From an uncultured Dokdonia sp. (lineage in GTDB: Bacteria; Bacteroidota; Bacteroidia; Flavobacteriales; Flavobacteriaceae): 64,000 nucleotides of DNA. The DNA lies in contig NZ_CANMDS010000007.1 of the NCBI RefSeq assembly GCF_947496725.1, positions 1 through 64,000 on the forward strand, written 5' to 3'. The translations under genes and the position numbers were made by a program. The notes beneath the pieces are model-generated. The model was not told the origin of the DNA. It saw only the letters and a list, made by a program, of their open reading frames with translations, and ran no database searches. Positions 1 through 64,000 of the stretch are shown here, piece by piece. Positions within the stretch are counted from its first letter, which is position 1, and every line of letters begins with the position of its first letter.

Positions 1-22
1 CGTGGGAGAGTAGGTCGCCGCC
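1..22 (+). rRNA. rrf: 5S ribosomal RNA, 3' end only
   Basis: The first 22 bases, GTGGGAGAGTAGGTCGCCGCC after one leading base, match the conserved 3' strand of Bacteroidetes 5S rRNA as I know it. A strong intrinsic terminator follows at once. The rest of the rRNA operon must lie upstream of the window. The exact mature 3' end cannot be fixed from sequence alone. Confidence 0.82.
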
Positions 23-27
23 TTTTT

Positions 28-61
28 AAGCTCCAATACAGAAATGTGTTGGAGCTTTTTT
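28..61 (+). terminator. Intrinsic terminator of the rRNA operon
   Basis: A 13-bp stem (28-40 with 45-57, one G-U pair) closed by a GAAA tetraloop is followed by a run of T. It sits six bases after the 5S end, so it should end the ribosomal RNA transcript. Confidence 0.9.
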
Positions 62-513
62 TATACAAGAAAGTCAAAGATAATCTCTTGTTTACATATA
101 TGTAGTTCTAGAATTACATAATAGAGGCACTATGATTAGCTCTCATCTGAGTAATGTAGGGCGGCCTTATTATCTATTCCTTCTTTACGGTTATAAAATA
201 CAGATATCTTTGTGCGGGTGTGATGGGCGTATATATTGGAGAGATCTAAATTTAATGCTGTATTAAATCGAGCATTATCTTTTATAGTTTATAAATCTCA
301 AATTACTTGTTTACCATTCTTAAGTATCCTTTACTACATAGAGTTACAGGTCGCTTATAGAGCTATCCAAACGGTAAGAAATATTAGAATGTTTGTAACC
401 AGGTGCTATGAAGGATAGGCGCTACTAAAGAATTACTTATTAAGAGATATAAATACACTCACTCTGAATTCTAATCTTAAAAGTATAGGGTATATATGCG
501 ACTGAAATTACAA
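62..513. other. Gene-free spacer after the rRNA operon
   Basis: About 450 bases between the rRNA terminator and the DUF4268 gene. The only frame is a 60-codon one at 236-418 with no domain, no leader and no supporting context. I see no tRNA, repeat or convincing promoter here. Confidence 0.5.
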
Positions 514-942
514 CTAGTCTTTTATAAAGTCTTGATATTCTAGATAGAATAGCTCCAGTTTTGACATATACTCATATAAAAAGTCAAAAACTTTTGGCCA
601 GTCATTTTTATTATTGATTTTCACTCCTTCGAGTCTTATGTAAACTCTAGAGATGACCTTTCCACTATCAAGAAGATATTCATCATCAAAAATAAGATTA
701 GGAGACACTTCTTCCAGTAGTAAAGATTTTAGACTTAGAAGTTTTTCGTAATAGTATGCCTTATCAATTTCGTCATTAGATTCAGAATCTATAGCCACCA
801 AGGCATAGCCATTAGTAAAATCAAATTTTAAGGTTACGTCTTTTATTCCTGTGTTATAAAGTATCCATTTACGGGGATATCTTTTTGCAAAGAAAATCCA
901 AAACTGCTTCCGTACTTTTTTAGCTTCTTCTTTAGAGTACAT
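514..942 (-). CDS. DUF4268-type protein
   Basis: Small soluble protein of 142 residues resembling the stand-alone DUF4268 proteins of Flavobacteria. The family hallmark visible here is the start, with MYSKEEAKKVRKQFW and then a PRKWILYNTGIKD stretch around residues 23-35. No signal peptide or membrane segment is present. Function is unknown; DUF4268 is also found at the end of some restriction-type nucleases, so a nucleic-acid link is possible but not shown here. It begins two bases after the stop of the upstream ZIP transporter gene, so the two are probably co-transcribed. The start is ATG. Confidence 0.75.
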   Translation of the reverse strand: MYSKEEAKKVRKQFWIFFAKRYPRKWILYNTGIKDVTLKFDFTNGYALVAIDSESNDEIDKAYYYEKLLSLKSLLLEEVSPNLIFDDEYLLDSGKVISRVYIRLEGVKINNKNDWPKVFDFLYEYMSKLELFYLEYQDFIKD

Positions 943-944
943 AA

Positions 945-1613
945 CTATAAGAAATATGCGATAATTATACCTATTAAAATTACACCAAGCTTTGTTGCGT
1001 TAAACTGATGATTTTTTGAAGATTCAAAAAGTATGGTTGTTGACACGTGTAATAATACTCCTACTACTAATGCATTTACTTCGCTACTGTAAGTCTCCAG
1101 AAGTGATGACTGTGTCTTTAAGAAAGCTCCTAGCGGTGTCATACAAGCAAATATGATTAGAAAAATGCTTGTTTGTATGGTAGACATTTTTGAGTTTAAT
1201 AAAAAAGCAGATAAAATAACTGCAATGGGAATTTTATGAACTATAACTCCATATAGTAAATCTTGATTTTCGGCAAGTGGGAAACCCTCTATAAGAGAGT
1301 GTAAGCAAAGACTTATAAATAATAATATAGGAAACGTTCCTTCATCTTTATGGTGAACGTGACCGTGCTCTGCCCCTTTAGATCCAAATTCTAAGATGAT
1401 CTGAATAAGTAAGCCTAGCATTATAAAAATCCCAATGTTAGAATTATTACTACTGTATACTTCAGGCAAAAATTCAAATATGACTACTGAAAGTAAAAAA
1501 GCTCCACTAAAAGAAAGTAAAAGCTTAATCCCATTATTTACAGCTGGCTTAAAAATAAGTGCAAATGTGAGTCCTATTAAGACGGCTATGATGGGAAGAA
1601 TAATTGCAAGCAA
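945..1613 (-). CDS. ZIP family metal transporter
   Basis: Inner-membrane protein of 222 residues with about seven or eight hydrophobic segments, expected to import a divalent metal such as zinc or iron. The ZIP signature is present: HSLIEGFPL around residues 105-113 and HKIPIA around 126-131 supply the His and Glu ligands of the transport site. A His-rich cytoplasmic loop (GAEHGHVHHKDEG, near residues 80-92) is typical of metal-sensing loops in the family. The start is TTG; no ATG lies in frame nearby and the protein begins directly with its first membrane helix. It heads a two-gene unit with the DUF4268 protein. Metal specificity cannot be read from sequence. Confidence 0.87.
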   Translation of the reverse strand: MLAIILPIIAVLIGLTFALIFKPAVNNGIKLLLSFSGAFLLSVVIFEFLPEVYSSNNSNIGIFIMLGLLIQIILEFGSKGAEHGHVHHKDEGTFPILLFISLCLHSLIEGFPLAENQDLLYGVIVHKIPIAVILSAFLLNSKMSTIQTSIFLIIFACMTPLGAFLKTQSSLLETYSSEVNALVVGVLLHVSTTILFESSKNHQFNATKLGVILIGIIIAYFL

Positions 1614-1654
1614 ATGGAATGAAGTTTTGGGTCGTTAAGGCGGTAAAATTAACG

Positions 1655-1662
1655 TATTTTTG
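1655..1662 (+). promoter_or_regulatory. Bacteroidetes -7 element upstream of the THUMP methyltransferase gene
   Basis: TATTTTTG matches TAnnTTTG and ends six bases before the preferred ATG. That implies a very short leader. The nearest TTTG (1626-1629) is 25 bases upstream, longer than ideal. Confidence 0.5.
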
Positions 1663-1668
1663 CGGCAT

Positions 1669-2844
1669 ATGAGTAAGAGTAGTGAAAACTTTAAGATGGT
1701 GGCCAAAACGTTTTTTGGCTTTGAAAAAATTCTAGCAGAAGAGCTTAGAAACTTAGGCGCTGGTAATGTAGAAATAGGGACGCGTAATGTCTCTTTTGAA
1801 GGTGATAAGGGGTTTATGTACAAAGCAAATTTGTGCTGTCGTACCGCTATTAAAATTTTAAAGCCCATTGCCGAGTTTAGGGTGATGAATGAGGATGATC
1901 TCTATAGACGTATGCAACGCATAAACTGGAGGAAATATCTAGATGTAAAGAAGACCTTTGCGATTAATGCAACTGTAAGCGGTAATACATTTACACACTC
2001 GCAGTATGTTGCCTTTAAAACTAAAGATGCTATTGTAGACAAATTTAGAAAAGAAGAAAACGTACGTCCTAGTGTTGATACTAAGCATCCAGACCTTAGG
2101 CTCAATGTTCATATACAAGACAACTGGTGTACATTGTCACTAGATAGTAGTGGTGCATCTTTACACCACCGTGGTTACAGAACTGCAACAAACATAGCAC
2201 CTATTAACGAAGCACTCGCGGCTGGTTTAATTATAATGAGTGGCTGGCACGGTCAGTCAGATTTTCTTGATCCTATGTGCGGGTCTGGTACAATGTGTAT
2301 AGAGGCTGCAATGATAGCCTGTAATGTGCCTGCAAACTTAAATAGAAAAGAATTTGCTTTCGAAAAATGGGGAGATTGGGATGTAGATCTGTATGAACTC
2401 ATAGAGGCATCTGCTCTTAAACGTGTTAAAGATTTTAGATACACGATTACGGGTTATGATAAAGCACCATCTGCCGTAGAGAAGGCTCGTGAAAATGTAA
2501 AAAATGCGCAGCTTTCAGATTTTATCACTATAAGTGAGAAGAACTTTTTTGAAACTAAAAAACAAGGTAGTGACTTCTTACAAATGGTTTTTAACCCACC
2601 TTATGGTGAGCGTTTACCTATAGAGATGGAAGCGTTTTACAAAGAGATAGGTGATACACTTAAAGGTGGTTATCCTGGATCTCACGCCTGGATGATTACT
2701 TCTAATATGGAGTCGCTTAAGCACGTGGGGCTTAGACCTAGTAGAAAAATTAAGTGTTTTAACGGTAGTTTAGAAAGTCGTCTGGTTAAATATGAGATGT
2801 ACGAGGGAAGCAAGAAGGCTAAGTACCTAGATGATAATGAATAG
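1669..2844 (+). CDS. THUMP-domain class I SAM-dependent RNA methyltransferase (RlmL-like)
   Basis: Predicted to methylate 23S rRNA (N2-guanosine type, as in the N-terminal half of RlmL) or tRNA. The N-terminal part is a ferredoxin-like/THUMP RNA-binding module. It is followed by an UPF0020-type Rossmann methyltransferase, with DFLDPMCGSGTMCIEAAMIA as the SAM-binding loop and FNPPYGERL as the catalytic N-P-P-Y motif for base amination sites. At about 392 residues it is the usual length for the single-domain Bacteroidetes version, which lacks the second RlmK domain. I start at ATG 1669; a TTG nine bases earlier is also open but overlaps the -7 promoter element. Strand-convergent with the DUF6048 gene. 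Confidence 0.88.
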   Translation: MSKSSENFKMVAKTFFGFEKILAEELRNLGAGNVEIGTRNVSFEGDKGFMYKANLCCRTAIKILKPIAEFRVMNEDDLYRRMQRINWRKYLDVKKTFAINATVSGNTFTHSQYVAFKTKDAIVDKFRKEENVRPSVDTKHPDLRLNVHIQDNWCTLSLDSSGASLHHRGYRTATNIAPINEALAAGLIIMSGWHGQSDFLDPMCGSGTMCIEAAMIACNVPANLNRKEFAFEKWGDWDVDLYELIEASALKRVKDFRYTITGYDKAPSAVEKARENVKNAQLSDFITISEKNFFETKKQGSDFLQMVFNPPYGERLPIEMEAFYKEIGDTLKGGYPGSHAWMITSNMESLKHVGLRPSRKIKCFNGSLESRLVKYEMYEGSKKAKYLDDNE

Positions 2845-2848
2845 TTGT

Positions 2849-2866
2849 ACGCTTTCGCGAAAGCGT
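2849..2866. repeat. Iterated palindrome, intergenic copy
   Basis: Perfect ACGCTTTCGCGAAAGCGT, four bases after the stop of the THUMP methyltransferase gene and ten before the convergent DUF6048 stop. No T-run follows, so it is not a standard terminator. Confidence 0.95.
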
Positions 2867-2876
2867 AATTAATCCC

Positions 2877-3602
2877 CTACTTTTTAAAAATAGGGATAAG
2901 ATATGATAGCGTATATCCATAACCCACACCTACCGTAGAGTCTTCGGTAACTTTACCGAAGCCCGGAATATAAAGATTTGCATATCCATCTGGATCTTTT
3001 GTTGTGATAGATCTCTTAATCTGAACATTAACACCTAGGTAGATATTACTAAAAAGTTCTACTTCTAGACCTAATTTAAGCTCTAGCCAAGTAGCATTGA
3101 GTCCAGAAAAATCTTGGGAGTCTAGTCTTGTGTCATCACCAAAAAGGGGATTTGTAGTGTATATGGTATAGCTGTCTAGCTCTTGACTAAAACTAGAAAA
3201 ACCAGCACGTACACCTGCATAGATTAGGTTATTCATCCCAAACCAGTTCTCATAAGCATTGTAATTAAAACCGGCTTTTATGTAACTACCTTTTGTAGTA
3301 TTCTCAATATTAGGTAGATCTGTTACTTTGGTTTCGTTACCTAACTCTGCGGCTAGATAGTAGTTTTTCTTTATTCTAAAATCGCCTACTACTTCAAAGC
3401 CTGTGTAGTTGTCATCAAGAAAAGATCGTACAGGTTTTGATAAATCTATACCTACTCTGAGGCCGTAGTAATCTGTAGGGACTTTTGTTACTGTGTCAAT
3501 TGCTATAGCTTCTTCTCCTATATCTTGAGCACTAACACCAGCAGATATAACGGTAAAAAGTAGGCTAGTGAAAAATACTAATGTGTGCTTCAACTTGATC
3601 AT
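2877..3602 (-). CDS. DUF6048-type outer membrane beta-barrel protein
   Basis: Exported protein of 241 residues with a signal peptide (hydrophobic stretch at residues 6-22, cleavage likely after VSAQ). The body shows alternating hydrophobic/aromatic strands and ends in an aromatic-rich strand (YGYTLSYLIPIF), typical of a small outer membrane barrel. The YYGLRVGIDLSKPVRSFLDDNYTGFE region matches DUF6048 proteins of Flavobacteriaceae as I recall them. Function is unknown. Its start overlaps the end of the DUF6452 gene by 38 bases; a TTG nine bases downstream would be an alternative start. Third gene of the unit rlmD-DUF6452-DUF6048. Confidence 0.78.
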   Translation of the reverse strand: MIKLKHTLVFFTSLLFTVISAGVSAQDIGEEAIAIDTVTKVPTDYYGLRVGIDLSKPVRSFLDDNYTGFEVVGDFRIKKNYYLAAELGNETKVTDLPNIENTTKGSYIKAGFNYNAYENWFGMNNLIYAGVRAGFSSFSQELDSYTIYTTNPLFGDDTRLDSQDFSGLNATWLELKLGLEVELFSNIYLGVNVQIKRSITTKDPDGYANLYIPGFGKVTEDSTVGVGYGYTLSYLIPIFKK

Positions 3603-4071
3603 TTACCGTTGGGTTTTCTATTATAATATTCTGTATCCAAGAGCCATCATCTTGAGGAACTAGTTCTGCTAGTAACTCGTCATATATCACTCTAAAGCCG
3701 CAAGCCTTGCTTACATACTCTTCATCGCGTATGTAGGTAAACACTAGGTCATCTACATTTATAGGCTCGTCATCTTCTTCTTGAGAGTTTATTATAAATG
3801 AGTAGGTTGTAACATCTTCTATAGTACGTAGAGGGATGGCAATACTGTCTATGCCTGCACTCACTGTAAAGCCTGTATCTTCTGGTATAGATCCTTCTGC
3901 TACGATAGCAAGATTATTAGGAGCTTTTGGATCTGAAGGGCTGTCTGCATCATAAAACTTTATAATAAGCAGTGGGGTAGTGGGTGTAGTCTCTGCACAA
4001 ATGTCATCACGCTCGCAGGCGCTTTGCCCAAAGCATATAATGAGTAACAGTATATAAAAGAGTTTTTTCAT
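3565..4071 (-). CDS. DUF6452-type lipoprotein
   Basis: Lipoprotein of 168 residues: the N-terminus MKKLFYILLLIICFGQSAC has a lipobox with Cys19, followed by ERDDIC. Beyond this the protein has no catalytic motif; it looks like a beta-rich envelope protein. The pair DUF6452 then DUF6048 downstream of RlmD is a recurring gene order in Flavobacteriaceae (established knowledge from memory). Its start codon overlaps the rlmD stop as TAATG, indicating translational coupling. Function unknown; a role with the barrel encoded next door is a reasonable guess only. Confidence 0.75.
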   Translation of the reverse strand: MKKLFYILLLIICFGQSACERDDICAETTPTTPLLIIKFYDADSPSDPKAPNNLAIVAEGSIPEDTGFTVSAGIDSIAIPLRTIEDVTTYSFIINSQEEDDEPINVDDLVFTYIRDEEYVSKACGFRVIYDELLAELVPQDDGSWIQNIIIENPTVNDQVEAHISIFH

Positions 4072-5486
4072 TATGATCTTTTCTCTAAAAGTACAACATT
4101 CTCTACGTGATGAGTTTGAGGAAACATATCTACAGGTTGTACCTTAGTTACCTTATACACGTCATCTAGTAACGCAAGATCTCTTGCTTGTGTTGCACTA
4201 TTACAGCTTACATATACAATTTTTTGAGGTGAGATATTTAAAATCTGGTCTACAACGTCTTTGTGCATACCATCCCTAGGTGGGTCTGTTATTATAATAT
4301 CTGGCTCACCGTGTGTGGCAATAAACTCTGAGTTAAAAACCTTCTTCATATCTCCTACAAAGAACTCAGCATTTTCTATAAAATTGAGTTTTGCATTTTC
4401 CTTTGCAGCAGTGATAGCATCTGGTACAGCCTCTACACCTATCACTTTTTTAGCTTTTTTTGCAACAAACTGTGCGATAGTTCCTGTACCTGTATATAAG
4501 TCATATACAAGCTCATTACCTGTAAGGCCAGCAAAGTCTCTTGTGATTTTATATAACTCGTATGCTTGTTCTGAGTTAGTCTGATAAAAGGACTTAGCAT
4601 TGATCTTAAACTTAAGGCCTTCCATCTCTTCAAAGATGTGATCACGCCCTGCATAACAAATTACCTCCTGATCATAAATGGTGTCATTGCCCTTACCATT
4701 AATTACATATAGTAAAGATGTAACCTCTGTAAAGGTGTCTTTTATGTAGTTGAGAAGTAGTTCTCTTTTCTGTACATCTTCCTTATAAAACTGTACGAGT
4801 ACCATAAGCTCTCCAGTAGTAGAGGTGCGTATCATAAGCGTGCGTAAAAGACCTTCTTGATTTCTGGCATTGTAAAAAGCCATATCATTTGCGGTAGCAA
4901 ATTCTTTTATACCATTACGTATAGCATTACTAGGGTCGCGCTGTAGGTGACATTTTTCAATATCAAGTATCTTATCCCACATACCCGCAATATGAAAACC
5001 AAGGGCGTTGCGATCTTCTATCACCTCGCCACTTTTTATTTGCTCTAGTGTGAGCCATTTTGAGTCAGAAAATCCAAACTCCATTTTATTTCTATAGAAG
5101 TACTGCTCTTTGCTTCCGGCAATAGGAGTCACTTCTGGTAATTCAATTTTTCCTAGTCGGGTTAGATTATTTACTACCTCTTGCTGTTTGTACTCAAGCT
5201 GGTATTTGTAATCCATATGCTGCCACTTGCAACCACCACAAAACTCAAAGTGCTGGCATTGTGGTTCTGTACGCTTTCGCGAAAGCGTAACCACCTCTGT
5301 TGCAGTACCCTCATAGTAGGCTTTACGTTTTTTTGTAGTCTGTACGTGTACCACATCTCCTGGTACAGCGTTGTTTATAAATAACACCTTACCATCTGGT
5401 GCGTGACCTATGGCTTTACCTTTTGCGCCGGCATCTGTTACGGCTATATTTTCAAAAATCTTACGATTAGTTTTACGTCTACCCAT
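4071..5486 (-). CDS. rlmD: 23S rRNA (uracil-5-)-methyltransferase RlmD
   Basis: Converts uracil 1939 of 23S rRNA to 5-methyluridine using SAM. The N-terminus is a TRAM RNA-binding domain (about residues 8-65). A 4Fe-4S cluster motif follows (CQHFEFCGGCKWQH, Cys residues near 77, 83 and 86, with a later Cys in DIEKCHLQ). The C-terminal Rossmann methyltransferase has VYDLYTGTGTIAQF, the D-P-P-R motif (ITDPPRDGMHKDV) and the nucleophile loop VYVSCNSATQARD. At 471 residues the length is normal. A copy of the genome-wide palindrome lies in frame just before the cluster and encodes TLSRKR. First gene of a three-gene unit. Confidence 0.93.
   Translation of the reverse strand: MGRRKTNRKIFENIAVTDAGAKGKAIGHAPDGKVLFINNAVPGDVVHVQTTKKRKAYYEGTATEVVTLSRKRTEPQCQHFEFCGGCKWQHMDYKYQLEYKQQEVVNNLTRLGKIELPEVTPIAGSKEQYFYRNKMEFGFSDSKWLTLEQIKSGEVIEDRNALGFHIAGMWDKILDIEKCHLQRDPSNAIRNGIKEFATANDMAFYNARNQEGLLRTLMIRTSTTGELMVLVQFYKEDVQKRELLLNYIKDTFTEVTSLLYVINGKGNDTIYDQEVICYAGRDHIFEEMEGLKFKINAKSFYQTNSEQAYELYKITRDFAGLTGNELVYDLYTGTGTIAQFVAKKAKKVIGVEAVPDAITAAKENAKLNFIENAEFFVGDMKKVFNSEFIATHGEPDIIITDPPRDGMHKDVVDQILNISPQKIVYVSCNSATQARDLALLDDVYKVTKVQPVDMFPQTHHVENVVLLEKRS
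5271..5288. repeat. Iterated palindrome, copy inside rlmD
   Basis: Perfect 18-mer ACGCTTTCGCGAAAGCGT inside rlmD, read as Thr-Leu-Ser-Arg-Lys-Arg in the linker between the TRAM domain and the iron-sulfur motif. Confidence 0.95.
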
Positions 5487-5491
5487 AGTGG

Positions 5492-5499
5492 CAAAAGTA
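5492..5499 (-). promoter_or_regulatory. -7 promoter element of rlmD
   Basis: TACTTTTG on the minus strand fits TAnnTTTG and lies five bases before the rlmD start. No clear -33 TTG at the right distance. Confidence 0.5.
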
Positions 5500-5593
5500 G
5501 GATTTATATTAAAGCTATTTTCCGAAAATTATAAGAGATTATCAATAGTTTGTAAAGTATGACGCTTCTTGTGTTTTGTAATCACTAGAGCAT

Positions 5594-5625
5594 AAAAAAA
5601 GGCTACTATGAAAATATAGTAGCCT
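5594..5625 (-). terminator. Intrinsic terminator of the mechanosensitive-channel gene
   Basis: A stem of nine to ten base pairs (5600-5609 with 5616-5625, GGCTACTAT arm) is followed on the minus strand by seven T. It lies about 28 bases after the stop at 5654. Confidence 0.85.
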
Positions 5626-5653
5626 AATTATTGAGGGAATTATTTATGAGGTG

Positions 5654-6820
5654 TTAGTCAACTTTATTGTTGAACTTATGTAAGATTTTTTTCATTTGCT
5701 CTCCTGCAGCTTCTCTACCTCCTAGACCAAAGCTCAGAACCACTGTAAGTGCTATAGTACCAAGTGTAAGACCAAAGGCAAGGTTAATAATCTCATCTGC
5801 AATGCCCATAGTGCTTAACCCTATTGCAAGGAAGATAGCGATGATAGCCATACGTACGATAGATGCTAAGAAAGCATTTTCTTTGGCTGCCATATTTTTA
5901 TAAACGATGCTTGCAATCCAGTTACCTATTACTAGAATAACAAGTCCAAATAATATTTTACCACCATATACATTTATAGTTGCAAAGATTTCTGAAAGTT
6001 GTTTAAACTCTAACTTTTCTATAGCGGTAGTGATACCAAAAAGGAGGATAAAAAAGTAAACGATGTTACCTATAAGGTTTACCACATTTGTGTTACCCGT
6101 CATTTTATCAAGTTGCATTTTTTGAAGCGTAGCATTCATATTCATCCCGTTAAGAAGATCTTTTACAAGACCACTTAAGAAACGAGCACCTATTGTAAAG
6201 GCAAGAAGTATGATTGCTGCAACAGCTATTTTTGGTATAGCTGCCATAAAGCTAGATAGCATTGTAGTTGCCGGTATAGAGATAGAGTCCATCTCTAATA
6301 TATTAAGTGCTACTATAAGTAATGGTATAAACACAAAAATGAAAACTACTTTTTTAAGTATGTTTACAACATCAATTTTAGTAGAGATTTTTAATTTAGG
6401 AAGTGCTTTACGTATGGTATCTCCAGACATTCCTACAAACTCTGCAACGATTGTTGCCAGCATATACCCAATGTATGTTACAAGACCAGCACCTACTATG
6501 CGAGGTATGAAGCCTAGAAAATCATCCAGCATATTTTTAAGTGGGTCTAGGGCAGAGGTAAGACCTAAACGACCTAGCACAAGTGTAAAAACAAATATCA
6601 TTACTAGTAAGTAAACTAGTTTTGATATAAATTTTGATAAAGTGATGGTGTCACTTTTTAATTTCTCATCAAGACCACTCTTTTTAATGATCTTTGCAGT
6701 TAATTTTTTGAGTAGCTTTGCTATAAATATACCTACTATAAGAAGTAGTATAGCGACAAGTGCGTTGATTAAGTAATCACCACTACTTAAGTTTTTAAGT
6801 AAATCGTTGAGATAGTCCAT
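5654..6820 (-). CDS. Mechanosensitive ion channel-like protein with conserved TM-helix repeats
   Basis: Integral membrane protein of 388 residues with roughly eight to ten hydrophobic segments. It is built from repeats of the conserved TM-helix domain of MscS-related proteins. The C-terminal repeat ends in AFGLTLGTIALTVVLSFGLGGREAAGEQM, the G-rich pore-lining type sequence of this group. It lacks the soluble beta-domain and cytoplasmic cage of classical MscS, so channel activity in osmotic down-shock is inferred, not shown. It is a single gene with its own terminator and is divergent from rocD. Confidence 0.8.
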   Translation of the reverse strand: MDYLNDLLKNLSSGDYLINALVAILLLIVGIFIAKLLKKLTAKIIKKSGLDEKLKSDTITLSKFISKLVYLLVMIFVFTLVLGRLGLTSALDPLKNMLDDFLGFIPRIVGAGLVTYIGYMLATIVAEFVGMSGDTIRKALPKLKISTKIDVVNILKKVVFIFVFIPLLIVALNILEMDSISIPATTMLSSFMAAIPKIAVAAIILLAFTIGARFLSGLVKDLLNGMNMNATLQKMQLDKMTGNTNVVNLIGNIVYFFILLFGITTAIEKLEFKQLSEIFATINVYGGKILFGLVILVIGNWIASIVYKNMAAKENAFLASIVRMAIIAIFLAIGLSTMGIADEIINLAFGLTLGTIALTVVLSFGLGGREAAGEQMKKILHKFNNKVD

Positions 6821-7031
6821 TTTGATTAATTATTTTAGTTTAGTCAAATGTACTTCGATTACTTAGGGTGCTATTTTATTTCTAGAAGCATCAAGACATT
6901 AAAGATGAAATGCATATAAAACACGACATAATACACAGTTGTACTATGTTTTATGAGGTTGATTTCTCTCCTCTGACATAATTGTTAAGAATTAGGAATT
7001 GTAAATTATAGAATAAAAAAACTTACACATT

Positions 7032-8312
7032 ATGGCCACTGTTGATCAACTTACATCACAACAGGCAATCGCTCTCGAAGACAAGTACGGAGCACACAAC
7101 TACCACCCGCTTCCAGTTGTACTTTCAAAGGGAGAAGGCGTTTACGTCTGGGACGTAGAAGGAAAAAAATACTTTGATTTTTTATCTGCATACTCGGCAG
7201 TAAATCAAGGTCATTGTCATCCTAAAATTGTAGGAGCAATGACAAGTCAAGCACAAACACTTACACTTACGTCAAGAGCATTCTATAACGATATGCTAGG
7301 TAAGTTTGAGAAGTATGCTACAGAGACTTTTAACTATGACAAGCTCTTACCTATGAATACAGGTGCAGAGGCAGTAGAGACAGCTCTTAAACTTTGTAGA
7401 AAGTGGGCTTATGAGGTAAAAGGAATAGACGAGAACGAGGCAGAGATTATAGTATGTGAGAACAACTTTCACGGGAGAACCACAACCATCATCTCATTTT
7501 CTAACGACCCTGTGGCTCGTAAAAACTTTGGTCCTTACACAAAAGGATTTATTAAAATAGAGTATGATAATCTTAAAGCTCTAGAAGAAGCACTTAACAG
7601 CAGTTCTAATATAGCAGGTTTTCTAGTAGAGCCTATACAAGGAGAAGCAGGTGTATATGTACCTAGTGAGGGTTACCTAGCAGCGGCAAAAGAACTGTGT
7701 AAAAAACATAATGTACTCTTCATAGCAGACGAGGTGCAGACAGGTATAGCAAGAACAGGACGTTTACTTGCTACCTGTGGTAACTGCGATTGTGTAGATA
7801 AGCACTGTTCTGGTACACCAGAGGTAAAAGCAGATATCTTAATACTAGGTAAAGCCTTATCTGGAGGCGCATATCCAGTATCTGCAGTACTAGCAAATGA
7901 TGATATTATGGGTGTAATAAAGCCTGGTAATCACGGTAGTACCTTTGGAGGAAATCCGGTTGCAGCGGCTATTGGTATTGCAGCACTTGAGGTTATTAAA
8001 GATGAAGAGCTTGCAGATAATGCACAAGAGCTAGGTGAACTCTTTAGAGCAGAGCTTGCAAAATTTATTGAGACAAGCTCTATTGTAAATGGTGTACGTG
8101 GTAAAGGATTACTTAACGCTATCCTTATTAACGATACAGAAGATAGCTCTACCGCTTGGGATATTTGTATCGCTTTACGTGATAATGGATTACTAGCAAA
8201 ACCTACCCACGGTAATATCATACGTTTTGCACCACCGCTTGTAATGACTAAAGAGCAATTACTAGAATGTGTTGCGATTATTACAAAAACACTAAAGCAA
8301 TTTGAGAAGTAA
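7032..8312 (+). CDS. rocD: Ornithine--oxo-acid aminotransferase
   Basis: PLP enzyme that transfers the delta-amino group of ornithine to 2-oxoglutarate, giving glutamate semialdehyde; it links arginine and proline metabolism. The full-length class III aminotransferase fold is present, with [13 protein letters not shown], the PLP-stacking [26 protein letters not shown], and the Schiff-base lysine Lys274 in [11 protein letters not shown]. The C-terminal [22 protein letters not shown] is diagnostic of ornithine rather than acetylornithine aminotransferase. A short Cys-rich insert, C-x2-C-x-C-x4-C, stands between RTGRLLAT and the active-site lysine. Single gene, ending at a bidirectional terminator. 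Confidence 0.93.
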
Positions 8313-8333
8313 TAACTCTTAATGATATAAAGT

Positions 8334-8367
8334 AAAAAAGCCGCCTCAGTTATGAAGCGGCTTTTTT
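8334..8367. terminator. Bidirectional terminator between rocD and the CCC-motif gene
   Basis: AAGCCGC and GCGGCTT arms around an 11-12 base loop, with A-run on the left and T-run on the right, between two convergent genes. It can serve both. Confidence 0.85.
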
Positions 8368-8399
8368 CTTTACTTTAATTCATCTTTTACATAAATGAA

Positions 8400-8738
8400 T
8401 TATTCTGTAGGAAGTCCCATTTGTTCCATCATCTCACGTTGACTCTCCATATAGGCATCCCATCCTCCCATAGAAACGATAGAATAAACAGACCATAAAA
8501 GCGAAATTACACCTAGTATAAGACCTACAATAGCAATAATTTTTGCCGTTTTAAATTGTCCTGCATTATCATAAATTTCAGGGTTCTCCATTAGTAACTT
8601 TTCGTCTTTCTTAAGTAAAAAGAAAGCAATACCAGAAAGTACTATTCCTCCTAATCCAGCAGAACAGCAGCAAGCAACAAATGATATAATCCCTAGTACA
8701 AGAGATATCGTTACATTAGGTAATTTTTGTTTTTCCAT
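8400..8738 (-). CDS. CCC-motif membrane protein
   Basis: Membrane protein of 112 residues with two hydrophobic hairpin-forming segments (about residues 10-40 and 65-90). It carries the consecutive cysteines VACCCSAG near residues 22-25 that give the Bacteroidetes CCC-motif family its name. No enzymatic motif. It lies 15 bases downstream of a DUF2752 gene, an arrangement I know to recur in Bacteroidetes, so the two probably work together in the membrane. Function unknown. Confidence 0.75.
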   Translation of the reverse strand: MEKQKLPNVTISLVLGIISFVACCCSAGLGGIVLSGIAFFLLKKDEKLLMENPEIYDNAGQFKTAKIIAIVGLILGVISLLWSVYSIVSMGGWDAYMESQREMMEQMGLPTE

Positions 8739-8753
8739 TTTTTGAGTGGTTAA

Positions 8754-9032
8754 TTAGTTAGTTGTCATTTTAATAATGTAGCTCACAATAATTGTAGCGA
8801 CTGTCAATATAGCTAAAATTATGATACCCTTATTAGCATATTTAAAACTTATAAAGTGATTGAGTACTAATAAAAGTAAGAGTGTAATTAAAGGATAGAT
8901 AGCAGGGTACATATAAAATGCATCTACAAACTCACCTCTTAGTATTAAAGCAATAGAACGCTGTATGCCACACCCCATACACTCATATCCGAGGTATTTC
9001 TTATTAATACAGGGTAGCATATATTCTTCCAT
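8754..9032 (-). CDS. DUF2752 family membrane protein
   Basis: Protein of 92 residues with two predicted membrane helices. The N-terminal signature LPCINKKYLGYECMGCGIQRS fits the DUF2752 pattern, two cysteine clusters around a G-x-x-C-x-G-C-G-x-x-R core. The function of the family is unknown. It is the upstream partner of the CCC-motif protein. ATG 9032 is used; the next Met, four codons on, is equally possible. Confidence 0.8.
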   Translation of the reverse strand: MEEYMLPCINKKYLGYECMGCGIQRSIALILRGEFVDAFYMYPAIYPLITLLLLLVLNHFISFKYANKGIIILAILTVATIIVSYIIKMTTN

Positions 9033-9233
9033 TCAGGTCACTCTAAGTGTGTAAACGCTTCAGTTATTATACAAGCGCTCTCAAATTTAATAACTATCAG
9101 AGGAGATAGCCCTTCTTATGCGATAAAAAATGTAATATTTTATGCATTATAAGAAAGCAGTATAAAGCCAGTATCTAGATTCATTTTATACACAATGCTT
9201 ATTTTTACTTATTGAGATTAATACTTCTATGTT

Positions 9234-9782
9234 ATGGTAAAAGGAACACGGGTACAAGCACTAGATGACGATTTTGAAGGTCTGGTAGTAGAGACGGTAG
9301 ATGGAGAGATACTTGTAGAAGATAGTGATGGGTTTATTTTACGCTTTCGCGAAAGCGAACTCATACCCATTATAGATGATAGACTTAACCGTGATCTTGC
9401 TTATGTACCAGATAGTGTAATCTCTGAAAAAGAGCAGCCTAAAAGACGACAAACCCCAAAAGTCTCTTCAAAAGAGCGCAATGCTCCTATGTTTGAGGTA
9501 GATCTACATATTAATAAACTTGTAAAATCTAAGCGTGGTATGAGCAATTATGAGATACTCACCCTACAGCTTGATACAGCAAGAGGTCAACTAGATTTTG
9601 CCATACGAAAGCGCATTCCAAAAATGGTTTTCATACACGGAGTAGGAGAGGGCGTACTGCGAGAGGAGCTCTATACTTTACTACGTAGGTATGACGGCAT
9701 TAAATTTTATGATGCAGATTTTCAAAAATATGGTGCAGGAGCAACCGAGGTCTACCTCTACCAAAACGCCACTACTCGTTAA
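9234..9782 (+). CDS. Smr/MutS2-C-terminal domain protein with N-terminal DUF2027-like region
   Basis: Protein of 182 residues. The N-terminal 50 residues (VKGTRVQALDDDFEGLVV) resemble the small beta-barrel start of DUF2027 proteins. The C-terminal half is an Smr domain with VDLHI near residue 90, IHGVGEGVLREEL as the Smr nuclease/nicking loop, and a GAGATEVYL end. Smr domains bind and nick nucleic acids; recent work ties several to ribosome rescue, so an RNA role is plausible. The genome palindrome sits in frame and encodes RFRES. The 3' end overlaps the convergent lipoprotein gene by 11 bases. Confidence 0.83.
   Translation: MVKGTRVQALDDDFEGLVVETVDGEILVEDSDGFILRFRESELIPIIDDRLNRDLAYVPDSVISEKEQPKRRQTPKVSSKERNAPMFEVDLHINKLVKSKRGMSNYEILTLQLDTARGQLDFAIRKRIPKMVFIHGVGEGVLREELYTLLRRYDGIKFYDADFQKYGAGATEVYLYQNATTR
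9341..9358. repeat. Iterated palindrome, copy inside the Smr gene
   Basis: ACGCTTTCGCGAAAGCGA (perfect 16-base core) inside the Smr gene, read as Arg-Phe-Arg-Glu-Ser. Confidence 0.95.
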
Positions 9783-10704
9783 AATCTGGCTTTTCTGTTA
9801 TAACAACGTCTGGTGATGTATATACACCAAAATTTTGAGTAGACTCATCACGTTGCTCATCTTGGTTTGCAGGATTTATATATACAAGTAACCTTGTAAA
9901 TATAGATATCTGGAAGTCTGTAATAACATACTCATTATCACGATACTCATCTACAGTAGTTTCTACCGCAATGGCGGGATTTAAGTAATCATCTTCAGTA
10001 GGACTATCTGGGTTTGAGTTATCATTTGCTGGGTTGAGATCCATATTTGCATCTTCGTTGCGTGTGAGCACTCCATCACCATCATCATCTGGGTCAAGGT
10101 AATCTGGTATCTCATCACCATCTGTATCTCTAGAGAGCATTGTATCTATAGCAGTCCCATCTTCATTGAGAACCACACCTTCTAGCTCGGTAGGTACGTT
10201 ATCACCATCATCATCAGAGTCTAATATGTCTGGAATGCCATCCTCATCAGTATCCTTAAGATCTGCAGTACCCGCGACACCTTCTGGGTCTTCTATCTCA
10301 GAAGGTATGCCATCCTCATCAGTTTCGGTTCCTGATCTTGTAATGAGCACTTCTCCCTCTGTACTTATAAACTCTTCTGCCACAACCGGTGTTGCAGGTG
10401 GTATAAGGCTACAGAAGTAATCACTAGATACCGCTTCATTAAAACGTCTGTATGAAACTTGGTCATCACCAGAGAGTGTAATGTCATCAAGTTCATCTAC
10501 TCCCCCAAAAATATCTTGAGAGGTTGTAAACTGTAGCGCTAGCGTCTCGTTAGTACTCGTGTTAATTTTATAAAACACATACTCGCTATCTGTACAAAGT
10601 TCTAGCTCAAGATCATCAAAATCTATCTCTGTGACTATAAGATCACCATCGTCACACGAGGTAGCGATAAAAGAAAGGATAACTAAGGCTAGAAGCTTTT
10701 TCAT
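9772..10704 (-). CDS. Lipoprotein with thrombospondin-3-like Asp-rich repeats
   Basis: Lipoprotein of 310 residues: signal peptide with lipobox FIATSC (Cys17). The middle holds calcium-binding-type repeats of the thrombospondin type 3 style (DTDEDGIPDILDSDDDGDNV and a second copy DTDGDEIPDYLDPDDDGDGV, plus a weaker one before). Such repeats are common linkers in Bacteroidetes surface proteins and are expected to be rigid when calcium is bound. No enzyme motif is present. Probably displayed on the outer membrane. Its start is divergent from the cysteine desulfurase gene. Confidence 0.8.
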   Translation of the reverse strand: MKKLLALVILSFIATSCDDGDLIVTEIDFDDLELELCTDSEYVFYKINTSTNETLALQFTTSQDIFGGVDELDDITLSGDDQVSYRRFNEAVSSDYFCSLIPPATPVVAEEFISTEGEVLITRSGTETDEDGIPSEIEDPEGVAGTADLKDTDEDGIPDILDSDDDGDNVPTELEGVVLNEDGTAIDTMLSRDTDGDEIPDYLDPDDDGDGVLTRNEDANMDLNPANDNSNPDSPTEDDYLNPAIAVETTVDEYRDNEYVITDFQISIFTRLLVYINPANQDEQRDESTQNFGVYTSPDVVITEKPDFNE

Positions 10705-10747
10705 ATAAATTATGTTTATGACAAAAATAGGGTAAAGAGATGTAATT

Positions 10748-10762
10748 ACGCTTTCGCGAAAA
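10748..10762. repeat. Iterated palindrome, degenerate copy in a divergent promoter region
   Basis: ACGCTTTCGCGAAAA: left arm and core intact, right arm lost. One of only two copies lying between divergent genes. Confidence 0.8.
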
Positions 10763-10878
10763 AAGTTATTTAAACAGCATTAACACCCTGCACTTACTAG
10801 TTACAATATGCCCATTCGGTACAACTTTGCTCATCATATAGAAACGCTAAAGTGTAAGAGCTGTCGGGATATTTTAGT

Positions 10879-10886
10879 TATTTTTG
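10879..10886 (+). promoter_or_regulatory. -7 promoter element of the cysteine desulfurase gene
   Basis: TATTTTTG fits TAnnTTTG, 28 bases before the ATG. A good -33 TTG is not visible. Confidence 0.5.
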
Positions 10887-10914
10887 TAGACTAATCCCCT
10901 AAGGAATAACGTTT

Positions 10915-12072
10915 ATGTCTCAGGTTTATTTTGATAATGCTGCAACCACTCAAATACGTCAAGAAGTATTAGAACGTATGATGGAAGTTATGAGAGAGGT
11001 GCCTGGTAATCCATCTTCTACACACGCCGTAGGTCGCACAGCAAAAAGTCACGTAGAAAGTGCACGTAAAACTATTGCAAAGATTCTTAATGTTACTGCG
11101 GGAGAGATTATTTTTACATCTGGAGGTACAGAGGCAGATAATCTTGTCATAAATAGCGCCGCTCGAGACTTAGGAGTACAACGCATTATTACCTCACGTA
11201 TAGAGCATCACGCAGTGCTACACGCAGCAGAAGAAGCAGCAAAAACCTATAACATTTTACTAGAGTACGTTCCCTTAAAAGAATGTGGTACTCCAGACGA
11301 AAAAAAGCTAGAAGAAATGCTCGCATCAAATGATGCAAAAACCCTCGTGAGCCTTATGCACGTTAATAATGAGGTGGGTAATATGATAGACATAAAAGCA
11401 ATCGCGACTATGTGTAAATCATATGGAGCACTGGTACACTCAGATATGGTGCAAAGCATTGGCCATTATGCTATAGACCTTCAGGAGGTACCTGTAGATT
11501 TTGTAGCGGCTGCTGGTCATAAATTTCACGGGCCAAAAGGTGTAGGATTTGCATTTATAAGAAAAAATAGTGGTCTTAAGCCACTTATCTTTGGTGGTTC
11601 ACAAGAGCGTGGTTTACGAGCTGGTACAGAGGGTGTACATAATATTGCAGGACTTGAGACAGCAATGCAATGTGCATATACTCATCTTGAAGAAGAGAGC
11701 AATTATGTGAAAGGGATAAAAACCTATTTCGCCGAAAGGCTTAAAAAAGAAATCCCTAGTGTAAAACTTAATGGGAATTGTAGCAATCCAGAGAAGAGTA
11801 CATATACATTACTTAATGTATGCTTACCTATTGCTTCAGAAAAGGCATTATTGCTGCTTTTTCAATTAGATATGAAGGGTATTGCTTGCTCTAAAGGAAG
11901 CGCTTGCCAGAGTGGGAGTGATAAAGGATCACACGTACTTCAAGAAATCTTATCTGAAGATGATCTTAAAAAGCCTAGCGTGCGTTTTTCTTTCTCAAAG
12001 TATAATACAAAAGAGGAGGTAGACTACGTGATAAGTGTACTTAAAGAGTTTCTAGACGGTGTACCTGCGTAG
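10915..12072 (+). CDS. Cysteine desulfurase (IscS/NifS family)
   Basis: PLP enzyme that takes sulfur from L-cysteine for iron-sulfur clusters and thiolated tRNA. The full 385-residue class V aminotransferase fold is visible, with YFDNAATT at the start, FTSGGTEADN, the PLP lysine Lys203 in AGHKFHGPKG, and the persulfide-carrying Cys331 in GSACQSG. The short catalytic loop before and after Cys331 is the IscS/NifS (group I) type rather than SufS. It stands alone, without iscU or a regulator nearby, so a general sulfur-donor role is likely. Its exact cellular partner cannot be told from this window. Confidence 0.88.
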   Translation: MSQVYFDNAATTQIRQEVLERMMEVMREVPGNPSSTHAVGRTAKSHVESARKTIAKILNVTAGEIIFTSGGTEADNLVINSAARDLGVQRIITSRIEHHAVLHAAEEAAKTYNILLEYVPLKECGTPDEKKLEEMLASNDAKTLVSLMHVNNEVGNMIDIKAIATMCKSYGALVHSDMVQSIGHYAIDLQEVPVDFVAAAGHKFHGPKGVGFAFIRKNSGLKPLIFGGSQERGLRAGTEGVHNIAGLETAMQCAYTHLEEESNYVKGIKTYFAERLKKEIPSVKLNGNCSNPEKSTYTLLNVCLPIASEKALLLLFQLDMKGIACSKGSACQSGSDKGSHVLQEILSEDDLKKPSVRFSFSKYNTKEEVDYVISVLKEFLDGVPA

Positions 12073-12073
12073 T

Positions 12074-14542
12074 CTAGAACTTAGCAGATACTCGTACATT
12101 AAAAACTCTAGGAGATAAAAAGTTAGGAATTGCAAACTGCTGTTGTGTACTTGCGTCTCTTACAAAGGTGTTTGTAATAGAGTTCTGTCTATCAAATATG
12201 TTATAGATTTCAAAACCAGCTGTAAGATCCTTGAAGACGTGCAGCCAGTGACCCTTTGGGAACGGTTTTGATGCATCTGTAAATACATAATTTATACCTG
12301 CATCTGCTCTAAAATAATCTCTCAACCTAGGTAATTCTGAAAACACATAAGGATCTGCATAACTAGGTGATCCTCCTGGTAGACCTGTCTGGTATACCAT
12401 ATTAATGTAAAGTTTCAAACTAGGAATATTAGGCGCGTAGTCTTGAAATAGAAAAGCAACCTTTAATCGTTGATCTGTAGGTCTTGGTATATATCCTTGA
12501 TTGTCTATATTTTCTTCTGTGCGCAGTACACCTAGACTTATCCAGCTTTGTGTACCTGGTACAAACTCACCATTAAGTCTGGTATCTATACCATAAGCTC
12601 TTGCCGTAGCATTATTTGTAGCTCTGTAACGTATGCGTACATTTTCTAAGGTATATGGATTTACATCTGTAAGACCTTTATAATATGCTTCTGTCACTAG
12701 TTTAAAAGGGCGTTCCCAAAGATTAAAACTCCAGTCGTGGCCAGCTACAAGATGAAAAGATTTTTGAGCTTTTACATCTGGTCGTACCTGTCCCAGTGAG
12801 TCTCTCAACTCTCTATATAAAGGAGGTTGGGCATAGAGACCTCCAGATAATCTAAAAATCATATCTGAGTTGCCACCAGGTTTTAAACTAAGTTGAGCTC
12901 TCGGGCTTATCACGGTTTGTGTTGTATTCTCAATGTTATCTCCGCTTACCGTCCACTGTTGTGCTCGTACTCCAGCATTTATCCAGAGCTCATTATTTCC
13001 TACCTCGGTACGTTTACTGTATTGTCCATAAGCAGAGAGTCTATTAATCTGCACATTATTACGGGCACGTATGTTTGTAAATGGCTCAAGAGGCGCATCA
13101 AATGCCGCATAGGGTTGCTCATTTGTAAAATCTCCTATAGGTGGTCTTATAGAAAACCCAGCAGAGTCTATAACCTCATATTCTTCTAGTCTATCACGTA
13201 TATCTTCACGAGTATATTTTATACCCCAATCTATCTGGTCTGTATCTTTTAGATACGTTCCTTTATGCTCTACATTTATAAAAAGAGCATCTAGATCATT
13301 ACGAGCGTGTGTAAGTTGTGAGCCTATACCTTGTGTAAACTCTACATCACCTAGGTCTTCATCACCTATGTTAGTATTAGGTCTTCCTAAACGATAGTCT
13401 GCAAAAATATCAAAATACTCTTGCTCTTGTGTGTGATATGCAGATCCTAAAACTTTGAGTGTGGTATGCTCATTAAGTTGATAAGTACCTTTTAAGGCTC
13501 CAAAGTAAGTCTCATACTTATCTTCTTCTTGACCTTCATAAAAGACAATAAGGGCTAGAGGATCTGCAAGACTACCAAAATTGGTTTGTCGTGTAAGTGG
13601 CTCATAGTCATATTTATTTATCGCAATGTTCCCTAAAAAGTCTAGTTGAAATTTATTTGTAAACTTATACGTAAGCAATGACTGAGCGTCAAAAAAACGT
13701 GGTTTAAAGTTAGTTTCTGTTTGTTTTGCATTTACAAGAAGGCTATTATCGCGATAACGTACACCTGCAAGTGCTGTAAATCTCCCGTCTTTAGAAATTC
13801 CTTCACCAGAGATACTACCGCCTAGAAGGCTTGCATCCACACTGGCCGCAAAATCTACAGGCCTTCTGTAGGTAATGTCAAGTACAGAAGAAAGTTTGTC
13901 TCCATATTTTGCCTGAAATCCTCCAGCACTAAAAGCTACATTTTGAACTAGATCACTGTTTACAAAACTCAATCCTTCTTGCTGTCCAGAGCGTACTAAA
14001 AATGGACGGTAAACTTCTATTTCATTAATGTATACAAGGTTCTCGTCAAAGTTACCACCGCGCACAGCATATTGTGTACTTAGCTCATTGTTATTACTCA
14101 CTCCTGGTAATGACTTGAGAAGATTTTCTACTCCCGCATTTGCACCTGGTGTCTTGCGTATAGTCTCTGGAGCTATGGTAGTCACGCCTTCTACACGCTG
14201 CCTGGTAGTAGTGGTAATAATAACTGTACCTAATTGTTCAATGTCGGTTTTTAATACTGGGTTAAACTCAATATCGGCATTTGCTTTAAGGTTGAAGGTT
14301 TGTGTTATCTTTTTAAAACCTACATAAGTATAAGATATTGCGATGTCCTCATTTGCAGGAATCACTATTACATAAAAACCATTGTCATTTGTAACAGTAC
14401 CATCTCCCATAAATGCAACAGAAGCTCCTGGTACAGGTGTGTTTTTATCATCTAGTATGATGCCTCTTATAGTTGCCGTTTGGGCAAGACCTAGAGTTGT
14501 AAAACATAAAAGTAGGATGAGTAGGAGGTAGTTATTTTTCAA
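12074..14542 (-). CDS. TonB-dependent outer membrane receptor with carboxypeptidase-like N-terminal domain
   Basis: Outer membrane active transporter of about 822 residues. After the signal peptide (KNNYLLLILLLCFTTLGLAQ) comes a carboxypeptidase-like regulatory domain (ATIRGIILDDKNTPVPGASV). Next is the plug with NLLKSLPGVSNNNELSTQYAVRGGNFDENLVYINEIEVYRP, then a 22-strand barrel ending in FLSPRVFNVRVSAKF. The substrate is unknown. I place the start at TTG 14542 because the signal peptide begins exactly there; an upstream ATG at 14593 would add 17 residues with no signal-peptide character. The TTG overlaps the stop of the upstream M23 peptidase gene, which suggests coupled translation. Confidence 0.85.
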   Translation of the reverse strand: MKNNYLLLILLLCFTTLGLAQTATIRGIILDDKNTPVPGASVAFMGDGTVTNDNGFYVIVIPANEDIAISYTYVGFKKITQTFNLKANADIEFNPVLKTDIEQLGTVIITTTTRQRVEGVTTIAPETIRKTPGANAGVENLLKSLPGVSNNNELSTQYAVRGGNFDENLVYINEIEVYRPFLVRSGQQEGLSFVNSDLVQNVAFSAGGFQAKYGDKLSSVLDITYRRPVDFAASVDASLLGGSISGEGISKDGRFTALAGVRYRDNSLLVNAKQTETNFKPRFFDAQSLLTYKFTNKFQLDFLGNIAINKYDYEPLTRQTNFGSLADPLALIVFYEGQEEDKYETYFGALKGTYQLNEHTTLKVLGSAYHTQEQEYFDIFADYRLGRPNTNIGDEDLGDVEFTQGIGSQLTHARNDLDALFINVEHKGTYLKDTDQIDWGIKYTREDIRDRLEEYEVIDSAGFSIRPPIGDFTNEQPYAAFDAPLEPFTNIRARNNVQINRLSAYGQYSKRTEVGNNELWINAGVRAQQWTVSGDNIENTTQTVISPRAQLSLKPGGNSDMIFRLSGGLYAQPPLYRELRDSLGQVRPDVKAQKSFHLVAGHDWSFNLWERPFKLVTEAYYKGLTDVNPYTLENVRIRYRATNNATARAYGIDTRLNGEFVPGTQSWISLGVLRTEENIDNQGYIPRPTDQRLKVAFLFQDYAPNIPSLKLYINMVYQTGLPGGSPSYADPYVFSELPRLRDYFRADAGINYVFTDASKPFPKGHWLHVFKDLTAGFEIYNIFDRQNSITNTFVRDASTQQQFAIPNFLSPRVFNVRVSAKF

Positions 14543-16241
14543 TGGATGGTTTTCTAAAGAATGTAGTTTCAAATGTAGTACTATTTCCCACATTATCAGT
14601 CACGATAAGTTTGAGTTCGTTCTTAGTATCTGTAACGGCATTATCGTTAAAATCGTGTGTAAGTGTTTTGGTTTTTGGCTCATACTCAAGTAAGATAAAC
14701 TTACCGTTTACTGTAGCACGGTATCCCTTTATACCACTTGCCAGGTCTTTTATCTCAAATTTAAGGTAGCGATATTTGGACATCCATTTACCTTTTGTAA
14801 AATTGCTCGCCTTTACCACCGGCGGGTCTGTGTCTTTTGCAATTGTATATTCTCCTAGGGTACGTGTGTTAATTTGAAGTTTATTATCCTTAATACGGGT
14901 ATTACTGTAATACACATCACCTTTGTAGTTTATTCTACCTAGATATAACTTATCGCGATCTGCCTCATTATAACCAGATAGGTCATATGAGATGCTTATA
15001 TTTTTATGTACAGGCAGTACATCTTTGTGTAAAGTGAGTTTGTCACCCTCTACTTTGAGATTTAAAAAGTAGTCATCATAAAATGCTCCTTTAGGAATAT
15101 ATACCTCAAATTTTCCTTCATTAAAATTGTATCCTTGGTCACTATATACAAAGTCTTTACCCTCTGTATTTGTTCTTGGTGAGCTTAGGCTATCTTTTTT
15201 ACCACTTATAGGTATGTTTATGATTACTTCGTTATGTGCAAAATCTTTTACTTTTATTTGATACTGGTAAGCAAGACTATCTTCTATAGTAAGTATACCG
15301 TTATCGACCTGCTGCGTGTATATACTAAGCGGATTGTTTCTTTCTATAAACAACTTCTGTACGCGCTTTCTTTTGTCTTTATACAACCCATAATCTATCA
15401 TTCGGTTGAGGTATCTGGTTTCTGCAAAGGAGAACTTATCCATTTTTACCTCAAAATTAGTCTCACCATTTATAGAGGTCGTGATGGTATAGATACCATT
15501 CTTATTATTTGCTAGGTCTTGCTGGTCTATGGTACCTATCGCAAAACCTATAGCTCCTATGGCCTTTATATTTTCTGCTTGGTAACTCCCGTCTGCCTTT
15601 TGAGTGAGGCGCACATCTATAGCTTCGGTTCCTTTATTGATGGTTGATTGATCACCTATAGGGTATGCACGTAAGTGATTTATAGTAGGCTTTCTAGTGT
15701 CTTTTGCCGTAAGTCCAAATAAGAAAGGATTCATAGGTCTTGCATTACCATCTCTTATTTCAAAGTGAAGGTGAGGACCGCCACTACTACCTGTGTTTCC
15801 ACTATATGCAAGTATTTCTCCCTTGCCTATGGTAAGCTCTCCTTTTTTAGGAAATAGCTCAATCTCATAAGACTGTTTTTTGTATTGTGCTCGTTTTATA
15901 TAAGCTTCTACCTCTGGACAAAGTTTTTGTAAGTGTCCGTACACAGTTGTATATCCATTAGGGTGAGCCACATAAATAGCTTTCCCATAACCATAGTGAG
16001 ATATTTTTATGCGTGTGATACTACCTTCGGCAGCTGCGTAAACGGGTAAGCCAGTTCTGCGCTGTGTTTTTAAATCAAGCCCACTATGAAAGTGGTTACT
16101 GCGTAACTCCCCAAAACTTCCAGCAAGTACAAGCTCGCCATCTAGCGGATTTACAAAGTAGTTTTCAGGAATTTCATTTTGAGAATATATTAATCCGGTT
16201 ATCAGGACTAGTGCAAATGATAATAGCAATCGTTTAGACAT
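14532..16241 (-). CDS. M23 family metallopeptidase (LytM-type), exported
   Basis: Zinc peptidase expected to cut peptidoglycan cross-links or bind peptidoglycan in the periplasm. It has a signal peptide (MSKRLLLSFALVLITGLIYSQ). The M23 domain lies near the N-terminus: HFHSGLDL supplies the first His and the Asp, YGHL and the HLHFEIRDG motif supply the remaining ligands, so the site looks active. The long C-terminal part (residues 170-569) is beta-rich and of unknown role, possibly Ig-like. 569 residues is typical of the Bacteroidetes version. It overlaps the following TonB receptor gene by 11 bases. Confidence 0.87.
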   Translation of the reverse strand: MSKRLLLSFALVLITGLIYSQNEIPENYFVNPLDGELVLAGSFGELRSNHFHSGLDLKTQRRTGLPVYAAAEGSITRIKISHYGYGKAIYVAHPNGYTTVYGHLQKLCPEVEAYIKRAQYKKQSYEIELFPKKGELTIGKGEILAYSGNTGSSGGPHLHFEIRDGNARPMNPFLFGLTAKDTRKPTINHLRAYPIGDQSTINKGTEAIDVRLTQKADGSYQAENIKAIGAIGFAIGTIDQQDLANNKNGIYTITTSINGETNFEVKMDKFSFAETRYLNRMIDYGLYKDKRKRVQKLFIERNNPLSIYTQQVDNGILTIEDSLAYQYQIKVKDFAHNEVIINIPISGKKDSLSSPRTNTEGKDFVYSDQGYNFNEGKFEVYIPKGAFYDDYFLNLKVEGDKLTLHKDVLPVHKNISISYDLSGYNEADRDKLYLGRINYKGDVYYSNTRIKDNKLQINTRTLGEYTIAKDTDPPVVKASNFTKGKWMSKYRYLKFEIKDLASGIKGYRATVNGKFILLEYEPKTKTLTHDFNDNAVTDTKNELKLIVTDNVGNSTTFETTFFRKPSIEK

Positions 16242-16296
16242 AGGTACTAAAGTAAGTAATAGCTTTGTATAATTAAAAGTGATGGTGGTAATAAGT

Positions 16297-16314
16297 CCGC
16301 TTTCGCGAAAGCGT
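16297..16314. repeat. Iterated palindrome, intergenic copy
   Basis: CCGCTTTCGCGAAAGCGT, perfect 16-base core; four bases after the DUF4249 stop on the minus strand. Confidence 0.95.
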
Positions 16315-16318
16315 AATT

Positions 16319-17212
16319 CTATTCTTCTATAATCAAGCTCGCCGAAAACTGTTGCGACAATGAGAAATACCCCAGTATAAACGCATCTGGTCTATTTAAA
16401 TTATCAAACTGATCTATATTATCTATGCCTGTAATATTAAGAATATTCCCTCTCACCGTTGCAGTAGGTGTCTGGAAGGGGCCGTTATCGCCCTGTTCAC
16501 TTTGTTCTAAAAGTCCGTTCATATAATCATAAAACTGCTCATTTGCTCCCAGAATACTTATATCTACAGTATCACCGGGGTTAAGTGGTGTGTCTTCTGC
16601 ATCATAAAAATATGAGAACTCAAATTGTTGTCCTGGGTAAAAACGATCTTCTGTAGGGAGGTATTCATTAAAATCTAAATCAATGAGATAGTAATTTTCT
16701 TGTTCTGGAATATCTGTAAATGCAATAATTACTTCCTTGTCGTCTTCATCAAAAAGTCCTCCATCACCTTGCTCGACCGTATCTATAGGAACAGACGGTG
16801 CAAATGTAGTTCTGGCAAAATAATCTTGCCCCTGGTGCGTGACAAAGAATAAATACTCAGACTCGCTAGTAAGCCAGCTGGTAACGATCTTATTATCTGT
16901 AACAGGAGAAACTGTTGTGGCAAATGGTCTGTATACACCCGGTTCACCCGGTACAGCCTCATAAGGTACAAAACCGGACTCATCACTTTTTTGAATAAAC
17001 ATATTCTCTACCTCTGCCGGTTGTATCTCACCAAAGAACGAAGAAGAAAGTGACACCTTTATATTTGCCTCTGTTAATTGTTGCGTAGTGTCAATACGTA
17101 TAAGGGCATCTACTATAAGGCGAGGATCTTCATCATTAAGGTCTACATCTATTACATCTTCACACGATGTAAATACTAGTAGTAATGCTATAAGGAGTGT
17201 TATATATCTCAT
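16319..17212 (-). CDS. DUF4249 domain lipoprotein
   Basis: Lipoprotein of 297 residues: signal peptide with lipobox LVFTSC (Cys17). The sequence after it (EDVIDVDLNDEDPRLIVDALI) is the typical opening of DUF4249 proteins, which in Bacteroidetes almost always follow a TonB-dependent receptor gene. It is probably an outer membrane surface partner of the receptor encoded six bases upstream. Substrate unknown. Confidence 0.85.
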   Translation of the reverse strand: MRYITLLIALLLVFTSCEDVIDVDLNDEDPRLIVDALIRIDTTQQLTEANIKVSLSSSFFGEIQPAEVENMFIQKSDESGFVPYEAVPGEPGVYRPFATTVSPVTDNKIVTSWLTSESEYLFFVTHQGQDYFARTTFAPSVPIDTVEQGDGGLFDEDDKEVIIAFTDIPEQENYYLIDLDFNEYLPTEDRFYPGQQFEFSYFYDAEDTPLNPGDTVDISILGANEQFYDYMNGLLEQSEQGDNGPFQTPTATVRGNILNITGIDNIDQFDNLNRPDAFILGYFSLSQQFSASLIIEE

Positions 17213-17218
17213 CTCTTA

Positions 17219-19597
17219 CTAAAATTTAAAATTATAGGTAACCGCAGGAATGATTCCAAAAATGGCAGTTCTTACTGCCTCGTTATTACCAGTGTCTGCG
17301 TTTTGTCGAAAGTTTATAGAGGCGGCATTACGGCGGTTATAGGCATTATAAATACTAAAAACCCATTCTGATTGCCACGATCTGTTCTTGTTTTTTTCTG
17401 GCGTAAGTGTCGCGCTTAAGTCTAGTCTATGGTAACTAGGTAATCTTTGCTCATTACGGGGTCCATATGTAGGGATGACAATACCTTGAAATTCAAATTG
17501 CCCCACTGGGAAGTTAGTAGGCTGCCCTGTTTGAAATAAGAAATTACTTCCAAATTTCCATTTATCACTAAGCTCATAATTAAGATTCATAGAGATATCG
17601 TGAGTTTTATCATAAGGTGTGTTATACCATTGCCCGCGATTAATACCTAACTCATTTGCAGTTCGACCCGGGGTGCGCTGTTCAGACTTAGATAAAGTAT
17701 ATGCTAGAAAGCCTTTAAATTTTCCGTCATTTTTACGCAATAAAAATTCAAGTCCATAAGCTCTTGCTTCGCCTTGTAAGATAACTTGCTCTATGGCTTC
17801 GTTTGCAATGAGTTGAGCACCGTCTATATAGTCTATGCGACCATCTATGTCTTTATAAAAAGCCTCGGTCTCTATGGTATACTCACTGCTACCTATCTCA
17901 AGGTTTTTAAAATAACCTATAGCATATTGATCCAGTTGTTGTGGTGCAGTAAACTCACCACTAGGTGTCCAGATATCAAGCGGAGTAGGGGAGCTTGTGT
18001 TAGATAATAAATGCAAGTATTGTACTAGTCTAGTATAACTCGCCTTGATAGACGTATCGTCATTAAAAGCATAAGAAGCCGCAATGCGAGGTTCAAGCGC
18101 ATTAAATGTTGCTAGCTTATCTCCTCTAGAAAAAGATGTATCTACACCTATAGGGTCTTCACTTTGGTATATAAGTAAGAAAGGATCAAAAGATACTGGC
18201 TGGTCATCTCTGTAAATGTTAACCTCGTCTTGTCCTAATCTCGTAAAATTACTAAAGCGTAAACCATACTCAACTGTAAGGTTTTGGGATAATTTATGCT
18301 CTACGTCTACATATGCAGCAAACTCATTTGCATATTTTTTTACAAGCTGCTCTTCTACAATACCAGAGTCTGGACCATTAGGTTGAATTTTACCAGGATT
18401 AAAAGTATAGTATAAGTTATTAATACCTGAGTAGATCTTCATCTTGTCGTTAAGGTAGTGGGTAAGATCATATTTGATATTTATATTATTAATACCAGAG
18501 TTCCACTCAAAGCCTACAAAATCTAGATCAAGCCCATAGTAGTAATCACTATAAATAAGAGAGGCGTTTGAAAATAGCTTGTCACTAAAAATGTGATTCC
18601 ATCTTAAATTACCTACCGCATTACCATATACATTTTTAAAACTATCGCTTACGCTAAAAAGGTCTCGACCAAAATAACCAGATAGATACAAGCTATTATT
18701 ATCGTTGATCTTATAATTAATTTTTGTATTAAGATCGTAGAAATAGGCTTTATTGTCTATATCAAATAATGGTAAAAATAAATGTGCATAAGATGCTCTA
18801 CCGCCAAAAAGGAAAGCTGCTTTATCCTCTACAATAGGTCCTTCTACCAGCAGTCTACTTGCCACAGCGCCTATACCTCCAGTAACCTTTGTTTTCTTGC
18901 TATTACCTTCCTTTTGATAAATATCCAGAACAGAAGACACACGTCCACCATATCTAGCTGGTATGCCTCCTTTATATAGTTTCAAATCCTTAATAGCATC
19001 TGGGTTAAACACGGAAAAGAAACCAAAGAGGTGTGAGGAGTTAAAAATAGTAGCCTCGTCTAGAAGTATTAAGTTTTGATCTGCAGCGCCACCTCGTACA
19101 TTAAATCCAGAGGCTCCCTCACCAGCACTCGTTACACCAGGCAGCAGGAGTATCGCTTTTATAACATCTGCTTCTCCTAGTACAACTGGGATGCTTTTTA
19201 TAGACTCAGAAGTGAGTGCGTTTACACTCATTTGTGGTTTGCGTATTCTCACACGTTCTACCTTCTCTTCTATGACAATCTCATCTAGTTGTTCTAGTGA
19301 TGTAGAGAGAGCTATATTGTTACGTATATCTTTATTGAGCTCTATAGTTTCTATAACATCTTTATAGCCTAAGTAGCTTACCTGTACCTTATAAATGCCT
19401 TCGGGTAGGGTGATAGAGTAAAAGCCATATGAGTTAGTCACAACACCATCATTAAGCTCAGGAAACAAGATGCTTACTCCTATCAAGGTTTCATTACTTG
19501 ATACATCTGTAATGGTACCGCTCAGCGTGTATTTTTCTTGAGAGAGTAGGGGGTGTAACGACCCTAAAAATATCAGTACGTATAAAATATTTTTCAT
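17219..19597 (-). CDS. TonB-dependent outer membrane receptor
   Basis: Outer membrane receptor of about 792 residues with a carboxypeptidase-like N-terminal domain (YTLSGTITDVSSNETLIGVSI). A plug follows (VIKAILLLPGVTSAGEGASGFNVRGGAADQNLILLDEATIF), then the barrel, ending in a terminal Phe strand (IFGIIPAVTYNFKF). The preferred start is the ATG at 19597, which opens a clean signal peptide (MKNILYVLIFLGSLHPLLSQ). An upstream ATG at 19666 would add 23 residues and lies inside the terminator loop region. It forms a two-gene unit with the DUF4249 lipoprotein. Substrate unknown. Confidence 0.86.
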   Translation of the reverse strand: MKNILYVLIFLGSLHPLLSQEKYTLSGTITDVSSNETLIGVSILFPELNDGVVTNSYGFYSITLPEGIYKVQVSYLGYKDVIETIELNKDIRNNIALSTSLEQLDEIVIEEKVERVRIRKPQMSVNALTSESIKSIPVVLGEADVIKAILLLPGVTSAGEGASGFNVRGGAADQNLILLDEATIFNSSHLFGFFSVFNPDAIKDLKLYKGGIPARYGGRVSSVLDIYQKEGNSKKTKVTGGIGAVASRLLVEGPIVEDKAAFLFGGRASYAHLFLPLFDIDNKAYFYDLNTKINYKINDNNSLYLSGYFGRDLFSVSDSFKNVYGNAVGNLRWNHIFSDKLFSNASLIYSDYYYGLDLDFVGFEWNSGINNINIKYDLTHYLNDKMKIYSGINNLYYTFNPGKIQPNGPDSGIVEEQLVKKYANEFAAYVDVEHKLSQNLTVEYGLRFSNFTRLGQDEVNIYRDDQPVSFDPFLLIYQSEDPIGVDTSFSRGDKLATFNALEPRIAASYAFNDDTSIKASYTRLVQYLHLLSNTSSPTPLDIWTPSGEFTAPQQLDQYAIGYFKNLEIGSSEYTIETEAFYKDIDGRIDYIDGAQLIANEAIEQVILQGEARAYGLEFLLRKNDGKFKGFLAYTLSKSEQRTPGRTANELGINRGQWYNTPYDKTHDISMNLNYELSDKWKFGSNFLFQTGQPTNFPVGQFEFQGIVIPTYGPRNEQRLPSYHRLDLSATLTPEKNKNRSWQSEWVFSIYNAYNRRNAASINFRQNADTGNNEAVRTAIFGIIPAVTYNFKF

Positions 19598-19645
19598 TGT
19601 AAAGATTTGAAGTAAAGCTAGTGACAAAATACCGATAAACTTGTT

Positions 19646-19682
19646 AAAAATAAAAAGCCTCTTCATAAATGAAGAGGCTTTT
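19646..19682 (-). terminator. Intrinsic terminator of icd
   Basis: 13-bp perfect stem (19653-19665 with 19670-19682) with a four-base loop; T-rich tail on the minus strand. It lies after the icd stop and after a palindrome copy, which shows that the palindrome is not itself the terminator. Confidence 0.88.
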
Positions 19683-19695
19683 GTGGGTGATGATT

Positions 19696-19713
19696 ACGCT
19701 TTCGCGAAAGCGT
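19696..19713. repeat. Iterated palindrome, intergenic copy
   Basis: Perfect ACGCTTTCGCGAAAGCGT, seven bases after the icd stop and before the icd terminator. Confidence 0.95.
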
Positions 19714-19720
19714 AAAAACC

Positions 19721-21943
<2,223 letters not shown>

Positions 21944-21999
21944 TCAGGAGTTTTTTTATTTAATAAATCAGTTGAAATTTACTTGCTGAGCAAGCCTAG

Positions 22000-22007
22000 C
22001 AAATATA
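22000..22007 (-). promoter_or_regulatory. -7 promoter element of icd
   Basis: TATATTTG on the minus strand is a full match to TAnnTTTG, 56 bases before the icd start. No good -33 TTG. Confidence 0.5.
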
Positions 22008-22153
22008 GTAATTTGTAGGGCATTTTTCCACCTAAAATCACGTCTAACTTAAGTCACCTTTTCTGTTAATTTCAGCCTAATTATTTATGTTTATCTATCA
22101 CAAAACTCGCTATGCTTCTTATTTGATATTTTGACAATATGTCTGTATTACAA

Positions 22154-23134
22154 TTATTGTTTTGTAAGTCTAAAAGTGGAAGGAGTTACAGGCCAACCAC
22201 AAAATCCGTCATTACCTTCAAATCCTTCAATAAAACGTAAATCAAATACCGTGTCGTCTATTTCGTCTATTGTGCCGTTTAAATCGTTAGATGGACCTAA
22301 TAGCACTTGATGGTCAGCTTCTACACGTGATGAACAGACTATAGCTGAGCGTATGTATCGAGTCATTATAGCTTGGTCACAGGCTATAGTAAACTCAACT
22401 TCAGATAATATAAATGTACCATCAAACATTTGTTGCGTGTCTCTAAATATTTCAAAATGACGAACATTAGGTCGTGATCTTTCAAGTGTAAATTGATTTG
22501 GAGTTATAAAAGTAGGACCATCAAATCCATTTACTACACTGTTGTAGTCATAAACTCCTGTAAACTTATCATTATCGATGCCTTCTACAACGTATATATC
22601 ATAGCTGAATGGAGAGTTTATTGAGCCTGGGTAACTTATAATAGGGCCTATGCTGTTCTCGTGATTAAAGGCCAGTCCATTGGTAAGATGCAGCGTCAAG
22701 TCTATAACAAATTTATCAGTACAAGATATTTCATTGATAGTAAGATTAGTGTTTTCAAGAAGCTCTTGGGTTGTTATTGTTAGTTCTGTGACTGGGTAAC
22801 CTCGCTCACCTTGTGTAAAATCTGATGCGCTAAGTGTTTTAAAGAGCACTGAAGATGTGCTATTGTCTCCATTTTCAGATGTTCGATCTACAAATGATAG
22901 AAAGACGTCTACACGGTCAAGTAATTCTCCCTCGTTTCCATCTTGCATCTCAAGGACGTAAGAAATAGGTGTAGCAGGTGATTGTACATCATATACTGAG
23001 TTGTTAATTGCGCGGGTACGTAGCACAGCTCCGTTTCTTACGTTATCTAAGACATAATTAATTGCGTTGTCTGGTTCTTCACAAGATGTAAAAACCAATA
23101 GTGATACTATCACTGATAGGTATATTATTTTCAT
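22154..23134 (-). CDS. Lipoprotein of unknown function
   Basis: I do not recognise the family. The protein has 326 residues with a lipoprotein signal (LLVFTSC, Cys18), then a beta-rich body with several cysteines (near residues 140, 250, 268 and a C-terminal FCGWPVTPSTF). The style is that of Bacteroidetes cell-surface lipoproteins associated with SusC/SusD-type systems, but no SusCD gene is adjacent. The upstream region to 23250 contains an isolated terminator. It is a single gene on the minus strand. Confidence 0.7.
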   Translation of the reverse strand: MKIIYLSVIVSLLVFTSCEEPDNAINYVLDNVRNGAVLRTRAINNSVYDVQSPATPISYVLEMQDGNEGELLDRVDVFLSFVDRTSENGDNSTSSVLFKTLSASDFTQGERGYPVTELTITTQELLENTNLTINEISCTDKFVIDLTLHLTNGLAFNHENSIGPIISYPGSINSPFSYDIYVVEGIDNDKFTGVYDYNSVVNGFDGPTFITPNQFTLERSRPNVRHFEIFRDTQQMFDGTFILSEVEFTIACDQAIMTRYIRSAIVCSSRVEADHQVLLGPSNDLNGTIDEIDDTVFDLRFIEGFEGNDGFCGWPVTPSTFRLTKQ

Positions 23135-23246
23135 ATTTGATTGATGTTTAGTTAGTTTTAAATATCGTGGGAAATGTTAAAATAATAGTACTATCCGATA
23201 AAAGTTTCCACAAGTTTTGAGCATTATAACGTTCATTTATATAAAA

Positions 23247-23291
23247 AACAAAAGCCATATCCCTGTACAAAGTACGTTGATATGGCTTTTT
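23247..23291. terminator. Strong bidirectional terminator with no obvious gene to serve
   Basis: 12-bp perfect stem (23250-23261, GCCATATC arm, with 23279-23290) whose loop can fold further (GTAC/GTAC). A-run left, T-run right. It lies upstream of the lipoprotein gene and 430 bases after rplS, which already has its own terminator. Confidence 0.8.
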
Positions 23292-23662
23292 AGAAATTGC
23301 TTTACCGGTAAACCCTTGAAGTTTTATAACAGTGTTTTAATGACTGTAACCGTTCAATTTCTGCTGAAATAGTGTTGTTTGTCAATATAAAACAAACTAT
23401 CTCAGGGGTGTCGCGTTACTTAAGATTATTTAATAAGTAGATGATTTACAATATCTACTCATCTAGCTTGTGCAGCGGGTCTTATTAGTAACCACAACTT
23501 AACTAAAATAATATGGTAATACTATTGTAGTTTTCTGGATGGTTAAAATCGTCTAGTGGATTAGAACTATATAAATGTAGTAATAGTTTTGATTCGTTAG
23601 TTTAAAATGTATTTATTTAATTTTCAACCTATTATTAACTTGAGTTCTTAACTTTTGTTCAT
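23292..23662. other. Gene-free stretch between two terminators
   Basis: About 370 A+T-rich bases with no open frame of note, bounded by the rplS terminator and by the orphan terminator at 23247-23291. I see no tRNA, tmRNA or 6S-like fold by eye. A small RNA on the minus strand ending at the orphan terminator is possible. Confidence 0.4.
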
Positions 23663-23696
23663 AAAAAAAAGCCTCACTATAAAAGTGAAGCTTTTT
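23663..23696 (-). terminator. Intrinsic terminator of rplS
   Basis: The minus-strand stem (AAAAGCTTCACT with AGTGAGGCTTTT) is complete only when a G-U wobble on the minus-strand RNA is allowed, and it runs into eight T. This supports rplS as the gene it serves. Confidence 0.85.
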
Positions 23697-23717
23697 GAAT
23701 AAAATTGTCCAGTAAGA

Positions 23718-24068
23718 CTATCCGCGTCTTTCTTTGATACGGGCTTTCTTACCTGTAAGACCTCTGAAGTAGAAGATACGTGCACGACGTACAATACCTC
23801 TTTTGTTTACTTCAATCTTCTGGATAGCTGGAAGGTTAAGCGGGAATACACGCTCTACACCTACAGTACCAGACATCTTACGAATTGTAAAAGTCTGAGT
23901 TCTTCCAGTACCTCTTAATTGTAATACAACTCCTCTAAAGAACTGTGTTCTACTTTTTTCACCTTCCTTAATTTCATAGTACACAGTGATAGTATCACCT
24001 GCAGCAAAGGTTGGGAAATCATTTTTTGGGATGAATTCGTCTTGTACGAATTTTACTAAATCTTCCAT
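23718..24068 (-). CDS. rplS: 50S ribosomal protein L19
   Basis: Structural protein of the large ribosomal subunit at the 30S-50S interface. 116 residues, normal length, with FAAGDTITVYYEIKEGEKSRTQFFRGVVLQLRG near the N-terminus and the basic C-terminus RRARIFYFRGLTGKKARIKERR. Unlike many bacteria, no trmD or rimM is adjacent. Single gene with its own terminator. Confidence 0.96.
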   Translation of the reverse strand: MEDLVKFVQDEFIPKNDFPTFAAGDTITVYYEIKEGEKSRTQFFRGVVLQLRGTGRTQTFTIRKMSGTVGVERVFPLNLPAIQKIEVNKRGIVRRARIFYFRGLTGKKARIKERRG

Positions 24069-24194
24069 TTTATGGATATTAAAGTGATTTTACGTTAGGG
24101 CAACATTCACGAACATCGTCAGAGGTTAGCCTAAGCGGGTGCAATATTACTTGCGGTTTTAAATTTTTTAAAATGCCTTTTAATGTAATTTTTA

Positions 24195-24210
24195 ACGCTT
24201 TCGCGAAAGC
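24195..24210. repeat. Iterated palindrome, intergenic copy
   Basis: ACGCTTTCGCGAAAGC, last two bases of the right arm changed. Between rpsT and rplS, about 80 bases after the rpsT stop. Confidence 0.9.
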
Positions 24211-24229
24211 AATACTAAGCAGCATTTTA

Positions 24230-24271
24230 AATAACAAAAAGAACCCCTATATAAATATAGAAGTTCTCTGT
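24230..24271 (-). terminator. Intrinsic terminator of rpsT
   Basis: On the minus strand AGAACTTCTATA pairs with TATAGGGGTTCT through two G-U wobbles and is followed by T-rich sequence. On the plus strand the same bases would mismatch, so it is specific to the rpsT direction. Confidence 0.8.
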
Positions 24272-24291
24272 ATGTCTATAACGTATAACCC

Positions 24292-24543
24292 TTAAAGAGC
24301 TGCTACGTGCTTTGCAAGCTTAGATTTTAAGTTAGCAGCTTTATTATCGTGGATAATATTGCGTTTAGCTAACTTATCAATCATAGAAGCTACTGCTGGA
24401 TATAAAGCCTGAGCATCTTTTTGCTCAGTCATATCGCGTAATCTCTTAATCGCGTTACGAGTCGTTCTGTGCTGGTAACGATTTCTAAGACGCTTTGCTT
24501 CGTTGCTTCTAATTCTCTTTAAAGCTGACTTGTGATTTGCCAT
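24292..24543 (-). CDS. rpsT: 30S ribosomal protein S20
   Basis: Small-subunit protein binding 16S rRNA. 83 residues with the standard start MANHKSALKRIRSNEAKRLRN and a helix-rich basic body; normal length. It begins about 30 bases downstream of two tRNA-Glu genes on the same strand, with no terminator between, so it is probably released from a tRNA-rpsT precursor by tRNA processing. Confidence 0.96.
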   Translation of the reverse strand: MANHKSALKRIRSNEAKRLRNRYQHRTTRNAIKRLRDMTEQKDAQALYPAVASMIDKLAKRNIIHDNKAANLKSKLAKHVAAL

Positions 24544-24574
24544 TATTGTTTTTTCTAAATAATTATAAAAATTG

Positions 24575-24646
24575 TAGCCCGTAGGGGAATCGAACCCCTC
24601 TTACATGGATGAAAACCATGCGTCCTAGCCGATAGACGAACGGGCC
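24575..24646 (-). tRNA. tRNA-Glu (UUC), promoter-distal copy
   Basis: Cloverleaf on the minus strand: acceptor GGCCCGT with ACGGGCT (first pair G-U), anticodon stem CATGG/CCATG with loop TTTTCAT giving anticodon TTC, T arm GAGGGGTTCGATTCCCCT. CCA is not encoded. Identical to the copy 57 bases upstream. Confidence 0.95.
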
Positions 24647-24703
24647 AGAAATTCTAGATTCATATTTCTCAATATTACCTCTAGAATTGTAAATCAAAAA
24701 TTG

Positions 24704-24775
24704 TAGCCCGTAGGGGAATCGAACCCCTCTTACATGGATGAAAACCATGCGTCCTAGCCGATAGACGAACGGGCC
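24704..24775 (-). tRNA. tRNA-Glu (UUC), promoter-proximal copy
   Basis: Same 72-base sequence as the second copy, anticodon TTC. It lies about 20 bases after a near-ideal promoter. The short flank TTGTA after the 3' end is also shared, consistent with a recent tandem duplication. Confidence 0.95.
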
Positions 24776-24801
24776 TAGAACAATCGCTTAAATTGCGGAT
24801 G

Positions 24802-24832
24802 CAAAAATAAACATATTTCTAGATGATGCAAA
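24802..24832 (-). promoter_or_regulatory. Promoter of the tRNA-Glu/rpsT unit
   Basis: On the minus strand TTTG, 19 bases, TATTTTTG: an exact match to the Bacteroidetes consensus TTTG-N19-TAnnTTTG. Transcription should start around 24795, about 20 bases before the first tRNA. Confidence 0.8.
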
Positions 24833-24859
24833 CCATTTTTAAACTTTTTTTAAACTTTT

Positions 24860-26338
24860 TTAGTAAGCCTTGGCAAACAGCACTCTACGAGACGAACTTT
24901 TTCCAGAAAATACACAAGTTCCTTCTTCAATAATTGCATCCATAGGAATACATCTGATAGTTGCTTTAGTAATTTCTTTGATTTTGTCTTCAGTTTCGGT
25001 GGTGCCATCCCAGTGTGCGCTTATAAATCCACCTTTAGTGTTTAACACATCCTTGAATTCTTCAAAGGTGTCTACAGGTGTTATATGGTCGTTTCTGTAA
25101 TTCTTAGCCTTAGTGTAGAGATTTTCTTGTATCTCCTTTAAAAGTGTGATAACAGTTTCTACTACTGTTTCTTTTGCAATAAATTCCTTTGTTAATGTAT
25201 CTCTTCTAGCTAGTTCTACTGTGCGCTTCTCAAGATCTTTTGGTCCTATGCCTATTCTTAAAGGCACTCCTTTTAGTTCATACTCATTAAATTTCCATCC
25301 TGGTTTATGAGTATCTCTATTGTCAAATTTTACAGATACACCGTGTAGTTTCAGATCTTGCACCAGTTCATTTGCTACTTGAGATATAGCGTCAAGTTGC
25401 TCTTGGTTCTTGTAAATAGGAACAATTACTACCTGAAAAGGTGCTAAGTTAGGAGGTAGTACTAAGCCTTGATCATCACTATGTGTCATAATTAGTGCTC
25501 CCATAAGTCGTGTTGACACCCCCCAAGAGGTTGCCCAAACGTGCTCTTGTTTTCCTTGGTTTGAGGTAAATTTAACATCGAATGCTTTTGCAAAATTCTG
25601 ACCTAAGAAGTGAGAGGTTCCTGCTTGTAGTGCTTTACCGTCTTGCATAAGCGCCTCTATGCAATAGGTCTCATCTGCACCTGCAAAGCGTTCACTTTCT
25701 GTTTTAACTCCTTTTATAACGGGTACAGCAAGAAAGTTTTCTGCAAACTCTGCATACACATTATTCATAAGCTCAGCTTCTTGTAGTGCTTCTTCTTTTG
25801 TTGCGTGTGCCGTATGTCCCTCTTGCCATAAAAATTCTGCCGTTCTTAAGAAAAGGCGTGTGCGCATTTCCCATCTTACAACATTTGCCCATTGATTAAT
25901 AAGTAATGGAAGGTCTCTATACGACTGTATCCAGCCTTTGTAAGTATTCCATATAATAGCTTCACTTGTAGGTCTTACTATTAATTCTTCTTCTAGTTTT
26001 GCATTAGGATCTACTATAAGCTTGCTTGAATCTTCTGGATCTGTCTTTAATCTGTAGTGAGTAACTACAGCACATTCCTTAGCAAAACCTTCGGCGTTTT
26101 TTTCTTCAGCCTCAAATAAGCTTTTTGGGACAAATAATGGAAAATATGCATTCTCGTGTCCTGTCTCCTTAAACATACGGTCAAGCTCTGCTTGCATTTT
26201 TTCCCAGATTGCATATCCGTAGGGTTTAATTACCATACAACCGCGTACTGCAGAATTTTCTGCAAGATCTGCTTGAACTACTAGCTCGTTATACCATTTT
26301 GAATAATCTTCACTCCTTTTTGTGAGTTTCTTGCCCAT
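24860..26338 (-). CDS. proS: Prolyl-tRNA synthetase, archaeal/eukaryotic-like short type
   Basis: Charges tRNA-Pro with proline in the cytosol. 492 residues, without the editing (INS) insertion of the classical bacterial type, so it is the ProS-type-3 form. Class II motifs are visible: [11 protein letters not shown] near motif 1, [18 protein letters not shown] as motif 2 area, and the [27 protein letters not shown] motif 3 region. It has the anticodon-binding domain and the C-terminal zinc-like fold ending [18 protein letters not shown]. Divergent from the Arg/Ser-rich lipoprotein gene. Confidence 0.93.
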
Positions 26339-26439
26339 AAAAACCTATTTTGGCACAAATATTGTGACTTTGCTTATCGTAAAATTACCAAGCGAAATTA
26401 GGTATTTTTACACCAAGCAACAATTAAAACAGCACCGAT

Positions 26440-27561
26440 ATGAATTTTTCTACATCACTCAGAACCTCAATTAAGAGTTTATCATTATCTGCACTGGCAG
26501 CTACATTACTAGTTGCTTGTAGTGCATCACAAACAGTTTATGACGATGATGGTATTTATAGTAGTAACGAAAGTGCTAATTCAACTACCCAAGAAGCGAC
26601 TACTTCAAATGGGTCTAACACACAAGTCTATAAAAACTATTTTGAAAAGGGTGCCCAAGAACTTGGAGAGATTCAAGAAGAAGGAGCCATATTTACAGAT
26701 ATAGAAGAATATTCTTCTGAAGATAGTAATGCTATCTATGTTGACGGAACAGATTTTGAATCTGCTACCGGTTATGGTGCTTGGGGTGACGAAGTTCAAG
26801 ATGTGCAAGTAACGATTTATAACAATAGTCCTTTATGGGGATGGAATCGCTGGGGCGGCTTTGGCTGGAACGGTGGCTTTGGCTGGGGTAGAGGCTTTGG
26901 CTGGGGAGGAAACTTCTGGTCACCTTGGTATGGTGGTGGTTATTATAACCCTTTCTGGGGTGGAGGCTTTGCTTACAATAGCCCATTTTACTATGGTAAT
27001 TTTAACCATTTTAATAATAACTTTTATTACGGAAACCGTAGATATAACGGTAATAGAGTAGCTTACAATACAGGTAGAAGATCGATAAACGGTTCTGGAA
27101 GAAGAATGGGAGCAACAGATGCTATCGCTGCATCAAGATCAAGATTAAGAACATCATCTAGAAGTAGAGCAACTTATAGTCGTAACAAAGGTACTGCAAG
27201 ACCTACATCTAACCGTAACGGTACTTATAGAAATGGAGTGTCTAGAGGAACGCCAAATTCAGCTCAAAGACCATCTACAGGTTCTAGACCTAATACGTAC
27301 TCAAGACCTTCTTCAAGAACAAGACCTACAACAAGACCTAGCAGTCGTCCTACTCGACCAAGCGGAACTCAGTCAAGACCTTCTTCAAGACCTAGTGGAA
27401 GTAAAGCAAGACCTTCTTCAAGGCCTTCTTCGAGACCTACGTCTAGACCTAGCTCTTCATCTAGAAGAAGTTCTTATAGTAGACCATCTTCTTCTTCATC
27501 TAGAAGCAGCGGATCAAGATCTAGCTCAAGTTCAAGCAGAAGCGGTGGACGCAGAGGATAA
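26440..27561 (+). CDS. Low-complexity Arg/Ser/Pro-rich lipoprotein
   Basis: Lipoprotein of 373 residues of unknown function. The signal peptide carries a lipobox LLVACS (Cys27). Three parts follow: an acidic stretch to about residue 125; a Gly/Trp/Tyr/Phe-rich block (about 130-200) with GFGWGRGFGWGG and similar runs; and a strongly basic tail from about 210 to the end made of S-R-P-S-S-R-P type repeats. This acid-aromatic-basic layout suggests a surface or envelope protein that self-associates or binds polymers; that is inference. Similar proteins stand between proS and a FadL-like gene in other Flavobacteria, as far as I recall. Confidence 0.75.
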   Translation: MNFSTSLRTSIKSLSLSALAATLLVACSASQTVYDDDGIYSSNESANSTTQEATTSNGSNTQVYKNYFEKGAQELGEIQEEGAIFTDIEEYSSEDSNAIYVDGTDFESATGYGAWGDEVQDVQVTIYNNSPLWGWNRWGGFGWNGGFGWGRGFGWGGNFWSPWYGGGYYNPFWGGGFAYNSPFYYGNFNHFNNNFYYGNRRYNGNRVAYNTGRRSINGSGRRMGATDAIAASRSRLRTSSRSRATYSRNKGTARPTSNRNGTYRNGVSRGTPNSAQRPSTGSRPNTYSRPSSRTRPTTRPSSRPTRPSGTQSRPSSRPSGSKARPSSRPSSRPTSRPSSSSRRSSYSRPSSSSSRSSGSRSSSSSSRSGGRRG

Positions 27562-27596
27562 TAACTGCTAACTACATTTTTAAAAAAAAACTACAT

Positions 27597-29120
27597 ATGA
27601 AAAAGTTATTATTAATGGTGGCCATTGCGGCCTCTGGAACAACTTTTGCCCAAAGTATAACAGAAGCACTTAATTATAGTACATCAAATACTACTGGTAC
27701 GGCAAGATATAGAGCAATGGGAGGCGCCTTTGGAGCATTAGGAGGTGATCTAAGTGCTATAGGTGATAACCCAGCCTCGAGCGCGGTTTTTACTAAAGGA
27801 ACTGTAGCGTTTTCGCTATCAAGCGATAATATAGATAATAGTACTACATTTTTGGGAAATGGAACTACATCATCAGATTCTGATCTTTCTGTCAATCAAG
27901 CTGGAGGTGTTTTTGTTATAGATGGAGCTGGAAACTCAAAATGGAATAAATTTACTCTTGGCTTTAATTACGATCGCATAGGTAATCTAGACAATCAATA
28001 CAGAGCCATAGGTACCAACACAAACTCAATATCTTCATATTTTTCAGATTTTGCACAAGGAGTACCGCTTGATTTACTGGAGACACTAGATGGTGAGTCT
28101 GTGACTGATTTATATCAATTTCTCGGAGAGACTGAAGGTTTTGGAGCGCAACAGGCTTTATTAGGATTTCAATCATTTATTCTCGACCCTGTAACAAATG
28201 ATGCAGGTAATACGGAGTACTTTGTAAATACAGTAGGAGAGTCTTATGAGCAAGAATATTTATTTGCTTCTGAGGGTTATAGTGGTAAAGCTTCTTTTAA
28301 TATGGGGGCACAGTATAATGATAAATTATACTTAGGTCTTAACTTAAATTCTCACTTTTTAGATTATAATCAATCTACGGTGCTTTTTGAGTCTAATGAT
28401 GCTGGGCCAGATCAAGGTTTTACAAATGTTACAGATGTAAGATTTGAAAACAATTTAAGAACAATAGGTAGTGGTTTTTCTTTCCAGCTAGGAGCAATCT
28501 CTAAAGTTACAGAAAACCTTCGTTTAGGTCTTACTTATGATTCACCTACCTGGACTACAATAGATGAAGAAACCACTCAGAGAATTACAACCACAGCTGT
28601 AGATGATGCAGGTGTATTTACCACAGTAGTTAACCCTAGAGTAACTAATGTGTATGAGAGCTATGAGATCAAGTCACCAGGTAAATATACGGGTAGTGCG
28701 GCATATCTATTTGGCAAGAAAGGCCTCATAAGTTTTGACTATTCTTATAAAGATTACACAACACTAAGTTTTAGACCAGATAATGATGCATTTTTTAATG
28801 CTCAAAATGCGGCTATAGATAATCTACTTCAGCCGGTTAATGCTTATAAACTAGGAGGAGAGATAAGAGCTCAGGAGTGGAGTTTTAGAGCGGGTTACAG
28901 ATATGAAGACAGCCCTTTTAAAGATGAAACAACTATAAGTGAGTTAACAGGCTACTCGGCGGGAATAGGTTATAATTTTGGAAATATTAAAGTAGACGTT
29001 GCATATGATAACTTTACTCAAGACCGCACAAGTCCACTATATTCAACAGGTTTAGTTAATGATGTAACCGTAGAGCGTGATAATACCTCTATTATCGCTA
29101 CGCTTTCATTGAGCTTGTAA
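27597..29120 (+). CDS. OmpP1/FadL/TodX-family outer membrane transport protein
   Basis: Outer membrane beta-barrel of 507 residues for uptake of hydrophobic compounds such as fatty acids. It has a signal peptide (MKKLLLMVAIAASGTTFAQ). The N-terminal motif ARYRAMGGAFGALGGDLSAIGDNPASSAVF corresponds to the FadL hatch region (N-P-A). The barrel ends in TSIIATLSLSL. The substrate is unknown. It lies 35 bases after the Arg/Ser-rich lipoprotein gene, probably in one unit, and is followed by a UUCG-loop terminator. Confidence 0.88.
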   Translation: MKKLLLMVAIAASGTTFAQSITEALNYSTSNTTGTARYRAMGGAFGALGGDLSAIGDNPASSAVFTKGTVAFSLSSDNIDNSTTFLGNGTTSSDSDLSVNQAGGVFVIDGAGNSKWNKFTLGFNYDRIGNLDNQYRAIGTNTNSISSYFSDFAQGVPLDLLETLDGESVTDLYQFLGETEGFGAQQALLGFQSFILDPVTNDAGNTEYFVNTVGESYEQEYLFASEGYSGKASFNMGAQYNDKLYLGLNLNSHFLDYNQSTVLFESNDAGPDQGFTNVTDVRFENNLRTIGSGFSFQLGAISKVTENLRLGLTYDSPTWTTIDEETTQRITTTAVDDAGVFTTVVNPRVTNVYESYEIKSPGKYTGSAAYLFGKKGLISFDYSYKDYTTLSFRPDNDAFFNAQNAAIDNLLQPVNAYKLGGEIRAQEWSFRAGYRYEDSPFKDETTISELTGYSAGIGYNFGNIKVDVAYDNFTQDRTSPLYSTGLVNDVTVERDNTSIIATLSLSL

Positions 29121-29148
29121 TAATAATTTTATTTATTCATCAATCAAT

Positions 29149-29178
29149 AAAAGACTATCTTCGGGTGGTCTTTTTTTT
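29149..29178 (+). terminator. Intrinsic terminator with UUCG loop
   Basis: Eight- to ten-pair stem (29152-29159 with 29164-29171) closed by TTCG and followed by eight or more T. It ends the FadL-like transcript. Confidence 0.88.
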
Positions 29179-29186
29179 ATTTTAAT

Positions 29187-29726
29187 ATGAGCTCAATTAT
29201 TGCATTATCAGGAAGTAACAGTACAAAATCTATAAACACGATGTTGCTAGATTATATAGTTACTACTATTCATTCTCACAAGGCGTCTAGACTATCATTA
29301 TTATCCTATGACATACCTATGTATAATCTAGATTTAGAGCAGGAGAGGGGTATACCTGTGGATGTGCAGATTATAAAGAATAAAATAGCCGAAGCAGATG
29401 GTGTTATAATAGCCGTAAATGAACACAACGGAATGGTATCTGCCTTTTTAAAAAACATATTTGACTGGCTTTCACGTGCAGACCGTAATTTTCTAGCCGG
29501 TAAAAAACTTCTTGTGGTAAGTACCTCTCCAGGAGCTCGCGGTGCAGCATCTGCTTTAAATTATATAAAAGAGACGGCACCACGTTTTGGAGGTGAGGTC
29601 GTAGAGAGTTTTAGCTTCCCATCATTTCAAGATAACTTTGACGTAACCCAGTCTAGTATTACAAACTCAGATCTTGAGATGGGTATTAGCCAAGTTGTGG
29701 CTTCTTTTTTACAAGCACTAGATTAG
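29187..29726 (+). CDS. NAD(P)H-dependent FMN reductase family flavoprotein
   Basis: Cytosolic flavodoxin-fold protein of 179 residues expected to reduce FMN or quinones with NAD(P)H. The phosphate-binding loop SGSNSTKSIN near residues 8-17 and the P-E-Y-N-like loop VNEHNGMVSAFLKNIFDWLSR near 77-97 are the family marks. In the usual family the second motif reads PEYN; here it is NEHNG. The substrate is unknown. The 3' end overlaps the convergent amylase gene by four bases. Confidence 0.82.
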   Translation: MSSIIALSGSNSTKSINTMLLDYIVTTIHSHKASRLSLLSYDIPMYNLDLEQERGIPVDVQIIKNKIAEADGVIIAVNEHNGMVSAFLKNIFDWLSRADRNFLAGKKLLVVSTSPGARGAASALNYIKETAPRFGGEVVESFSFPSFQDNFDVTQSSITNSDLEMGISQVVASFLQALD

Positions 29727-31396
29727 TAATCTCTAGCAACTTCAAGTAGTACTATACTATAAGGCGTGTCTAGTGATACCTTTCCATTTATTGCGGTAAC
29801 CTCTTTTCCTGAGTATGCGTCTCTAAGTTTTTCCGCTTTCGCGAAAGCGTTACCCACTTCAATTTCCTTTTTACCCACAGCTAGGTCTAAACCTACGACT
29901 ACTGTATCTGTAAAGTCATCTTTTGTAAATGCTCTTTTAAAGACATAAGGAGCCTCGCTAAGCATCTCGTGAGTACCTGCACCCACAGATGGGTGATTCT
30001 TTCTAAAAACACCTAGTTTTTGCCAGTGAGAGAGTACATCGCCTGTAGTCTCTGTGTCTATTGTGTCCCAGTTCATAAAGCTTCTTAGGGTTGCATCACC
30101 TTGAGTACCTTCTATAGTGAGATCACGTGCCGTCTCATCACCATAATATACTTGTGAGATACCTGTCGTGAGGAGGAGTTTTGTGCCAGTTTCTATAGCT
30201 TTAGTGCGGTCTTTGTCAAATGGTTGCCCATCATCGTGAGAGGTTGCATAGTTTACAAAACTCTTGTCTTTAAATAGTGAGTCTTTTATGGTAGCATATT
30301 TATTAAATAAGGACTCATAGTTACCCTGCGCATCATACTTAAATTGAAAGTTGATGAGGTTATCAAATCCATTTTCGAAATAGTTTACCTTTTTATCGCC
30401 AAAATCATAAGCCAGTCCACCGTCTACAGAGTAGTTATACACTTCGCCAAACATAAAAAAGTCCGTGTCATCTAGTACTAGATCTGGGTTGTTGGTCTTA
30501 AAATCTGCAAATGCTTTATCTGCTTGAGCACGCAATACCACCCAAGACTCTTCATCTACGTGTTTTGTCGTGTCTACTCTAAAAGCATCTACACCATATT
30601 CTCGTATATAATCTGTAAGCCATTTTATGATATAGTTACGTGGTGTCTTTTTAAGATTATTTGAAACAAAGTAGGCATCTAGCTCTGCAATTTCTTCTTC
30701 ATAGCGTCCTTCTTTTTTCCACTTTTCGATAAGCGAGGGAGGTAGTGTTACTTCTTTTGAGCTTTCTGTAAGGATATCTGGTAGATTTTCTACAAGGCTG
30801 CAAGCTGTTGTGTTCTCATAGGTGCTAAAAGCGCAGTTAGGATTTTCTCTAGCCCAGTCTGTACCCCAGAAAGGATCTTGCTCTGTTACCGGTCCTGTAT
30901 GATTAAGAACCACATCCATAACGATACGTATATCATTAGTATGTGCCGTCTCTATGAGCTCTTTGAGGTCTTCTTTTGTCCCAAAGTTAGGGTCGAGAGC
31001 TGTCCAGTCTTTTGTCCAGTACCCGTGATAGCCATAAGTAACACCTGTACCTTCATCTACCGGGCCGTGTACTTGCTCAACCACAGGAGTAAACCAGATG
31101 GCATTAATTCCTAAATCTGTAAAGTAACCCTCTTTAATTTTTGTTGTGATTCCTTTTATGTCTCCTCCTTCAAAACCTCTTAAAGTGGCAGTTTCTTCTG
31201 TTCTATTAAAATTTACATCATTTGATGTGTCTCCGTTATAGAAACGATCTGTAAGTAGGAAGTACATATTTGAAGCTTCCCAAAAGAAAGGTGCTTTCTC
31301 CATTACTGGGGCTGTAGCAACAGTAGTTTTTTCCTTTTTACAAGATATAAGTAAAAGAATTACAGAGGCGCTTAGTAGTGCATATTTTAGTTTCAT
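29723..31396 (-). CDS. GH13 alpha-amylase family lipoprotein
   Basis: Glycoside hydrolase for alpha-glucans, anchored as a lipoprotein (lipobox LLISC, Cys19) and so at the periplasm or cell surface. All four GH13 regions are present: DVVLNH (Asp161, His166), GVDAFRVDTTKHV (nucleophile Asp275), GEVYN (acid Glu318) and NYATSHDD (His387, Asp388, Asp389). 557 residues with a C-terminal beta domain. The genome palindrome lies in frame in the C-terminal domain, encoding AFAKA. No SusCD genes are adjacent, so it may act alone on maltodextrins. Confidence 0.9.
   Translation of the reverse strand: MKLKYALLSASVILLLISCKKEKTTVATAPVMEKAPFFWEASNMYFLLTDRFYNGDTSNDVNFNRTEETATLRGFEGGDIKGITTKIKEGYFTDLGINAIWFTPVVEQVHGPVDEGTGVTYGYHGYWTKDWTALDPNFGTKEDLKELIETAHTNDIRIVMDVVLNHTGPVTEQDPFWGTDWARENPNCAFSTYENTTACSLVENLPDILTESSKEVTLPPSLIEKWKKEGRYEEEIAELDAYFVSNNLKKTPRNYIIKWLTDYIREYGVDAFRVDTTKHVDEESWVVLRAQADKAFADFKTNNPDLVLDDTDFFMFGEVYNYSVDGGLAYDFGDKKVNYFENGFDNLINFQFKYDAQGNYESLFNKYATIKDSLFKDKSFVNYATSHDDGQPFDKDRTKAIETGTKLLLTTGISQVYYGDETARDLTIEGTQGDATLRSFMNWDTIDTETTGDVLSHWQKLGVFRKNHPSVGAGTHEMLSEAPYVFKRAFTKDDFTDTVVVGLDLAVGKKEIEVGNAFAKAEKLRDAYSGKEVTAINGKVSLDTPYSIVLLEVARDY
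29834..29849. repeat. Iterated palindrome, copy inside the amylase gene
   Basis: Perfect CGCTTTCGCGAAAGCG, read Ala-Phe-Ala-Lys-Ala in the C-terminal beta domain. Confidence 0.95.
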
Positions 31397-31499
31397 AACG
31401 ATGGGTGTTTTAATAGTAGCTAATCTAGTAAATCCTTTTGAAAGTTGAGACGAGTAGATGCCTAAAGAAAATAGTACATTTACGCACTTAAAATATTTT

Positions 31500-32402
31500 A
31501 TGCCTTCATTTAAAGTCTGGCTTAGTGCCGCTCGCCCTCGTACCTTACCACTCTCTATAGCTGGTATACTAGTAGGTGGTGGCCTAGCGTTACAAGAAAA
31601 TGCTTATAATGGTCTCATCTTTGGCCTTGCTATACTAGCTACACTGGGGTTTCAAATCTTATCTAACTATGCAAATGATTATGGTGACGGTGTAAAAGGT
31701 ACAGATAATGATGAGCGTGTGGGGCCTGCAAGGGCAATGCAAAGTGGCTTGCTCACCGCAACGCACCTCAAAAAAGCTATTATTATCACCTCGATTATCA
31801 CTATTGTAATAGTACTAAGTCTTATCTATACAGCTTTTGGGAAGGATCAATTTATACTGTCTCTCGTATTCTTTTTATTAGGTATAGCCGCCATTATAGC
31901 TGCAATAAAGTACACCGTAGGTAGAAGTGCTTATGGTTATAAAGGATTAGGAGATGTATTTGTCTTTTTGTTTTTTGGGTTAGTAGGTGTGCTGGGCTCT
32001 TTCTTTTTATTTACACAATACATACAGTTCATACATATATTACCCGCTATAACAATAGGTGTACTTTCTGTAATGGTATTGCATCTCAATAATATGCGTG
32101 ATCGTGTGTCTGATACTCGAGTGGGTAAAAATACCCTAGCCGTTATTTTGGGGCAGAAGGGAGCTGTGCGTTACCATAACATCTTGTTTCTAGCAGCGAT
32201 TTGTTGCTGGGTTAGTTTTATAGTCTTGAGGGCAACAGATCTTTTAGACTATGTATCTATCATAGCTTTCTTACCGCTGGTTAAGCATATGCTTACGGTG
32301 AGAAATACAAAGGAGCACGCCTTGCTTGATCCAGAGTTAAAGAAAGTGGCGTTATCTACATTTTTACTTGCCGTGCTATTCTTTGTGGGGAGTTACTTTT
32401 GA
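31500..32402 (+). CDS. menA: 1,4-dihydroxy-2-naphthoate polyprenyltransferase
   Basis: Membrane prenyltransferase of menaquinone synthesis, attaching the polyprenyl chain to dihydroxynaphthoate. UbiA fold with about eight membrane helices. The first Asp motif NYANDYGDGVKGTDNDERVGP and the MenA-type sequence following it are clear; the second Asp motif region is NNMRDRVSDTRVGK. I prefer ATG 31500, where the family start (SFKVWLSAARPRTLPLSIAG) begins; ATG 31458 is also in frame and would add 14 polar residues. A TACATTTA stretch just upstream of 31500 resembles a -7 element. Confidence 0.9.
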   Translation: MPSFKVWLSAARPRTLPLSIAGILVGGGLALQENAYNGLIFGLAILATLGFQILSNYANDYGDGVKGTDNDERVGPARAMQSGLLTATHLKKAIIITSIITIVIVLSLIYTAFGKDQFILSLVFFLLGIAAIIAAIKYTVGRSAYGYKGLGDVFVFLFFGLVGVLGSFFLFTQYIQFIHILPAITIGVLSVMVLHLNNMRDRVSDTRVGKNTLAVILGQKGAVRYHNILFLAAICCWVSFIVLRATDLLDYVSIIAFLPLVKHMLTVRNTKEHALLDPELKKVALSTFLLAVLFFVGSYF

Positions 32403-32413
32403 ATGTAGTTTTT

Positions 32414-32431
32414 ACGCTTTCGCGAAAGCGT
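32414..32431. repeat. Iterated palindrome, intergenic copy
   Basis: Perfect ACGCTTTCGCGAAAGCGT, eleven bases after the menA stop, between convergent menA and the HU gene. Confidence 0.95.
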
Positions 32432-32470
32432 AACATAAACCATAATAGTTATAGTATTTATAAATAGGGC

Positions 32471-32502
32471 ATAAAAAAAAGGAAGCATTACTGCTTCCTT
32501 TC
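32471..32502 (-). terminator. Intrinsic terminator of the HU gene
   Basis: AAGGAAGCA pairs with TGCTTCCTT around a four-base loop; eight T on the minus-strand side. It could also stop menA from the other side. Confidence 0.87.
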
Positions 32503-32524
32503 TTTATATAACACTTAAAATCGA

Positions 32525-32797
32525 CTAGTTTACAGAAGATGCAAGCTCAGATCCAGCTTTAAACTTTACTACATTTTTTGCAGCGATCTTGATAGTTTTT
32601 CCAGTTTGAGGATTTCTTCCTTCACGAGCATTACGCTTAGATACAGACCAAGATCCAAAACCTACTAGAGAAACACGTCCTCCTTTTTTAAGAGTACCTT
32701 CAACGTCTCCTAAGAAAGATTCTAATGCTTTTTTTGCTGCAGCTTTAGTGATGCCAGCGTGCTCTGCCATTCCGTCGATTAATTCTGATTTGTTCAT
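32525..32797 (-). CDS. HU family DNA-binding protein
   Basis: Small basic nucleoid protein of 90 residues that bends DNA. The HU/IHF body is complete: MNKSELIDGMAEHAGITKAAAKKAL, then GRVSLVGFGSWSVSKRNAREGRNPQTGKTI, where the R-N-P-x-T-G motif sits at the tip of the DNA-binding arm. Homodimeric HU is more likely than IHF. It has its own promoter and terminator. Confidence 0.94.
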   Translation of the reverse strand: MNKSELIDGMAEHAGITKAAAKKALESFLGDVEGTLKKGGRVSLVGFGSWSVSKRNAREGRNPQTGKTIKIAAKNVVKFKAGSELASSVN

Positions 32798-32851
32798 AAT
32801 ATAATTTGTTAATTAATTAATTGTGGTTAAACTGTATGTTTAATTCCCTAA

Positions 32852-32881
32852 CAAATTTATACGGATTATTCGCTTACGCAA
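32852..32881 (-). promoter_or_regulatory. Promoter of the HU gene
   Basis: On the minus strand TTG, 19 bases, TAAATTTG, an exact fit to TTG-N19-TAnnTTTG. It implies a leader of roughly 45-50 bases before the HU start. Confidence 0.78.
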
Positions 32882-32983
32882 GCTATAGCAAGGGAAATCG
32901 AGGTTTTTGTTAATAAGTATGCCCATTTGTTGATAAAGAGGGGTGTATTTTGTAATTCTCTTAACGTCAATGGTTATGGGGGT

Positions 32984-33934
32984 TTAGCGCATTTTGGCAT
33001 TTTTATCAAACTTGTAACCATTAAGTAGGTCCTTTACCGCCATCTTTTTCTTTCCAGAAAGCTGGATTTCTGTGATACAAATGTATCCTTCTGGAGTTGC
33101 AATGGCGAGATGATCATCTACCTGCGTTACGGCTCCTGAGGGAATGAGCATCTCTTTATCCGCTTTCGCGAAAGCGCCATAAATTTTTACGCGTTGCTCC
33201 TTGCCACCATTTTCTAGTATGGTATAAGCAGCAGGGTAAGGGCTTAGTCCTCTTATGTGATTGTAGATTTCTTGAAGTGGGGCGTCCCAGTTTATTCTCG
33301 TATTCTCACTATGTAACTTGTAAGCAGTCTTTAATTCTTTTGATGAGTCTTGTATATGTGTCTTTACATCATCTCGCTCAATTGCCTTAACCGTTTTAAT
33401 TACAAGTTCTTTACCAGCTATCATAAGACGGTCGTGCAGGTGACCTGCATTTTCCTTATCATCTATAGCTAGTGATTCTTGTAAGATAATTTCTCCAGTG
33501 TCTATTTTTTCATCTATAAAAAATGTAGTTACACCTGTTTCTGTCTCACCGTTTATAATTGCCCAGTTTATAGGCGCTGCACCACGATATTGAGGAAGTA
33601 ATGATGCGTGTAGGTTAAATGTGCCATAAGCAGGCATCTTCCATACCGCTTCTGGTAACATTCTAAAGGCAACCACAATTTGAAGGTTTGCCTTAAGTGC
33701 TTCAAGTTCTTCTAGAAAAGATTCGCTCTTGAGATTAGTAGGTTGTAAGATGTTGAGGTTTCTCGCTTTTGCAAATGCCTTGACATCGCTCTCTCGTATT
33801 TTTTGTCCTCTACCTGCTGGTCTATCTGGTGCCGTAATTACACCTACTACGTTATATCCTTCGTCTAGTAAACCGTGTAAGATGGTCACTGCAAATTCTG
33901 GCGTGCCCATAAAAACTATGCGTAAATCTCTCAT
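32984..33934 (-). CDS. fmt: Methionyl-tRNA formyltransferase
   Basis: Formylates initiator Met-tRNA using 10-formyl-tetrahydrofolate. 316 residues, with the N-terminal formyltransferase domain: VFMGTPEFAV, FNLHASLLPQYRGAAPINWAI (catalytic His and the S-L-L-P loop) and GVTTFFIDEKIDTGEI (catalytic Asp). An OB-fold C-terminal domain binds tRNA. A palindrome copy in the C-terminal domain encodes AFAKA. Its start overlaps the recQ stop by four bases (ATGA), so it is translated in an operon with recQ and the NadR-like gene. Confidence 0.94.
   Translation of the reverse strand: MRDLRIVFMGTPEFAVTILHGLLDEGYNVVGVITAPDRPAGRGQKIRESDVKAFAKARNLNILQPTNLKSESFLEELEALKANLQIVVAFRMLPEAVWKMPAYGTFNLHASLLPQYRGAAPINWAIINGETETGVTTFFIDEKIDTGEIILQESLAIDDKENAGHLHDRLMIAGKELVIKTVKAIERDDVKTHIQDSSKELKTAYKLHSENTRINWDAPLQEIYNHIRGLSPYPAAYTILENGGKEQRVKIYGAFAKADKEMLIPSGAVTQVDDHLAIATPEGYICITEIQLSGKKKMAVKDLLNGYKFDKNAKMR
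33161..33176. repeat. Iterated palindrome, copy inside fmt
   Basis: Perfect CGCTTTCGCGAAAGCG, read Ala-Phe-Ala-Lys-Ala in the C-terminal domain. Confidence 0.95.
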
Positions 33935-35820
33935 AATAGGGTGTATGTGTTATTAGGTAAAATGGCTATTTTTTTCTGTTCCAAAAGTAGTCGAATAGAA
34001 TTGATTATTGTCTGTTGCGGGTATGCTAGTTGTGCAATTTCTCGCGAACTTTTTGCACCTCCTTTAAGTAAATCTATAATGGCATTATCTATAGATGTTC
34101 TGGTTTTTATAACTGTACGGTTTCTGCATACATCACAATTACCACAAGGCTCATCAAGCACTTCGTCAAAGTAATGCATAAGCTGTATAGCTCTACACGT
34201 AGTATCATTTGCTATATAGTCTTTAACGGCTTGTACTTGGTTTTTCTTGTAGTTTTCTTGGGTTTTTATAAACGGAGCAATCACATTAATAGTACGGTCA
34301 TCTTCTCTAGGGACTAAAAAGGTGATTGCCGTGTCAAAGTTTTGATGCTCGTAATCTATTATATCATCTTGGTCTAGCGTGAGGAGCACTTGATGTACTT
34401 GCTCTAGAGTTTTACCAGCTTTATTTGCAATGATATTATAGTTGATATTAGTCACCTGTTCAAAAACTGCTCCATACGTACGTAATACAGCCTTTACAAC
34501 ATCGTCTAGTTGATTGTTTCGTAGTAAGTAATAGGTGAGTGCAAAGTCATTTACTTTAAAGTTAATAGTTGCTCTCTTTGTAAACTCTTGAGATAAACTT
34601 ATGACGCTATTGCGATCTAATACCTGTAACGCATTATAGGTGAGAATGGTGTGTAATTTATAAGCGCCACAAAACTCACTAAAGTTAAAGCGGTGTAAGC
34701 TATCTTGTCCTTCTCCGTATGAGATTTGAAAATAGTTTACTAGATGTTTATAGGTTTTTTTTACCGTATGAGTGTCTGGTATTACTTTAAGAAACTGGTT
34801 TTCTAGACGTACCTCGTCGTTCTCATTATATAATAATACGGCTTGAGATTCTTGACCTGCCCTTCCTGCTCTTCCTGCTTCTTGAAAGTAGTTTTCTATA
34901 CTGTCAGGAATTTCTAAGTGCACTACGGTATCTACATCTGCTTTGTCTATTCCCATACCAAAGGCACTTGTACCCACCATTACCTGTACTTTATTTGTAC
35001 GCCAGGCTAAGTATTGTTTATGACGCTCCTCCCGAGACATACCTCCGTGATATGAGGTGGCTGTGATGCCTCGTCCCTTTAAAAAATGAGCTGTATTAAG
35101 TGTTGCCTTTCTATTACGTACATATACGATAGCGCTTTGCTGTGTGTTTGCTAGTATGGTTTCTAGCTCATAAAACTTATCTGTAGCAAGTCGTATTTTA
35201 TATGTGAGGTTTTTTCTATGATATGAAGTTTTAAATAATTGTGGTTGTTTGAGATCTAGTAAAGTAGTTATATCCTCAAGTACCTTAGTTGTAGCAGTGG
35301 CGGTGAGAGCAATAATGGGGCAGTTAGGTTTTAAAGCTCTAAGTTTTGAAATATCTCTATATGCCGGCCTAAAATCGTGACCCCATTGCGAGATACAGTG
35401 AGCCTCATCTACCGCGATAAGGCTCACATTCATAAGCTTTATGCGTTCTTGTACTAGTTCTTGCTGTAATCGTTCTGGTGATAGATAAAGAAGCTTGTAA
35501 TTGCCATAAATACAATTATCAAGTAAGGTGTCTAGTTCTCCATAGCTTATGCCGCTTGTAATAGACAGTGCTTTTATCCCTTTTTCTTGAAGCCCCATCA
35601 CTTGATCTTTCATCAAGGCTATGAGTGGCGATACTACAATAGTAATTCCATCTAATAGAAGTGAGGGCAGCTGGTAACATAATGATTTACCACCGCCAGT
35701 AGGTAATAAAGCAATGCTATCCTCACCAGCAAGAACGTTTTTTATAATCTCTGCTTGTTGCGGTCTAAAATTACTATGACCCCAGTATGTGGTGAGTATA
35801 TCTTTTGCTTTATCTATCAA
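33931..35820 (-). CDS. recQ: ATP-dependent DNA helicase RecQ
   Basis: 3'-5' DNA helicase of recombination and fork repair. Motif I LLPTGGGKSLCYQLP, motif II DEAHCISQWGHDFRPAY (D-E-A-H box plus the RecQ-specific aromatic loop), motif VI QEAGRAGRAGQ, and the zinc-binding RQC cysteines ending EPCGNCDVCRN are visible. 629 residues is normal, but the C-terminal HRDC domain looks absent or very diverged. The start is TTG 35820, overlapping the stop of the upstream ATPase gene as TTGA; the sequence MIDKAKDILTTYWGHSNFRPQQ is the usual family start, so TTG is well supported. Confidence 0.9.
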   Translation of the reverse strand: MIDKAKDILTTYWGHSNFRPQQAEIIKNVLAGEDSIALLPTGGGKSLCYQLPSLLLDGITIVVSPLIALMKDQVMGLQEKGIKALSITSGISYGELDTLLDNCIYGNYKLLYLSPERLQQELVQERIKLMNVSLIAVDEAHCISQWGHDFRPAYRDISKLRALKPNCPIIALTATATTKVLEDITTLLDLKQPQLFKTSYHRKNLTYKIRLATDKFYELETILANTQQSAIVYVRNRKATLNTAHFLKGRGITATSYHGGMSREERHKQYLAWRTNKVQVMVGTSAFGMGIDKADVDTVVHLEIPDSIENYFQEAGRAGRAGQESQAVLLYNENDEVRLENQFLKVIPDTHTVKKTYKHLVNYFQISYGEGQDSLHRFNFSEFCGAYKLHTILTYNALQVLDRNSVISLSQEFTKRATINFKVNDFALTYYLLRNNQLDDVVKAVLRTYGAVFEQVTNINYNIIANKAGKTLEQVHQVLLTLDQDDIIDYEHQNFDTAITFLVPREDDRTINVIAPFIKTQENYKKNQVQAVKDYIANDTTCRAIQLMHYFDEVLDEPCGNCDVCRNRTVIKTRTSIDNAIIDLLKGGAKSSREIAQLAYPQQTIINSIRLLLEQKKIAILPNNTYTLL

Positions 35821-36353
35821 GAAGTAAGTGTGTTAAGTATAAATTGCGCTCTCTCTTCTACAGGACCAGTAGGTACAGGTATAGGTGAGTAGCCATACTG
35901 TTTATATGTCTGTACAAGATGTTCTTCTATTTCCTTTGCTTGGTCAAAGGTTTCATAACGTTCTTGATCAATCACGTGTATTTTTTCCCAAGTAGGTAAT
36001 ATAAAAACAAGGTCATAAGTGTGTGCCTTACAAGCCTCAATAAAATCTTCTGGATATTCTTGATTTACAAAGTCCATATATGCCACCGTGTCAGGTATGC
36101 CGCGATCTATAAAAACAAAATCATTTTTAAAACCATCTACATCCTTAAATTGCTTGATACGTGCATCTCTTAATAGGGTAGAAAAGAGTAATGGCTTCTC
36201 TAAAAAAAGCTGGTCAATGCCCTCCTTTTGGGCATTGCTTATCACTTGTCGTGATATTTCTTCTAGGCAGGCATAGCCTAGATTTTCTAAGTGATTAAGT
36301 AATGTTGTTTTTCCTGTAGAAGGGCCACCTATGAGGAGTATTCTTTTTGGCAT
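35817..36353 (-). CDS. NadR/Ttd14-type AAA ATPase
   Basis: P-loop NTPase of 178 residues of the AAA_28 type, related to the kinase part of NadR. Walker A is IGGPSTGKTTLLNHL right after the start; FVFIDRGIPDTVAY follows as the Walker-B-like region. The substrate is unknown; NadR-like kinases act on nicotinamide riboside, but this stand-alone form is not assigned. I start at ATG 36353, because the P-loop should begin a few residues in; an upstream in-frame ATG at 36386 adds 11 residues. First gene of the unit with recQ and fmt. Confidence 0.8.
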   Translation of the reverse strand: MPKRILLIGGPSTGKTTLLNHLENLGYACLEEISRQVISNAQKEGIDQLFLEKPLLFSTLLRDARIKQFKDVDGFKNDFVFIDRGIPDTVAYMDFVNQEYPEDFIEACKAHTYDLVFILPTWEKIHVIDQERYETFDQAKEIEEHLVQTYKQYGYSPIPVPTGPVEERAQFILNTLTS

Positions 36354-36408
36354 AAAAATGGTAATCTTTAAAGCAAAATTAAGCAAACTACAGGGAATGT
36401 GATTTCAG

Positions 36409-36416
36409 TATCTTTG
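36409..36416 (+). promoter_or_regulatory. -7 promoter element of the DUF493 gene
   Basis: TATCTTTG fits TAnnTTTG, 17 bases before the ATG. The same intergenic space must also hold the promoter of the divergent NadR-like gene. Confidence 0.5.
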
Positions 36417-36433
36417 CAATAGAAAATAAGAAG

Positions 36434-36724
36434 ATGGATTCAGGAAAGAAAACAGAAGAATTTTACACAAAATTAAAAGCACAGCTAGCAGACACTTCAA
36501 TGTGGCCAGCACCATATTTGTATAAATTTATAGTACCAGCAAGCGCCGAAAAGGAAGCACAAATCGTTAAGATTTTTGATCATCTAGGTGCCGTCATAAA
36601 GAAAAATGCATCACGCACAGGTAAGTACACTAGCGTTTCTATAAACGTGCGTATGAAAAACCCAGACGCGGTTATAGCAAAGTATAAAGAAGTGGCAGAG
36701 GTAGAGGGTGTCATCTCTTTATAG
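36434..36724 (+). CDS. DUF493 family protein
   Basis: Small soluble protein of 96 residues with the ferredoxin-like DUF493 fold: WPAPYLYKFIVPAS, then the YTSVSINVRMKNPDAVIAKYKEV strand-helix. The E. coli relative is YbeD, whose role is unclear. It lies upstream of DUF4290 and murA on the same strand, with a palindrome copy nine bases after its stop. Confidence 0.82.
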   Translation: MDSGKKTEEFYTKLKAQLADTSMWPAPYLYKFIVPASAEKEAQIVKIFDHLGAVIKKNASRTGKYTSVSINVRMKNPDAVIAKYKEVAEVEGVISL

Positions 36725-36733
36725 GGTGTGATT

Positions 36734-36751
36734 ACGCTTTCGCGAAAGCGT
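36734..36751. repeat. Iterated palindrome, intergenic copy
   Basis: Perfect ACGCTTTCGCGAAAGCGT, nine bases after the DUF493 stop. Confidence 0.95.
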
Positions 36752-36862
36752 ACTTATAACAAATAACTGTTATCAATTTATTAAACCTGTAAGCATTTAT
36801 ACAAATTTTAGTATTTTGCAGGTGTCTTTACATAAAAGATAACTTCACTTAATTTTTTACAA

Positions 36863-37513
36863 TTGATAGATCAATTAGAGTACAACACGGAGAGAGTCCA
36901 TCTCATCATACCCGAGTACGGGCGCCATATTCAAAAAATGGTAAATGATGCGACGGCAATGGAAGACGCCGAAGAGCGTAACAAAACTGCAAAAGCAATT
37001 ATTGCGGTGATGGGTAATTTACAACCGCACTTGCGTGATGTACCAGATTTTCAACATAAATTATGGGATCAGTTATTTATAATGTCTGATTTTAAACTAG
37101 ATGTAGAGTCTCCATATGGAAAACCATCTAGAGAAGAGCTTGCAGAGCGTCCAGAACCTCTAGAGTACCCACAAAATCATCCCAAATATCGTTTTTATGG
37201 TAATAACATAAAGCGTATGATAGATGTAGCGGTCTCTTGGGAAAAAGGAGAGATGCGTGAAGGGCTTGCAATGACTATTGCAAATCATATGAAAAAGTGT
37301 TTCTTAAACTGGAACAAAGACACCGTAGAGGATGATGTAATCTTTGATCACCTTTTTGAACTTAGTAACGGTGAGATTAATCTTAAAGAGCGTGACGAGC
37401 AGTTACGTGATTCTGATAGATTAATACGTGCTAATAAAAAGGCTAAAGCTGCAGACAACCCAGTAAAGAAAAGAAATTATTCAAAAAACAATAACCGTAA
37501 GAAGCGTTATTAA
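36863..37513 (+). CDS. DUF4290 family protein
   Basis: Soluble protein of 216 residues matching DUF4290, a Bacteroidetes family of unknown function: LEYNTERVHLIIPEYGRHIQKMV at the start and FYGNNIKRMIDVAVSWEKGEMR in the middle. The C-terminus is a basic tail (KKRNYSKNNNRKKRY), which could bind nucleic acid. The start is TTG 36863 and fits the family start. The gene is 21 bases upstream of murA, the usual order in this group. Confidence 0.82.
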   Translation: MIDQLEYNTERVHLIIPEYGRHIQKMVNDATAMEDAEERNKTAKAIIAVMGNLQPHLRDVPDFQHKLWDQLFIMSDFKLDVESPYGKPSREELAERPEPLEYPQNHPKYRFYGNNIKRMIDVAVSWEKGEMREGLAMTIANHMKKCFLNWNKDTVEDDVIFDHLFELSNGEINLKERDEQLRDSDRLIRANKKAKAADNPVKKRNYSKNNNRKKRY

Positions 37514-37534
37514 AAAATATACCTCAATCTACCT

Positions 37535-38848
37535 ATGGCAACATTTCAGATAGAAGGCGGTCACCAGCTTAAAGGTGATATTCAACCACAAGGAGCAAAA
37601 AACGAAGCATTACAAATACTATGTGGCGTACTGCTTACTCCTGAAAAAGTAACCATCAGTAACGTACCAGACATTATAGATGTAAACAAGCTCATTATGA
37701 TCTTGCAAAATCTAGGTGTAAAGGTTGAGAAGTTAGAAAAAGGTGTTTTTACCTTTCAGGCAGATGAGCTAGATCTTGATTATCTAGAAAGCGAGAAATT
37801 TAAGAAAGAAGGAAGCGGTCTACGTGGTTCTATAATGATTGTAGGGCCATTACTAGCACGTTTTGGCAAAGGATATATTCCTCGTCCAGGTGGTGATAAA
37901 ATAGGTCGCCGTCGTCTAGATACGCACTTTGAAGGGTTTATAAAATTAGGAGCAAAATTTCGCTACAACCGTGAGGAACGTTTTTATGGAGTAGAAGCTC
38001 CAGAAGGACTCACAGGTGCCTATATGTTACTAGATGAAGCTTCGGTTACTGGTACTGCAAACATTGTAATGGCAGCTGTACTTGCAAAAGGAACAACTAC
38101 AATTTATAATGCCGCTTGTGAACCGTACTTACAGCAACTCTGTAAGATGATGGTGCGTATGGGAGCAGATATAAAAGGTATAGGTTCTAATATGTTAATC
38201 ATAGAAGGAGTAGAAAAACTAGGTGGTTGCAATCACCGTGTTTTACCAGATATGATTGAGATAGGCTCGTGGATAGGTCTTGCTGCGATGACTAAAAGTG
38301 AGATAACAATCAAAAACGTGAGCTGGGATGATCTAGGTGTGATTCCTAACACCTTTAGAAAACTAGGTATCACGTTAGAGCGCAAAGGAGATGATATTTA
38401 TATCCCTGCTCATACAGATGGGTATGAGGTTGAGTCATATATAGATGGATCATTTATGACCATTGCAGATGCGCCTTGGCCAGGGTTTACACCAGACTTA
38501 CTAAGTATCATACTTGTTGTGGCTACACAGGCAAAAGGTGAACTTATGGTGCACCAAAAGATGTTTGAAAGCCGTCTTTTCTTTACAGATAAGCTTATAG
38601 ATATGGGAGCAAAAGTGATACTTTGTGATCCACACCGTGCAACCGTAATAGGACACAATTTCCAGTCTACACTTAAAGCAACAACAATGACATCGCCAGA
38701 TATACGCGCTGGTATCTCATTACTTATAGCAGCCTTAAGTGCAAAAGGAACATCTACCATTCATAATATTGAGCAAATAGATCGTGGGTATGAAAATATA
38801 GATGAGCGTCTTAGAGCCATAGGAGCTAAGATTACAAGAATAGATTAA
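37535..38848 (+). CDS. murA: UDP-N-acetylglucosamine 1-carboxyvinyltransferase, Asp-type active site
   Basis: First committed step of peptidoglycan synthesis: enolpyruvyl transfer from PEP to UDP-GlcNAc. 437 residues, EPT fold, with GAKNEALQILCG near the start carrying the conserved Lys-Asn pair. The active-site loop reads PRPGGDKIGRRRLDTH: the position that is Cys115 in E. coli MurA is Asp121 here. This exchange is known in Mycobacterium and Chlamydia and gives insensitivity to fosfomycin, which alkylates that Cys. It is probably co-transcribed with DUF4290 and ends at a strong terminator. Confidence 0.93.
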   Translation: MATFQIEGGHQLKGDIQPQGAKNEALQILCGVLLTPEKVTISNVPDIIDVNKLIMILQNLGVKVEKLEKGVFTFQADELDLDYLESEKFKKEGSGLRGSIMIVGPLLARFGKGYIPRPGGDKIGRRRLDTHFEGFIKLGAKFRYNREERFYGVEAPEGLTGAYMLLDEASVTGTANIVMAAVLAKGTTTIYNAACEPYLQQLCKMMVRMGADIKGIGSNMLIIEGVEKLGGCNHRVLPDMIEIGSWIGLAAMTKSEITIKNVSWDDLGVIPNTFRKLGITLERKGDDIYIPAHTDGYEVESYIDGSFMTIADAPWPGFTPDLLSIILVVATQAKGELMVHQKMFESRLFFTDKLIDMGAKVILCDPHRATVIGHNFQSTLKATTMTSPDIRAGISLLIAALSAKGTSTIHNIEQIDRGYENIDERLRAIGAKITRID

Positions 38849-38867
38849 TCTGATTATTATAGATATA

Positions 38868-38900
38868 ACAAAGGCGCAAATTAAATTTGCGCCTTTTTTT
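38868..38900 (+). terminator. Intrinsic terminator of murA
   Basis: 12-bp perfect stem AAAGGCGCAAAT with ATTTGCGCCTTT, three-base loop, then T-run. Confidence 0.9.
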
Positions 38901-38953
38901 GTTAATGTCATTTCTAAAACGATCTGTATATTACAGTAAAAGTTGAAAATCCC

Positions 38954-39991
38954 GTGACAAAAAACAAACCCATAATCATAGCGCATAGAGGAGCACAGTC
39001 TATCTATCCAGAGCATACAATGCAAGGATATAAAAAGGCAGTACAACTAGGTGCAGATTATATTGAGCCAGACCTTGTGATGACTAAAGATGGTGTGCTC
39101 ATAGCCCGTCACGAGCCATTTATATCTACTACAACAAATGTCTCAACACTACCACAGTATGCAAATCGTAAGACCACAAAGCTCCTTGATGGCGTTGCTG
39201 TTACAGACTGGTTTGTGTCTGATTTCACCCTTAGAGAGTTAAAAACATTACGAGCTAGACAGTCGTGGGCAAACAGAACGCACGAGTACGATGACCTTTT
39301 TGAGATACCTACCTTTGAGGAGATTCTCGCTTTCGCGAAAGCGCACAAAACCACAGCAGGAAACCCCGTAGGAGTTTACCCAGAACTGAAACATCCTACC
39401 TATCATAAGGAGCTTGGCTTACCTATGGAAGATCATTTTTTAAAAATGATTAATGAGGCAGATTATAACAGCAAAGAGTCCTCTATCTATGTACAATGTT
39501 TTGAGGTTGCAACCTTGCAATACTTGCGTTCAAAAAGTGATATAAAACTCATACAACTACTAGGCGCAGCTGGTATTACAAATGATGGTAATCTACTATT
39601 TACAAAAGAAGATGGAAGCTACGACCCAGAAGGTCAACCATATGATTTTATAAAAAATAAAGATAAGCGCTCATACCAGTTTTTTACAACAAAAGAAGGT
39701 ATGGAGTTTATGGCAAGCTATGCAGATGCTGTAGGCCCTTGGAAACCTTTTATTATCTCTGTAACCTCAGAGGGTGTATTAACCCCAGTAACAAACTTTG
39801 TTGCGCTTGCTCATAGCTACAATCTTGAAGTGCATCCTTACACCTTTAGAAATGAAGATACCAAGTGGGTTACAAATACTAATCATATAGACGAGTATCT
39901 ACGCTTTTTTGAAGCAGGTGTAGATGGTGTCTTTAGCGACTACACAAATGAGGCAGTCGCTGCTAGAAGTAAATTTTTAAAAAGTCACTAG
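38954..39991 (+). CDS. Glycerophosphodiester phosphodiesterase
   Basis: Hydrolyses glycerophosphodiesters to glycerol-3-phosphate and an alcohol. GDPD TIM barrel of 345 residues: IIAHRGAQSIYPEHTMQGY carries the catalytic His and substrate-binding Arg, EPDLVMTKDGVLIARHE the metal-binding Glu/Asp and second catalytic His. The length and the extra insert region resemble the GlpQ group. Unlike periplasmic GlpQ, no signal peptide is visible from the GTG start at 38954; no ATG lies in frame just upstream. A palindrome copy encodes AFAKA. The 3' end abuts the convergent gnd gene. Confidence 0.87.
   Translation: MTKNKPIIIAHRGAQSIYPEHTMQGYKKAVQLGADYIEPDLVMTKDGVLIARHEPFISTTTNVSTLPQYANRKTTKLLDGVAVTDWFVSDFTLRELKTLRARQSWANRTHEYDDLFEIPTFEEILAFAKAHKTTAGNPVGVYPELKHPTYHKELGLPMEDHFLKMINEADYNSKESSIYVQCFEVATLQYLRSKSDIKLIQLLGAAGITNDGNLLFTKEDGSYDPEGQPYDFIKNKDKRSYQFFTTKEGMEFMASYADAVGPWKPFIISVTSEGVLTPVTNFVALAHSYNLEVHPYTFRNEDTKWVTNTNHIDEYLRFFEAGVDGVFSDYTNEAVAARSKFLKSH
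39328..39343. repeat. Iterated palindrome, copy inside the glycerophosphodiesterase gene
   Basis: Perfect CGCTTTCGCGAAAGCG, read Ala-Phe-Ala-Lys-Ala in EEILAFAKAHKTT. Confidence 0.95.
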
Positions 39992-39992
39992 T

Positions 39993-41402
39993 TTATTTCT
40001 CCCACTCTGTGTGAAAAATACCCTCACGATCTAGTCGCTCATACGTGTGTGATCCAAAATAATCTCGCTGCGCCTGTATCACATTAAGTGGTAGTCGTGT
40101 TGAGGTGTATGCGTCAAAATACGTGAGTGAGTTAGATAAACCTGGTAGGGGTATCCCATTTACAGCACCAAAGGCTACAAGCTCTCTTGCCGCATCTACC
40201 GTATCTTGAATTTTTGGAATAAATGAAGGCGACAGTAATAGGTTAGGTAGCTCACTATCTTCTGTAAAGGCGTCAGTAATATCTGCCAGTAGCTTTGCTC
40301 TTATGATACATCCTGCACGCCATATCTTTGCAATAACCGCGATGTCTAAGTCATAACCATACTCCTTAGATGCATCTGCGAGTTGGTGTAATCCTTGTGC
40401 GTAAGTGATGATATAAGAGAAGTAAAGTGCTTTTTCTGTAAGGTCAGTAAGTTTTTCTTTTGCCATCGTAGCAACCTCTGGGCGGTCATAAAGCGAGTCT
40501 GCCACGGTGCGTTCATCCTTAAGTGCAGAGATCTCACGCATACTTACGGCAATATCTATAGAGGGTACTGGTATACCTAGATCCATTGCGTTTTGCGATG
40601 TCCATTTTCCAGTTCCTTTTTGCTTTGCTTTATCTAGTATTTGGTCTACTAGGTCACCATCTGTGAGGGTGTCTTTTTCGGCAAAAATTTCTGAGGTTAT
40701 TTCAACCAGAAAAGATTGTAGTCTTCCCTCATTCCAAGACTTATATGTCTCGTGTAGTTCTTGATTACTTAGTTTTCCAGCTTTTTTAAGCACGTCATAC
40801 ATTTCAGACGTGAGTTGCATAAGTCCGTACTCAATACCGTTATGTACCATTTTCACATAGTTTCCGGCAGATTTTGGTCCTAGGTATGCCACACAAGGTT
40901 CACCATTATATTTGGCAGATACTGCTTCAAAAATAGGTTGTACGGCAGCATAGCCAGGTTTTGATCCTCCAGGCATTATGCTTGGGCCTTTGCGAGCTCC
41001 TTTTGCACCACCAGAAACACCAGCGCCAAAAAAGTGTATTCCCTTTTCGGCAAGGTAGGCTTCTCTTCGGTCTGTGTCTGTAAAGAAGGAGTTTCCTCCA
41101 TCTATAATGATATCACCTTTATCTAAGTGCGGTAAGAGGCTTTCTATCACGATGTCTACTACTTTTCCGGCAGGGACGAGTAACATAATTTTACGTGGTG
41201 ATGAGAGCGCTTTCGCGAAAGCGGAAACCTCTACAGTCGCATTTACTTTATCTACATTGCCGCCTTCATCTATGAGTGCTTGTACCTTTTCTGTATCAAG
41301 ATCATTACCCATTGCTGTAAAACCATTATCTGCAACGTTAAGTATAAAGTTACGTCCCATAACGCCTAGTCCTACTAAGCCAAAATCATAAGTATTTTCC
41401 AT
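39993..41402 (-). CDS. gnd: 6-phosphogluconate dehydrogenase, decarboxylating
   Basis: Third oxidative step of the pentose phosphate pathway, making ribulose-5-phosphate, CO2 and NADPH. 469 residues: Rossmann start FGLVGLGVMGRNFILN, IIIDGGNSFFTDTDRR, GVSGGAKGARKGPSIMPGG and the catalytic Lys in YVKMVHNGIEYG. The C-terminal tail DYFGSHTYERLDREGIFHTEW completes the partner's active site in the dimer. ATG 41402 is the natural start; open frame continues upstream without family similarity. A palindrome copy encodes AFAKA where E. coli Gnd has EFVES, without a gap. Divergent from zwf. Confidence 0.93.
   Translation of the reverse strand: MENTYDFGLVGLGVMGRNFILNVADNGFTAMGNDLDTEKVQALIDEGGNVDKVNATVEVSAFAKALSSPRKIMLLVPAGKVVDIVIESLLPHLDKGDIIIDGGNSFFTDTDRREAYLAEKGIHFFGAGVSGGAKGARKGPSIMPGGSKPGYAAVQPIFEAVSAKYNGEPCVAYLGPKSAGNYVKMVHNGIEYGLMQLTSEMYDVLKKAGKLSNQELHETYKSWNEGRLQSFLVEITSEIFAEKDTLTDGDLVDQILDKAKQKGTGKWTSQNAMDLGIPVPSIDIAVSMREISALKDERTVADSLYDRPEVATMAKEKLTDLTEKALYFSYIITYAQGLHQLADASKEYGYDLDIAVIAKIWRAGCIIRAKLLADITDAFTEDSELPNLLLSPSFIPKIQDTVDAARELVAFGAVNGIPLPGLSNSLTYFDAYTSTRLPLNVIQAQRDYFGSHTYERLDREGIFHTEWEK
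41208..41223. repeat. Iterated palindrome, copy inside gnd
   Basis: Perfect CGCTTTCGCGAAAGCG, read Ala-Phe-Ala-Lys-Ala within SAFAKALSSPRK. Confidence 0.95.
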
Positions 41403-41536
41403 AATTGATCTTTCTTTTACTACAAAACAACACCGCCTTGTAGCCGAAATTTTGTCTGTTACAATACACCACGCATCGCACATCAAAAATAGTGGAAAAA
41501 TATTGGTTTTTTGTGGGTAAGTGGTGTCAAAGTCCG

Positions 41537-41567
41537 TTGGGAATGGTGTAAAGTTTCAATACTTTTG
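41537..41567 (+). promoter_or_regulatory. Promoter of zwf-pgl
   Basis: TTG (41537-41539), 20 bases, TACTTTTG (41560-41567): full match to the Bacteroidetes promoter pattern, 23 bases before the zwf ATG. Confidence 0.78.
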
Positions 41568-41590
41568 ACCTTAAATAAAACTAGCTCATT

Positions 41591-43105
41591 ATGCGCAAGA
41601 CAGAGAATCAATTATTAGTCATTTTTGGCGCATCGGGAGACCTCACTGCCCGTAAATTAGTTCCTGCATTATATAAGCTTTATAAAGACAAGCATTTACC
41701 AGAGCACTTTGCTGTGCTAGGGGTGGCACGCAGCTTTATGACAGATGAGGAGTTTAGAAAACGTGTAGCATTAGAGAGTAAGTATCTTGATGATAGTGAG
41801 GAGTTTATAGCTGCATTTTCAGAAAAGCTGTTTTATGAGGACCTACATAAAAAGTACGATGTAGATTATAGGGAGCTTAACGAGCGTATTCAAGATCTTA
41901 ATACGACGTATCAATGTGATAATAACATCATATTTTATCTATCTACACCGCCTAGTTTATTTGAGGCTATTGCAAAAAATCTAACAGCAAAGGGTCTTAA
42001 TGATGAGCGTCTAGGGTGGAAACGCCTTATTGTAGAGAAGCCATTTGGTTACAGTCTTGAGACTGCAAAGTCACTTAATGAGGGATTACACAGATATTTT
42101 AAAGAATCACAGATTTATAGAATAGATCATTACCTAGGTAAAGAGACCGTTCAAAATATACTCGTCACACGATTTGCAAACAGTATTTTTGAACCTTTAT
42201 GGAATCGTGATTACATACACCACGTAGAGATTACAAATGCAGAGAGTGGAGGCGTAGAGTCTAGAGGTGGTTATTATGACAAGTCTGGAGCACTTAGAGA
42301 TATGTTTCAGAGTCACTTACTGCAGCTTGTTGCACTTATAGTTATGGAGCCACCACTAAGTGCAAATCCTGAGGAGATACGTAATGAAAAGATGAAAGCC
42401 CTTAAGTCTCTACGATTAATGACTGACCCAAAGGTGCTGGAAGAAAATACCATACGCGGTCAATATCTAGCCTCAGAGATAGAAGGAGAGAAAGTAAAAG
42501 GATACAGAGAAGAGGTAGATGTAGATCCAGATAGTACTACAGAGACCTATGCCGCTGTCAAGTTTTATGTAGATAACTGGAGATGGGCAGATGTGCCATT
42601 TTATGTGCGTACGGCAAAGCGTATGCCTACTAAGGTTACAGAAGTGGTGATACACTTTAAGTCTCCACACCATCAGATTTTTAAAAATTCTGATATGAAT
42701 AAGGATAATAAACTCATTATACGCATACAGCCAGATGAGGGAATCTTAGTAAAATTTGGTGTAAAAGTACCAGGTCAAGGATTTGCAGTAGAGCGTGGTA
42801 ATCTAGACTTTTATTATGAAAGCCTAGGTGACGAGTCACATATTATGGAAGCTTATGAGCGCCTATTATTAGACGCAATGCAAGGTGATGCTACCTTGTA
42901 TGCCCGTGCAGATGAGGTAGAGGCAGCCTGGAGATTTACAGACCCTATCTTAGATCACTGGAAAAAAGGTGATGCAAAGATTTATGGATACTCTGCTGGT
43001 GTGTGGGGACCACAACACGCAGATGAGCTTATAGAAGGAAAGAGTATGTGGCGTAACCCTTGTGAGAACCTCGCAGACGATGCTGGATATTGCGTTATAG
43101 AATAA
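41591..43105 (+). CDS. zwf: Glucose-6-phosphate 1-dehydrogenase
   Basis: Entry step of the oxidative pentose phosphate pathway, yielding 6-phosphogluconolactone and NAD(P)H. 504 residues with the nucleotide loop IFGASGDLTARKLVPALY and the active-site motif RIDHYLGKETVQN, which carries the catalytic His region and substrate Lys. Followed 13 bases later by pgl and divergent from gnd, so all three enzymes of the oxidative branch are together. Confidence 0.95.
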   Translation: MRKTENQLLVIFGASGDLTARKLVPALYKLYKDKHLPEHFAVLGVARSFMTDEEFRKRVALESKYLDDSEEFIAAFSEKLFYEDLHKKYDVDYRELNERIQDLNTTYQCDNNIIFYLSTPPSLFEAIAKNLTAKGLNDERLGWKRLIVEKPFGYSLETAKSLNEGLHRYFKESQIYRIDHYLGKETVQNILVTRFANSIFEPLWNRDYIHHVEITNAESGGVESRGGYYDKSGALRDMFQSHLLQLVALIVMEPPLSANPEEIRNEKMKALKSLRLMTDPKVLEENTIRGQYLASEIEGEKVKGYREEVDVDPDSTTETYAAVKFYVDNWRWADVPFYVRTAKRMPTKVTEVVIHFKSPHHQIFKNSDMNKDNKLIIRIQPDEGILVKFGVKVPGQGFAVERGNLDFYYESLGDESHIMEAYERLLLDAMQGDATLYARADEVEAAWRFTDPILDHWKKGDAKIYGYSAGVWGPQHADELIEGKSMWRNPCENLADDAGYCVIE

Positions 43106-43118
43106 CTAAAGAAACAAG

Positions 43119-43826
43119 ATGAAACTACATATATCAAAAACTAAAAACGACGTTGCTCAAGATTTTGCAAAATTTCTAATAGACCTTGCAAGTGATAAAA
43201 AATTTATTACAGTAGCGCTTTCTGGAGGAAGTACCCCCAAAATAGTTTTTGATTACCTCGCGGCTAATTATAAGGAAACAGACTGGTCAAAATTCCACTT
43301 TTACTGGGGTGATGAGCGCTGCGTGCTTCCTACAGATGAGCAGAGTAATTATAAAATGACGGTAGATCACTTGTTTTCTAAAATCCAACTACCAGAGGCA
43401 AACATACACCGCATACTAGGTGAAAATATTCCAGAGGCAGAGGCGGTGCGTTACTCAAAAGAGCTAGAACAAACTCTAGCTTCTGAAAATGAGGTGCCAC
43501 AATTTGACCTCGTGATTTTAGGAATGGGAGACGATGGGCATACGGCATCTATATTTCCGCACGAGATAGGTCTTTGGGATTCAGAAAACTGGTGTGAGGT
43601 AGCCACACACCCAGAATCTGGGCAGCAGCGTGTAAGTATTACAGGAGATATTATAAACAATGCAAAGACTGTAGCATTTCTTGTCACGGGAGCTTCAAAA
43701 CAAGAAAAGGTTAAGGTCATTATTAATAAAGAAGATAACTTTCTTGATTACCCTGCAAGCCTAGTCTCACCTCAATCTGGGGAGCTGCACTGGTTTATGG
43801 ATGAAGAGGCGACCTTGCAGTTGTAA
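43119..43826 (+). CDS. pgl: 6-phosphogluconolactonase
   Basis: Hydrolyses 6-phosphogluconolactone. 235 residues of the NagB-like (DevB) type: VALSGGSTPKIVFDYL as phosphate loop, FYWGDERCVLPTDEQSNYKM and LGMGDDGHTASIFPH with catalytic residues. It is second in the zwf-pgl unit. Confidence 0.92.
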   Translation: MKLHISKTKNDVAQDFAKFLIDLASDKKFITVALSGGSTPKIVFDYLAANYKETDWSKFHFYWGDERCVLPTDEQSNYKMTVDHLFSKIQLPEANIHRILGENIPEAEAVRYSKELEQTLASENEVPQFDLVILGMGDDGHTASIFPHEIGLWDSENWCEVATHPESGQQRVSITGDIINNAKTVAFLVTGASKQEKVKVIINKEDNFLDYPASLVSPQSGELHWFMDEEATLQL

Positions 43827-43877
43827 ATTGTCGGCCTTATTTATCTTATTTCTTTTAGAAGTCTTCTTGGGATAAGT

Positions 43878-43895
43878 ATGCTTTCGCGAAAGCGT
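43878..43895. repeat. Iterated palindrome, intergenic copy
   Basis: ATGCTTTCGCGAAAGCGT, one base off the perfect form; about 50 bases after the pgl stop. Confidence 0.9.
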
Positions 43896-43928
43896 AATAA
43901 AAATCTACATCATACCTCTTGATTTAAT

Positions 43929-43936
43929 TACTTTTG
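43929..43936 (+). promoter_or_regulatory. -7 promoter element of the ABC-F gene
   Basis: TACTTTTG fits TAnnTTTG, 18 bases before the ATG; no clear -33. Confidence 0.45.
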
Positions 43937-43954
43937 CACACTTAAATTTATACA

Positions 43955-45595
43955 ATGATAGCAGTAGATAATCTTGCAGTAGAGTTTAGCGGAGATACGC
44001 TTTTTAGTAACGTTTCTTTCACCATAAATGAAAATGACAAAATTGCCCTTATGGGTAAAAATGGTGCGGGTAAGTCTACTATGATGAAGATTATTGCTGG
44101 TGTACAGAAAGCGACACGTGGTAACGTGCGTACGCCTAAGGATGCTGTCATTGCATACCTACCGCAACACCTCCTTACAGATGATGATTGTACAGTTATG
44201 GAGGAGGCTTCAAAGGCGTTTTCTACCGTGCTAGATATGAAGGCAGAGATGGATCGTCTCAATAAAGAGCTAGAGACACGCACAGATTATGAGTCTCAAG
44301 AGTATATGGATATCATTACTAAGGTGACAGATATCGGTGAGAAATTTTATGCCATTGAGGAGGTAAATATAGAAGAAGAGGTAGAGAAGGCGCTAAGAGG
44401 TTTAGGCTTTAAAAGGTCAGATTTTAATAGGCCTACCAGTGAGTTTTCTGGAGGGTGGCGTATGCGTATTGAGCTCGCCAAAATTTTACTTAAAAAGCCC
44501 GATCTTATACTACTAGATGAGCCTACTAACCACGTAGATATTGAGTCGGTAATTTGGCTAGAAGATTTCTTACTTAACAAGGCAAAAGCCGTTATTGTGA
44601 TCTCTCACGATAAGGCGTTTATAGATAATATTACAAACCGTACCATAGAGGTTACGATGGGACGCATTTATGATTATAAAGCAAACTATTCTCACTATCT
44701 TGAGTTGCGTGCAGACCGTCGCTCGCATCAAATAAAAGCGTACCAAGAGCAACAAAAATTTATTGCAGATAACCAGGCCTTTATAGACAGGTTTAAAGGA
44801 ACTTACAGTAAGACAAATCAAGTCTCATCTAGAGAACGTATGCTCGAGAAGCTTGAGATTATAGAGATAGATGAGGTAGACAACTCTGCGCTAGCACTTA
44901 AATTTCCGCCGGCACCACGCTCTGGAGACTTTCCTGTAAAGGTAAAAGAGCTCACAAAAAAATATGATGATCATACCGTTTTTAGCAACGCAAGTATGGA
45001 TATCGCTCGAGGTGAAAAGGTGAGTTTTGTAGGTAGAAATGGCGAGGGAAAATCTACAATGATTAAAGCCATTCTGGGCGAGATAGAAGTAGAAGGAGAC
45101 TGCGAACTAGGTCATAACGTAAAAGTGGGGTATTTTGCTCAAAATCAAGCAGCGCTACTAGATCCAGAGCTCACTATCTTCCAAACGGTAGATGAGGTTG
45201 CAAAAGGAGATATGCGCACACAGATAAAAAATATCCTTGGGCGTTTTATGTTTTCAGGTGATGCGATAGATAAAAAGGTAAGTGTACTCTCAGGAGGAGA
45301 AAAGACCCGTCTTGCGATGGTAAAACTATTACTAGAGCCTGTAAATCTCTTAATACTAGATGAGCCTACAAATCACTTAGATATAAAATCAAAAGATGTG
45401 CTTAAGGAGGCGTTACAAACTTATGATGGTACCCTCATACTTGTCTCTCACGATAGAGATTTCTTGCAAGGCTTATCAAAAAAAGTATTTGAGTTTAAAG
45501 AAAAGCGCGTGATAGAGCATTTTGAAACAATAGATGCTTTCTTAAAGCGTAATCGCATAGAAAACCTAAAAGAGATAGATCTTATGAAGTCTTAA
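43955..45595 (+). CDS. ABC-F family ATPase
   Basis: Soluble protein with two ABC nucleotide-binding domains and no membrane segment; ABC-F proteins act on the ribosome. First domain: GKNGAGKSTMMK, signature EFSGGWRMRI, LILLDEPTNHVDIES. Second: GRNGEGKSTMIK, LSGGEKTRLAM, LILDEPTNHLDIKS. The linker between them (about residues 240-310) is the P-site tRNA interaction motif region. 546 residues, close to the YbiT-type subgroup. It is a housekeeping form rather than an antibiotic-resistance form as far as sequence shows. The 3' end overlaps the convergent SnoaL-like gene by four bases. Confidence 0.9.
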   Translation: MIAVDNLAVEFSGDTLFSNVSFTINENDKIALMGKNGAGKSTMMKIIAGVQKATRGNVRTPKDAVIAYLPQHLLTDDDCTVMEEASKAFSTVLDMKAEMDRLNKELETRTDYESQEYMDIITKVTDIGEKFYAIEEVNIEEEVEKALRGLGFKRSDFNRPTSEFSGGWRMRIELAKILLKKPDLILLDEPTNHVDIESVIWLEDFLLNKAKAVIVISHDKAFIDNITNRTIEVTMGRIYDYKANYSHYLELRADRRSHQIKAYQEQQKFIADNQAFIDRFKGTYSKTNQVSSRERMLEKLEIIEIDEVDNSALALKFPPAPRSGDFPVKVKELTKKYDDHTVFSNASMDIARGEKVSFVGRNGEGKSTMIKAILGEIEVEGDCELGHNVKVGYFAQNQAALLDPELTIFQTVDEVAKGDMRTQIKNILGRFMFSGDAIDKKVSVLSGGEKTRLAMVKLLLEPVNLLILDEPTNHLDIKSKDVLKEALQTYDGTLILVSHDRDFLQGLSKKVFEFKEKRVIEHFETIDAFLKRNRIENLKEIDLMKS

Positions 45596-45972
45596 TACAT
45601 CGTATTAGGATTTGCACTTTTTTCTGGCACCTGTTGTATAGAGTCCCAGTGTTCTACAATTTTTAGATTGTTGTCAAATCTAAAAAAGTCCATCGTGATG
45701 TATTGATCATTACCCGGCCATACTTGATGTGTGTGTAAGGCAACGAGGTCATCTTCGGTAATGGCACGTACAAAGTTAATTGACTTTTCGGGATACTCAG
45801 ACTGCATTCTTTCAAAGTAATCTATAAACCCTTGTGTGCCATTTGCCACATCTGGATTGTGCTGTATATACTCATCTCCTACATAGAGCTCAACAGCCTT
45901 TTTAGGATTGCCCTCATAAGCCATTTTGTAAAAGTTAATAGCATTTTCTTTCATCTGTGCGCGTGTGTCCAT
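45592..45972 (-). CDS. SnoaL-like (NTF2-fold) protein
   Basis: Small cone-shaped NTF2-fold protein of 126 residues. The SnoaL-type pattern is seen in NFYKMAYEGNPKKAVELYVGDEYIQHNP, GFIDYFERM and KIVEHWDSIQQVP. Relatives include polyketide cyclases and ester hydrolases, but many are unassigned. No signal peptide. Last gene of the M20-VOC-SnoaL set; it begins 14 bases after the VOC gene. Confidence 0.8.
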   Translation of the reverse strand: MDTRAQMKENAINFYKMAYEGNPKKAVELYVGDEYIQHNPDVANGTQGFIDYFERMQSEYPEKSINFVRAITEDDLVALHTHQVWPGNDQYITMDFFRFDNNLKIVEHWDSIQQVPEKSANPNTMY

Positions 45973-45986
45973 AGCTTTTGCTTTAG

Positions 45987-46481
45987 TTAAAATTGGTTAC
46001 CATCATTTACTTCTACCCAGTAACCGTCTGGGTCTTGTATATATAATTGTCTCACCTTATCCGGGCGTGTTGATATTGCGTTTTTAGTACCTGGCCAGTC
46101 ATAATAATCTAGATTGTAGTTTATAATGCTTTCGCGAAAGCGGTCAAAATCCCGCACAGCTAGCGCCAGGTGTACTCCTTTTGGAATACGTTTATCTAGG
46201 CTATCTACCTCGATAATGTGTAACTCTTGTGTGCTGCCTAGTCTAAACCAGCGTATGTGGGGTTGCTCTGTGCCATCTTCTATTTCTTGTAAGCCAAATA
46301 TCTTTTGGTAGAAATCAACACTTCTCTCTAGATCATTTACATTTATTGCATAGTGATCTATAGCCACTTCTATTTGTTGTGTTGTAGCCTCACTTGTGTC
46401 TATTGGTGCTTGCTCCTTACAACTCTGGATGAAAAAAGCAGTAGCAACAAGTGCTACTGCTTTGATATGTATATTTTTCAT
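45987..46481 (-). CDS. VOC/glyoxalase-fold lipoprotein
   Basis: Vicinal-oxygen-chelate fold protein of 164 residues with a lipoprotein signal (ALVATAFFIQSC, Cys21). The VOC pattern follows: VAIDHYAINVNDLERSVDFYQKIFGL, the central HLALAVRDFDRF and the C-terminal LYIQDPDGYWVEVND with metal-ligand-type His and Glu. A VOC domain tethered to the envelope is uncommon. A palindrome copy encodes RFRES inside the second helix. It starts one base after the amidohydrolase stop. Confidence 0.82.
   Translation of the reverse strand: MKNIHIKAVALVATAFFIQSCKEQAPIDTSEATTQQIEVAIDHYAINVNDLERSVDFYQKIFGLQEIEDGTEQPHIRWFRLGSTQELHIIEVDSLDKRIPKGVHLALAVRDFDRFRESIINYNLDYYDWPGTKNAISTRPDKVRQLYIQDPDGYWVEVNDGNQF
46128..46141. 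repeat. Iterated palindrome, copy inside the VOC gene
   Basis: GCTTTCGCGAAAGC with one changed flanking base; read Arg-Phe-Arg-Glu-Ser. Confidence 0.9.
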
Positions 46482-46482
46482 A

Positions 46483-47916
46483 TTATTTACCTTGATCTAC
46501 TGGTGGTGGTCCTGGAGGTACAATAGCTTCATAAACGGCATCGCCTTTGCGCTCTTTATACTCTGCTTTTACCTCTTCTACAAGTTTTGGGTTTTCAAAA
46601 AGATCTAGCATTGTCATACCCATTGCCTTACTGGCATAAGTCATCCCTTTATGCCCAATAGACATACCACCACAGGCTACAACTGCCCACGAGTGCCACG
46701 GTGTATCCTTAGGAGCTGTAGTTACACCTAGATTTATGTTTGCCACATTCCAGCTTACATCTCCTACATCTGTGCTTCCGCCACCTGGGTTTTCTCTAGT
46801 TTCTTCAAGTGGCTTGATAGCACTATCCATACCTACTTGTGGTTTTCCTGTTACTTCTTGTATCTTTTTACCAAAGGCGATTTCTTCTGGAGTGTATGTG
46901 ATAGGGCCTAGCAGCTCTAAGTTTTTTTGCATTGCTGCACCACCGGTTCTGTTTACGAGCACTTCATAAATACCAGAAATGAGAGATACTTTGTAATCTA
47001 CATTTGCGAGTATTGCTGCGCCTTCTGCCATTTCTTGTACGCGCTTGTATACTGGCATCATTCCTTTGCGTTCTGTGTCACGCACGCGCATCCATAATCT
47101 CGAGTAATCTGGGACCACGTTTACTACTTGTCCACCATCTTGTATATGGTAATGCATACGTACCGTAGGTTTTACGTGCTCACGGTAGTAGTTTATACCT
47201 GTTGTATAAAGTTCTAATGCATCAGAGGCAGAGCGACCATTCCAAGGGTCTGCGCTGGCGTGTGCTGCTTGACCAAAAAATTCTATTTTAAAATCTACAA
47301 GGGCAAGTGAGCTTTGTACATCTGCCTTAATTTCGGCAGCTGGGTGCCACGATACATTTACATCTACACCGTCCCAAACGCCGTCACGTACCATCCATAT
47401 TTTTCCAAAGAATTTTTCTTCAGATGGGGTACCCATAAATTTTACAGTTCCTTTTATTTTTCCTGCTTCTATTTGCTCTTTAATAGCAATTGCTGCCCCT
47501 AGGCTTGCCGCACCAAACATATTGTGACCACAACCGTGACCAGCCTGCCCTTCATTAAGCGGATTCTTAGTAGGCTCTGTTCTTTGAGAGAGTCCTGGTA
47601 ATGCGTCAAACTCGCCTAGTACACTTATCACTGGGCTACCAGATCCATAGGTAGCAACAAAGGCAGTAGGCATCCCAGCCACGCCGCGCTCTACGGTAAA
47701 TCCTTGTTTTTCCGCATAGTCTGCTAGAATTTTAGCCGATTGTGTTTCTTCAAAGGCAGTTTCTGCCAGTGCCCAGATCTCGTCTGAGATGCGTATGAGT
47801 TCTTTTTCGTGTTTTTCGACAGAGGCAATTACGGCCTTCTTGTTTACAGACATCTTTTGAGCAGAGAGGCTCAACGTCATAAGTCCTAATGCGTAGAGGA
47901 GTACTTTTTTCTTCAT
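46483..47916 (-). CDS. Exported M20 family amidohydrolase (AbgB-like)
   Basis: Zinc-dependent amidohydrolase of 477 residues with a signal peptide (MKKKVLLYALGLMTLSLSAQ), so periplasmic or secreted. The M20D pattern is clear: VLGEFDALPGLSQ, the metal motif GHGCGHNMFGAA, SWHPAAE and a dimerisation domain around AAHASADPWNGRSASDAL. The closest known type is p-aminobenzoyl-glutamate hydrolase subunit B. The substrate is probably an N-acyl or aminobenzoyl amino acid; not determined. It leads a run with the VOC and SnoaL-like genes. Confidence 0.87.
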   Translation of the reverse strand: MKKKVLLYALGLMTLSLSAQKMSVNKKAVIASVEKHEKELIRISDEIWALAETAFEETQSAKILADYAEKQGFTVERGVAGMPTAFVATYGSGSPVISVLGEFDALPGLSQRTEPTKNPLNEGQAGHGCGHNMFGAASLGAAIAIKEQIEAGKIKGTVKFMGTPSEEKFFGKIWMVRDGVWDGVDVNVSWHPAAEIKADVQSSLALVDFKIEFFGQAAHASADPWNGRSASDALELYTTGINYYREHVKPTVRMHYHIQDGGQVVNVVPDYSRLWMRVRDTERKGMMPVYKRVQEMAEGAAILANVDYKVSLISGIYEVLVNRTGGAAMQKNLELLGPITYTPEEIAFGKKIQEVTGKPQVGMDSAIKPLEETRENPGGGSTDVGDVSWNVANINLGVTTAPKDTPWHSWAVVACGGMSIGHKGMTYASKAMGMTMLDLFENPKLVEEVKAEYKERKGDAVYEAIVPPGPPPVDQGK

Positions 47917-47929
47917 AAAATGGTTGATT

Positions 47930-47993
47930 TATAGTAGCTTCTAAGATAGTAAAAAAGGATAAGACAAATTTCTTACCCATTATAGCTACTATA
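47930..47993. repeat. Inverted repeat in the leader of the amidohydrolase gene
   Basis: Ten-base arms TATAGTAGCT (47930-47939) and AGCTACTATA (47984-47993) with a 44-base loop, directly upstream of the amidohydrolase start. No T-run, so not a standard terminator; it could be an operator or leader fold. Confidence 0.5.
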
Positions 47994-48012
47994 TACATCT
48001 ATTATACCTCCT

Positions 48013-48369
48013 CTAAAAGTGTACAGAGAGTATAATGTACCAGACAGTCACTGCCCACAACCAGCACATTATGATGTATAGAATGGTACGTAAGAGGGGA
48101 GAAGCGATGATTTTTTTTATAAAGTGAGCTGCCAGTCCTGCCCAGATGAAGCCTAACGACCAGAACATACCAGCACTTATAACCGCTGGCCAGACCCAGT
48201 CTCCCGTCCAGCTAGAAAAACTTGGGTACGATGTAAATAGAAAAGATACGGTGTAATATAGTGCAGCCCCTAGCGCTCCCATACTCAAGAGTCCTAGTGC
48301 GCAGGTGACTATTGCGGCAATTATAGAAAAACGGGTGGTAAATGATAAGGACTTCCAGTATTTGAGCAC
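48013..48369 (-). CDS. Small membrane protein of unknown function
   Basis: I do not recognise the family. About 118 residues with three hydrophobic segments (after the start, around FSIIAAIVTCALGLLSMGALGAALYY; then VWPAVISAGMFWSLGFIWAGLAAHF; then LLRTILYIIMCWLWAVTVWYIIL). I place the start at GTG 48369. An ATG at 48489 is open in the same frame, but it would overlap the preceding SDR gene and translate straight through a palindrome copy that elsewhere lies between genes. Start confidence is low. Confidence 0.6.
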   Translation of the reverse strand: MLKYWKSLSFTTRFSIIAAIVTCALGLLSMGALGAALYYTVSFLFTSYPSFSSWTGDWVWPAVISAGMFWSLGFIWAGLAAHFIKKIIASPLLRTILYIIMCWLWAVTVWYIILSVHF

Positions 48370-48410
48370 AAGTTGATGTCTATGTGTGAATGCTAAAAGT
48401 AAGGTAATAT

Positions 48411-48428
48411 ACGCTTTCGCGAAAGCGT
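48411..48428. repeat. Iterated palindrome between the SDR and the small membrane protein gene
   Basis: Perfect ACGCTTTCGCGAAAGCGT, 15 bases after the SDR stop. If the longer start of the next gene were used it would be read as AFAKA. Confidence 0.95.
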
Positions 48429-48443
48429 AATTTTTAATCCCTG

Positions 48444-49181
48444 CTAGACAATACCTCCGTTTGCATTTATCACTTGGCCAGTGATCCATTGTGAGTTATC
48501 GCTTACCATAAGCTGTACTACCTTTGCGATATCCTCTGGCTGAGCAAGTCTGTTAAAGGGTGATTTACCTTCAAGCTCTTTTATAAACTCTTGAGATTTA
48601 CCTTTTAAAAATAGGTCTGTCTCTGTAGGGCCAGGAGCTATACAATTTACCGTTATGCCTCTGCCTATCTCTTGGCTAACTACACGAGACATTTGCTCGA
48701 TAGCCGCTTTTGTAGAAGAATAGATTGCATATGATGGTAACATCATCTTAGTGGTGCTGGAGGAAAAATTTATAATCTTCCCGCCATCTTGTAAGTGATT
48801 AAAAGCCTCCTGCATTGTATTAAATATTCCTCGTACGTTTACATCATATTGTGATGTGTAGTCATCTTGAGTAACTTCATTAAACGGCTTATTTTTCATA
48901 ATGCCTGCACAGTTTATGAGCACATCAAGTTTGCCATAAACAGTAAGAACCTCCTTAAACATAGCTTTTACCTGCTCTATATCACTTACATCTGCTTTTA
49001 TTTTTATGGCGTTGCCACCTTCGTTTTTTATAGCATCTAGTGTCTGTTGTGCATCTTCATCACTAGAGGCATAGTTTATCACTACTTGTGCTCCTTGTTG
49101 AGCAAGTAGTTGTGCAGTTGCACTACCTATCCCTTTTGAAGAACCAGTAATTAAGATGACTTTATTAGTAAGATTATTCAT
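48444..49181 (-). CDS. Short-chain dehydrogenase/reductase, FabG-like
   Basis: NAD(P)-dependent oxidoreductase of 245 residues. Complete SDR motifs: TGSSKGIGSATA nucleotide loop, N-C-A-G in LDVLINCAGIM, catalytic Ser in NFSSSTTKM and Tyr-Lys in YSSTKAA, with the C-terminal WITGQVINANGG. Substrate unknown; FabG-like sequence alone does not prove a fatty-acid role. The real start is ATG 49181 (an in-frame TTG lies two codons earlier). It overlaps the DoxX-like gene by eight bases. Confidence 0.87.
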   Translation of the reverse strand: MNNLTNKVILITGSSKGIGSATAQLLAQQGAQVVINYASSDEDAQQTLDAIKNEGGNAIKIKADVSDIEQVKAMFKEVLTVYGKLDVLINCAGIMKNKPFNEVTQDDYTSQYDVNVRGIFNTMQEAFNHLQDGGKIINFSSSTTKMMLPSYAIYSSTKAAIEQMSRVVSQEIGRGITVNCIAPGPTETDLFLKGKSQEFIKELEGKSPFNRLAQPEDIAKVVQLMVSDNSQWITGQVINANGGIV

Positions 49182-49581
49182 TATCAAGTGCTTTTAAAGT
49201 GTGCGTGTTAAGTAATTGATATATAGCTATCGCAAGTAATACAATTGCTATATACACGAGCATCATTTTTGGCTCTGGGCGTATCAAAAATTCGGTAAGT
49301 AGGCCACCTACCATTGTACCACTTAGTAGCAAATAGCCTGCTATATGAGTAGTCTCTGCTCTTTTAGCCACCGTAAGTGAGAGTGCAAGAAGTATTGCTG
49401 TAATTAACTCTACTACACCAGTTGTATATCTCGCAAGATCATTTGGTATTCCTATAACTTCCTCAAAATTAGAAAAACCTTTTACACTTTGCTCTAGTCC
49501 AATGAGTTTAGGTATTGCGAAATACCCAATGGCTATAATCGCTATAACGGTGAGTACCGTCGCTGTTCTTTTTGTTTTCAT
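49174..49581 (-). CDS. DoxX-like membrane protein
   Basis: Small membrane protein of 135 residues with four hydrophobic segments in the DoxX/DoxD-like arrangement (IAIIAIGYFAIPKLIG; TGVVELITAILLALSL; AGYLLLSGTMVGGLLTEF; MLVYIAIVLLAIAIYQLL). DoxX-like proteins of this type often sit beside oxidoreductases; here the gene overlaps an SDR gene. ATG 49581 begins the first helix with a short basic start (MKTKRTATVL); an upstream in-frame start adds 15 residues without clear value. Confidence 0.75.
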   Translation of the reverse strand: MKTKRTATVLTVIAIIAIGYFAIPKLIGLEQSVKGFSNFEEVIGIPNDLARYTTGVVELITAILLALSLTVAKRAETTHIAGYLLLSGTMVGGLLTEFLIRPEPKMMLVYIAIVLLAIAIYQLLNTHTLKALDNE

Positions 49582-49710
49582 TCTTTTTTTTTTTCTCAAA
49601 TATGCCAAGTATGAGTTGGCTTTCAAACTGTATTTGAGATTCTTTATGAAAACATTAGCGAGCGGTGTTAAACTCTATTTATTTTGTAAGGTTTAGAATA
49701 TATAGGTATT

Positions 49711-49728
49711 ACGCTTTCGCGAAAGCGT
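49711..49728. repeat. Iterated palindrome, intergenic copy
   Basis: Perfect ACGCTTTCGCGAAAGCGT, only one base after the photolyase stop. Confidence 0.95.
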
Positions 49729-49729
49729 T

Positions 49730-51040
49730 CTAAGCAACCGCCTCTTTATACGTTTTAAGACAGCGCTCTCTAGCCTCTTTATGGTCTACCATTTTATCTG
49801 GATACGAAAGCTCTTGTAACTCAGGCACCCATTTATTGATATATTCCTTTTGCTTGTCAAATTTATCAACCTGTGTCATAGGGTTAAAAATTCTAAAGTA
49901 AGGTGCAGCATCTACTCCAGAACCTGCTGCCCACTGCCAGTTACCCACGTTTGAGCTCATATCATGATCGAGTAGCTTTTCGGCAAAGTAGGTTTCTCCC
50001 CAGCGCCAGTCTATAAGTAGGTGCTTGCACAAAAAGCTTGCTGTGAGCATACGCACACGGTTGTGCATATAACCTGTTGCATTGAGCTCGCGCATACCAG
50101 CATCTACTAGGGCATAGCCCGTCTGGCCGTTTTTCCATTTTTCAAACTCTTCTTCATTATTACGCCAGTCTATACGGTCATATTTTGATCTAAAGGCTTT
50201 GTCTTTAGTATGCGGGAAGTGATATAAAATTTGCATAAAAAACTCACGCCATATGAGTTCGCTCCAGAAAACCTCGTTAGTCTGAGCTATTGCTTTTTTT
50301 ACCATTTTACGTACCGAAACTGTACCAAAACGTAAGTGCGGCCCCAATCGCGATGTCCCATCTTGTGCGGGAAAATTGCGTGTATCCTCATAGTTTTCTA
50401 TAAGGGTAGGGGTTACGTCATAATCTGGCACCTCAATGCTAGATTTTTTAAAACCCATATCTGCCAGCGTGACATTAGGCAGTCTACTATGGTCTATAAG
50501 ATTGTCAAGATACTGCGAGGTGTAATGTATGATGAGGTCTTTATCTTCATCAAAAGTCGCTTTCCACTTATTTTTAAAAGGTGTATAAACCACATAAGGA
50601 TCGCCATCTCCTTTTACAATCTCATCTTTTTCAAAAATCACTTGATCTTTAAAGGTGGTAAATGAGATATCATTTTCTTCAAGTAGTGATGCAATCTTTT
50701 TATCACGCTCTAGTGCATACGGCTCATAATCTCTATTTGTAATTACTGCCTGCACATCATAATCTGCTATGAGCTCTTTAAAAACTTGCTCTGGAGTGCT
50801 GTAAAACATTGCCAGCGAGCTGTCGTGCTCTGCTTGCAGGGTGTCACGCATTTTTTGTAATTCATTATAAATAAAAGTAACGCGGGCGTCGTCTTCTGGG
50901 AGTTTATCAAGAATTTCTTTGTCAAAGATAAAAATAGGTAAGACCGGGTAGTCTCCCTTTAGTGCTTCTAGAAAACCTACATTATCATCCAGTCGTAAAT
51001 CACGACGAAACCAAAATATTGTTACTTTTTTTGTGCTCAT
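49730..51040 (-). CDS. phr: Deoxyribodipyrimidine photolyase
   Basis: Light-driven repair of UV-made pyrimidine dimers. 436 residues with the N-terminal antenna Rossmann domain (VTIFWFRRDLRLDDNVGF) and the FAD domain, whose signature is intact in LLIDWRWGETYFAEKLLDHDMSSNVGNWQWAAGSGVDAAPYF split over residues 345-385. It is class I (CPD) type; a cryptochrome role cannot be excluded. It follows SRPBCC and SDR genes on the same strand, a grouping I have seen around photolyases of marine Bacteroidetes and other bacteria, suggesting light or stress control. Confidence 0.92.
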   Translation of the reverse strand: MSTKKVTIFWFRRDLRLDDNVGFLEALKGDYPVLPIFIFDKEILDKLPEDDARVTFIYNELQKMRDTLQAEHDSSLAMFYSTPEQVFKELIADYDVQAVITNRDYEPYALERDKKIASLLEENDISFTTFKDQVIFEKDEIVKGDGDPYVVYTPFKNKWKATFDEDKDLIIHYTSQYLDNLIDHSRLPNVTLADMGFKKSSIEVPDYDVTPTLIENYEDTRNFPAQDGTSRLGPHLRFGTVSVRKMVKKAIAQTNEVFWSELIWREFFMQILYHFPHTKDKAFRSKYDRIDWRNNEEEFEKWKNGQTGYALVDAGMRELNATGYMHNRVRMLTASFLCKHLLIDWRWGETYFAEKLLDHDMSSNVGNWQWAAGSGVDAAPYFRIFNPMTQVDKFDKQKEYINKWVPELQELSYPDKMVDHKEARERCLKTYKEAVA

Positions 51041-51101
51041 AGATTACAAATTTAAGGCTTTAAGAAATGGGGGTTTCTTAAAGCCTTGATTGGGTTTTTA
51101 T

Positions 51102-51119
51102 ACGCTTTCGCGAAAGCGT
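51102..51119. repeat. Iterated palindrome, intergenic copy
   Basis: Perfect ACGCTTTCGCGAAAGCGT between the SDR stop (22 bases away) and the photolyase start. Confidence 0.95.
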
Positions 51120-51141
51120 TTTAAACCTCTTTATTAAATAC

Positions 51142-51840
51142 TTAGTTTACATTAAGTGTACTCATACCACCATCTACACCTATCACTTGACCAGTAATCC
51201 AAGTGCTGTCGTCACCTAGTAAGAAGGCTGCTGCATTTGCAATATCTTCTGAGGTACCTACACGTTTAAGCGGGTGGCGCTCGTTCATCATTTCTTTTTT
51301 CTTGTCGTTGCTTAAGAGACGCTTTGCAAGTGGTGTGTCTGTAAGTGATGGTGCTATTACATTTACACGTAGCTTAGGCGCATACTCCGCTGCGAGTGCT
51401 TTGGCAAATCCTTCTATAGCTCCCTTTGCAGCGGCAACACTTGTGTGAAAAGGCATTCCCACCTTTACAGCAACTGTACTAAAGAAAACAAGACTTGCTT
51501 GCTCAGATTTTTTAAGGTGCTCCATCACCTGGTGAACTACGTTTACCATACTCAAAAAATTAAGCTCCATATCTTTACGGAAGGTATCTACCGTGAGCAT
51601 TTTAAAAGGCTTTAAGTTTATAGTACCCGGGCAAAATACAAAACCATCTAGGTGGTCTGGCAACTGGCTTAGGTCTAGCTCATCCTTTTCTGTGTCATAC
51701 TCGATGTAGTTTACATCTAGATTACCTAGATTCTCATTAGTACGGGAAGCTACATATACCGTGTGGTCTTGGTATAGCTTGCTTGCGATTTCAAAACCTA
51801 TTCCGTGGCTTCCTCCTATTAATAGTATGTTTTTGCTCAT
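51142..51840 (-). CDS. SDR family protein lacking the catalytic tyrosine
   Basis: Rossmann protein of 232 residues next to the photolyase gene. The nucleotide loop IGGSHGIGFEIA and the C-terminal TWITGQVIGVDGGM are SDR-like, and Ser121 of the active site is present. The Tyr of the Y-x-x-x-K motif is replaced: the line is HTSVAAAKGAIEG with Val135 where Tyr is expected and Lys139 kept. The protein may therefore bind NAD(P) without normal SDR catalysis, or use another residue. The codon is GTT, so this is not a reading ambiguity. Overall identity as SDR is certain; the function is not. Confidence 0.85.
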   Translation of the reverse strand: MSKNILLIGGSHGIGFEIASKLYQDHTVYVASRTNENLGNLDVNYIEYDTEKDELDLSQLPDHLDGFVFCPGTINLKPFKMLTVDTFRKDMELNFLSMVNVVHQVMEHLKKSEQASLVFFSTVAVKVGMPFHTSVAAAKGAIEGFAKALAAEYAPKLRVNVIAPSLTDTPLAKRLLSNDKKKEMMNERHPLKRVGTSEDIANAAAFLLGDDSTWITGQVIGVDGGMSTLNVN

Positions 51841-51859
51841 AGTGTTATTTTTATGCGTG

Positions 51860-52369
51860 TTAGGCTAGTATATCTTGTTTAAGTGTAGTTGCTGTTTGTT
51901 CTGGGTTTTTATAAACACCAAATTTGTCTTCGAGTGCTTTCTTTCTGTATTCAAAAATCTCTTCTAGTTTTGGTTTTACCAGATAAGGGTGTGCAAGTCT
52001 TCCTAAAAAGCCTGCAGGTACTTTATAGTCTACAATATCCTCCATCTCTACGCCGCCTGGTATCTCTTTTATAAAATGCTTGTGATGCCATAGGGCATAA
52101 GGGCCGTACTTTTGCTCATCTACAAAATAGGCACCTTCCTTTACACTTATGATTTCTGTAACCCACTGCATCTTAATATTTGCAATAGGGGTGACGGTGT
52201 ATTGTATAAGTTGGCCAGCATACACCGGTCTATCTGCACCAGAGATGATATTAAAATTCATATAATCTGGAGTGATGGTACCTAGGTTACGTGCGTTTGA
52301 TAAAAACTGCCAAGCCTCATCTACACTTATAGGTAGATTTTGCTTAGAATGTATTTGGTAGATTTTCAT
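51860..52369 (-). CDS. SRPBCC family protein
   Basis: START-like ligand-binding protein of 169 residues. The helix-grip pattern is visible as QNLPISVDEAWQFLSNARNLGTITPDYMNF at the start, with the inner strands around residues 50-110 and the C-terminal helix (residues 125-155). It probably binds a hydrophobic ligand. Relatives are common next to photolyase/SDR genes. It starts the SRPBCC-SDR-photolyase unit. On the minus strand upstream, TTG-N21-TATTTTTA is a possible promoter with one mismatch in the -7 box. Confidence 0.82.
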   Translation of the reverse strand: MKIYQIHSKQNLPISVDEAWQFLSNARNLGTITPDYMNFNIISGADRPVYAGQLIQYTVTPIANIKMQWVTEIISVKEGAYFVDEQKYGPYALWHHKHFIKEIPGGVEMEDIVDYKVPAGFLGRLAHPYLVKPKLEEIFEYRKKALEDKFGVYKNPEQTATTLKQDILA

Positions 52370-52496
52370 AGCTTATTTTCTGATTATAAAAATACAATCA
52401 AAATGTTTATCAAAACAAGCTATTTAGTTAAACAAAAATTAAATAATCGTGAGTTGTGCAAAGATTTGGGTTGAAGATGTGTGGGGTGGGTATGTA

Positions 52497-53153
52497 TTAA
52501 GCATCACAACACTGCTCGTCTTTTACGAGCTTGCAACTTGCTACGGCTAGTATTGCACCTATAAATGGAGCGGTAACATATAGCCACATAGGTTCCCATT
52601 GCCCAGAAAATATGGCAGGACCTATAGATCGCGCAGGATTCATAGACGCATTAGTCATAGGTCCCGCAAACATTGCTTCTAGCAATACGACACCACCTAT
52701 GGCAATACCCGCGATGATACCTATTTCTTTTGCACCTGTAGATACGTTTATGATGACCAGCATTAAGAAAAAGGTGAGGATTATCTCTAGTACAAAAGCC
52801 TTGTAATGCTCAAAGGAGGGAACGGTGCTTCCTAAAAATTCACTCTCAGGAAACAAGAACCACAACATCGCACCGGCAAGTGTAGCTCCTACTACTTGTG
52901 CAATGATATACTTAGGCACCTCTCTCCACGCAAATTTCTTTGCATAAGCAAAAGCTACTGTCACCGCAGGGTTAAAGTGCGCACCAGATATATCACCAAA
53001 GGCATAGATCATAGCCATCACAATAAGCCCCCAGGTAATTGCAACACCGGGGTGGGTAACGGCGCCGCCTGTAATCTCGTTTACTGTCATAGCGCCACAA
53101 CCACAAAAAACCATTGTAAATGTTCCTATTATTTCGGCTATGTAGCGCTTCAT
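52497..53153 (-). CDS. MIP family aquaporin/glycerol facilitator
   Basis: Channel protein of 218 residues with six membrane helices and the two pore-forming N-P-A boxes, GAHFNPAVTVAF (near residue 60) and SMNPARSIGPAIF (near residue 170). The signature Arg after the second box is present. Length and the start GTFTMVFCGCGAMTVNE suggest a water-channel (AqpZ-like) rather than a glycerol channel, but this is not decisive. Single gene. Confidence 0.88.
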   Translation of the reverse strand: MKRYIAEIIGTFTMVFCGCGAMTVNEITGGAVTHPGVAITWGLIVMAMIYAFGDISGAHFNPAVTVAFAYAKKFAWREVPKYIIAQVVGATLAGAMLWFLFPESEFLGSTVPSFEHYKAFVLEIILTFFLMLVIINVSTGAKEIGIIAGIAIGGVVLLEAMFAGPMTNASMNPARSIGPAIFSGQWEPMWLYVTAPFIGAILAVASCKLVKDEQCCDA

Positions 53154-53226
53154 ATGTGCTGTTTTGCGGTAAAGATACAGAGCGTTATATTAAGGTTTTG
53201 TTAACATATGACGCATTTTAACATCT

Positions 53227-53234
53227 TATTTTTG
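53227..53234 (+). promoter_or_regulatory. -7 promoter element of the DUF2911 gene
   Basis: TATTTTTG fits TAnnTTTG; TTG at 53198-53200 is 26 bases upstream, longer than ideal. A palindrome remnant lies in the resulting leader. Confidence 0.45.
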
Positions 53235-53245
53235 TGTGAGGAAAT

Positions 53246-53259
53246 TTTCGCGAAAGCGT
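53246..53259. repeat. Iterated palindrome, degenerate copy in a leader
   Basis: TTTTCGCGAAAGCG: left arm degraded. It lies between divergent genes and downstream of the -7 box of the DUF2911 gene. Confidence 0.8.
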
Positions 53260-53291
53260 AAAAAAATCCATAACCAATAAAATCAAGCATT

Positions 53292-54137
53292 ATGAAAAAA
53301 TTACTTTTTGTAGCCTTCTTAGGTCTTATGACAGCAGGAGCTACAGCACAAATTAAAACACCAGCACCTAGCCCAGCAGCAAAGGTGATGCAAACGGTAG
53401 GTCTTACAGATGTTACTCTTGAGTACTCTAGACCTGCAATGAGAGGACGCACTATTATGGGTGACCTTGTACCTTACGGTGCAATGTGGCGCACAGGTGC
53501 AAATGCAAATACAACCGTTGAGTTTTCTACACCAGTAACAGTTGCAGGTACAGAGCTTAAGGCAGGAAAATATGCAGTATACACAAAGCCTACAGCATCT
53601 ACTTGGGAAGTATACTTCTACACAGATACAAATAACTGGGGTACACCTCAAAAGTGGGACGATAGCAAGGTTGCTGCAAAGGCAACGGCAAAGGCACAAA
53701 TGAGCAATATGCCAGCAGAGTCTTTTACTATGGGAATCAACCACCTGTCTAACGATGGTGCACACCTTACAATGCAATGGGATAAAACGTATGTAGCTGT
53801 ACCATTTACAGTACCGGCAAACGAGACAGTACTTGCGAGTATAGATAAGATGATGGCAGGACCAGGTATGGGTGATTACTATGCTGCAGCAGTATATCTT
53901 TCTAGCACTGGACAGTCACTAGATAAAGCAAAGTCGTATATGGACAAAGCGATGTCTATGAACAAAGATCCTAAGTTCTGGCAACTACGCCAGCAGTCAT
54001 TATTACTTGCAAAGGTAGGAGACAAAAAAGGAGCTATAAAAGCAGCACAAGCGTCACTTAAAGGAGCAAAAGAAGCAAAAAATCAAGACTACGTAAAGAT
54101 GAACACAGACTCACTAAAAGAGTGGGGAGCGATGTAA
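53292..54137 (+). CDS. Exported DUF2911 protein
   Basis: 281 residues with a signal peptide (MKKLLFVAFLGLMTAGATAQ). The DUF2911 domain (about residues 25-170) shows the family line YSRPAMRGRTIMGDLVPYGAMWRTGANANTTVEF and YAVYTKPTASTWEVYF. The C-terminal part (185-281) is helical and resembles TPR-like repeats. Function unknown; probably periplasmic. Base composition is richer in G+C than neighbours and codons look optimised, consistent with high expression. Confidence 0.83.
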   Translation: MKKLLFVAFLGLMTAGATAQIKTPAPSPAAKVMQTVGLTDVTLEYSRPAMRGRTIMGDLVPYGAMWRTGANANTTVEFSTPVTVAGTELKAGKYAVYTKPTASTWEVYFYTDTNNWGTPQKWDDSKVAAKATAKAQMSNMPAESFTMGINHLSNDGAHLTMQWDKTYVAVPFTVPANETVLASIDKMMAGPGMGDYYAAAVYLSSTGQSLDKAKSYMDKAMSMNKDPKFWQLRQQSLLLAKVGDKKGAIKAAQASLKGAKEAKNQDYVKMNTDSLKEWGAM

Positions 54138-54150
54138 TCATTGTTTAGTT

Positions 54151-54164
54151 CGCTTTCGCGAAAA
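54151..54164. repeat. Iterated palindrome, degenerate intergenic copy
   Basis: CGCTTTCGCGAAAA, right arm lost; 13 bases after the DUF2911 stop and just before the terminator. Confidence 0.85.
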
Positions 54165-54168
54165 AGTA

Positions 54169-54195
54169 AGAGCCCTCACACGAGGGCTTTTTTTA
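54169..54195 (+). terminator. Intrinsic terminator of the DUF2911 gene
   Basis: AGCCCTC with GAGGGCT around ACAC, then seven T. Confidence 0.88.
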
Positions 54196-54247
54196 TGTCT
54201 AGTGGTCACAAACTCCCTAGCAGATGCGTGTAAAAAAGAGCCATTCA

Positions 54248-54282
54248 TTGCGCTTTTAACTTCACAGCTCTTTGTATCTTTG
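54248..54282 (+). promoter_or_regulatory. Probable promoter of lpdA
   Basis: TATCTTTG at 54275-54282 fits TAnnTTTG; TTG at 54248-54250 is 24 bases upstream, one more than the usual limit. Confidence 0.5.
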
Positions 54283-54303
54283 TGTAACTTTTAAAAACAA
54301 ATT

Positions 54304-55704
54304 ATGAGTTCATACGATGTAGCCGTTATAGGCTCTGGTCCTGGTGGATATGTTGCAGCAATACGTTGTGCACAACTAGGAATGAAAACAGCAATAATAG
54401 AAAAATATAGTACACTAGGAGGAACTTGTCTTAACGTAGGGTGTATCCCGTCTAAGGCGCTTCTAGATTCATCACACCACTATGAAGATGCCATCAAGCA
54501 TTTTGAAGAGCACGGTATCGAGGTAGGTGATGTAAAATTTAACCTAGAGAAAATGATTGCCCGCAAGCAAAGCGTAGTAGACGTTACTACAAAGGGTATT
54601 GAGTTCTTAATGGGTAAAAATGAGATAGACGTTTACCAGGGTGTGGGATCTTTTAAAGATGCTACACACATAGATATCGCAGGAGAGAAAAACCTAACTA
54701 TAGAGGCAAAAAATACCATTATAGCAACAGGATCTAAGCCTAGCACATTACCTTTTATAAACATAGATAAAGAACGTATCATCACTTCTACAGAAGCATT
54801 AAAACTTCCAGAAGTACCTAAGCACCTTGTTGTGATAGGTGGTGGTGTGATAGGTCTTGAGCTTGGTCAAGTATACAAGCGTCTAGGTGCAGAGGTAACT
54901 GTAGTAGAGTATATGGATCGCATTATCCCTACGATGGATGGCGCTCAGAGTAAAGAATTACTTAAAGTCTTCAAGAAGCAAAAAGTAAAATTTGCTCTAT
55001 CTCACGGAGTTACTGCTGTAGAGCGTGACGGAGATGAGATTACCATAAAAGCGACAAATAATAAAAAAGGTGTAGATGTAGAGTTTAAGGCAGACTACGT
55101 ACTTGTAGCTGTGGGACGTCGTGCCTACACAGACGGTCTTAATCTTGATGCTGTAGGTATCAAGACAGACGAGCGTGGTAAAGTAGAAGTAAACGAGCAC
55201 TTGCAGACTAATGTGTCAAACATTTATGCTATAGGTGATGTGATAAAAGGTGCAATGCTCGCTCACAAAGCCGAAGAAGAAGGAACACTCGTTGCCGAAA
55301 TTCTTGCAGGTCAAAAACCACATATAGATTACAACCTTATACCAGGTGTAGTATACACTTGGCCAGAAGTTGCCTCTGTAGGTAAAACCGAAGAGCAACT
55401 TAAAGAAGCTGGTGTAGCCTACAAGTCTGGACAGTTCCCTATGCGTGCATTAGGACGTAGCCGCGCGAGTGGTGATACAGACGGATTTGTAAAAATACTT
55501 GCAGATAAGGAAACAGATGAGGTACTAGGTGTACATATGGTAGGCGCTCGTGTAGCAGACCTTATAGCCGAAGGAGTAACCGCAATGGAGTTTAGAGCAA
55601 GTGCAGAAGATATTGCACGTATGAGCCACGCACACCCTACGTATGCAGAGGCTGTAAAAGAAGCTGCCCTCGCTGCAACCGAAGATAGACCTATACACAT
55701 CTAG
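54304..55704 (+). CDS. lpdA: Dihydrolipoyl dehydrogenase
   Basis: E3 flavoenzyme of the 2-oxoacid dehydrogenase and glycine-cleavage complexes; reoxidises dihydrolipoamide with NAD. 466 residues: FAD loop VIGSGPGGYVAAI, redox disulfide Cys42-Cys47 in GGTCLNVGCIPSK, NAD loop VVIGGGVIGLELGQVYKRLG, and the catalytic His-Glu region HAHPTYAEAVKEAA at the C-terminus. It stands alone, so it probably serves several complexes encoded elsewhere. Confidence 0.95.
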   Translation: MSSYDVAVIGSGPGGYVAAIRCAQLGMKTAIIEKYSTLGGTCLNVGCIPSKALLDSSHHYEDAIKHFEEHGIEVGDVKFNLEKMIARKQSVVDVTTKGIEFLMGKNEIDVYQGVGSFKDATHIDIAGEKNLTIEAKNTIIATGSKPSTLPFINIDKERIITSTEALKLPEVPKHLVVIGGGVIGLELGQVYKRLGAEVTVVEYMDRIIPTMDGAQSKELLKVFKKQKVKFALSHGVTAVERDGDEITIKATNNKKGVDVEFKADYVLVAVGRRAYTDGLNLDAVGIKTDERGKVEVNEHLQTNVSNIYAIGDVIKGAMLAHKAEEEGTLVAEILAGQKPHIDYNLIPGVVYTWPEVASVGKTEEQLKEAGVAYKSGQFPMRALGRSRASGDTDGFVKILADKETDEVLGVHMVGARVADLIAEGVTAMEFRASAEDIARMSHAHPTYAEAVKEAALAATEDRPIHI

Positions 55705-55723
55705 TCACTACTAGAATGATATA

Positions 55724-55763
55724 CCATAAAAAAACCTGCTAGTGATAGCAGGTTTTTTTATGG
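55724..55763. terminator. Bidirectional terminator between lpdA and the DUF6119-like gene
   Basis: Perfect 18-bp stem (55724-55741 with 55746-55763) with a GTGA loop; A-run and T-run inside the stem ends. Confidence 0.9.
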
Positions 55764-55776
55764 TTTGTGGGTTATT

Positions 55777-55791
55777 ACGCTTTCGCGAAAG
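55777..55791. repeat. Iterated palindrome, truncated copy at the edge of the accessory gene
   Basis: ACGCTTTCGCGAAAG; the right arm is cut at the point where the A+T-rich segment with the DUF6119-like gene begins. Confidence 0.85.
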
Positions 55792-55834
55792 GATATTAAA
55801 ATACACTCAAATTATAAAGCAGTTAATTTGAAAC

Positions 55835-57583
55835 TCAATTTTTGAAACAAGCATCGTTTTTTATAATTTCAAAAGATAAATCATAATAATTTGTTCGCAT
55901 TTCTTGGTAACATTGAATTAGTGATAGTTTAGCAATATTTGATTTGTATTTAGAAACTGTAGATTGCAGTGGTCTATTCTTTATATGGCTAGTTACACAC
56001 ATTACATATTTAATACTATTACTATTTTTAAAAATATTTAAAAATTCCTCTTCATATAAACCATTATTTTTAGACTTAGATTGTAGTCCTTTATAGACAG
56101 CCCTTAAGTATTTATTATCTTCATCTTTAAGATCATTTTTTAATCTTCTAGCTGAGGAAATTATTTGACTGTATAGTTCTCTCATTGAAGTGCTAAAACC
56201 ATATTTTACGTGGCATAAGTAGACTGTGCCGTTATCTATATGAATTATATCAGCAAGTTCTATTGATTCTGGATTTATGGCATCTAAAACAAGGTAGTCT
56301 TTCTTGATATAGCGATCGTTGTATGTGCCTTCGTTCTCTCTTTTTCCGTTAGATTTACTTTTCCATTCTTCATTTAATACTTTATTTTTTAGATCATATT
56401 CATTCAATATATCTGAACATCTCTGATTCATTTCTTGAATAAAAATATTCCTTAGTTGATACCATTTAGAGTCTAAATAGATATAAGTTCCTAGGCCTTG
56501 AATGTGAAGTTCTGTATTTAAATGGTAAATTAAAGCTGTCTTTAAAATAGCTTTCTTCGCATCGTTTTTGTAAGAATAAATATGGATATTATAAATGTAG
56601 TTACTGAAAGATTCTAGATTTTGGTCAAAATTCTGTTCATTAAGATACTTTAAGATTATCGGTAAAATTTCGCTTTTTTCACTTGTTGTTTCAATAGTTT
56701 TAAAATTACTCTTTCCTTTTTTTAATTTGACTTTATATTCATCAGCGCTATAAAAATCTTCTATCTTATTAGGATAGCAAACATCAAAATTTGAAATTTT
56801 TTTACTAGTAATATTTACCCTTTGATTAAATAATTCATTAATTAAGGCGGGTTTAAGAGAATTTTTGATTCTATCTTTATTATTTATTTCTTTATATGAA
56901 CTAAAAAAATCATTTGCCTTTTTTGTTTCTATGTACTCTATAATTTCGATTAAAAGACCTAATTCTTGAAATGTCAATTTTTTATTAATGTTTAATCCAC
57001 TAGATATATTTAAAATTATATTTTTAGATCTATTTGATAAGAATTGATTAAAATATAGTTCAGCAGTTTCAACTGCAATTTTAATTTTTAATTCAGTAGG
57101 GATTTTACCAAACTTAATATAATCCATTAAGCGATAATTGTCTTTAAACTGTTCTGACATACCAGCACGTAGACCAGTAACTCCTCTAGTTTTTATAGTA
57201 ATTATTTGATCTATAACTGGATCCATTATTCTAGAATATGTGTTTAATCCATAAGAAGTATCTAAAAATGGTAAAACATATTTGTAAAACGTTCCTCCGA
57301 TTATTGAGTAAATACCTGATTTAGTATTAACTAGTATTAATATTGAGGGTATCTTATACTCAAGAGAAATTCCTTCAGTGTATTCTTTCGGAATAAATTT
57401 AGACCATTCTGATTCTTTGTCAGACGATTGAATGACAATGAGTTTTGCGTCATAATCAAGTAATTTAATGTCTTTAATTATTGATTCCTTCTTGTTTAGA
57501 GCAAGGTGAGATACTATTCCTTCAATTACCGATTCCAGATTATGCTCTTTTTCAATCTTATATAATGTTGTGTTTTGTTTCAA
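55835..57583 (-). CDS. DUF6119 (TIGR04141)-like sporadically distributed protein
   Basis: Soluble protein of 582 residues. I match it by eye to the sporadically distributed TIGR04141/DUF6119 family: N-terminal TLYKIEKEHNLESVIE, IYSIIGGTFYKYVLPFLDTSYGLN near residues 91-114, RGVTGLRAGMSEQF, and the C-terminal EGTYNDRYIKKDYLVLDA followed by ELADIIHI and VYLCHVKYG (His458-x-Lys460). The last part looks like a nuclease-type core (Asp, then H-x-K), but this is inference; the family's role is not established to my knowledge. Base composition is clearly more A+T-rich and Lys/Asn/Ile-rich than neighbours, and no palindrome copy lies in it, both signs of transfer. Starts with TTG; a stop lies in frame just upstream. 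Confidence 0.75.
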   Translation of the reverse strand: MKQNTTLYKIEKEHNLESVIEGIVSHLALNKKESIIKDIKLLDYDAKLIVIQSSDKESEWSKFIPKEYTEGISLEYKIPSILILVNTKSGIYSIIGGTFYKYVLPFLDTSYGLNTYSRIMDPVIDQIITIKTRGVTGLRAGMSEQFKDNYRLMDYIKFGKIPTELKIKIAVETAELYFNQFLSNRSKNIILNISSGLNINKKLTFQELGLLIEIIEYIETKKANDFFSSYKEINNKDRIKNSLKPALINELFNQRVNITSKKISNFDVCYPNKIEDFYSADEYKVKLKKGKSNFKTIETTSEKSEILPIILKYLNEQNFDQNLESFSNYIYNIHIYSYKNDAKKAILKTALIYHLNTELHIQGLGTYIYLDSKWYQLRNIFIQEMNQRCSDILNEYDLKNKVLNEEWKSKSNGKRENEGTYNDRYIKKDYLVLDAINPESIELADIIHIDNGTVYLCHVKYGFSTSMRELYSQIISSARRLKNDLKDEDNKYLRAVYKGLQSKSKNNGLYEEEFLNIFKNSNSIKYVMCVTSHIKNRPLQSTVSKYKSNIAKLSLIQCYQEMRTNYYDLSFEIIKNDACFKN

Positions 57584-57822
57584 ATAATATAGGTTTTAAG
57601 GATTTTGTTATTAAGCTGGATGAAATTTTTAACCTAAAGTTTATTAGATTTATGTTATTGTCTTTTAATTGATTACATAAATATACACGCTATCAGAGTT
57701 TGAAATCACTATGTTTTTACTTTAGTTTTTATGGGTTATCAACATTATAGTTTCTCTTACTATATCCTCCCAATTTTCAACTATTTTGAACACCAAAGAA
57801 GAAATAAAATAAGGTCGTTTTG

Positions 57823-57830
57823 TATTTTTG
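57823..57830 (+). promoter_or_regulatory. -7 promoter element of the heme A synthase gene
   Basis: TATTTTTG fits TAnnTTTG and lies 21 bases before ATG 57852. The in-frame TTG at 57828 is part of this box, which argues against it as the start. Confidence 0.55.
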
Positions 57831-57851
57831 CAGCTCTTAAAAAGAGTACAT

Positions 57852-58904
57852 ATGTGGTACAGACGCGCGCTTAAAATATCAATCATTTTCTTATACCTCA
57901 TTATCATCGCAGGGGCGGTGGTACGTATGACGGGAAGCGGTATGGGTTGCCCAGACTGGCCGCAGTGTTTTGGGTACTTAGTACCTCCTACAGAAGAGAG
58001 CGAGCTGCAATGGGAGCCTAACCATAGTTATGAAGATGGACAGGTCATTATACGCAATGAGTCGCTGCGCGTTGCGCCAGCAGATTTTACTTCTGGAGCC
58101 ACCTATAATGAGCAAAACTGGGACACTTATGACACGCACGACTATGCCAGCTTTAACGTATGGCACACCTGGATAGAGTATATAAACAGGCTTGTAACGG
58201 CACTAGCCGGTATCCCTATGTTACTTATGGTGATTCTCGCTTTCTGGTACTGGAAGGGACGCAAGGGGCTTATTTTTGCCACCTTTATGGTGTTGCCTTT
58301 AATGCTTTTTCAGGCGTGGCTGGGGAAGCAAGTAGTAGACTCAAACTTACTACCGGTAAAAATTACCATCCATATGATTGCGGCCCTCTTCATAGTAGCG
58401 CTACTCTTGTTCTTGTGGTATAAATCGCAGCATAAAGAGATGGGGATTACGCTTTCGCGAAAGCGTACTTATGACCCTGTTTTTAAAAACCTCATTGTGG
58501 TCGCTAGTATACTCACGCTTGTGCAAATTGCACTAGGCACACAAGTACGACAGTATGTAGATGAGCGCGTGGCAGAGGTAGGCTATGAGGCAAAGGAGTT
58601 ATGGCTTAACCCGGCTACGGTATGGTTTTATGTACATAGATCGTTTTCTATACTCGTGACATTATTAAACCTATATATATTCTGGCGTAATAAAAACCTA
58701 CTGCTAGGGCATACCAAGTTACTTAACTGGACACTCATACTCATAGCCTTAGAGGTGGTGACGGGAATCGCGATGTACTATATAGATTTCCCGTTTGGGA
58801 GTCAGCCATTACATTTAGTCTTAGCGTCATTACTTTTTGGGGTTCAGTTTTATATTTTGTTAGAAAGTTTCCCAAAAAGGGAGGCTATCACACCTACGAT
58901 ATAG
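57852..58904 (+). CDS. ctaA: Heme A synthase (COX15/CtaA family)
   Basis: Membrane enzyme converting heme O to heme A for cytochrome oxidase. 350 residues, eight helices in two four-helix halves. The first half carries VVRMTGSGMGCPDWPQCFG, the long COX15-type loop with FNVWHTWIEYINRLVTAL (heme His) and IHMIAALF; the second half has QIALGTQVRQYVDE and FYVHRSFSILVTLL. This is the two-half type found in Bacteroidetes and mitochondria-like enzymes. I use ATG 57852. A palindrome copy in the loop between the halves encodes TLSRKR. Confidence 0.9.
   Translation: MWYRRALKISIIFLYLIIIAGAVVRMTGSGMGCPDWPQCFGYLVPPTEESELQWEPNHSYEDGQVIIRNESLRVAPADFTSGATYNEQNWDTYDTHDYASFNVWHTWIEYINRLVTALAGIPMLLMVILAFWYWKGRKGLIFATFMVLPLMLFQAWLGKQVVDSNLLPVKITIHMIAALFIVALLLFLWYKSQHKEMGITLSRKRTYDPVFKNLIVVASILTLVQIALGTQVRQYVDERVAEVGYEAKELWLNPATVWFYVHRSFSILVTLLNLYIFWRNKNLLLGHTKLLNWTLILIALEVVTGIAMYYIDFPFGSQPLHLVLASLLFGVQFYILLESFPKREAITPTI
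58449..58466. repeat. Iterated palindrome, copy inside the heme A synthase gene
   Basis: Perfect ACGCTTTCGCGAAAGCGT, read Thr-Leu-Ser-Arg-Lys-Arg in a soluble loop between membrane helices. Confidence 0.95.
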
Positions 58905-58943
58905 GGATAAACCAAGTATCTTTACCATCTTAAAATTTGTACA

Positions 58944-59459
58944 ATGATTTACCGTTTTAGAGCAATTCTAGACACAGAAGAAGATGTTTTTCGCGATCTT
59001 GAGATCGAAGCTGCGGCTACGCTTGAAGACTTGCATAATGCTATAAACCAGTCTTTTGGGTTTGATGGGGCAGAGGTTGCTGCTTTTTACCTAAGTGATG
59101 ATACCTGGATGCAGGGCGAGGAGTTTGCCCAGTTTGAAATGGGTGAGGGTGAGAGCCAGTTGCGCCTTATGAATGAGACGTCACTAGACGGGCTTCTGGG
59201 AGAACACCAGACGCGTCTTATTTATGTATATGACTTCTTAAATATGTGGCGTTTTCTTGTAGAGCTTGCAGAGATTACAGAGCCAGAAGATGGCGTGACG
59301 TATCCTAACCTTATGTTTGTACAAGGGCAAGTGCCAGACCAAGCACCAGAGTTTGAGATGGAGCCACAAGACGAGGAAGATGAGGATGATGATGAGTTTA
59401 ATGATGATTACAACATCGACGATTTTGACGATTTAAGTTTTGATGAGAACTGGAATTAG
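58944..59459 (+). CDS. pRiA4b ORF-3-like protein
   Basis: Soluble acidic protein of 171 residues of the plasmid pRiA4b ORF-3 family, also called IS1096 passenger TnpR-like. Marks are YRFRAILDTEEDVFRDLEIEAAATLEDLHNAINQSFGF and the later LIYVYDFLNMWRFLVEL. The C-terminal 35 residues are almost all Asp/Glu. Despite the family name there is no transposon here. Function unknown. Confidence 0.82.
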   Translation: MIYRFRAILDTEEDVFRDLEIEAAATLEDLHNAINQSFGFDGAEVAAFYLSDDTWMQGEEFAQFEMGEGESQLRLMNETSLDGLLGEHQTRLIYVYDFLNMWRFLVELAEITEPEDGVTYPNLMFVQGQVPDQAPEFEMEPQDEEDEDDDEFNDDYNIDDFDDLSFDENWN

Positions 59460-59525
59460 TATTCTTGTATCTCTTTATAACCTAACCTGTGTGCATCGCA
59501 TACATCACAACACATACATACGACT

Positions 59526-60581
59526 ATGATAAATTTATATAGCGCTCAGATAGAGTCACTATCTATACACCGTATAGGTAATAAAGGAAAGGCAGAAGGA
59601 CTTTTTGTATCTCAAGACCCGTATCCTTTAAGTGATGAGCTTACTCCGCTTATTAAGGAGTTTTTCTTTAAGCCTTTTAGAGAAAAGGAAGAGAACTACT
59701 ATAAGTTTTTTCACGATCAAGATTTAGAGTTTAATACGCTTTTTACGTTAGCAAAGAAAGTTTTTGATAACCCACACGGGACGCATTTACTCTCTGAGGA
59801 TATTGCAAAACACTTATATGCACAAAGTGATCACCCGCACATTAAGGCTGGTGAGTTGTATATCGCACACCTAGAAGGCGTGCAGATAGATAATATCAAG
59901 ACAGATGCCCTAGGTATCTTTAAGAGTGAGTTAAAGCAGGATTTCTTACAGTTTCGCGAAAGCGGGACAAACCTAGAGATGATACTTGAGCAAGGTATTA
60001 ATCTTAATAAACTAGATAAAGGCTGTCTTATCTTTAACCATAAAGAAGACGAAGGGTATAAGGTACTCTCTGTAGATTCTAACCGTTATGACACAAAGTA
60101 CTGGCTAGAGAATTTTATGGGTGTAGAGACCTTTGAAGATGATAACTTCTACACAAAGAAGTATCTTAAGTTTTGTCAAGACTTTGCAAAAGACGTGGTA
60201 CTCCCTGCCGAAGATAAAAAGGAAGAAGTGCTGTTTATGAACCGCGCGGTAAATCACTTTGCAAAAAATGACACCTTTGAGGAAACGGCTTTTATGAATG
60301 ACGTGATAGATAATCCGGATCTTATTCCAGAGTTTCGCCATTATAAAACAGAGCAGTCGCCTAAGTATAAAATAGAAGACCTTACAGACTTCTCGATAAG
60401 CAATAAAGCGGTTACAGCCCAGCGTAAGAAAATAAAAAGTGTGATTAATCTCGATACCAATATCCAGATTAAAATGGACTTTATTAACCCAGAAAGCGCA
60501 GAGAAATTTGTAGAAAAAGGATGGGATGAAGAAAAGCAGATGTACTACTACCTTGTGTACTTTAACAAGGAGCAGAACTAA
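59526..60581 (+). CDS. Nucleoid-associated protein, YejK/NdpA type
   Basis: 351-residue relative of the 37-kDa nucleoid-associated proteins (YejK in E. coli). The family start SAQIESLSIHRIGNKGKAEGLFVSQDP and the C-terminal IQIKMDFINPESAEKFVEKGWDEEKQMYYYLVYF are seen. It associates with the nucleoid in E. coli; the biochemical role is unclear. A degenerate palindrome copy encodes RFRES-like FRES in frame. It ends at a bidirectional terminator. Confidence 0.85.
   Translation: MINLYSAQIESLSIHRIGNKGKAEGLFVSQDPYPLSDELTPLIKEFFFKPFREKEENYYKFFHDQDLEFNTLFTLAKKVFDNPHGTHLLSEDIAKHLYAQSDHPHIKAGELYIAHLEGVQIDNIKTDALGIFKSELKQDFLQFRESGTNLEMILEQGINLNKLDKGCLIFNHKEDEGYKVLSVDSNRYDTKYWLENFMGVETFEDDNFYTKKYLKFCQDFAKDVVLPAEDKKEEVLFMNRAVNHFAKNDTFEETAFMNDVIDNPDLIPEFRHYKTEQSPKYKIEDLTDFSISNKAVTAQRKKIKSVINLDTNIQIKMDFINPESAEKFVEKGWDEEKQMYYYLVYFNKEQN
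59951..59964. repeat. Iterated palindrome, degenerate copy inside the nucleoid protein gene
   Basis: GTTTCGCGAAAGCG, left arm reduced; read Gln-Phe-Arg-Glu-Ser. Confidence 0.85.
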
Positions 60582-60598
60582 GCCTTTCCATATTATAT

Positions 60599-60632
60599 AA
60601 AAAAAGCGTAGCTAGATAGCTACGCTTTTTTT
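60599..60632. terminator. Bidirectional terminator
   Basis: AAAAAGCGTAGCT with AGCTACGCTTTTT around a four-base loop, between two convergent genes. Confidence 0.9.
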
Positions 60633-60637
60633 ATGCT

Positions 60638-61708
60638 TTAAATCTCCTTTATGAGACGTTTAAGACTGATGTCTTCATAATTACGTTTTACAAACTCTAG
60701 TGCTGCACGTAGTACGGCTCCCATATTTGCAGCACGTTTAAATTTGAGATCACTTGTAAAGTCAAAAATATCTGCTCTTAGCTGGCGCACATTCTCACGA
60801 GGAGAGATATTATCTGTAGCCATTACACGTAGTAATCTCGTGAGTCTCTTTTTACCATTGAGAATTCTCCTTGCAAGTAGAGCTCTCTCTTCATTACGGT
60901 ATTGCTCGATAGAGCGGTTGTCTAGTCGCTTTGCAACCAGTTGTACCAGTCTTATGTTTTCTTTAAAAATAGCAGGCTGATATACTTTAAAATTACCTTC
61001 AAAACACTGTTGGTCAAAATCTATTGCGCGTATTTTATAACGTACCGTGTCAAAATCGTGGGTAGGGATAATAACGTAGTTATAAGCTCTCATATCACCC
61101 AGTAGGGTAATCATACAGCGCTCGTTAAACTTTACAAACTCCTTTGCGATTTGTGTAAGACCTAGGTCGTCACACTCGCTGAGGTGATTTTTTATAAACT
61201 CATCACCAGGTATACCAGAGATGTGCTCTTCTATAAGCGTGTCTTCATATACCAGAAAGTTAATACGGTTAGGCGACAAGATGTGCTCAAGCTCAAGTCC
61301 ATAAACTCTACTAGCATCTGCCTGCTTTACATAAAAGTATACGTAGTTATTATTATAAATATTAAGCACCTTAATACGAAAGGGCTTAGAGTTACCAAAA
61401 GTGCAAAAGTCTATACCCGCAATGCGTAGGTAGTCAAAGATATTCTCATTACCATCTGAGTGCAGCTGGGTATAAATACGTTTAAGATTATACTCTATCT
61501 CATCTTGTTCAAACTCGGGATAGTAAACACGTATCCATAGCGTGTCATTATCTTCTTTATCAAAAACACTCACACCACCAGAAAACCTAAGCAGATCTTC
61601 ATAAGAGATCGTAACCTCAGATGTCCTTGCGTAGGTGTCTAGATAGGAAAGAAGCTTCTCATTTACGGGAAATGAGGGTTTCTTTTTAGACATCAGTTTG
61701 TTTTCCAT
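60638..61708 (-). CDS. Protein-kinase-like fold protein of unknown family
   Basis: Soluble protein of 356 residues; I do not recognise an assigned family. Several elements follow the order of kinase folds (protein kinase, APH, HipA). These are a strand with Lys in YVYFYVKQAD (Lys128), acidic helix ELEHIL, a hinge-like LIEEHISGIPGDEFI, a catalytic-loop-like GDMRAYN (Asp205, x4, Asn210), and a D-F-D motif (Asp230-Asp232) in IRAIDFDQQ. The usual His or Arg before the catalytic Asp is replaced by Gly204, as in APH-type enzymes. The substrate is unknown. An alternative start is ATG five codons later. Standing alone between convergent and divergent genes. Confidence 0.65.
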   Translation of the reverse strand: MENKLMSKKKPSFPVNEKLLSYLDTYARTSEVTISYEDLLRFSGGVSVFDKEDNDTLWIRVYYPEFEQDEIEYNLKRIYTQLHSDGNENIFDYLRIAGIDFCTFGNSKPFRIKVLNIYNNNYVYFYVKQADASRVYGLELEHILSPNRINFLVYEDTLIEEHISGIPGDEFIKNHLSECDDLGLTQIAKEFVKFNERCMITLLGDMRAYNYVIIPTHDFDTVRYKIRAIDFDQQCFEGNFKVYQPAIFKENIRLVQLVAKRLDNRSIEQYRNEERALLARRILNGKKRLTRLLRVMATDNISPRENVRQLRADIFDFTSDLKFKRAANMGAVLRAALEFVKRNYEDISLKRLIKEI

Positions 61709-61803
61709 TGCGGGGCGTTTTTATGTAAAGATACTAAAGGCGTGTAACAAAAGGTCTACATAGCCGTCTTGTAAACACTAGCAATCAAAAAACATACTTC
61801 ATA

Positions 61804-62697
61804 TTGGAAACAATCCTAACGATTAATAATCTAACGAAACATTACGGCCTTGTAAAGGCTGTAAATGACCTCTCGTTTACGATAGAAAAAGGAAACGTAT
61901 ATGGCATACTAGGCCCTAACGGTAGTGGTAAATCTACCACCCTAGGTATGGTACTTAATGTGGTAAACCCTACTTCTGGAAACTTTCACTGGTTTGATGG
62001 GTCAGACACCACACATAATGCTTTAAAAAAGGTGGGAGCTATTATAGAGCGACCTAACTTTTACCCATATATGACTGCGGCACAAAACTTACAGTTAGTC
62101 TGCAAGATAAAAGATGTCCCGTCAGATAAGATTCAAGAAAAACTTGAAATTGTAGGACTTCTAGACCGTATGCATAGCAAGTTTAGTACCTACTCACTAG
62201 GTATGAAACAACGTCTAGCCATTGCCTCTGCACTTCTTAACGATCCAGAGATACTTATACTAGATGAGCCTACAAATGGTCTTGACCCACAAGGTATACA
62301 CCAGATACGTGAGATTATAAAGAAAATTGCCGCAGGAGGTACTACCATACTACTTGCCTCTCACTTACTAGATGAGGTAGAAAAAGTATGTACACACGTA
62401 GTTATCTTACGTAAAGGCGTAAAGTTATATTCAGGACGAGTAGATGCGATGAATGCCAGTCACGGCTTTTTTGAGTTGCGCACAGATAACTTATCTATGC
62501 TCGAGACCTATCTCAATGCTCACTCAGATTTTGGCGAGGTAAAGATAGAAGGCGACTTGCTCACTGGGTTTTTATTAAATCCGCTAGAAGCCAAAGAGCT
62601 CAACACGCAACTACACCAGCAAGGTATCGTGCTCACGCACCTTGTAAAGCGCAAAGAGAGCTTAGAAGAGCAATTCCTTGAATTAACTAAAAACTAA
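61804..62697 (+). CDS. ABC transporter ATP-binding protein
   Basis: ATPase of 297 residues of the BcrA-like ABC-2 exporter type. Walker A GPNGSGKSTTLGM, Q-loop region, signature YSLGMKQRLAIASAL, Walker B LILDEPTNGLDPQG and switch His in LLASHLLDEVEK are all intact. The C-terminal 80 residues are the extra domain usual for this group. The start is TTG 61804, which fits the family start. Followed eight bases later by its permease. Confidence 0.9.
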   Translation: METILTINNLTKHYGLVKAVNDLSFTIEKGNVYGILGPNGSGKSTTLGMVLNVVNPTSGNFHWFDGSDTTHNALKKVGAIIERPNFYPYMTAAQNLQLVCKIKDVPSDKIQEKLEIVGLLDRMHSKFSTYSLGMKQRLAIASALLNDPEILILDEPTNGLDPQGIHQIREIIKKIAAGGTTILLASHLLDEVEKVCTHVVILRKGVKLYSGRVDAMNASHGFFELRTDNLSMLETYLNAHSDFGEVKIEGDLLTGFLLNPLEAKELNTQLHQQGIVLTHLVKRKESLEEQFLELTKN

Positions 62698-62705
62698 ACA
62701 ACCCA

Positions 62706-63548
62706 ATGTTACGACTACTCACCATAGAATATCATAAACTCAGACATAGTAAGACATCACGTGTCCTTATCATAGGGTACTTTGTGTTACTATCTGCTAT
62801 AGCACTGCTTGCCTCAATTAAGTTTAACCTTTTTGGAGCCGAGTTTCGTCTGGCAGACCAAGGTATTTTTAACTTTCCATACATCTGGCACTTCAATACG
62901 TATGTAGCGGCAATACTCAAATTTTTCTTAGCCGTTGTAATAGTATCTATGACCGCAAATGAGTACAGCAATAGAACGCTTAAACAAAACCTCATAGACG
63001 GTTTGAGTAAGAAGGAATTTATACTCTCTAAGTTCTTAACCGTTGTTGTCTTCTCAGCCATCTCTACTTTATTTGTGGCGGTACTCAGTCTTATCTTAGG
63101 CTTCTCGTTTTCAGACTTTACAGAGATGTCTATCATATTTTCTGACCTAGAGTTCTTATTTGCCTTTTTCCTTAAGCTGGTTGCCTTCTTCTCATTCTGT
63201 TTATTTTTAGGGATACTTATAAAACGCTCTGCATTTGCACTTGGCTTTTTATTAATGTGGTATTTCTTTGAAGGGGTAGTTCAGCTCATCTGTTTATTCT
63301 TTCAAGAGAAGTATGATATGGAAGGACTGCGCAGCAATGTGTCACAATTTTTACCACTTGAGAGTATGAGTAATCTTATAGAACAACCACTCACAAGGCT
63401 CAATATTGTACAGTCTGCAGCAAATCAAATTCAGGCAGATGTCCTTTCAGATTACACGGTATACTTTCACGAGATAGCTATCGTATCGGTATGGACGTTC
63501 TTATTTATATATGCAAGTTTACTATTGTTAAAGAAAAGAGACTTGTAG
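62706..63548 (+). CDS. ABC-2 type transporter permease
   Basis: Membrane protein of 280 residues with six hydrophobic segments, the partner of the ATPase encoded just upstream. The N-terminal MLRLLTIEYHKLRHSKTSRVLI and the NEYSNRTLKQNLIDGLSKKEFILSKF cytoplasmic segment are typical of ABC-2 permeases in bacitracin- and gliding-type exporters. The exported substrate is unknown. Confidence 0.88.
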   Translation: MLRLLTIEYHKLRHSKTSRVLIIGYFVLLSAIALLASIKFNLFGAEFRLADQGIFNFPYIWHFNTYVAAILKFFLAVVIVSMTANEYSNRTLKQNLIDGLSKKEFILSKFLTVVVFSAISTLFVAVLSLILGFSFSDFTEMSIIFSDLEFLFAFFLKLVAFFSFCLFLGILIKRSAFALGFLLMWYFFEGVVQLICLFFQEKYDMEGLRSNVSQFLPLESMSNLIEQPLTRLNIVQSAANQIQADVLSDYTVYFHEIAIVSVWTFLFIYASLLLLKKRDL

Positions 63549-63552
63549 TATC

Positions 63553-63570
63553 ACGCTTTCGCGAAAGCGT
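63553..63570. repeat. Iterated palindrome, intergenic copy
   Basis: Perfect ACGCTTTCGCGAAAGCGT, four bases after the permease stop and ten before the terminator stem. Confidence 0.95.
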
Positions 63571-63580
63571 AATCAATCAC

Positions 63581-63609
63581 AATGCAACCTCAAAAGGGTT
63601 GCATTTTTT
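63581..63609 (+). terminator. Intrinsic terminator of the ABC exporter unit
   Basis: AATGCAACC with GGTTGCATT, loop of about seven bases, then T-run. Confidence 0.87.
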
Positions 63610-63773
63610 GTATATTCATTTCAGAAAACGGCCCTAGCGGTGACTTAAAAACCTAATGCTTTAATAATCTTGAGAAAGTGATGGTAGTTGAAACCCCGTT
63701 TATAGCTGAAAATTAAAAGGATAATACCCTGTAAAGTACTGTGAATCTTAAAAAATAACCTATTTTCGCGAGA

Positions 63774-64000
63774 ATGTCTATGACCTTTAAAGATCTCAAT
63801 CTCGATAAATTTTTGTGGAATGCCCTAGATGATATGGGGTACACACAACCTACTCCTATACAGGTAGATGCACTTGCGCCTGTAATGTCTGGAAGTGACG
63901 TAGTAGGAATTGCTCAAACCGGTACAGGTAAAACATTTGCATACCTCTTACCTATACTAAGAACATTACCATACTCAAGACAAGAAAACCCTCGTGTACT
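63774..64000 (+). CDS. DEAD-box RNA helicase, N-terminal part (runs off the window)
   Basis: The first 75 or so codons of a DEAD-box helicase. The Q motif is present (FKDLNLDKFLWNALDDMGYTQPTPIQ), followed by motif I IAQTGTGKTFAYLLPIL. RhlE/DeaD-type enzymes remodel RNA in ribosome assembly and decay. ATG 63774 is used; ATG 63780, two codons on, is possible. A TATTTTCG just upstream resembles a -7 box with one mismatch. Confidence 0.88.
   Translation, partial: MSMTFKDLNLDKFLWNALDDMGYTQPTPIQVDALAPVMSGSDVVGIAQTGTGKTFAYLLPILRTLPYSRQENPRV

Follow-up and report, generated by a model that had tools for sequence, protein, structure and literature searches.

A DUF6119/TIGR04141 gene in a Dokdonia cargo hotspot is a candidate DNA-targeting defence nuclease

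Introduction

The window analysed here, a stretch of 64,000 nucleotides from an uncultured Dokdonia sp. (contig NZ_CANMDS010000007.1), contains between lpdA and ctaA a single gene that runs antisense to both. What is this gene, how did it come to lie there, and what may its product do? A preliminary description, made from the DNA sequence alone, took it for an accessory, horizontally moved member of the DUF6119/TIGR04141 family with a nuclease-like core. We find that its observation was right and its direction largely so, whereas its interpretation is partly supported.

Results

A lone DUF6119/TIGR04141 gene

The region contains the following features, with coordinates referring to the window:

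54304..55704, plus strand: lpdA, hotspot flank, from ORF calling; in all 15 relatives compared, it lies on the other side of the gap from ctaA
55729..55759, plus strand: terminator-like hairpin of lpdA, recognised by eye and also seen after lpdA in the relatives G001, G009, G007, G004, G005 and G012
55791..57662, no strand: cargo unit that the nearest relative, G001, lacks, delimited by blastn breakpoints; it takes in the gene together with some 80 bp on its upstream side
55835..57583, minus strand: DUF6119/TIGR04141 ORF, from ORF calling and Pfam/NCBIfam profiles; intact, 582 codons for 582 aa, TTG start
57852..58904, plus strand: ctaA, hotspot flank; in the ORF list it begins earlier, with TTG at 57828

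The antisense ORF is the sole gene in the gap, whether ctaA is taken to start at 57828 or at 57852. Its TTG start codon is plausible, since two Dokdonia homologues have an ATG at the aligned position. The richness in A+T and in Lys, Asn and Ile remarked upon earlier is borne out: its GC content of 0.262 is the lowest in a set of 33 ORFs from the window that were called mechanically and are 250 aa or longer (next-lowest 0.341, median 0.395), and Ile, Lys and Asn account for 11.7%, 11.5% and 8.8% of the protein, respectively. It is also true that the gene has no palindrome inside, but this says little about a foreign origin: the palindrome TTTCGCGAAA occurs 24 times in 64 kb, with one copy at 55781 on the lpdA-side edge, and by a Poisson estimate a 1.75-kb stretch would be free of it about half the time. 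We thus rejected the missing palindrome as a mark of foreign DNA.

Profile searches confirm the family assignment, with both curated cut-offs exceeded. Pfam PF19614 (DUF6119) scores 84.9 bits against a cut-off of 27 and covers residues 7-574, and NCBIfam TIGR04141 scores 73 bits against a cut-off of 35 and covers residues 24-499. The genome contains one DUF6119 copy. None of the PADLOC families matches the protein up to E 10, and no solved structure matches by sequence, be the query the protein itself or the 55-row family profile. The single match in PHROG is weak (E 0.033, to a profile of 23 positions). The window gene is thus a further member of a named, sporadically distributed family that is labelled as being of unknown function; in the main texts of the open-access literature we found no paper on the function of DUF6119, TIGR04141 or PF19614, the one match being a paper that, judging by its title and the opening of its abstract, deals with wheat MADS-box genes.

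The lpdA-ctaA gap is a small cargo hotspot

We compared the locus across the genus, for which 18 genomes including the window's own were available. The ctaA region could be compared in 15 relatives; G003, with no lpdA within 1.5 kb upstream of ctaA, and G006, with no ctaA match, stand outside the count. Four of the 15 gaps are empty (78, 115, 115 and 251 bp), and the other 11 are filled by other genes. A DUF6119 gene at lpdA-ctaA, which vertical conservation would predict, is found in 0 of the 15 relatives, and the window segment has no blastn match in any of them. Instead, the gap contains a TPM-domain gene and a gene for a 190-aa protein in G001, a DUF3800 gene in G009, a 394-aa protein with a ParE-like toxin in G007, a 293-aa protein without assignment in G004, a 394-aa protein together with a DUF3800-like gene in G005, a 394-aa protein with Yip1 and a 180-aa protein in G012, SatD and DUF3307 in G008, a 231-aa protein without assignment in G015, an FkbM methyltransferase in both G010 and G011, and a 393-aa protein in G017. 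For the DUF3800, FkbM and 394-aa types, a single copy of each was scanned and the others were assigned by eye; most of the cargo does not consist of known defence genes. The two nearest relatives, G001 and G009, differ in cargo at lpdA identities to the window of 97.5% and 97.8% and ctaA identities of 96.0% and 96.3%, respectively. The lpdA-ctaA gap is therefore a small cargo hotspot in Dokdonia.

The lpdA terminator and the block preceding ctaA are found again, by eye, in six relatives, and no integrase was recognised by eye among the ORFs of the gaps. Together with the breakpoints against G001, the recurring flanks and the lack of a visible integrase in the gap indicate that the gene came in, or was exchanged, as a compact single-gene cassette that included some 80 bp of upstream sequence. 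We infer that the exchange proceeded by recombination in the flanking genes. The insert proposed earlier, 55777-57851, is thus real, but its limits slightly overshoot the segment exchanged with respect to the nearest relative, approximately 55791-57662.

Distribution and gene tree

DUF6119 genes are present in 3 of the 18 genus genomes. Wider samples gave 7 of 299 genomes for the family and 11 of 395 for the phylum, 10 of the latter exceeding the cut-off; the window's own genome is counted at each level. In the gene tree, the two other Dokdonia copies, which sit at other loci, group with a Zobellia copy with 100/100 support, and the window copy lies on a long branch outside a 16-row set drawn from several families. 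We are unsure of its exact place in this tree owing to the long branch. A broken copy from Gillisia marina (L102) was excluded from alignment A3. The closest sequence to the window protein is a Dokdonia copy at 37% identity; Bacteroidota-type members share 24 to 37% and one second-type row 16%, and members of the wider alignment described below 14 to 23%. Counts, exchange at the locus and gene tree all support the earlier view of an accessory gene that is patchily distributed and horizontally moved.

We found no relatives on viral contigs, and the window protein as query matched no plasmid or phage. When the canonical homologue L061 was used as query, 31 plasmid records and one phage record were matched. 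The plasmid-borne members share the invariant motif of the window protein, which is itself a divergent copy.

An invariant motif in a predicted PD-(D/E)xK-like domain

The C-terminal part of the protein contains the following features:

55838..56449, minus strand: predicted PD-(D/E)xK-like nuclease domain (HxK variant), residues 379-582, from AF2, VIA-align and invariant residues
56330..56332, minus strand: codon of E418, invariant, in the helix preceding the sheet
56282..56284, minus strand: codon of D434, invariant
56249..56260, minus strand: codons of E442-L-A-D445, at the start of a strand; by element order, D445 would hold the position of the 'PD' Asp
56204..56212, minus strand: codons of H458-V-K460, at the end of the next strand; by element order, the probable (D/E)xK place
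56165..56167, minus strand: codon of Q473, invariant, in the helix after the HxK strand

The D...ELAD...HxK arrangement noticed in the preliminary description is real, beyond chance and conserved in two alignments. Glu-418, Asp-434, Glu-442, Asp-445, Lys-460 and Gln-473 are invariant in all 55 rows of the family alignment and all 24 rows of a wider alignment, which spans Bacteroidota, Pseudomonadota, Bacillota and Actinomycetota; the two alignments have two rows in common, and the 24 rows include some close relatives. His-458 is present in 55/55 and 23/24 rows, a Streptomyces row with Cys being the exception. An acidic residue two positions before the motif lysine is absent from every row of both alignments. 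We therefore do not file the domain as a canonical PD-(D/E)xK member but describe it as an HxK variant. TnsA, an active enzyme, also carries a non-acidic residue at that position of the motif.

We modelled the protein with AF2 using 55 sequences (full length: mean pLDDT 86.4, pTM 0.74; residues 379-582 alone: pLDDT 92.5, pTM 0.90) and compared the C-terminal domain with known structures. In VIA-align, FokI ranks first with a Z-score of 6.8 over 126 aa at 3.2 Å, a value below 8 and thus in the range that, according to the tool's own note, can mean a common arrangement. Rows 2-10 consist of a pair of CdiA-CT toxins, AF1548, HamA of Hachiman (two rows), OkrAI, Upx and BamHI (two rows); we take all ten best matches to be of PD-(D/E)xK type, by their titles except for AF1548 and the toxins. 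Lower among the 50 matches listed are Can2, PfoI, LmuA, Shedu, HerA-DUF, PspGI, NgoMIV and XPF, which are PD-(D/E)xK proteins as well. Z-scores fall from 5.5 for HamA and 5.3 for both OkrAI and Upx to 4.8 for BamHI, 4.4 for Can2, 4.2 for LmuA and 4.1 for Shedu; of the 50 listed rows, 17 belong to CD38 and its kin, none scoring above Z 4.4. A Foldseek search with the same domain gave a best E of 0.061, which is not significant, the first row being an unrelated glutaminase.

The fold comparison proposed at the outset thus yields a predicted C-terminal fold that is not unrelated to nucleases. The predicted element order appears to be that of PD-(D/E)xK nucleases such as the FokI cleavage domain, HamA, Upx, Shedu and LmuA, which are among the best structural matches: in the model, an Asp precedes one strand, a Lys ends the next and a Gln lies in the following helix. 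The difference is His, not Asp or Glu, two residues before the Lys. No single structural score proves kinship, but the nuclease-like reading gains weight when the invariant motif is added to the modest fold scores. The earlier claim of a nuclease-like core is thus favoured by the best structural matches and the motif, and tempered by Z-scores of at most 6.8, the CD38 rows and the His in place of the acid, which also renders catalysis uncertain.

The N-terminal module may resemble a DNA-binding group

56918..57583, minus strand: predicted RdgC/RexA/Iml3-like module, residues 1-222, a fold resemblance only (AF2 full model, VIA-align, Foldseek)

A Foldseek search of the PDB with the full model placed Iml3 at ranks 1 and 2 (E 1.1e-3 and 5.0e-3), with nothing at E 0.001 or less. 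In VIA-align, matches within residues 1-224 of the full model include a triphosphate tunnel enzyme (Z 6.3), CENP-N (6.1), Iml3 (6.0), the N-terminus of RnlA (Z 5.7 over 80 aa at 2.5 Å) and RdgC (Z 5.5 over 184 aa at 5.5 Å), all five being effectively tied. For the RdgC/RexA/Iml3-Chl4 group, Iml3, CENP-N/L and RdgC are thus among the PDB matches of residues 1-222. In BFVD, the first of 816 Foldseek matches is a protein of Escherichia phage PTXU04 annotated as 'Exonuclease' (E 1.9e-4); ranks 2-4 are phage RdgC proteins (E between 1e-3 and 6e-3), whose TM-scores are low (0.15 to 0.28) and for which the table gives no model range. Phage RdgC genes are frequently annotated as exonuclease, and the PTXU04 protein is thus probably an RdgC as well.

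According to PMC11077077, lambda RexA, RdgC, IML3 and CHL4 have a common fold, RexA and RdgC being related by a Dali Z-score of 4.4. On the strength of that statement, several of our N-terminal matches would form one DNA-binding group with a phage-exclusion member. RexA itself is not among the structure matches listed, which has no bearing either way. In sequence there is no such relationship: RdgC (PF04381) gave no match to the DUF6119 protein up to E 10, nor any in its own genome, and hhalign of the N-terminal alignment against six RdgC sequences returned a probability of 0.06%. We thus dropped membership in RdgC and kept the resemblance in fold. The word nuclease is absent from the RexA paper (PMC11077077), which thus describes no fusion to a nuclease-like domain. 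The N-terminus may instead have a nucleotide-binding role, as the tunnel enzyme scores level with the RdgC group. What our models add is that residues 1-222 appear to resemble the RdgC/RexA/Iml3 DNA-binding group by fold, not by sequence.

Some homologues elsewhere adjoin restriction and abortive-infection genes

We examined 19 of the 31 plasmid records, 18 with and one without annotation in the stretch around the homologue. Type I restriction-modification (RM) genes occur in 7 of the 18 annotated stretches, and in 4 of these 7 the DUF6119 gene lies between hsdS and hsdR. At single plasmid loci the homologue adjoins AbiH or a NACHT protein, and one plasmid homologue is two genes away from a DUF3800 gene; DUF3800 likewise occurs among the cargo of the hotspot in Dokdonia. 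In the phage record, the homologue is found between two integrase genes near the end of the record. For chromosomal homologues, where ten proteins were chosen by eye so that their matches are examples and not counts, the neighbours include an Eco57I-type RM enzyme, DUF2779, TIR and KAP in the adjacent position and, at a distance of a few genes, a reverse transcriptase. Other homologues are surrounded by genes for metabolism or transposases.

Pfam tallies of near neighbours include putAbiC (at least 4 of 210), TIR_2 (at least 2) and AbiTii (at least 2) alongside many housekeeping families. A search of the 610 ORFs that neighbour the gene at 58 loci yielded no conserved partner, and no cluster covers more than 6 loci (integrases, by eye); the search used mechanically called ORFs and required a blastp match for clustering, so that a very diverged partner could escape it. 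For neighbours within 2 genes, PADLOC matched 235 families for 100 proteins and 251 for 110, and for genes 5-6 away 67 for 91 and 171 for 87; these are tallies of families matched, not of proteins, and the far set includes two long proteins, of which one is an RM enzyme. Both sets leave out L083, which is nearly identical to L082, as well as the L121 rows and a single protein longer than 1600 aa; the near set also leaves out two L071 ORFs in an apparent transposase. As genes 5-6 away are also rich in defence families, the near-neighbour signal is only modestly higher, and we take its excess, measured against the far genes alone, as a weak sign.

The earlier suggestion of a defence role is thus supported by context (RM, AbiH, NACHT, TIR, KAP, reverse transcriptase and phage settings) and by the DNA-binding-like predicted N-terminal fold, and it is weakened by the lack of a PADLOC match and by the defence-rich far genes.

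Discussion

How might these elements work together? The gene probably helps to fend off phages or other foreign DNA, as judged from predicted folds and from analogy with the settings of its homologues. We give roughly even credence to its encoding a stand-alone, horizontally acquired, DNA-targeting defence nuclease that is possibly modification-dependent. Here, the N-terminal RdgC/RexA-like module (residues 1-222) would grip duplex DNA, with the protein probably acting as a dimer, and the C-terminal PD-(D/E)xK-like domain in its HxK variant would introduce metal-dependent breaks into foreign DNA, using Glu-418, Asp-434, the E442-x-x-D445 and H458-x-K460 motifs and Gln-473 as putative active residues. 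There is no methylase partner, and self and non-self would thus have to be told apart otherwise. We favour a type IV-like form, in which modified or otherwise abnormal phage DNA would be the target, because it needs no methylase and because some homologues lie within or beside type I RM operons, just as TgvAB does; any trigger is likewise postulated.

TgvAB is a type IV restriction system located within a type I RM cluster, with proven modification dependence, as reported in PMC11411939, and a review (PMC12707154) describes type I RM families that are accompanied by type IV genes. Some DUF6119 homologues share with TgvAB their seat in a type I RM cluster. TgvAB, however, consists of two GmrSD-family proteins, whereas DUF6119 is one protein, whose modification dependence is suggested here by context and analogy.

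The main rival is an abortive-infection nuclease with the same two domains, which, once triggered, would cut host DNA or RNA and halt the cell instead of leaving self DNA intact. The RnlA-like N-terminal stretch and the AbiH, NACHT and TIR genes adjoining homologues at single loci are consistent with it, as is the lack of a conserved neighbour (largest cluster 6/58 loci), which leaves no obvious methylase or antitoxin. A toxin without antitoxin requires tight control, of which we see no sign, and the position between hsdS and hsdR in four plasmid operons points to restriction of incoming DNA. We thus consider this rival somewhat unlikely. Quite unlikely, in our view, is a nuclease-dead exclusion protein, in which His would abolish cutting and the protein would act by binding DNA like RexA or RdgC. 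The (D/E)xK acid is indeed missing from all 55 and 24 rows and the N-terminal fold is RdgC-like, but the invariance of six residues in rows from four phyla, whose identity is as low as 14 to 23%, suggests an active site rather than a relic.

There is a slim chance that the gene is a selfish one, serving competition between mobile elements rather than host defence, as the 31 plasmid records with a canonical homologue, the phage copy beside integrases and the cargo-like exchange in Dokdonia could suggest; the window gene, however, is chromosomal and single, no integrase or relaxase was recognised by eye in its gap, and its molecular action could be the same as in the defence-nuclease reading. 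A passenger without defence role, for example an accessory gene of repair or metabolism that homologous recombination exchanged at a gap tolerant of insertions, would suit the mixed cargo there (TPM domain, FkbM methyltransferase, SatD with DUF3307, Yip1) and the metabolic neighbours of some homologues, but is very improbable given the RM-operon contexts and the nuclease-like motif.

Returning to the DNA-targeting defence nuclease, its widest form concerns the family as a whole, and we put it forward tentatively, as something to be doubted rather than expected: DUF6119/TIGR04141 could be a widespread, unrecognised single-gene restriction family, in which a RexA/RdgC-like clamp would close on duplex DNA and a fused nuclease of PD-(D/E)xK origin, its HxK active site strictly conserved, would cut it. 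Its members would serve as modification-dependent partners of type I RM systems in some places and as free-standing cargo elsewhere.

For Dokdonia, the lpdA-ctaA gap offers a handy site at which to seek further accessory genes, as lineages with approximately 97.5% identical lpdA differ there. If our reading is true, the RdgC/RexA fold, already linked to phage exclusion, would extend to a nuclease fusion. The predicted architecture and the list of invariant residues make DUF6119/TIGR04141 a testable defence candidate.

The lpdA-ctaA gap and a repeated palindrome

The same gap between lpdA and ctaA holds a protein of 393-394 aa in each of four Dokdonia relatives (L024, L026, L027 and L032), the likeness among the four having been judged by eye. 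This protein looks secreted, and the one copy that we scanned had no Pfam match. A palindrome recurs in the window, with 24 copies per 64 kb vs 0.07 expected by base composition:

Window, 24 sites, e.g. 2853, 29837, 55781, 58453: palindrome TTTCGCGAAA

At 19 of the 24 sites it lies in the longer context GCTTTCGCGAAAGC. Copies are placed both in intergenic DNA and within genes, for example in ctaA, and in several relatives the palindrome is also found at the edges of lpdA-ctaA.

DUF6119 homologues in other genomes

Homologues outside the window were found in the following records:

L102:3197-4787: Gillisia marina DUF6119 homologue, split
L085:9764-11569 and 11660-13207: tandem DUF6119 pair, Saprospiraceae contig
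L124 (BK061476.1) 5689-7398: DUF6119-like gene, Pseudomonas phage

The Gillisia marina homologue gave the top tblastn identity of the genome scan (41% in the best segment); it is split into two separate ORFs, and this copy is therefore apparently broken. The two tandem genes, which share one contig, belong to very different subtypes. The phage gene is flanked by two integrase genes and lies close to the phage end. Four alphaproteobacterial plasmids (L128, L129, L134 and L140) have in common the gene order hsdS - DUF6119 - hsdR - SprT, with the genes touching or overlapping.
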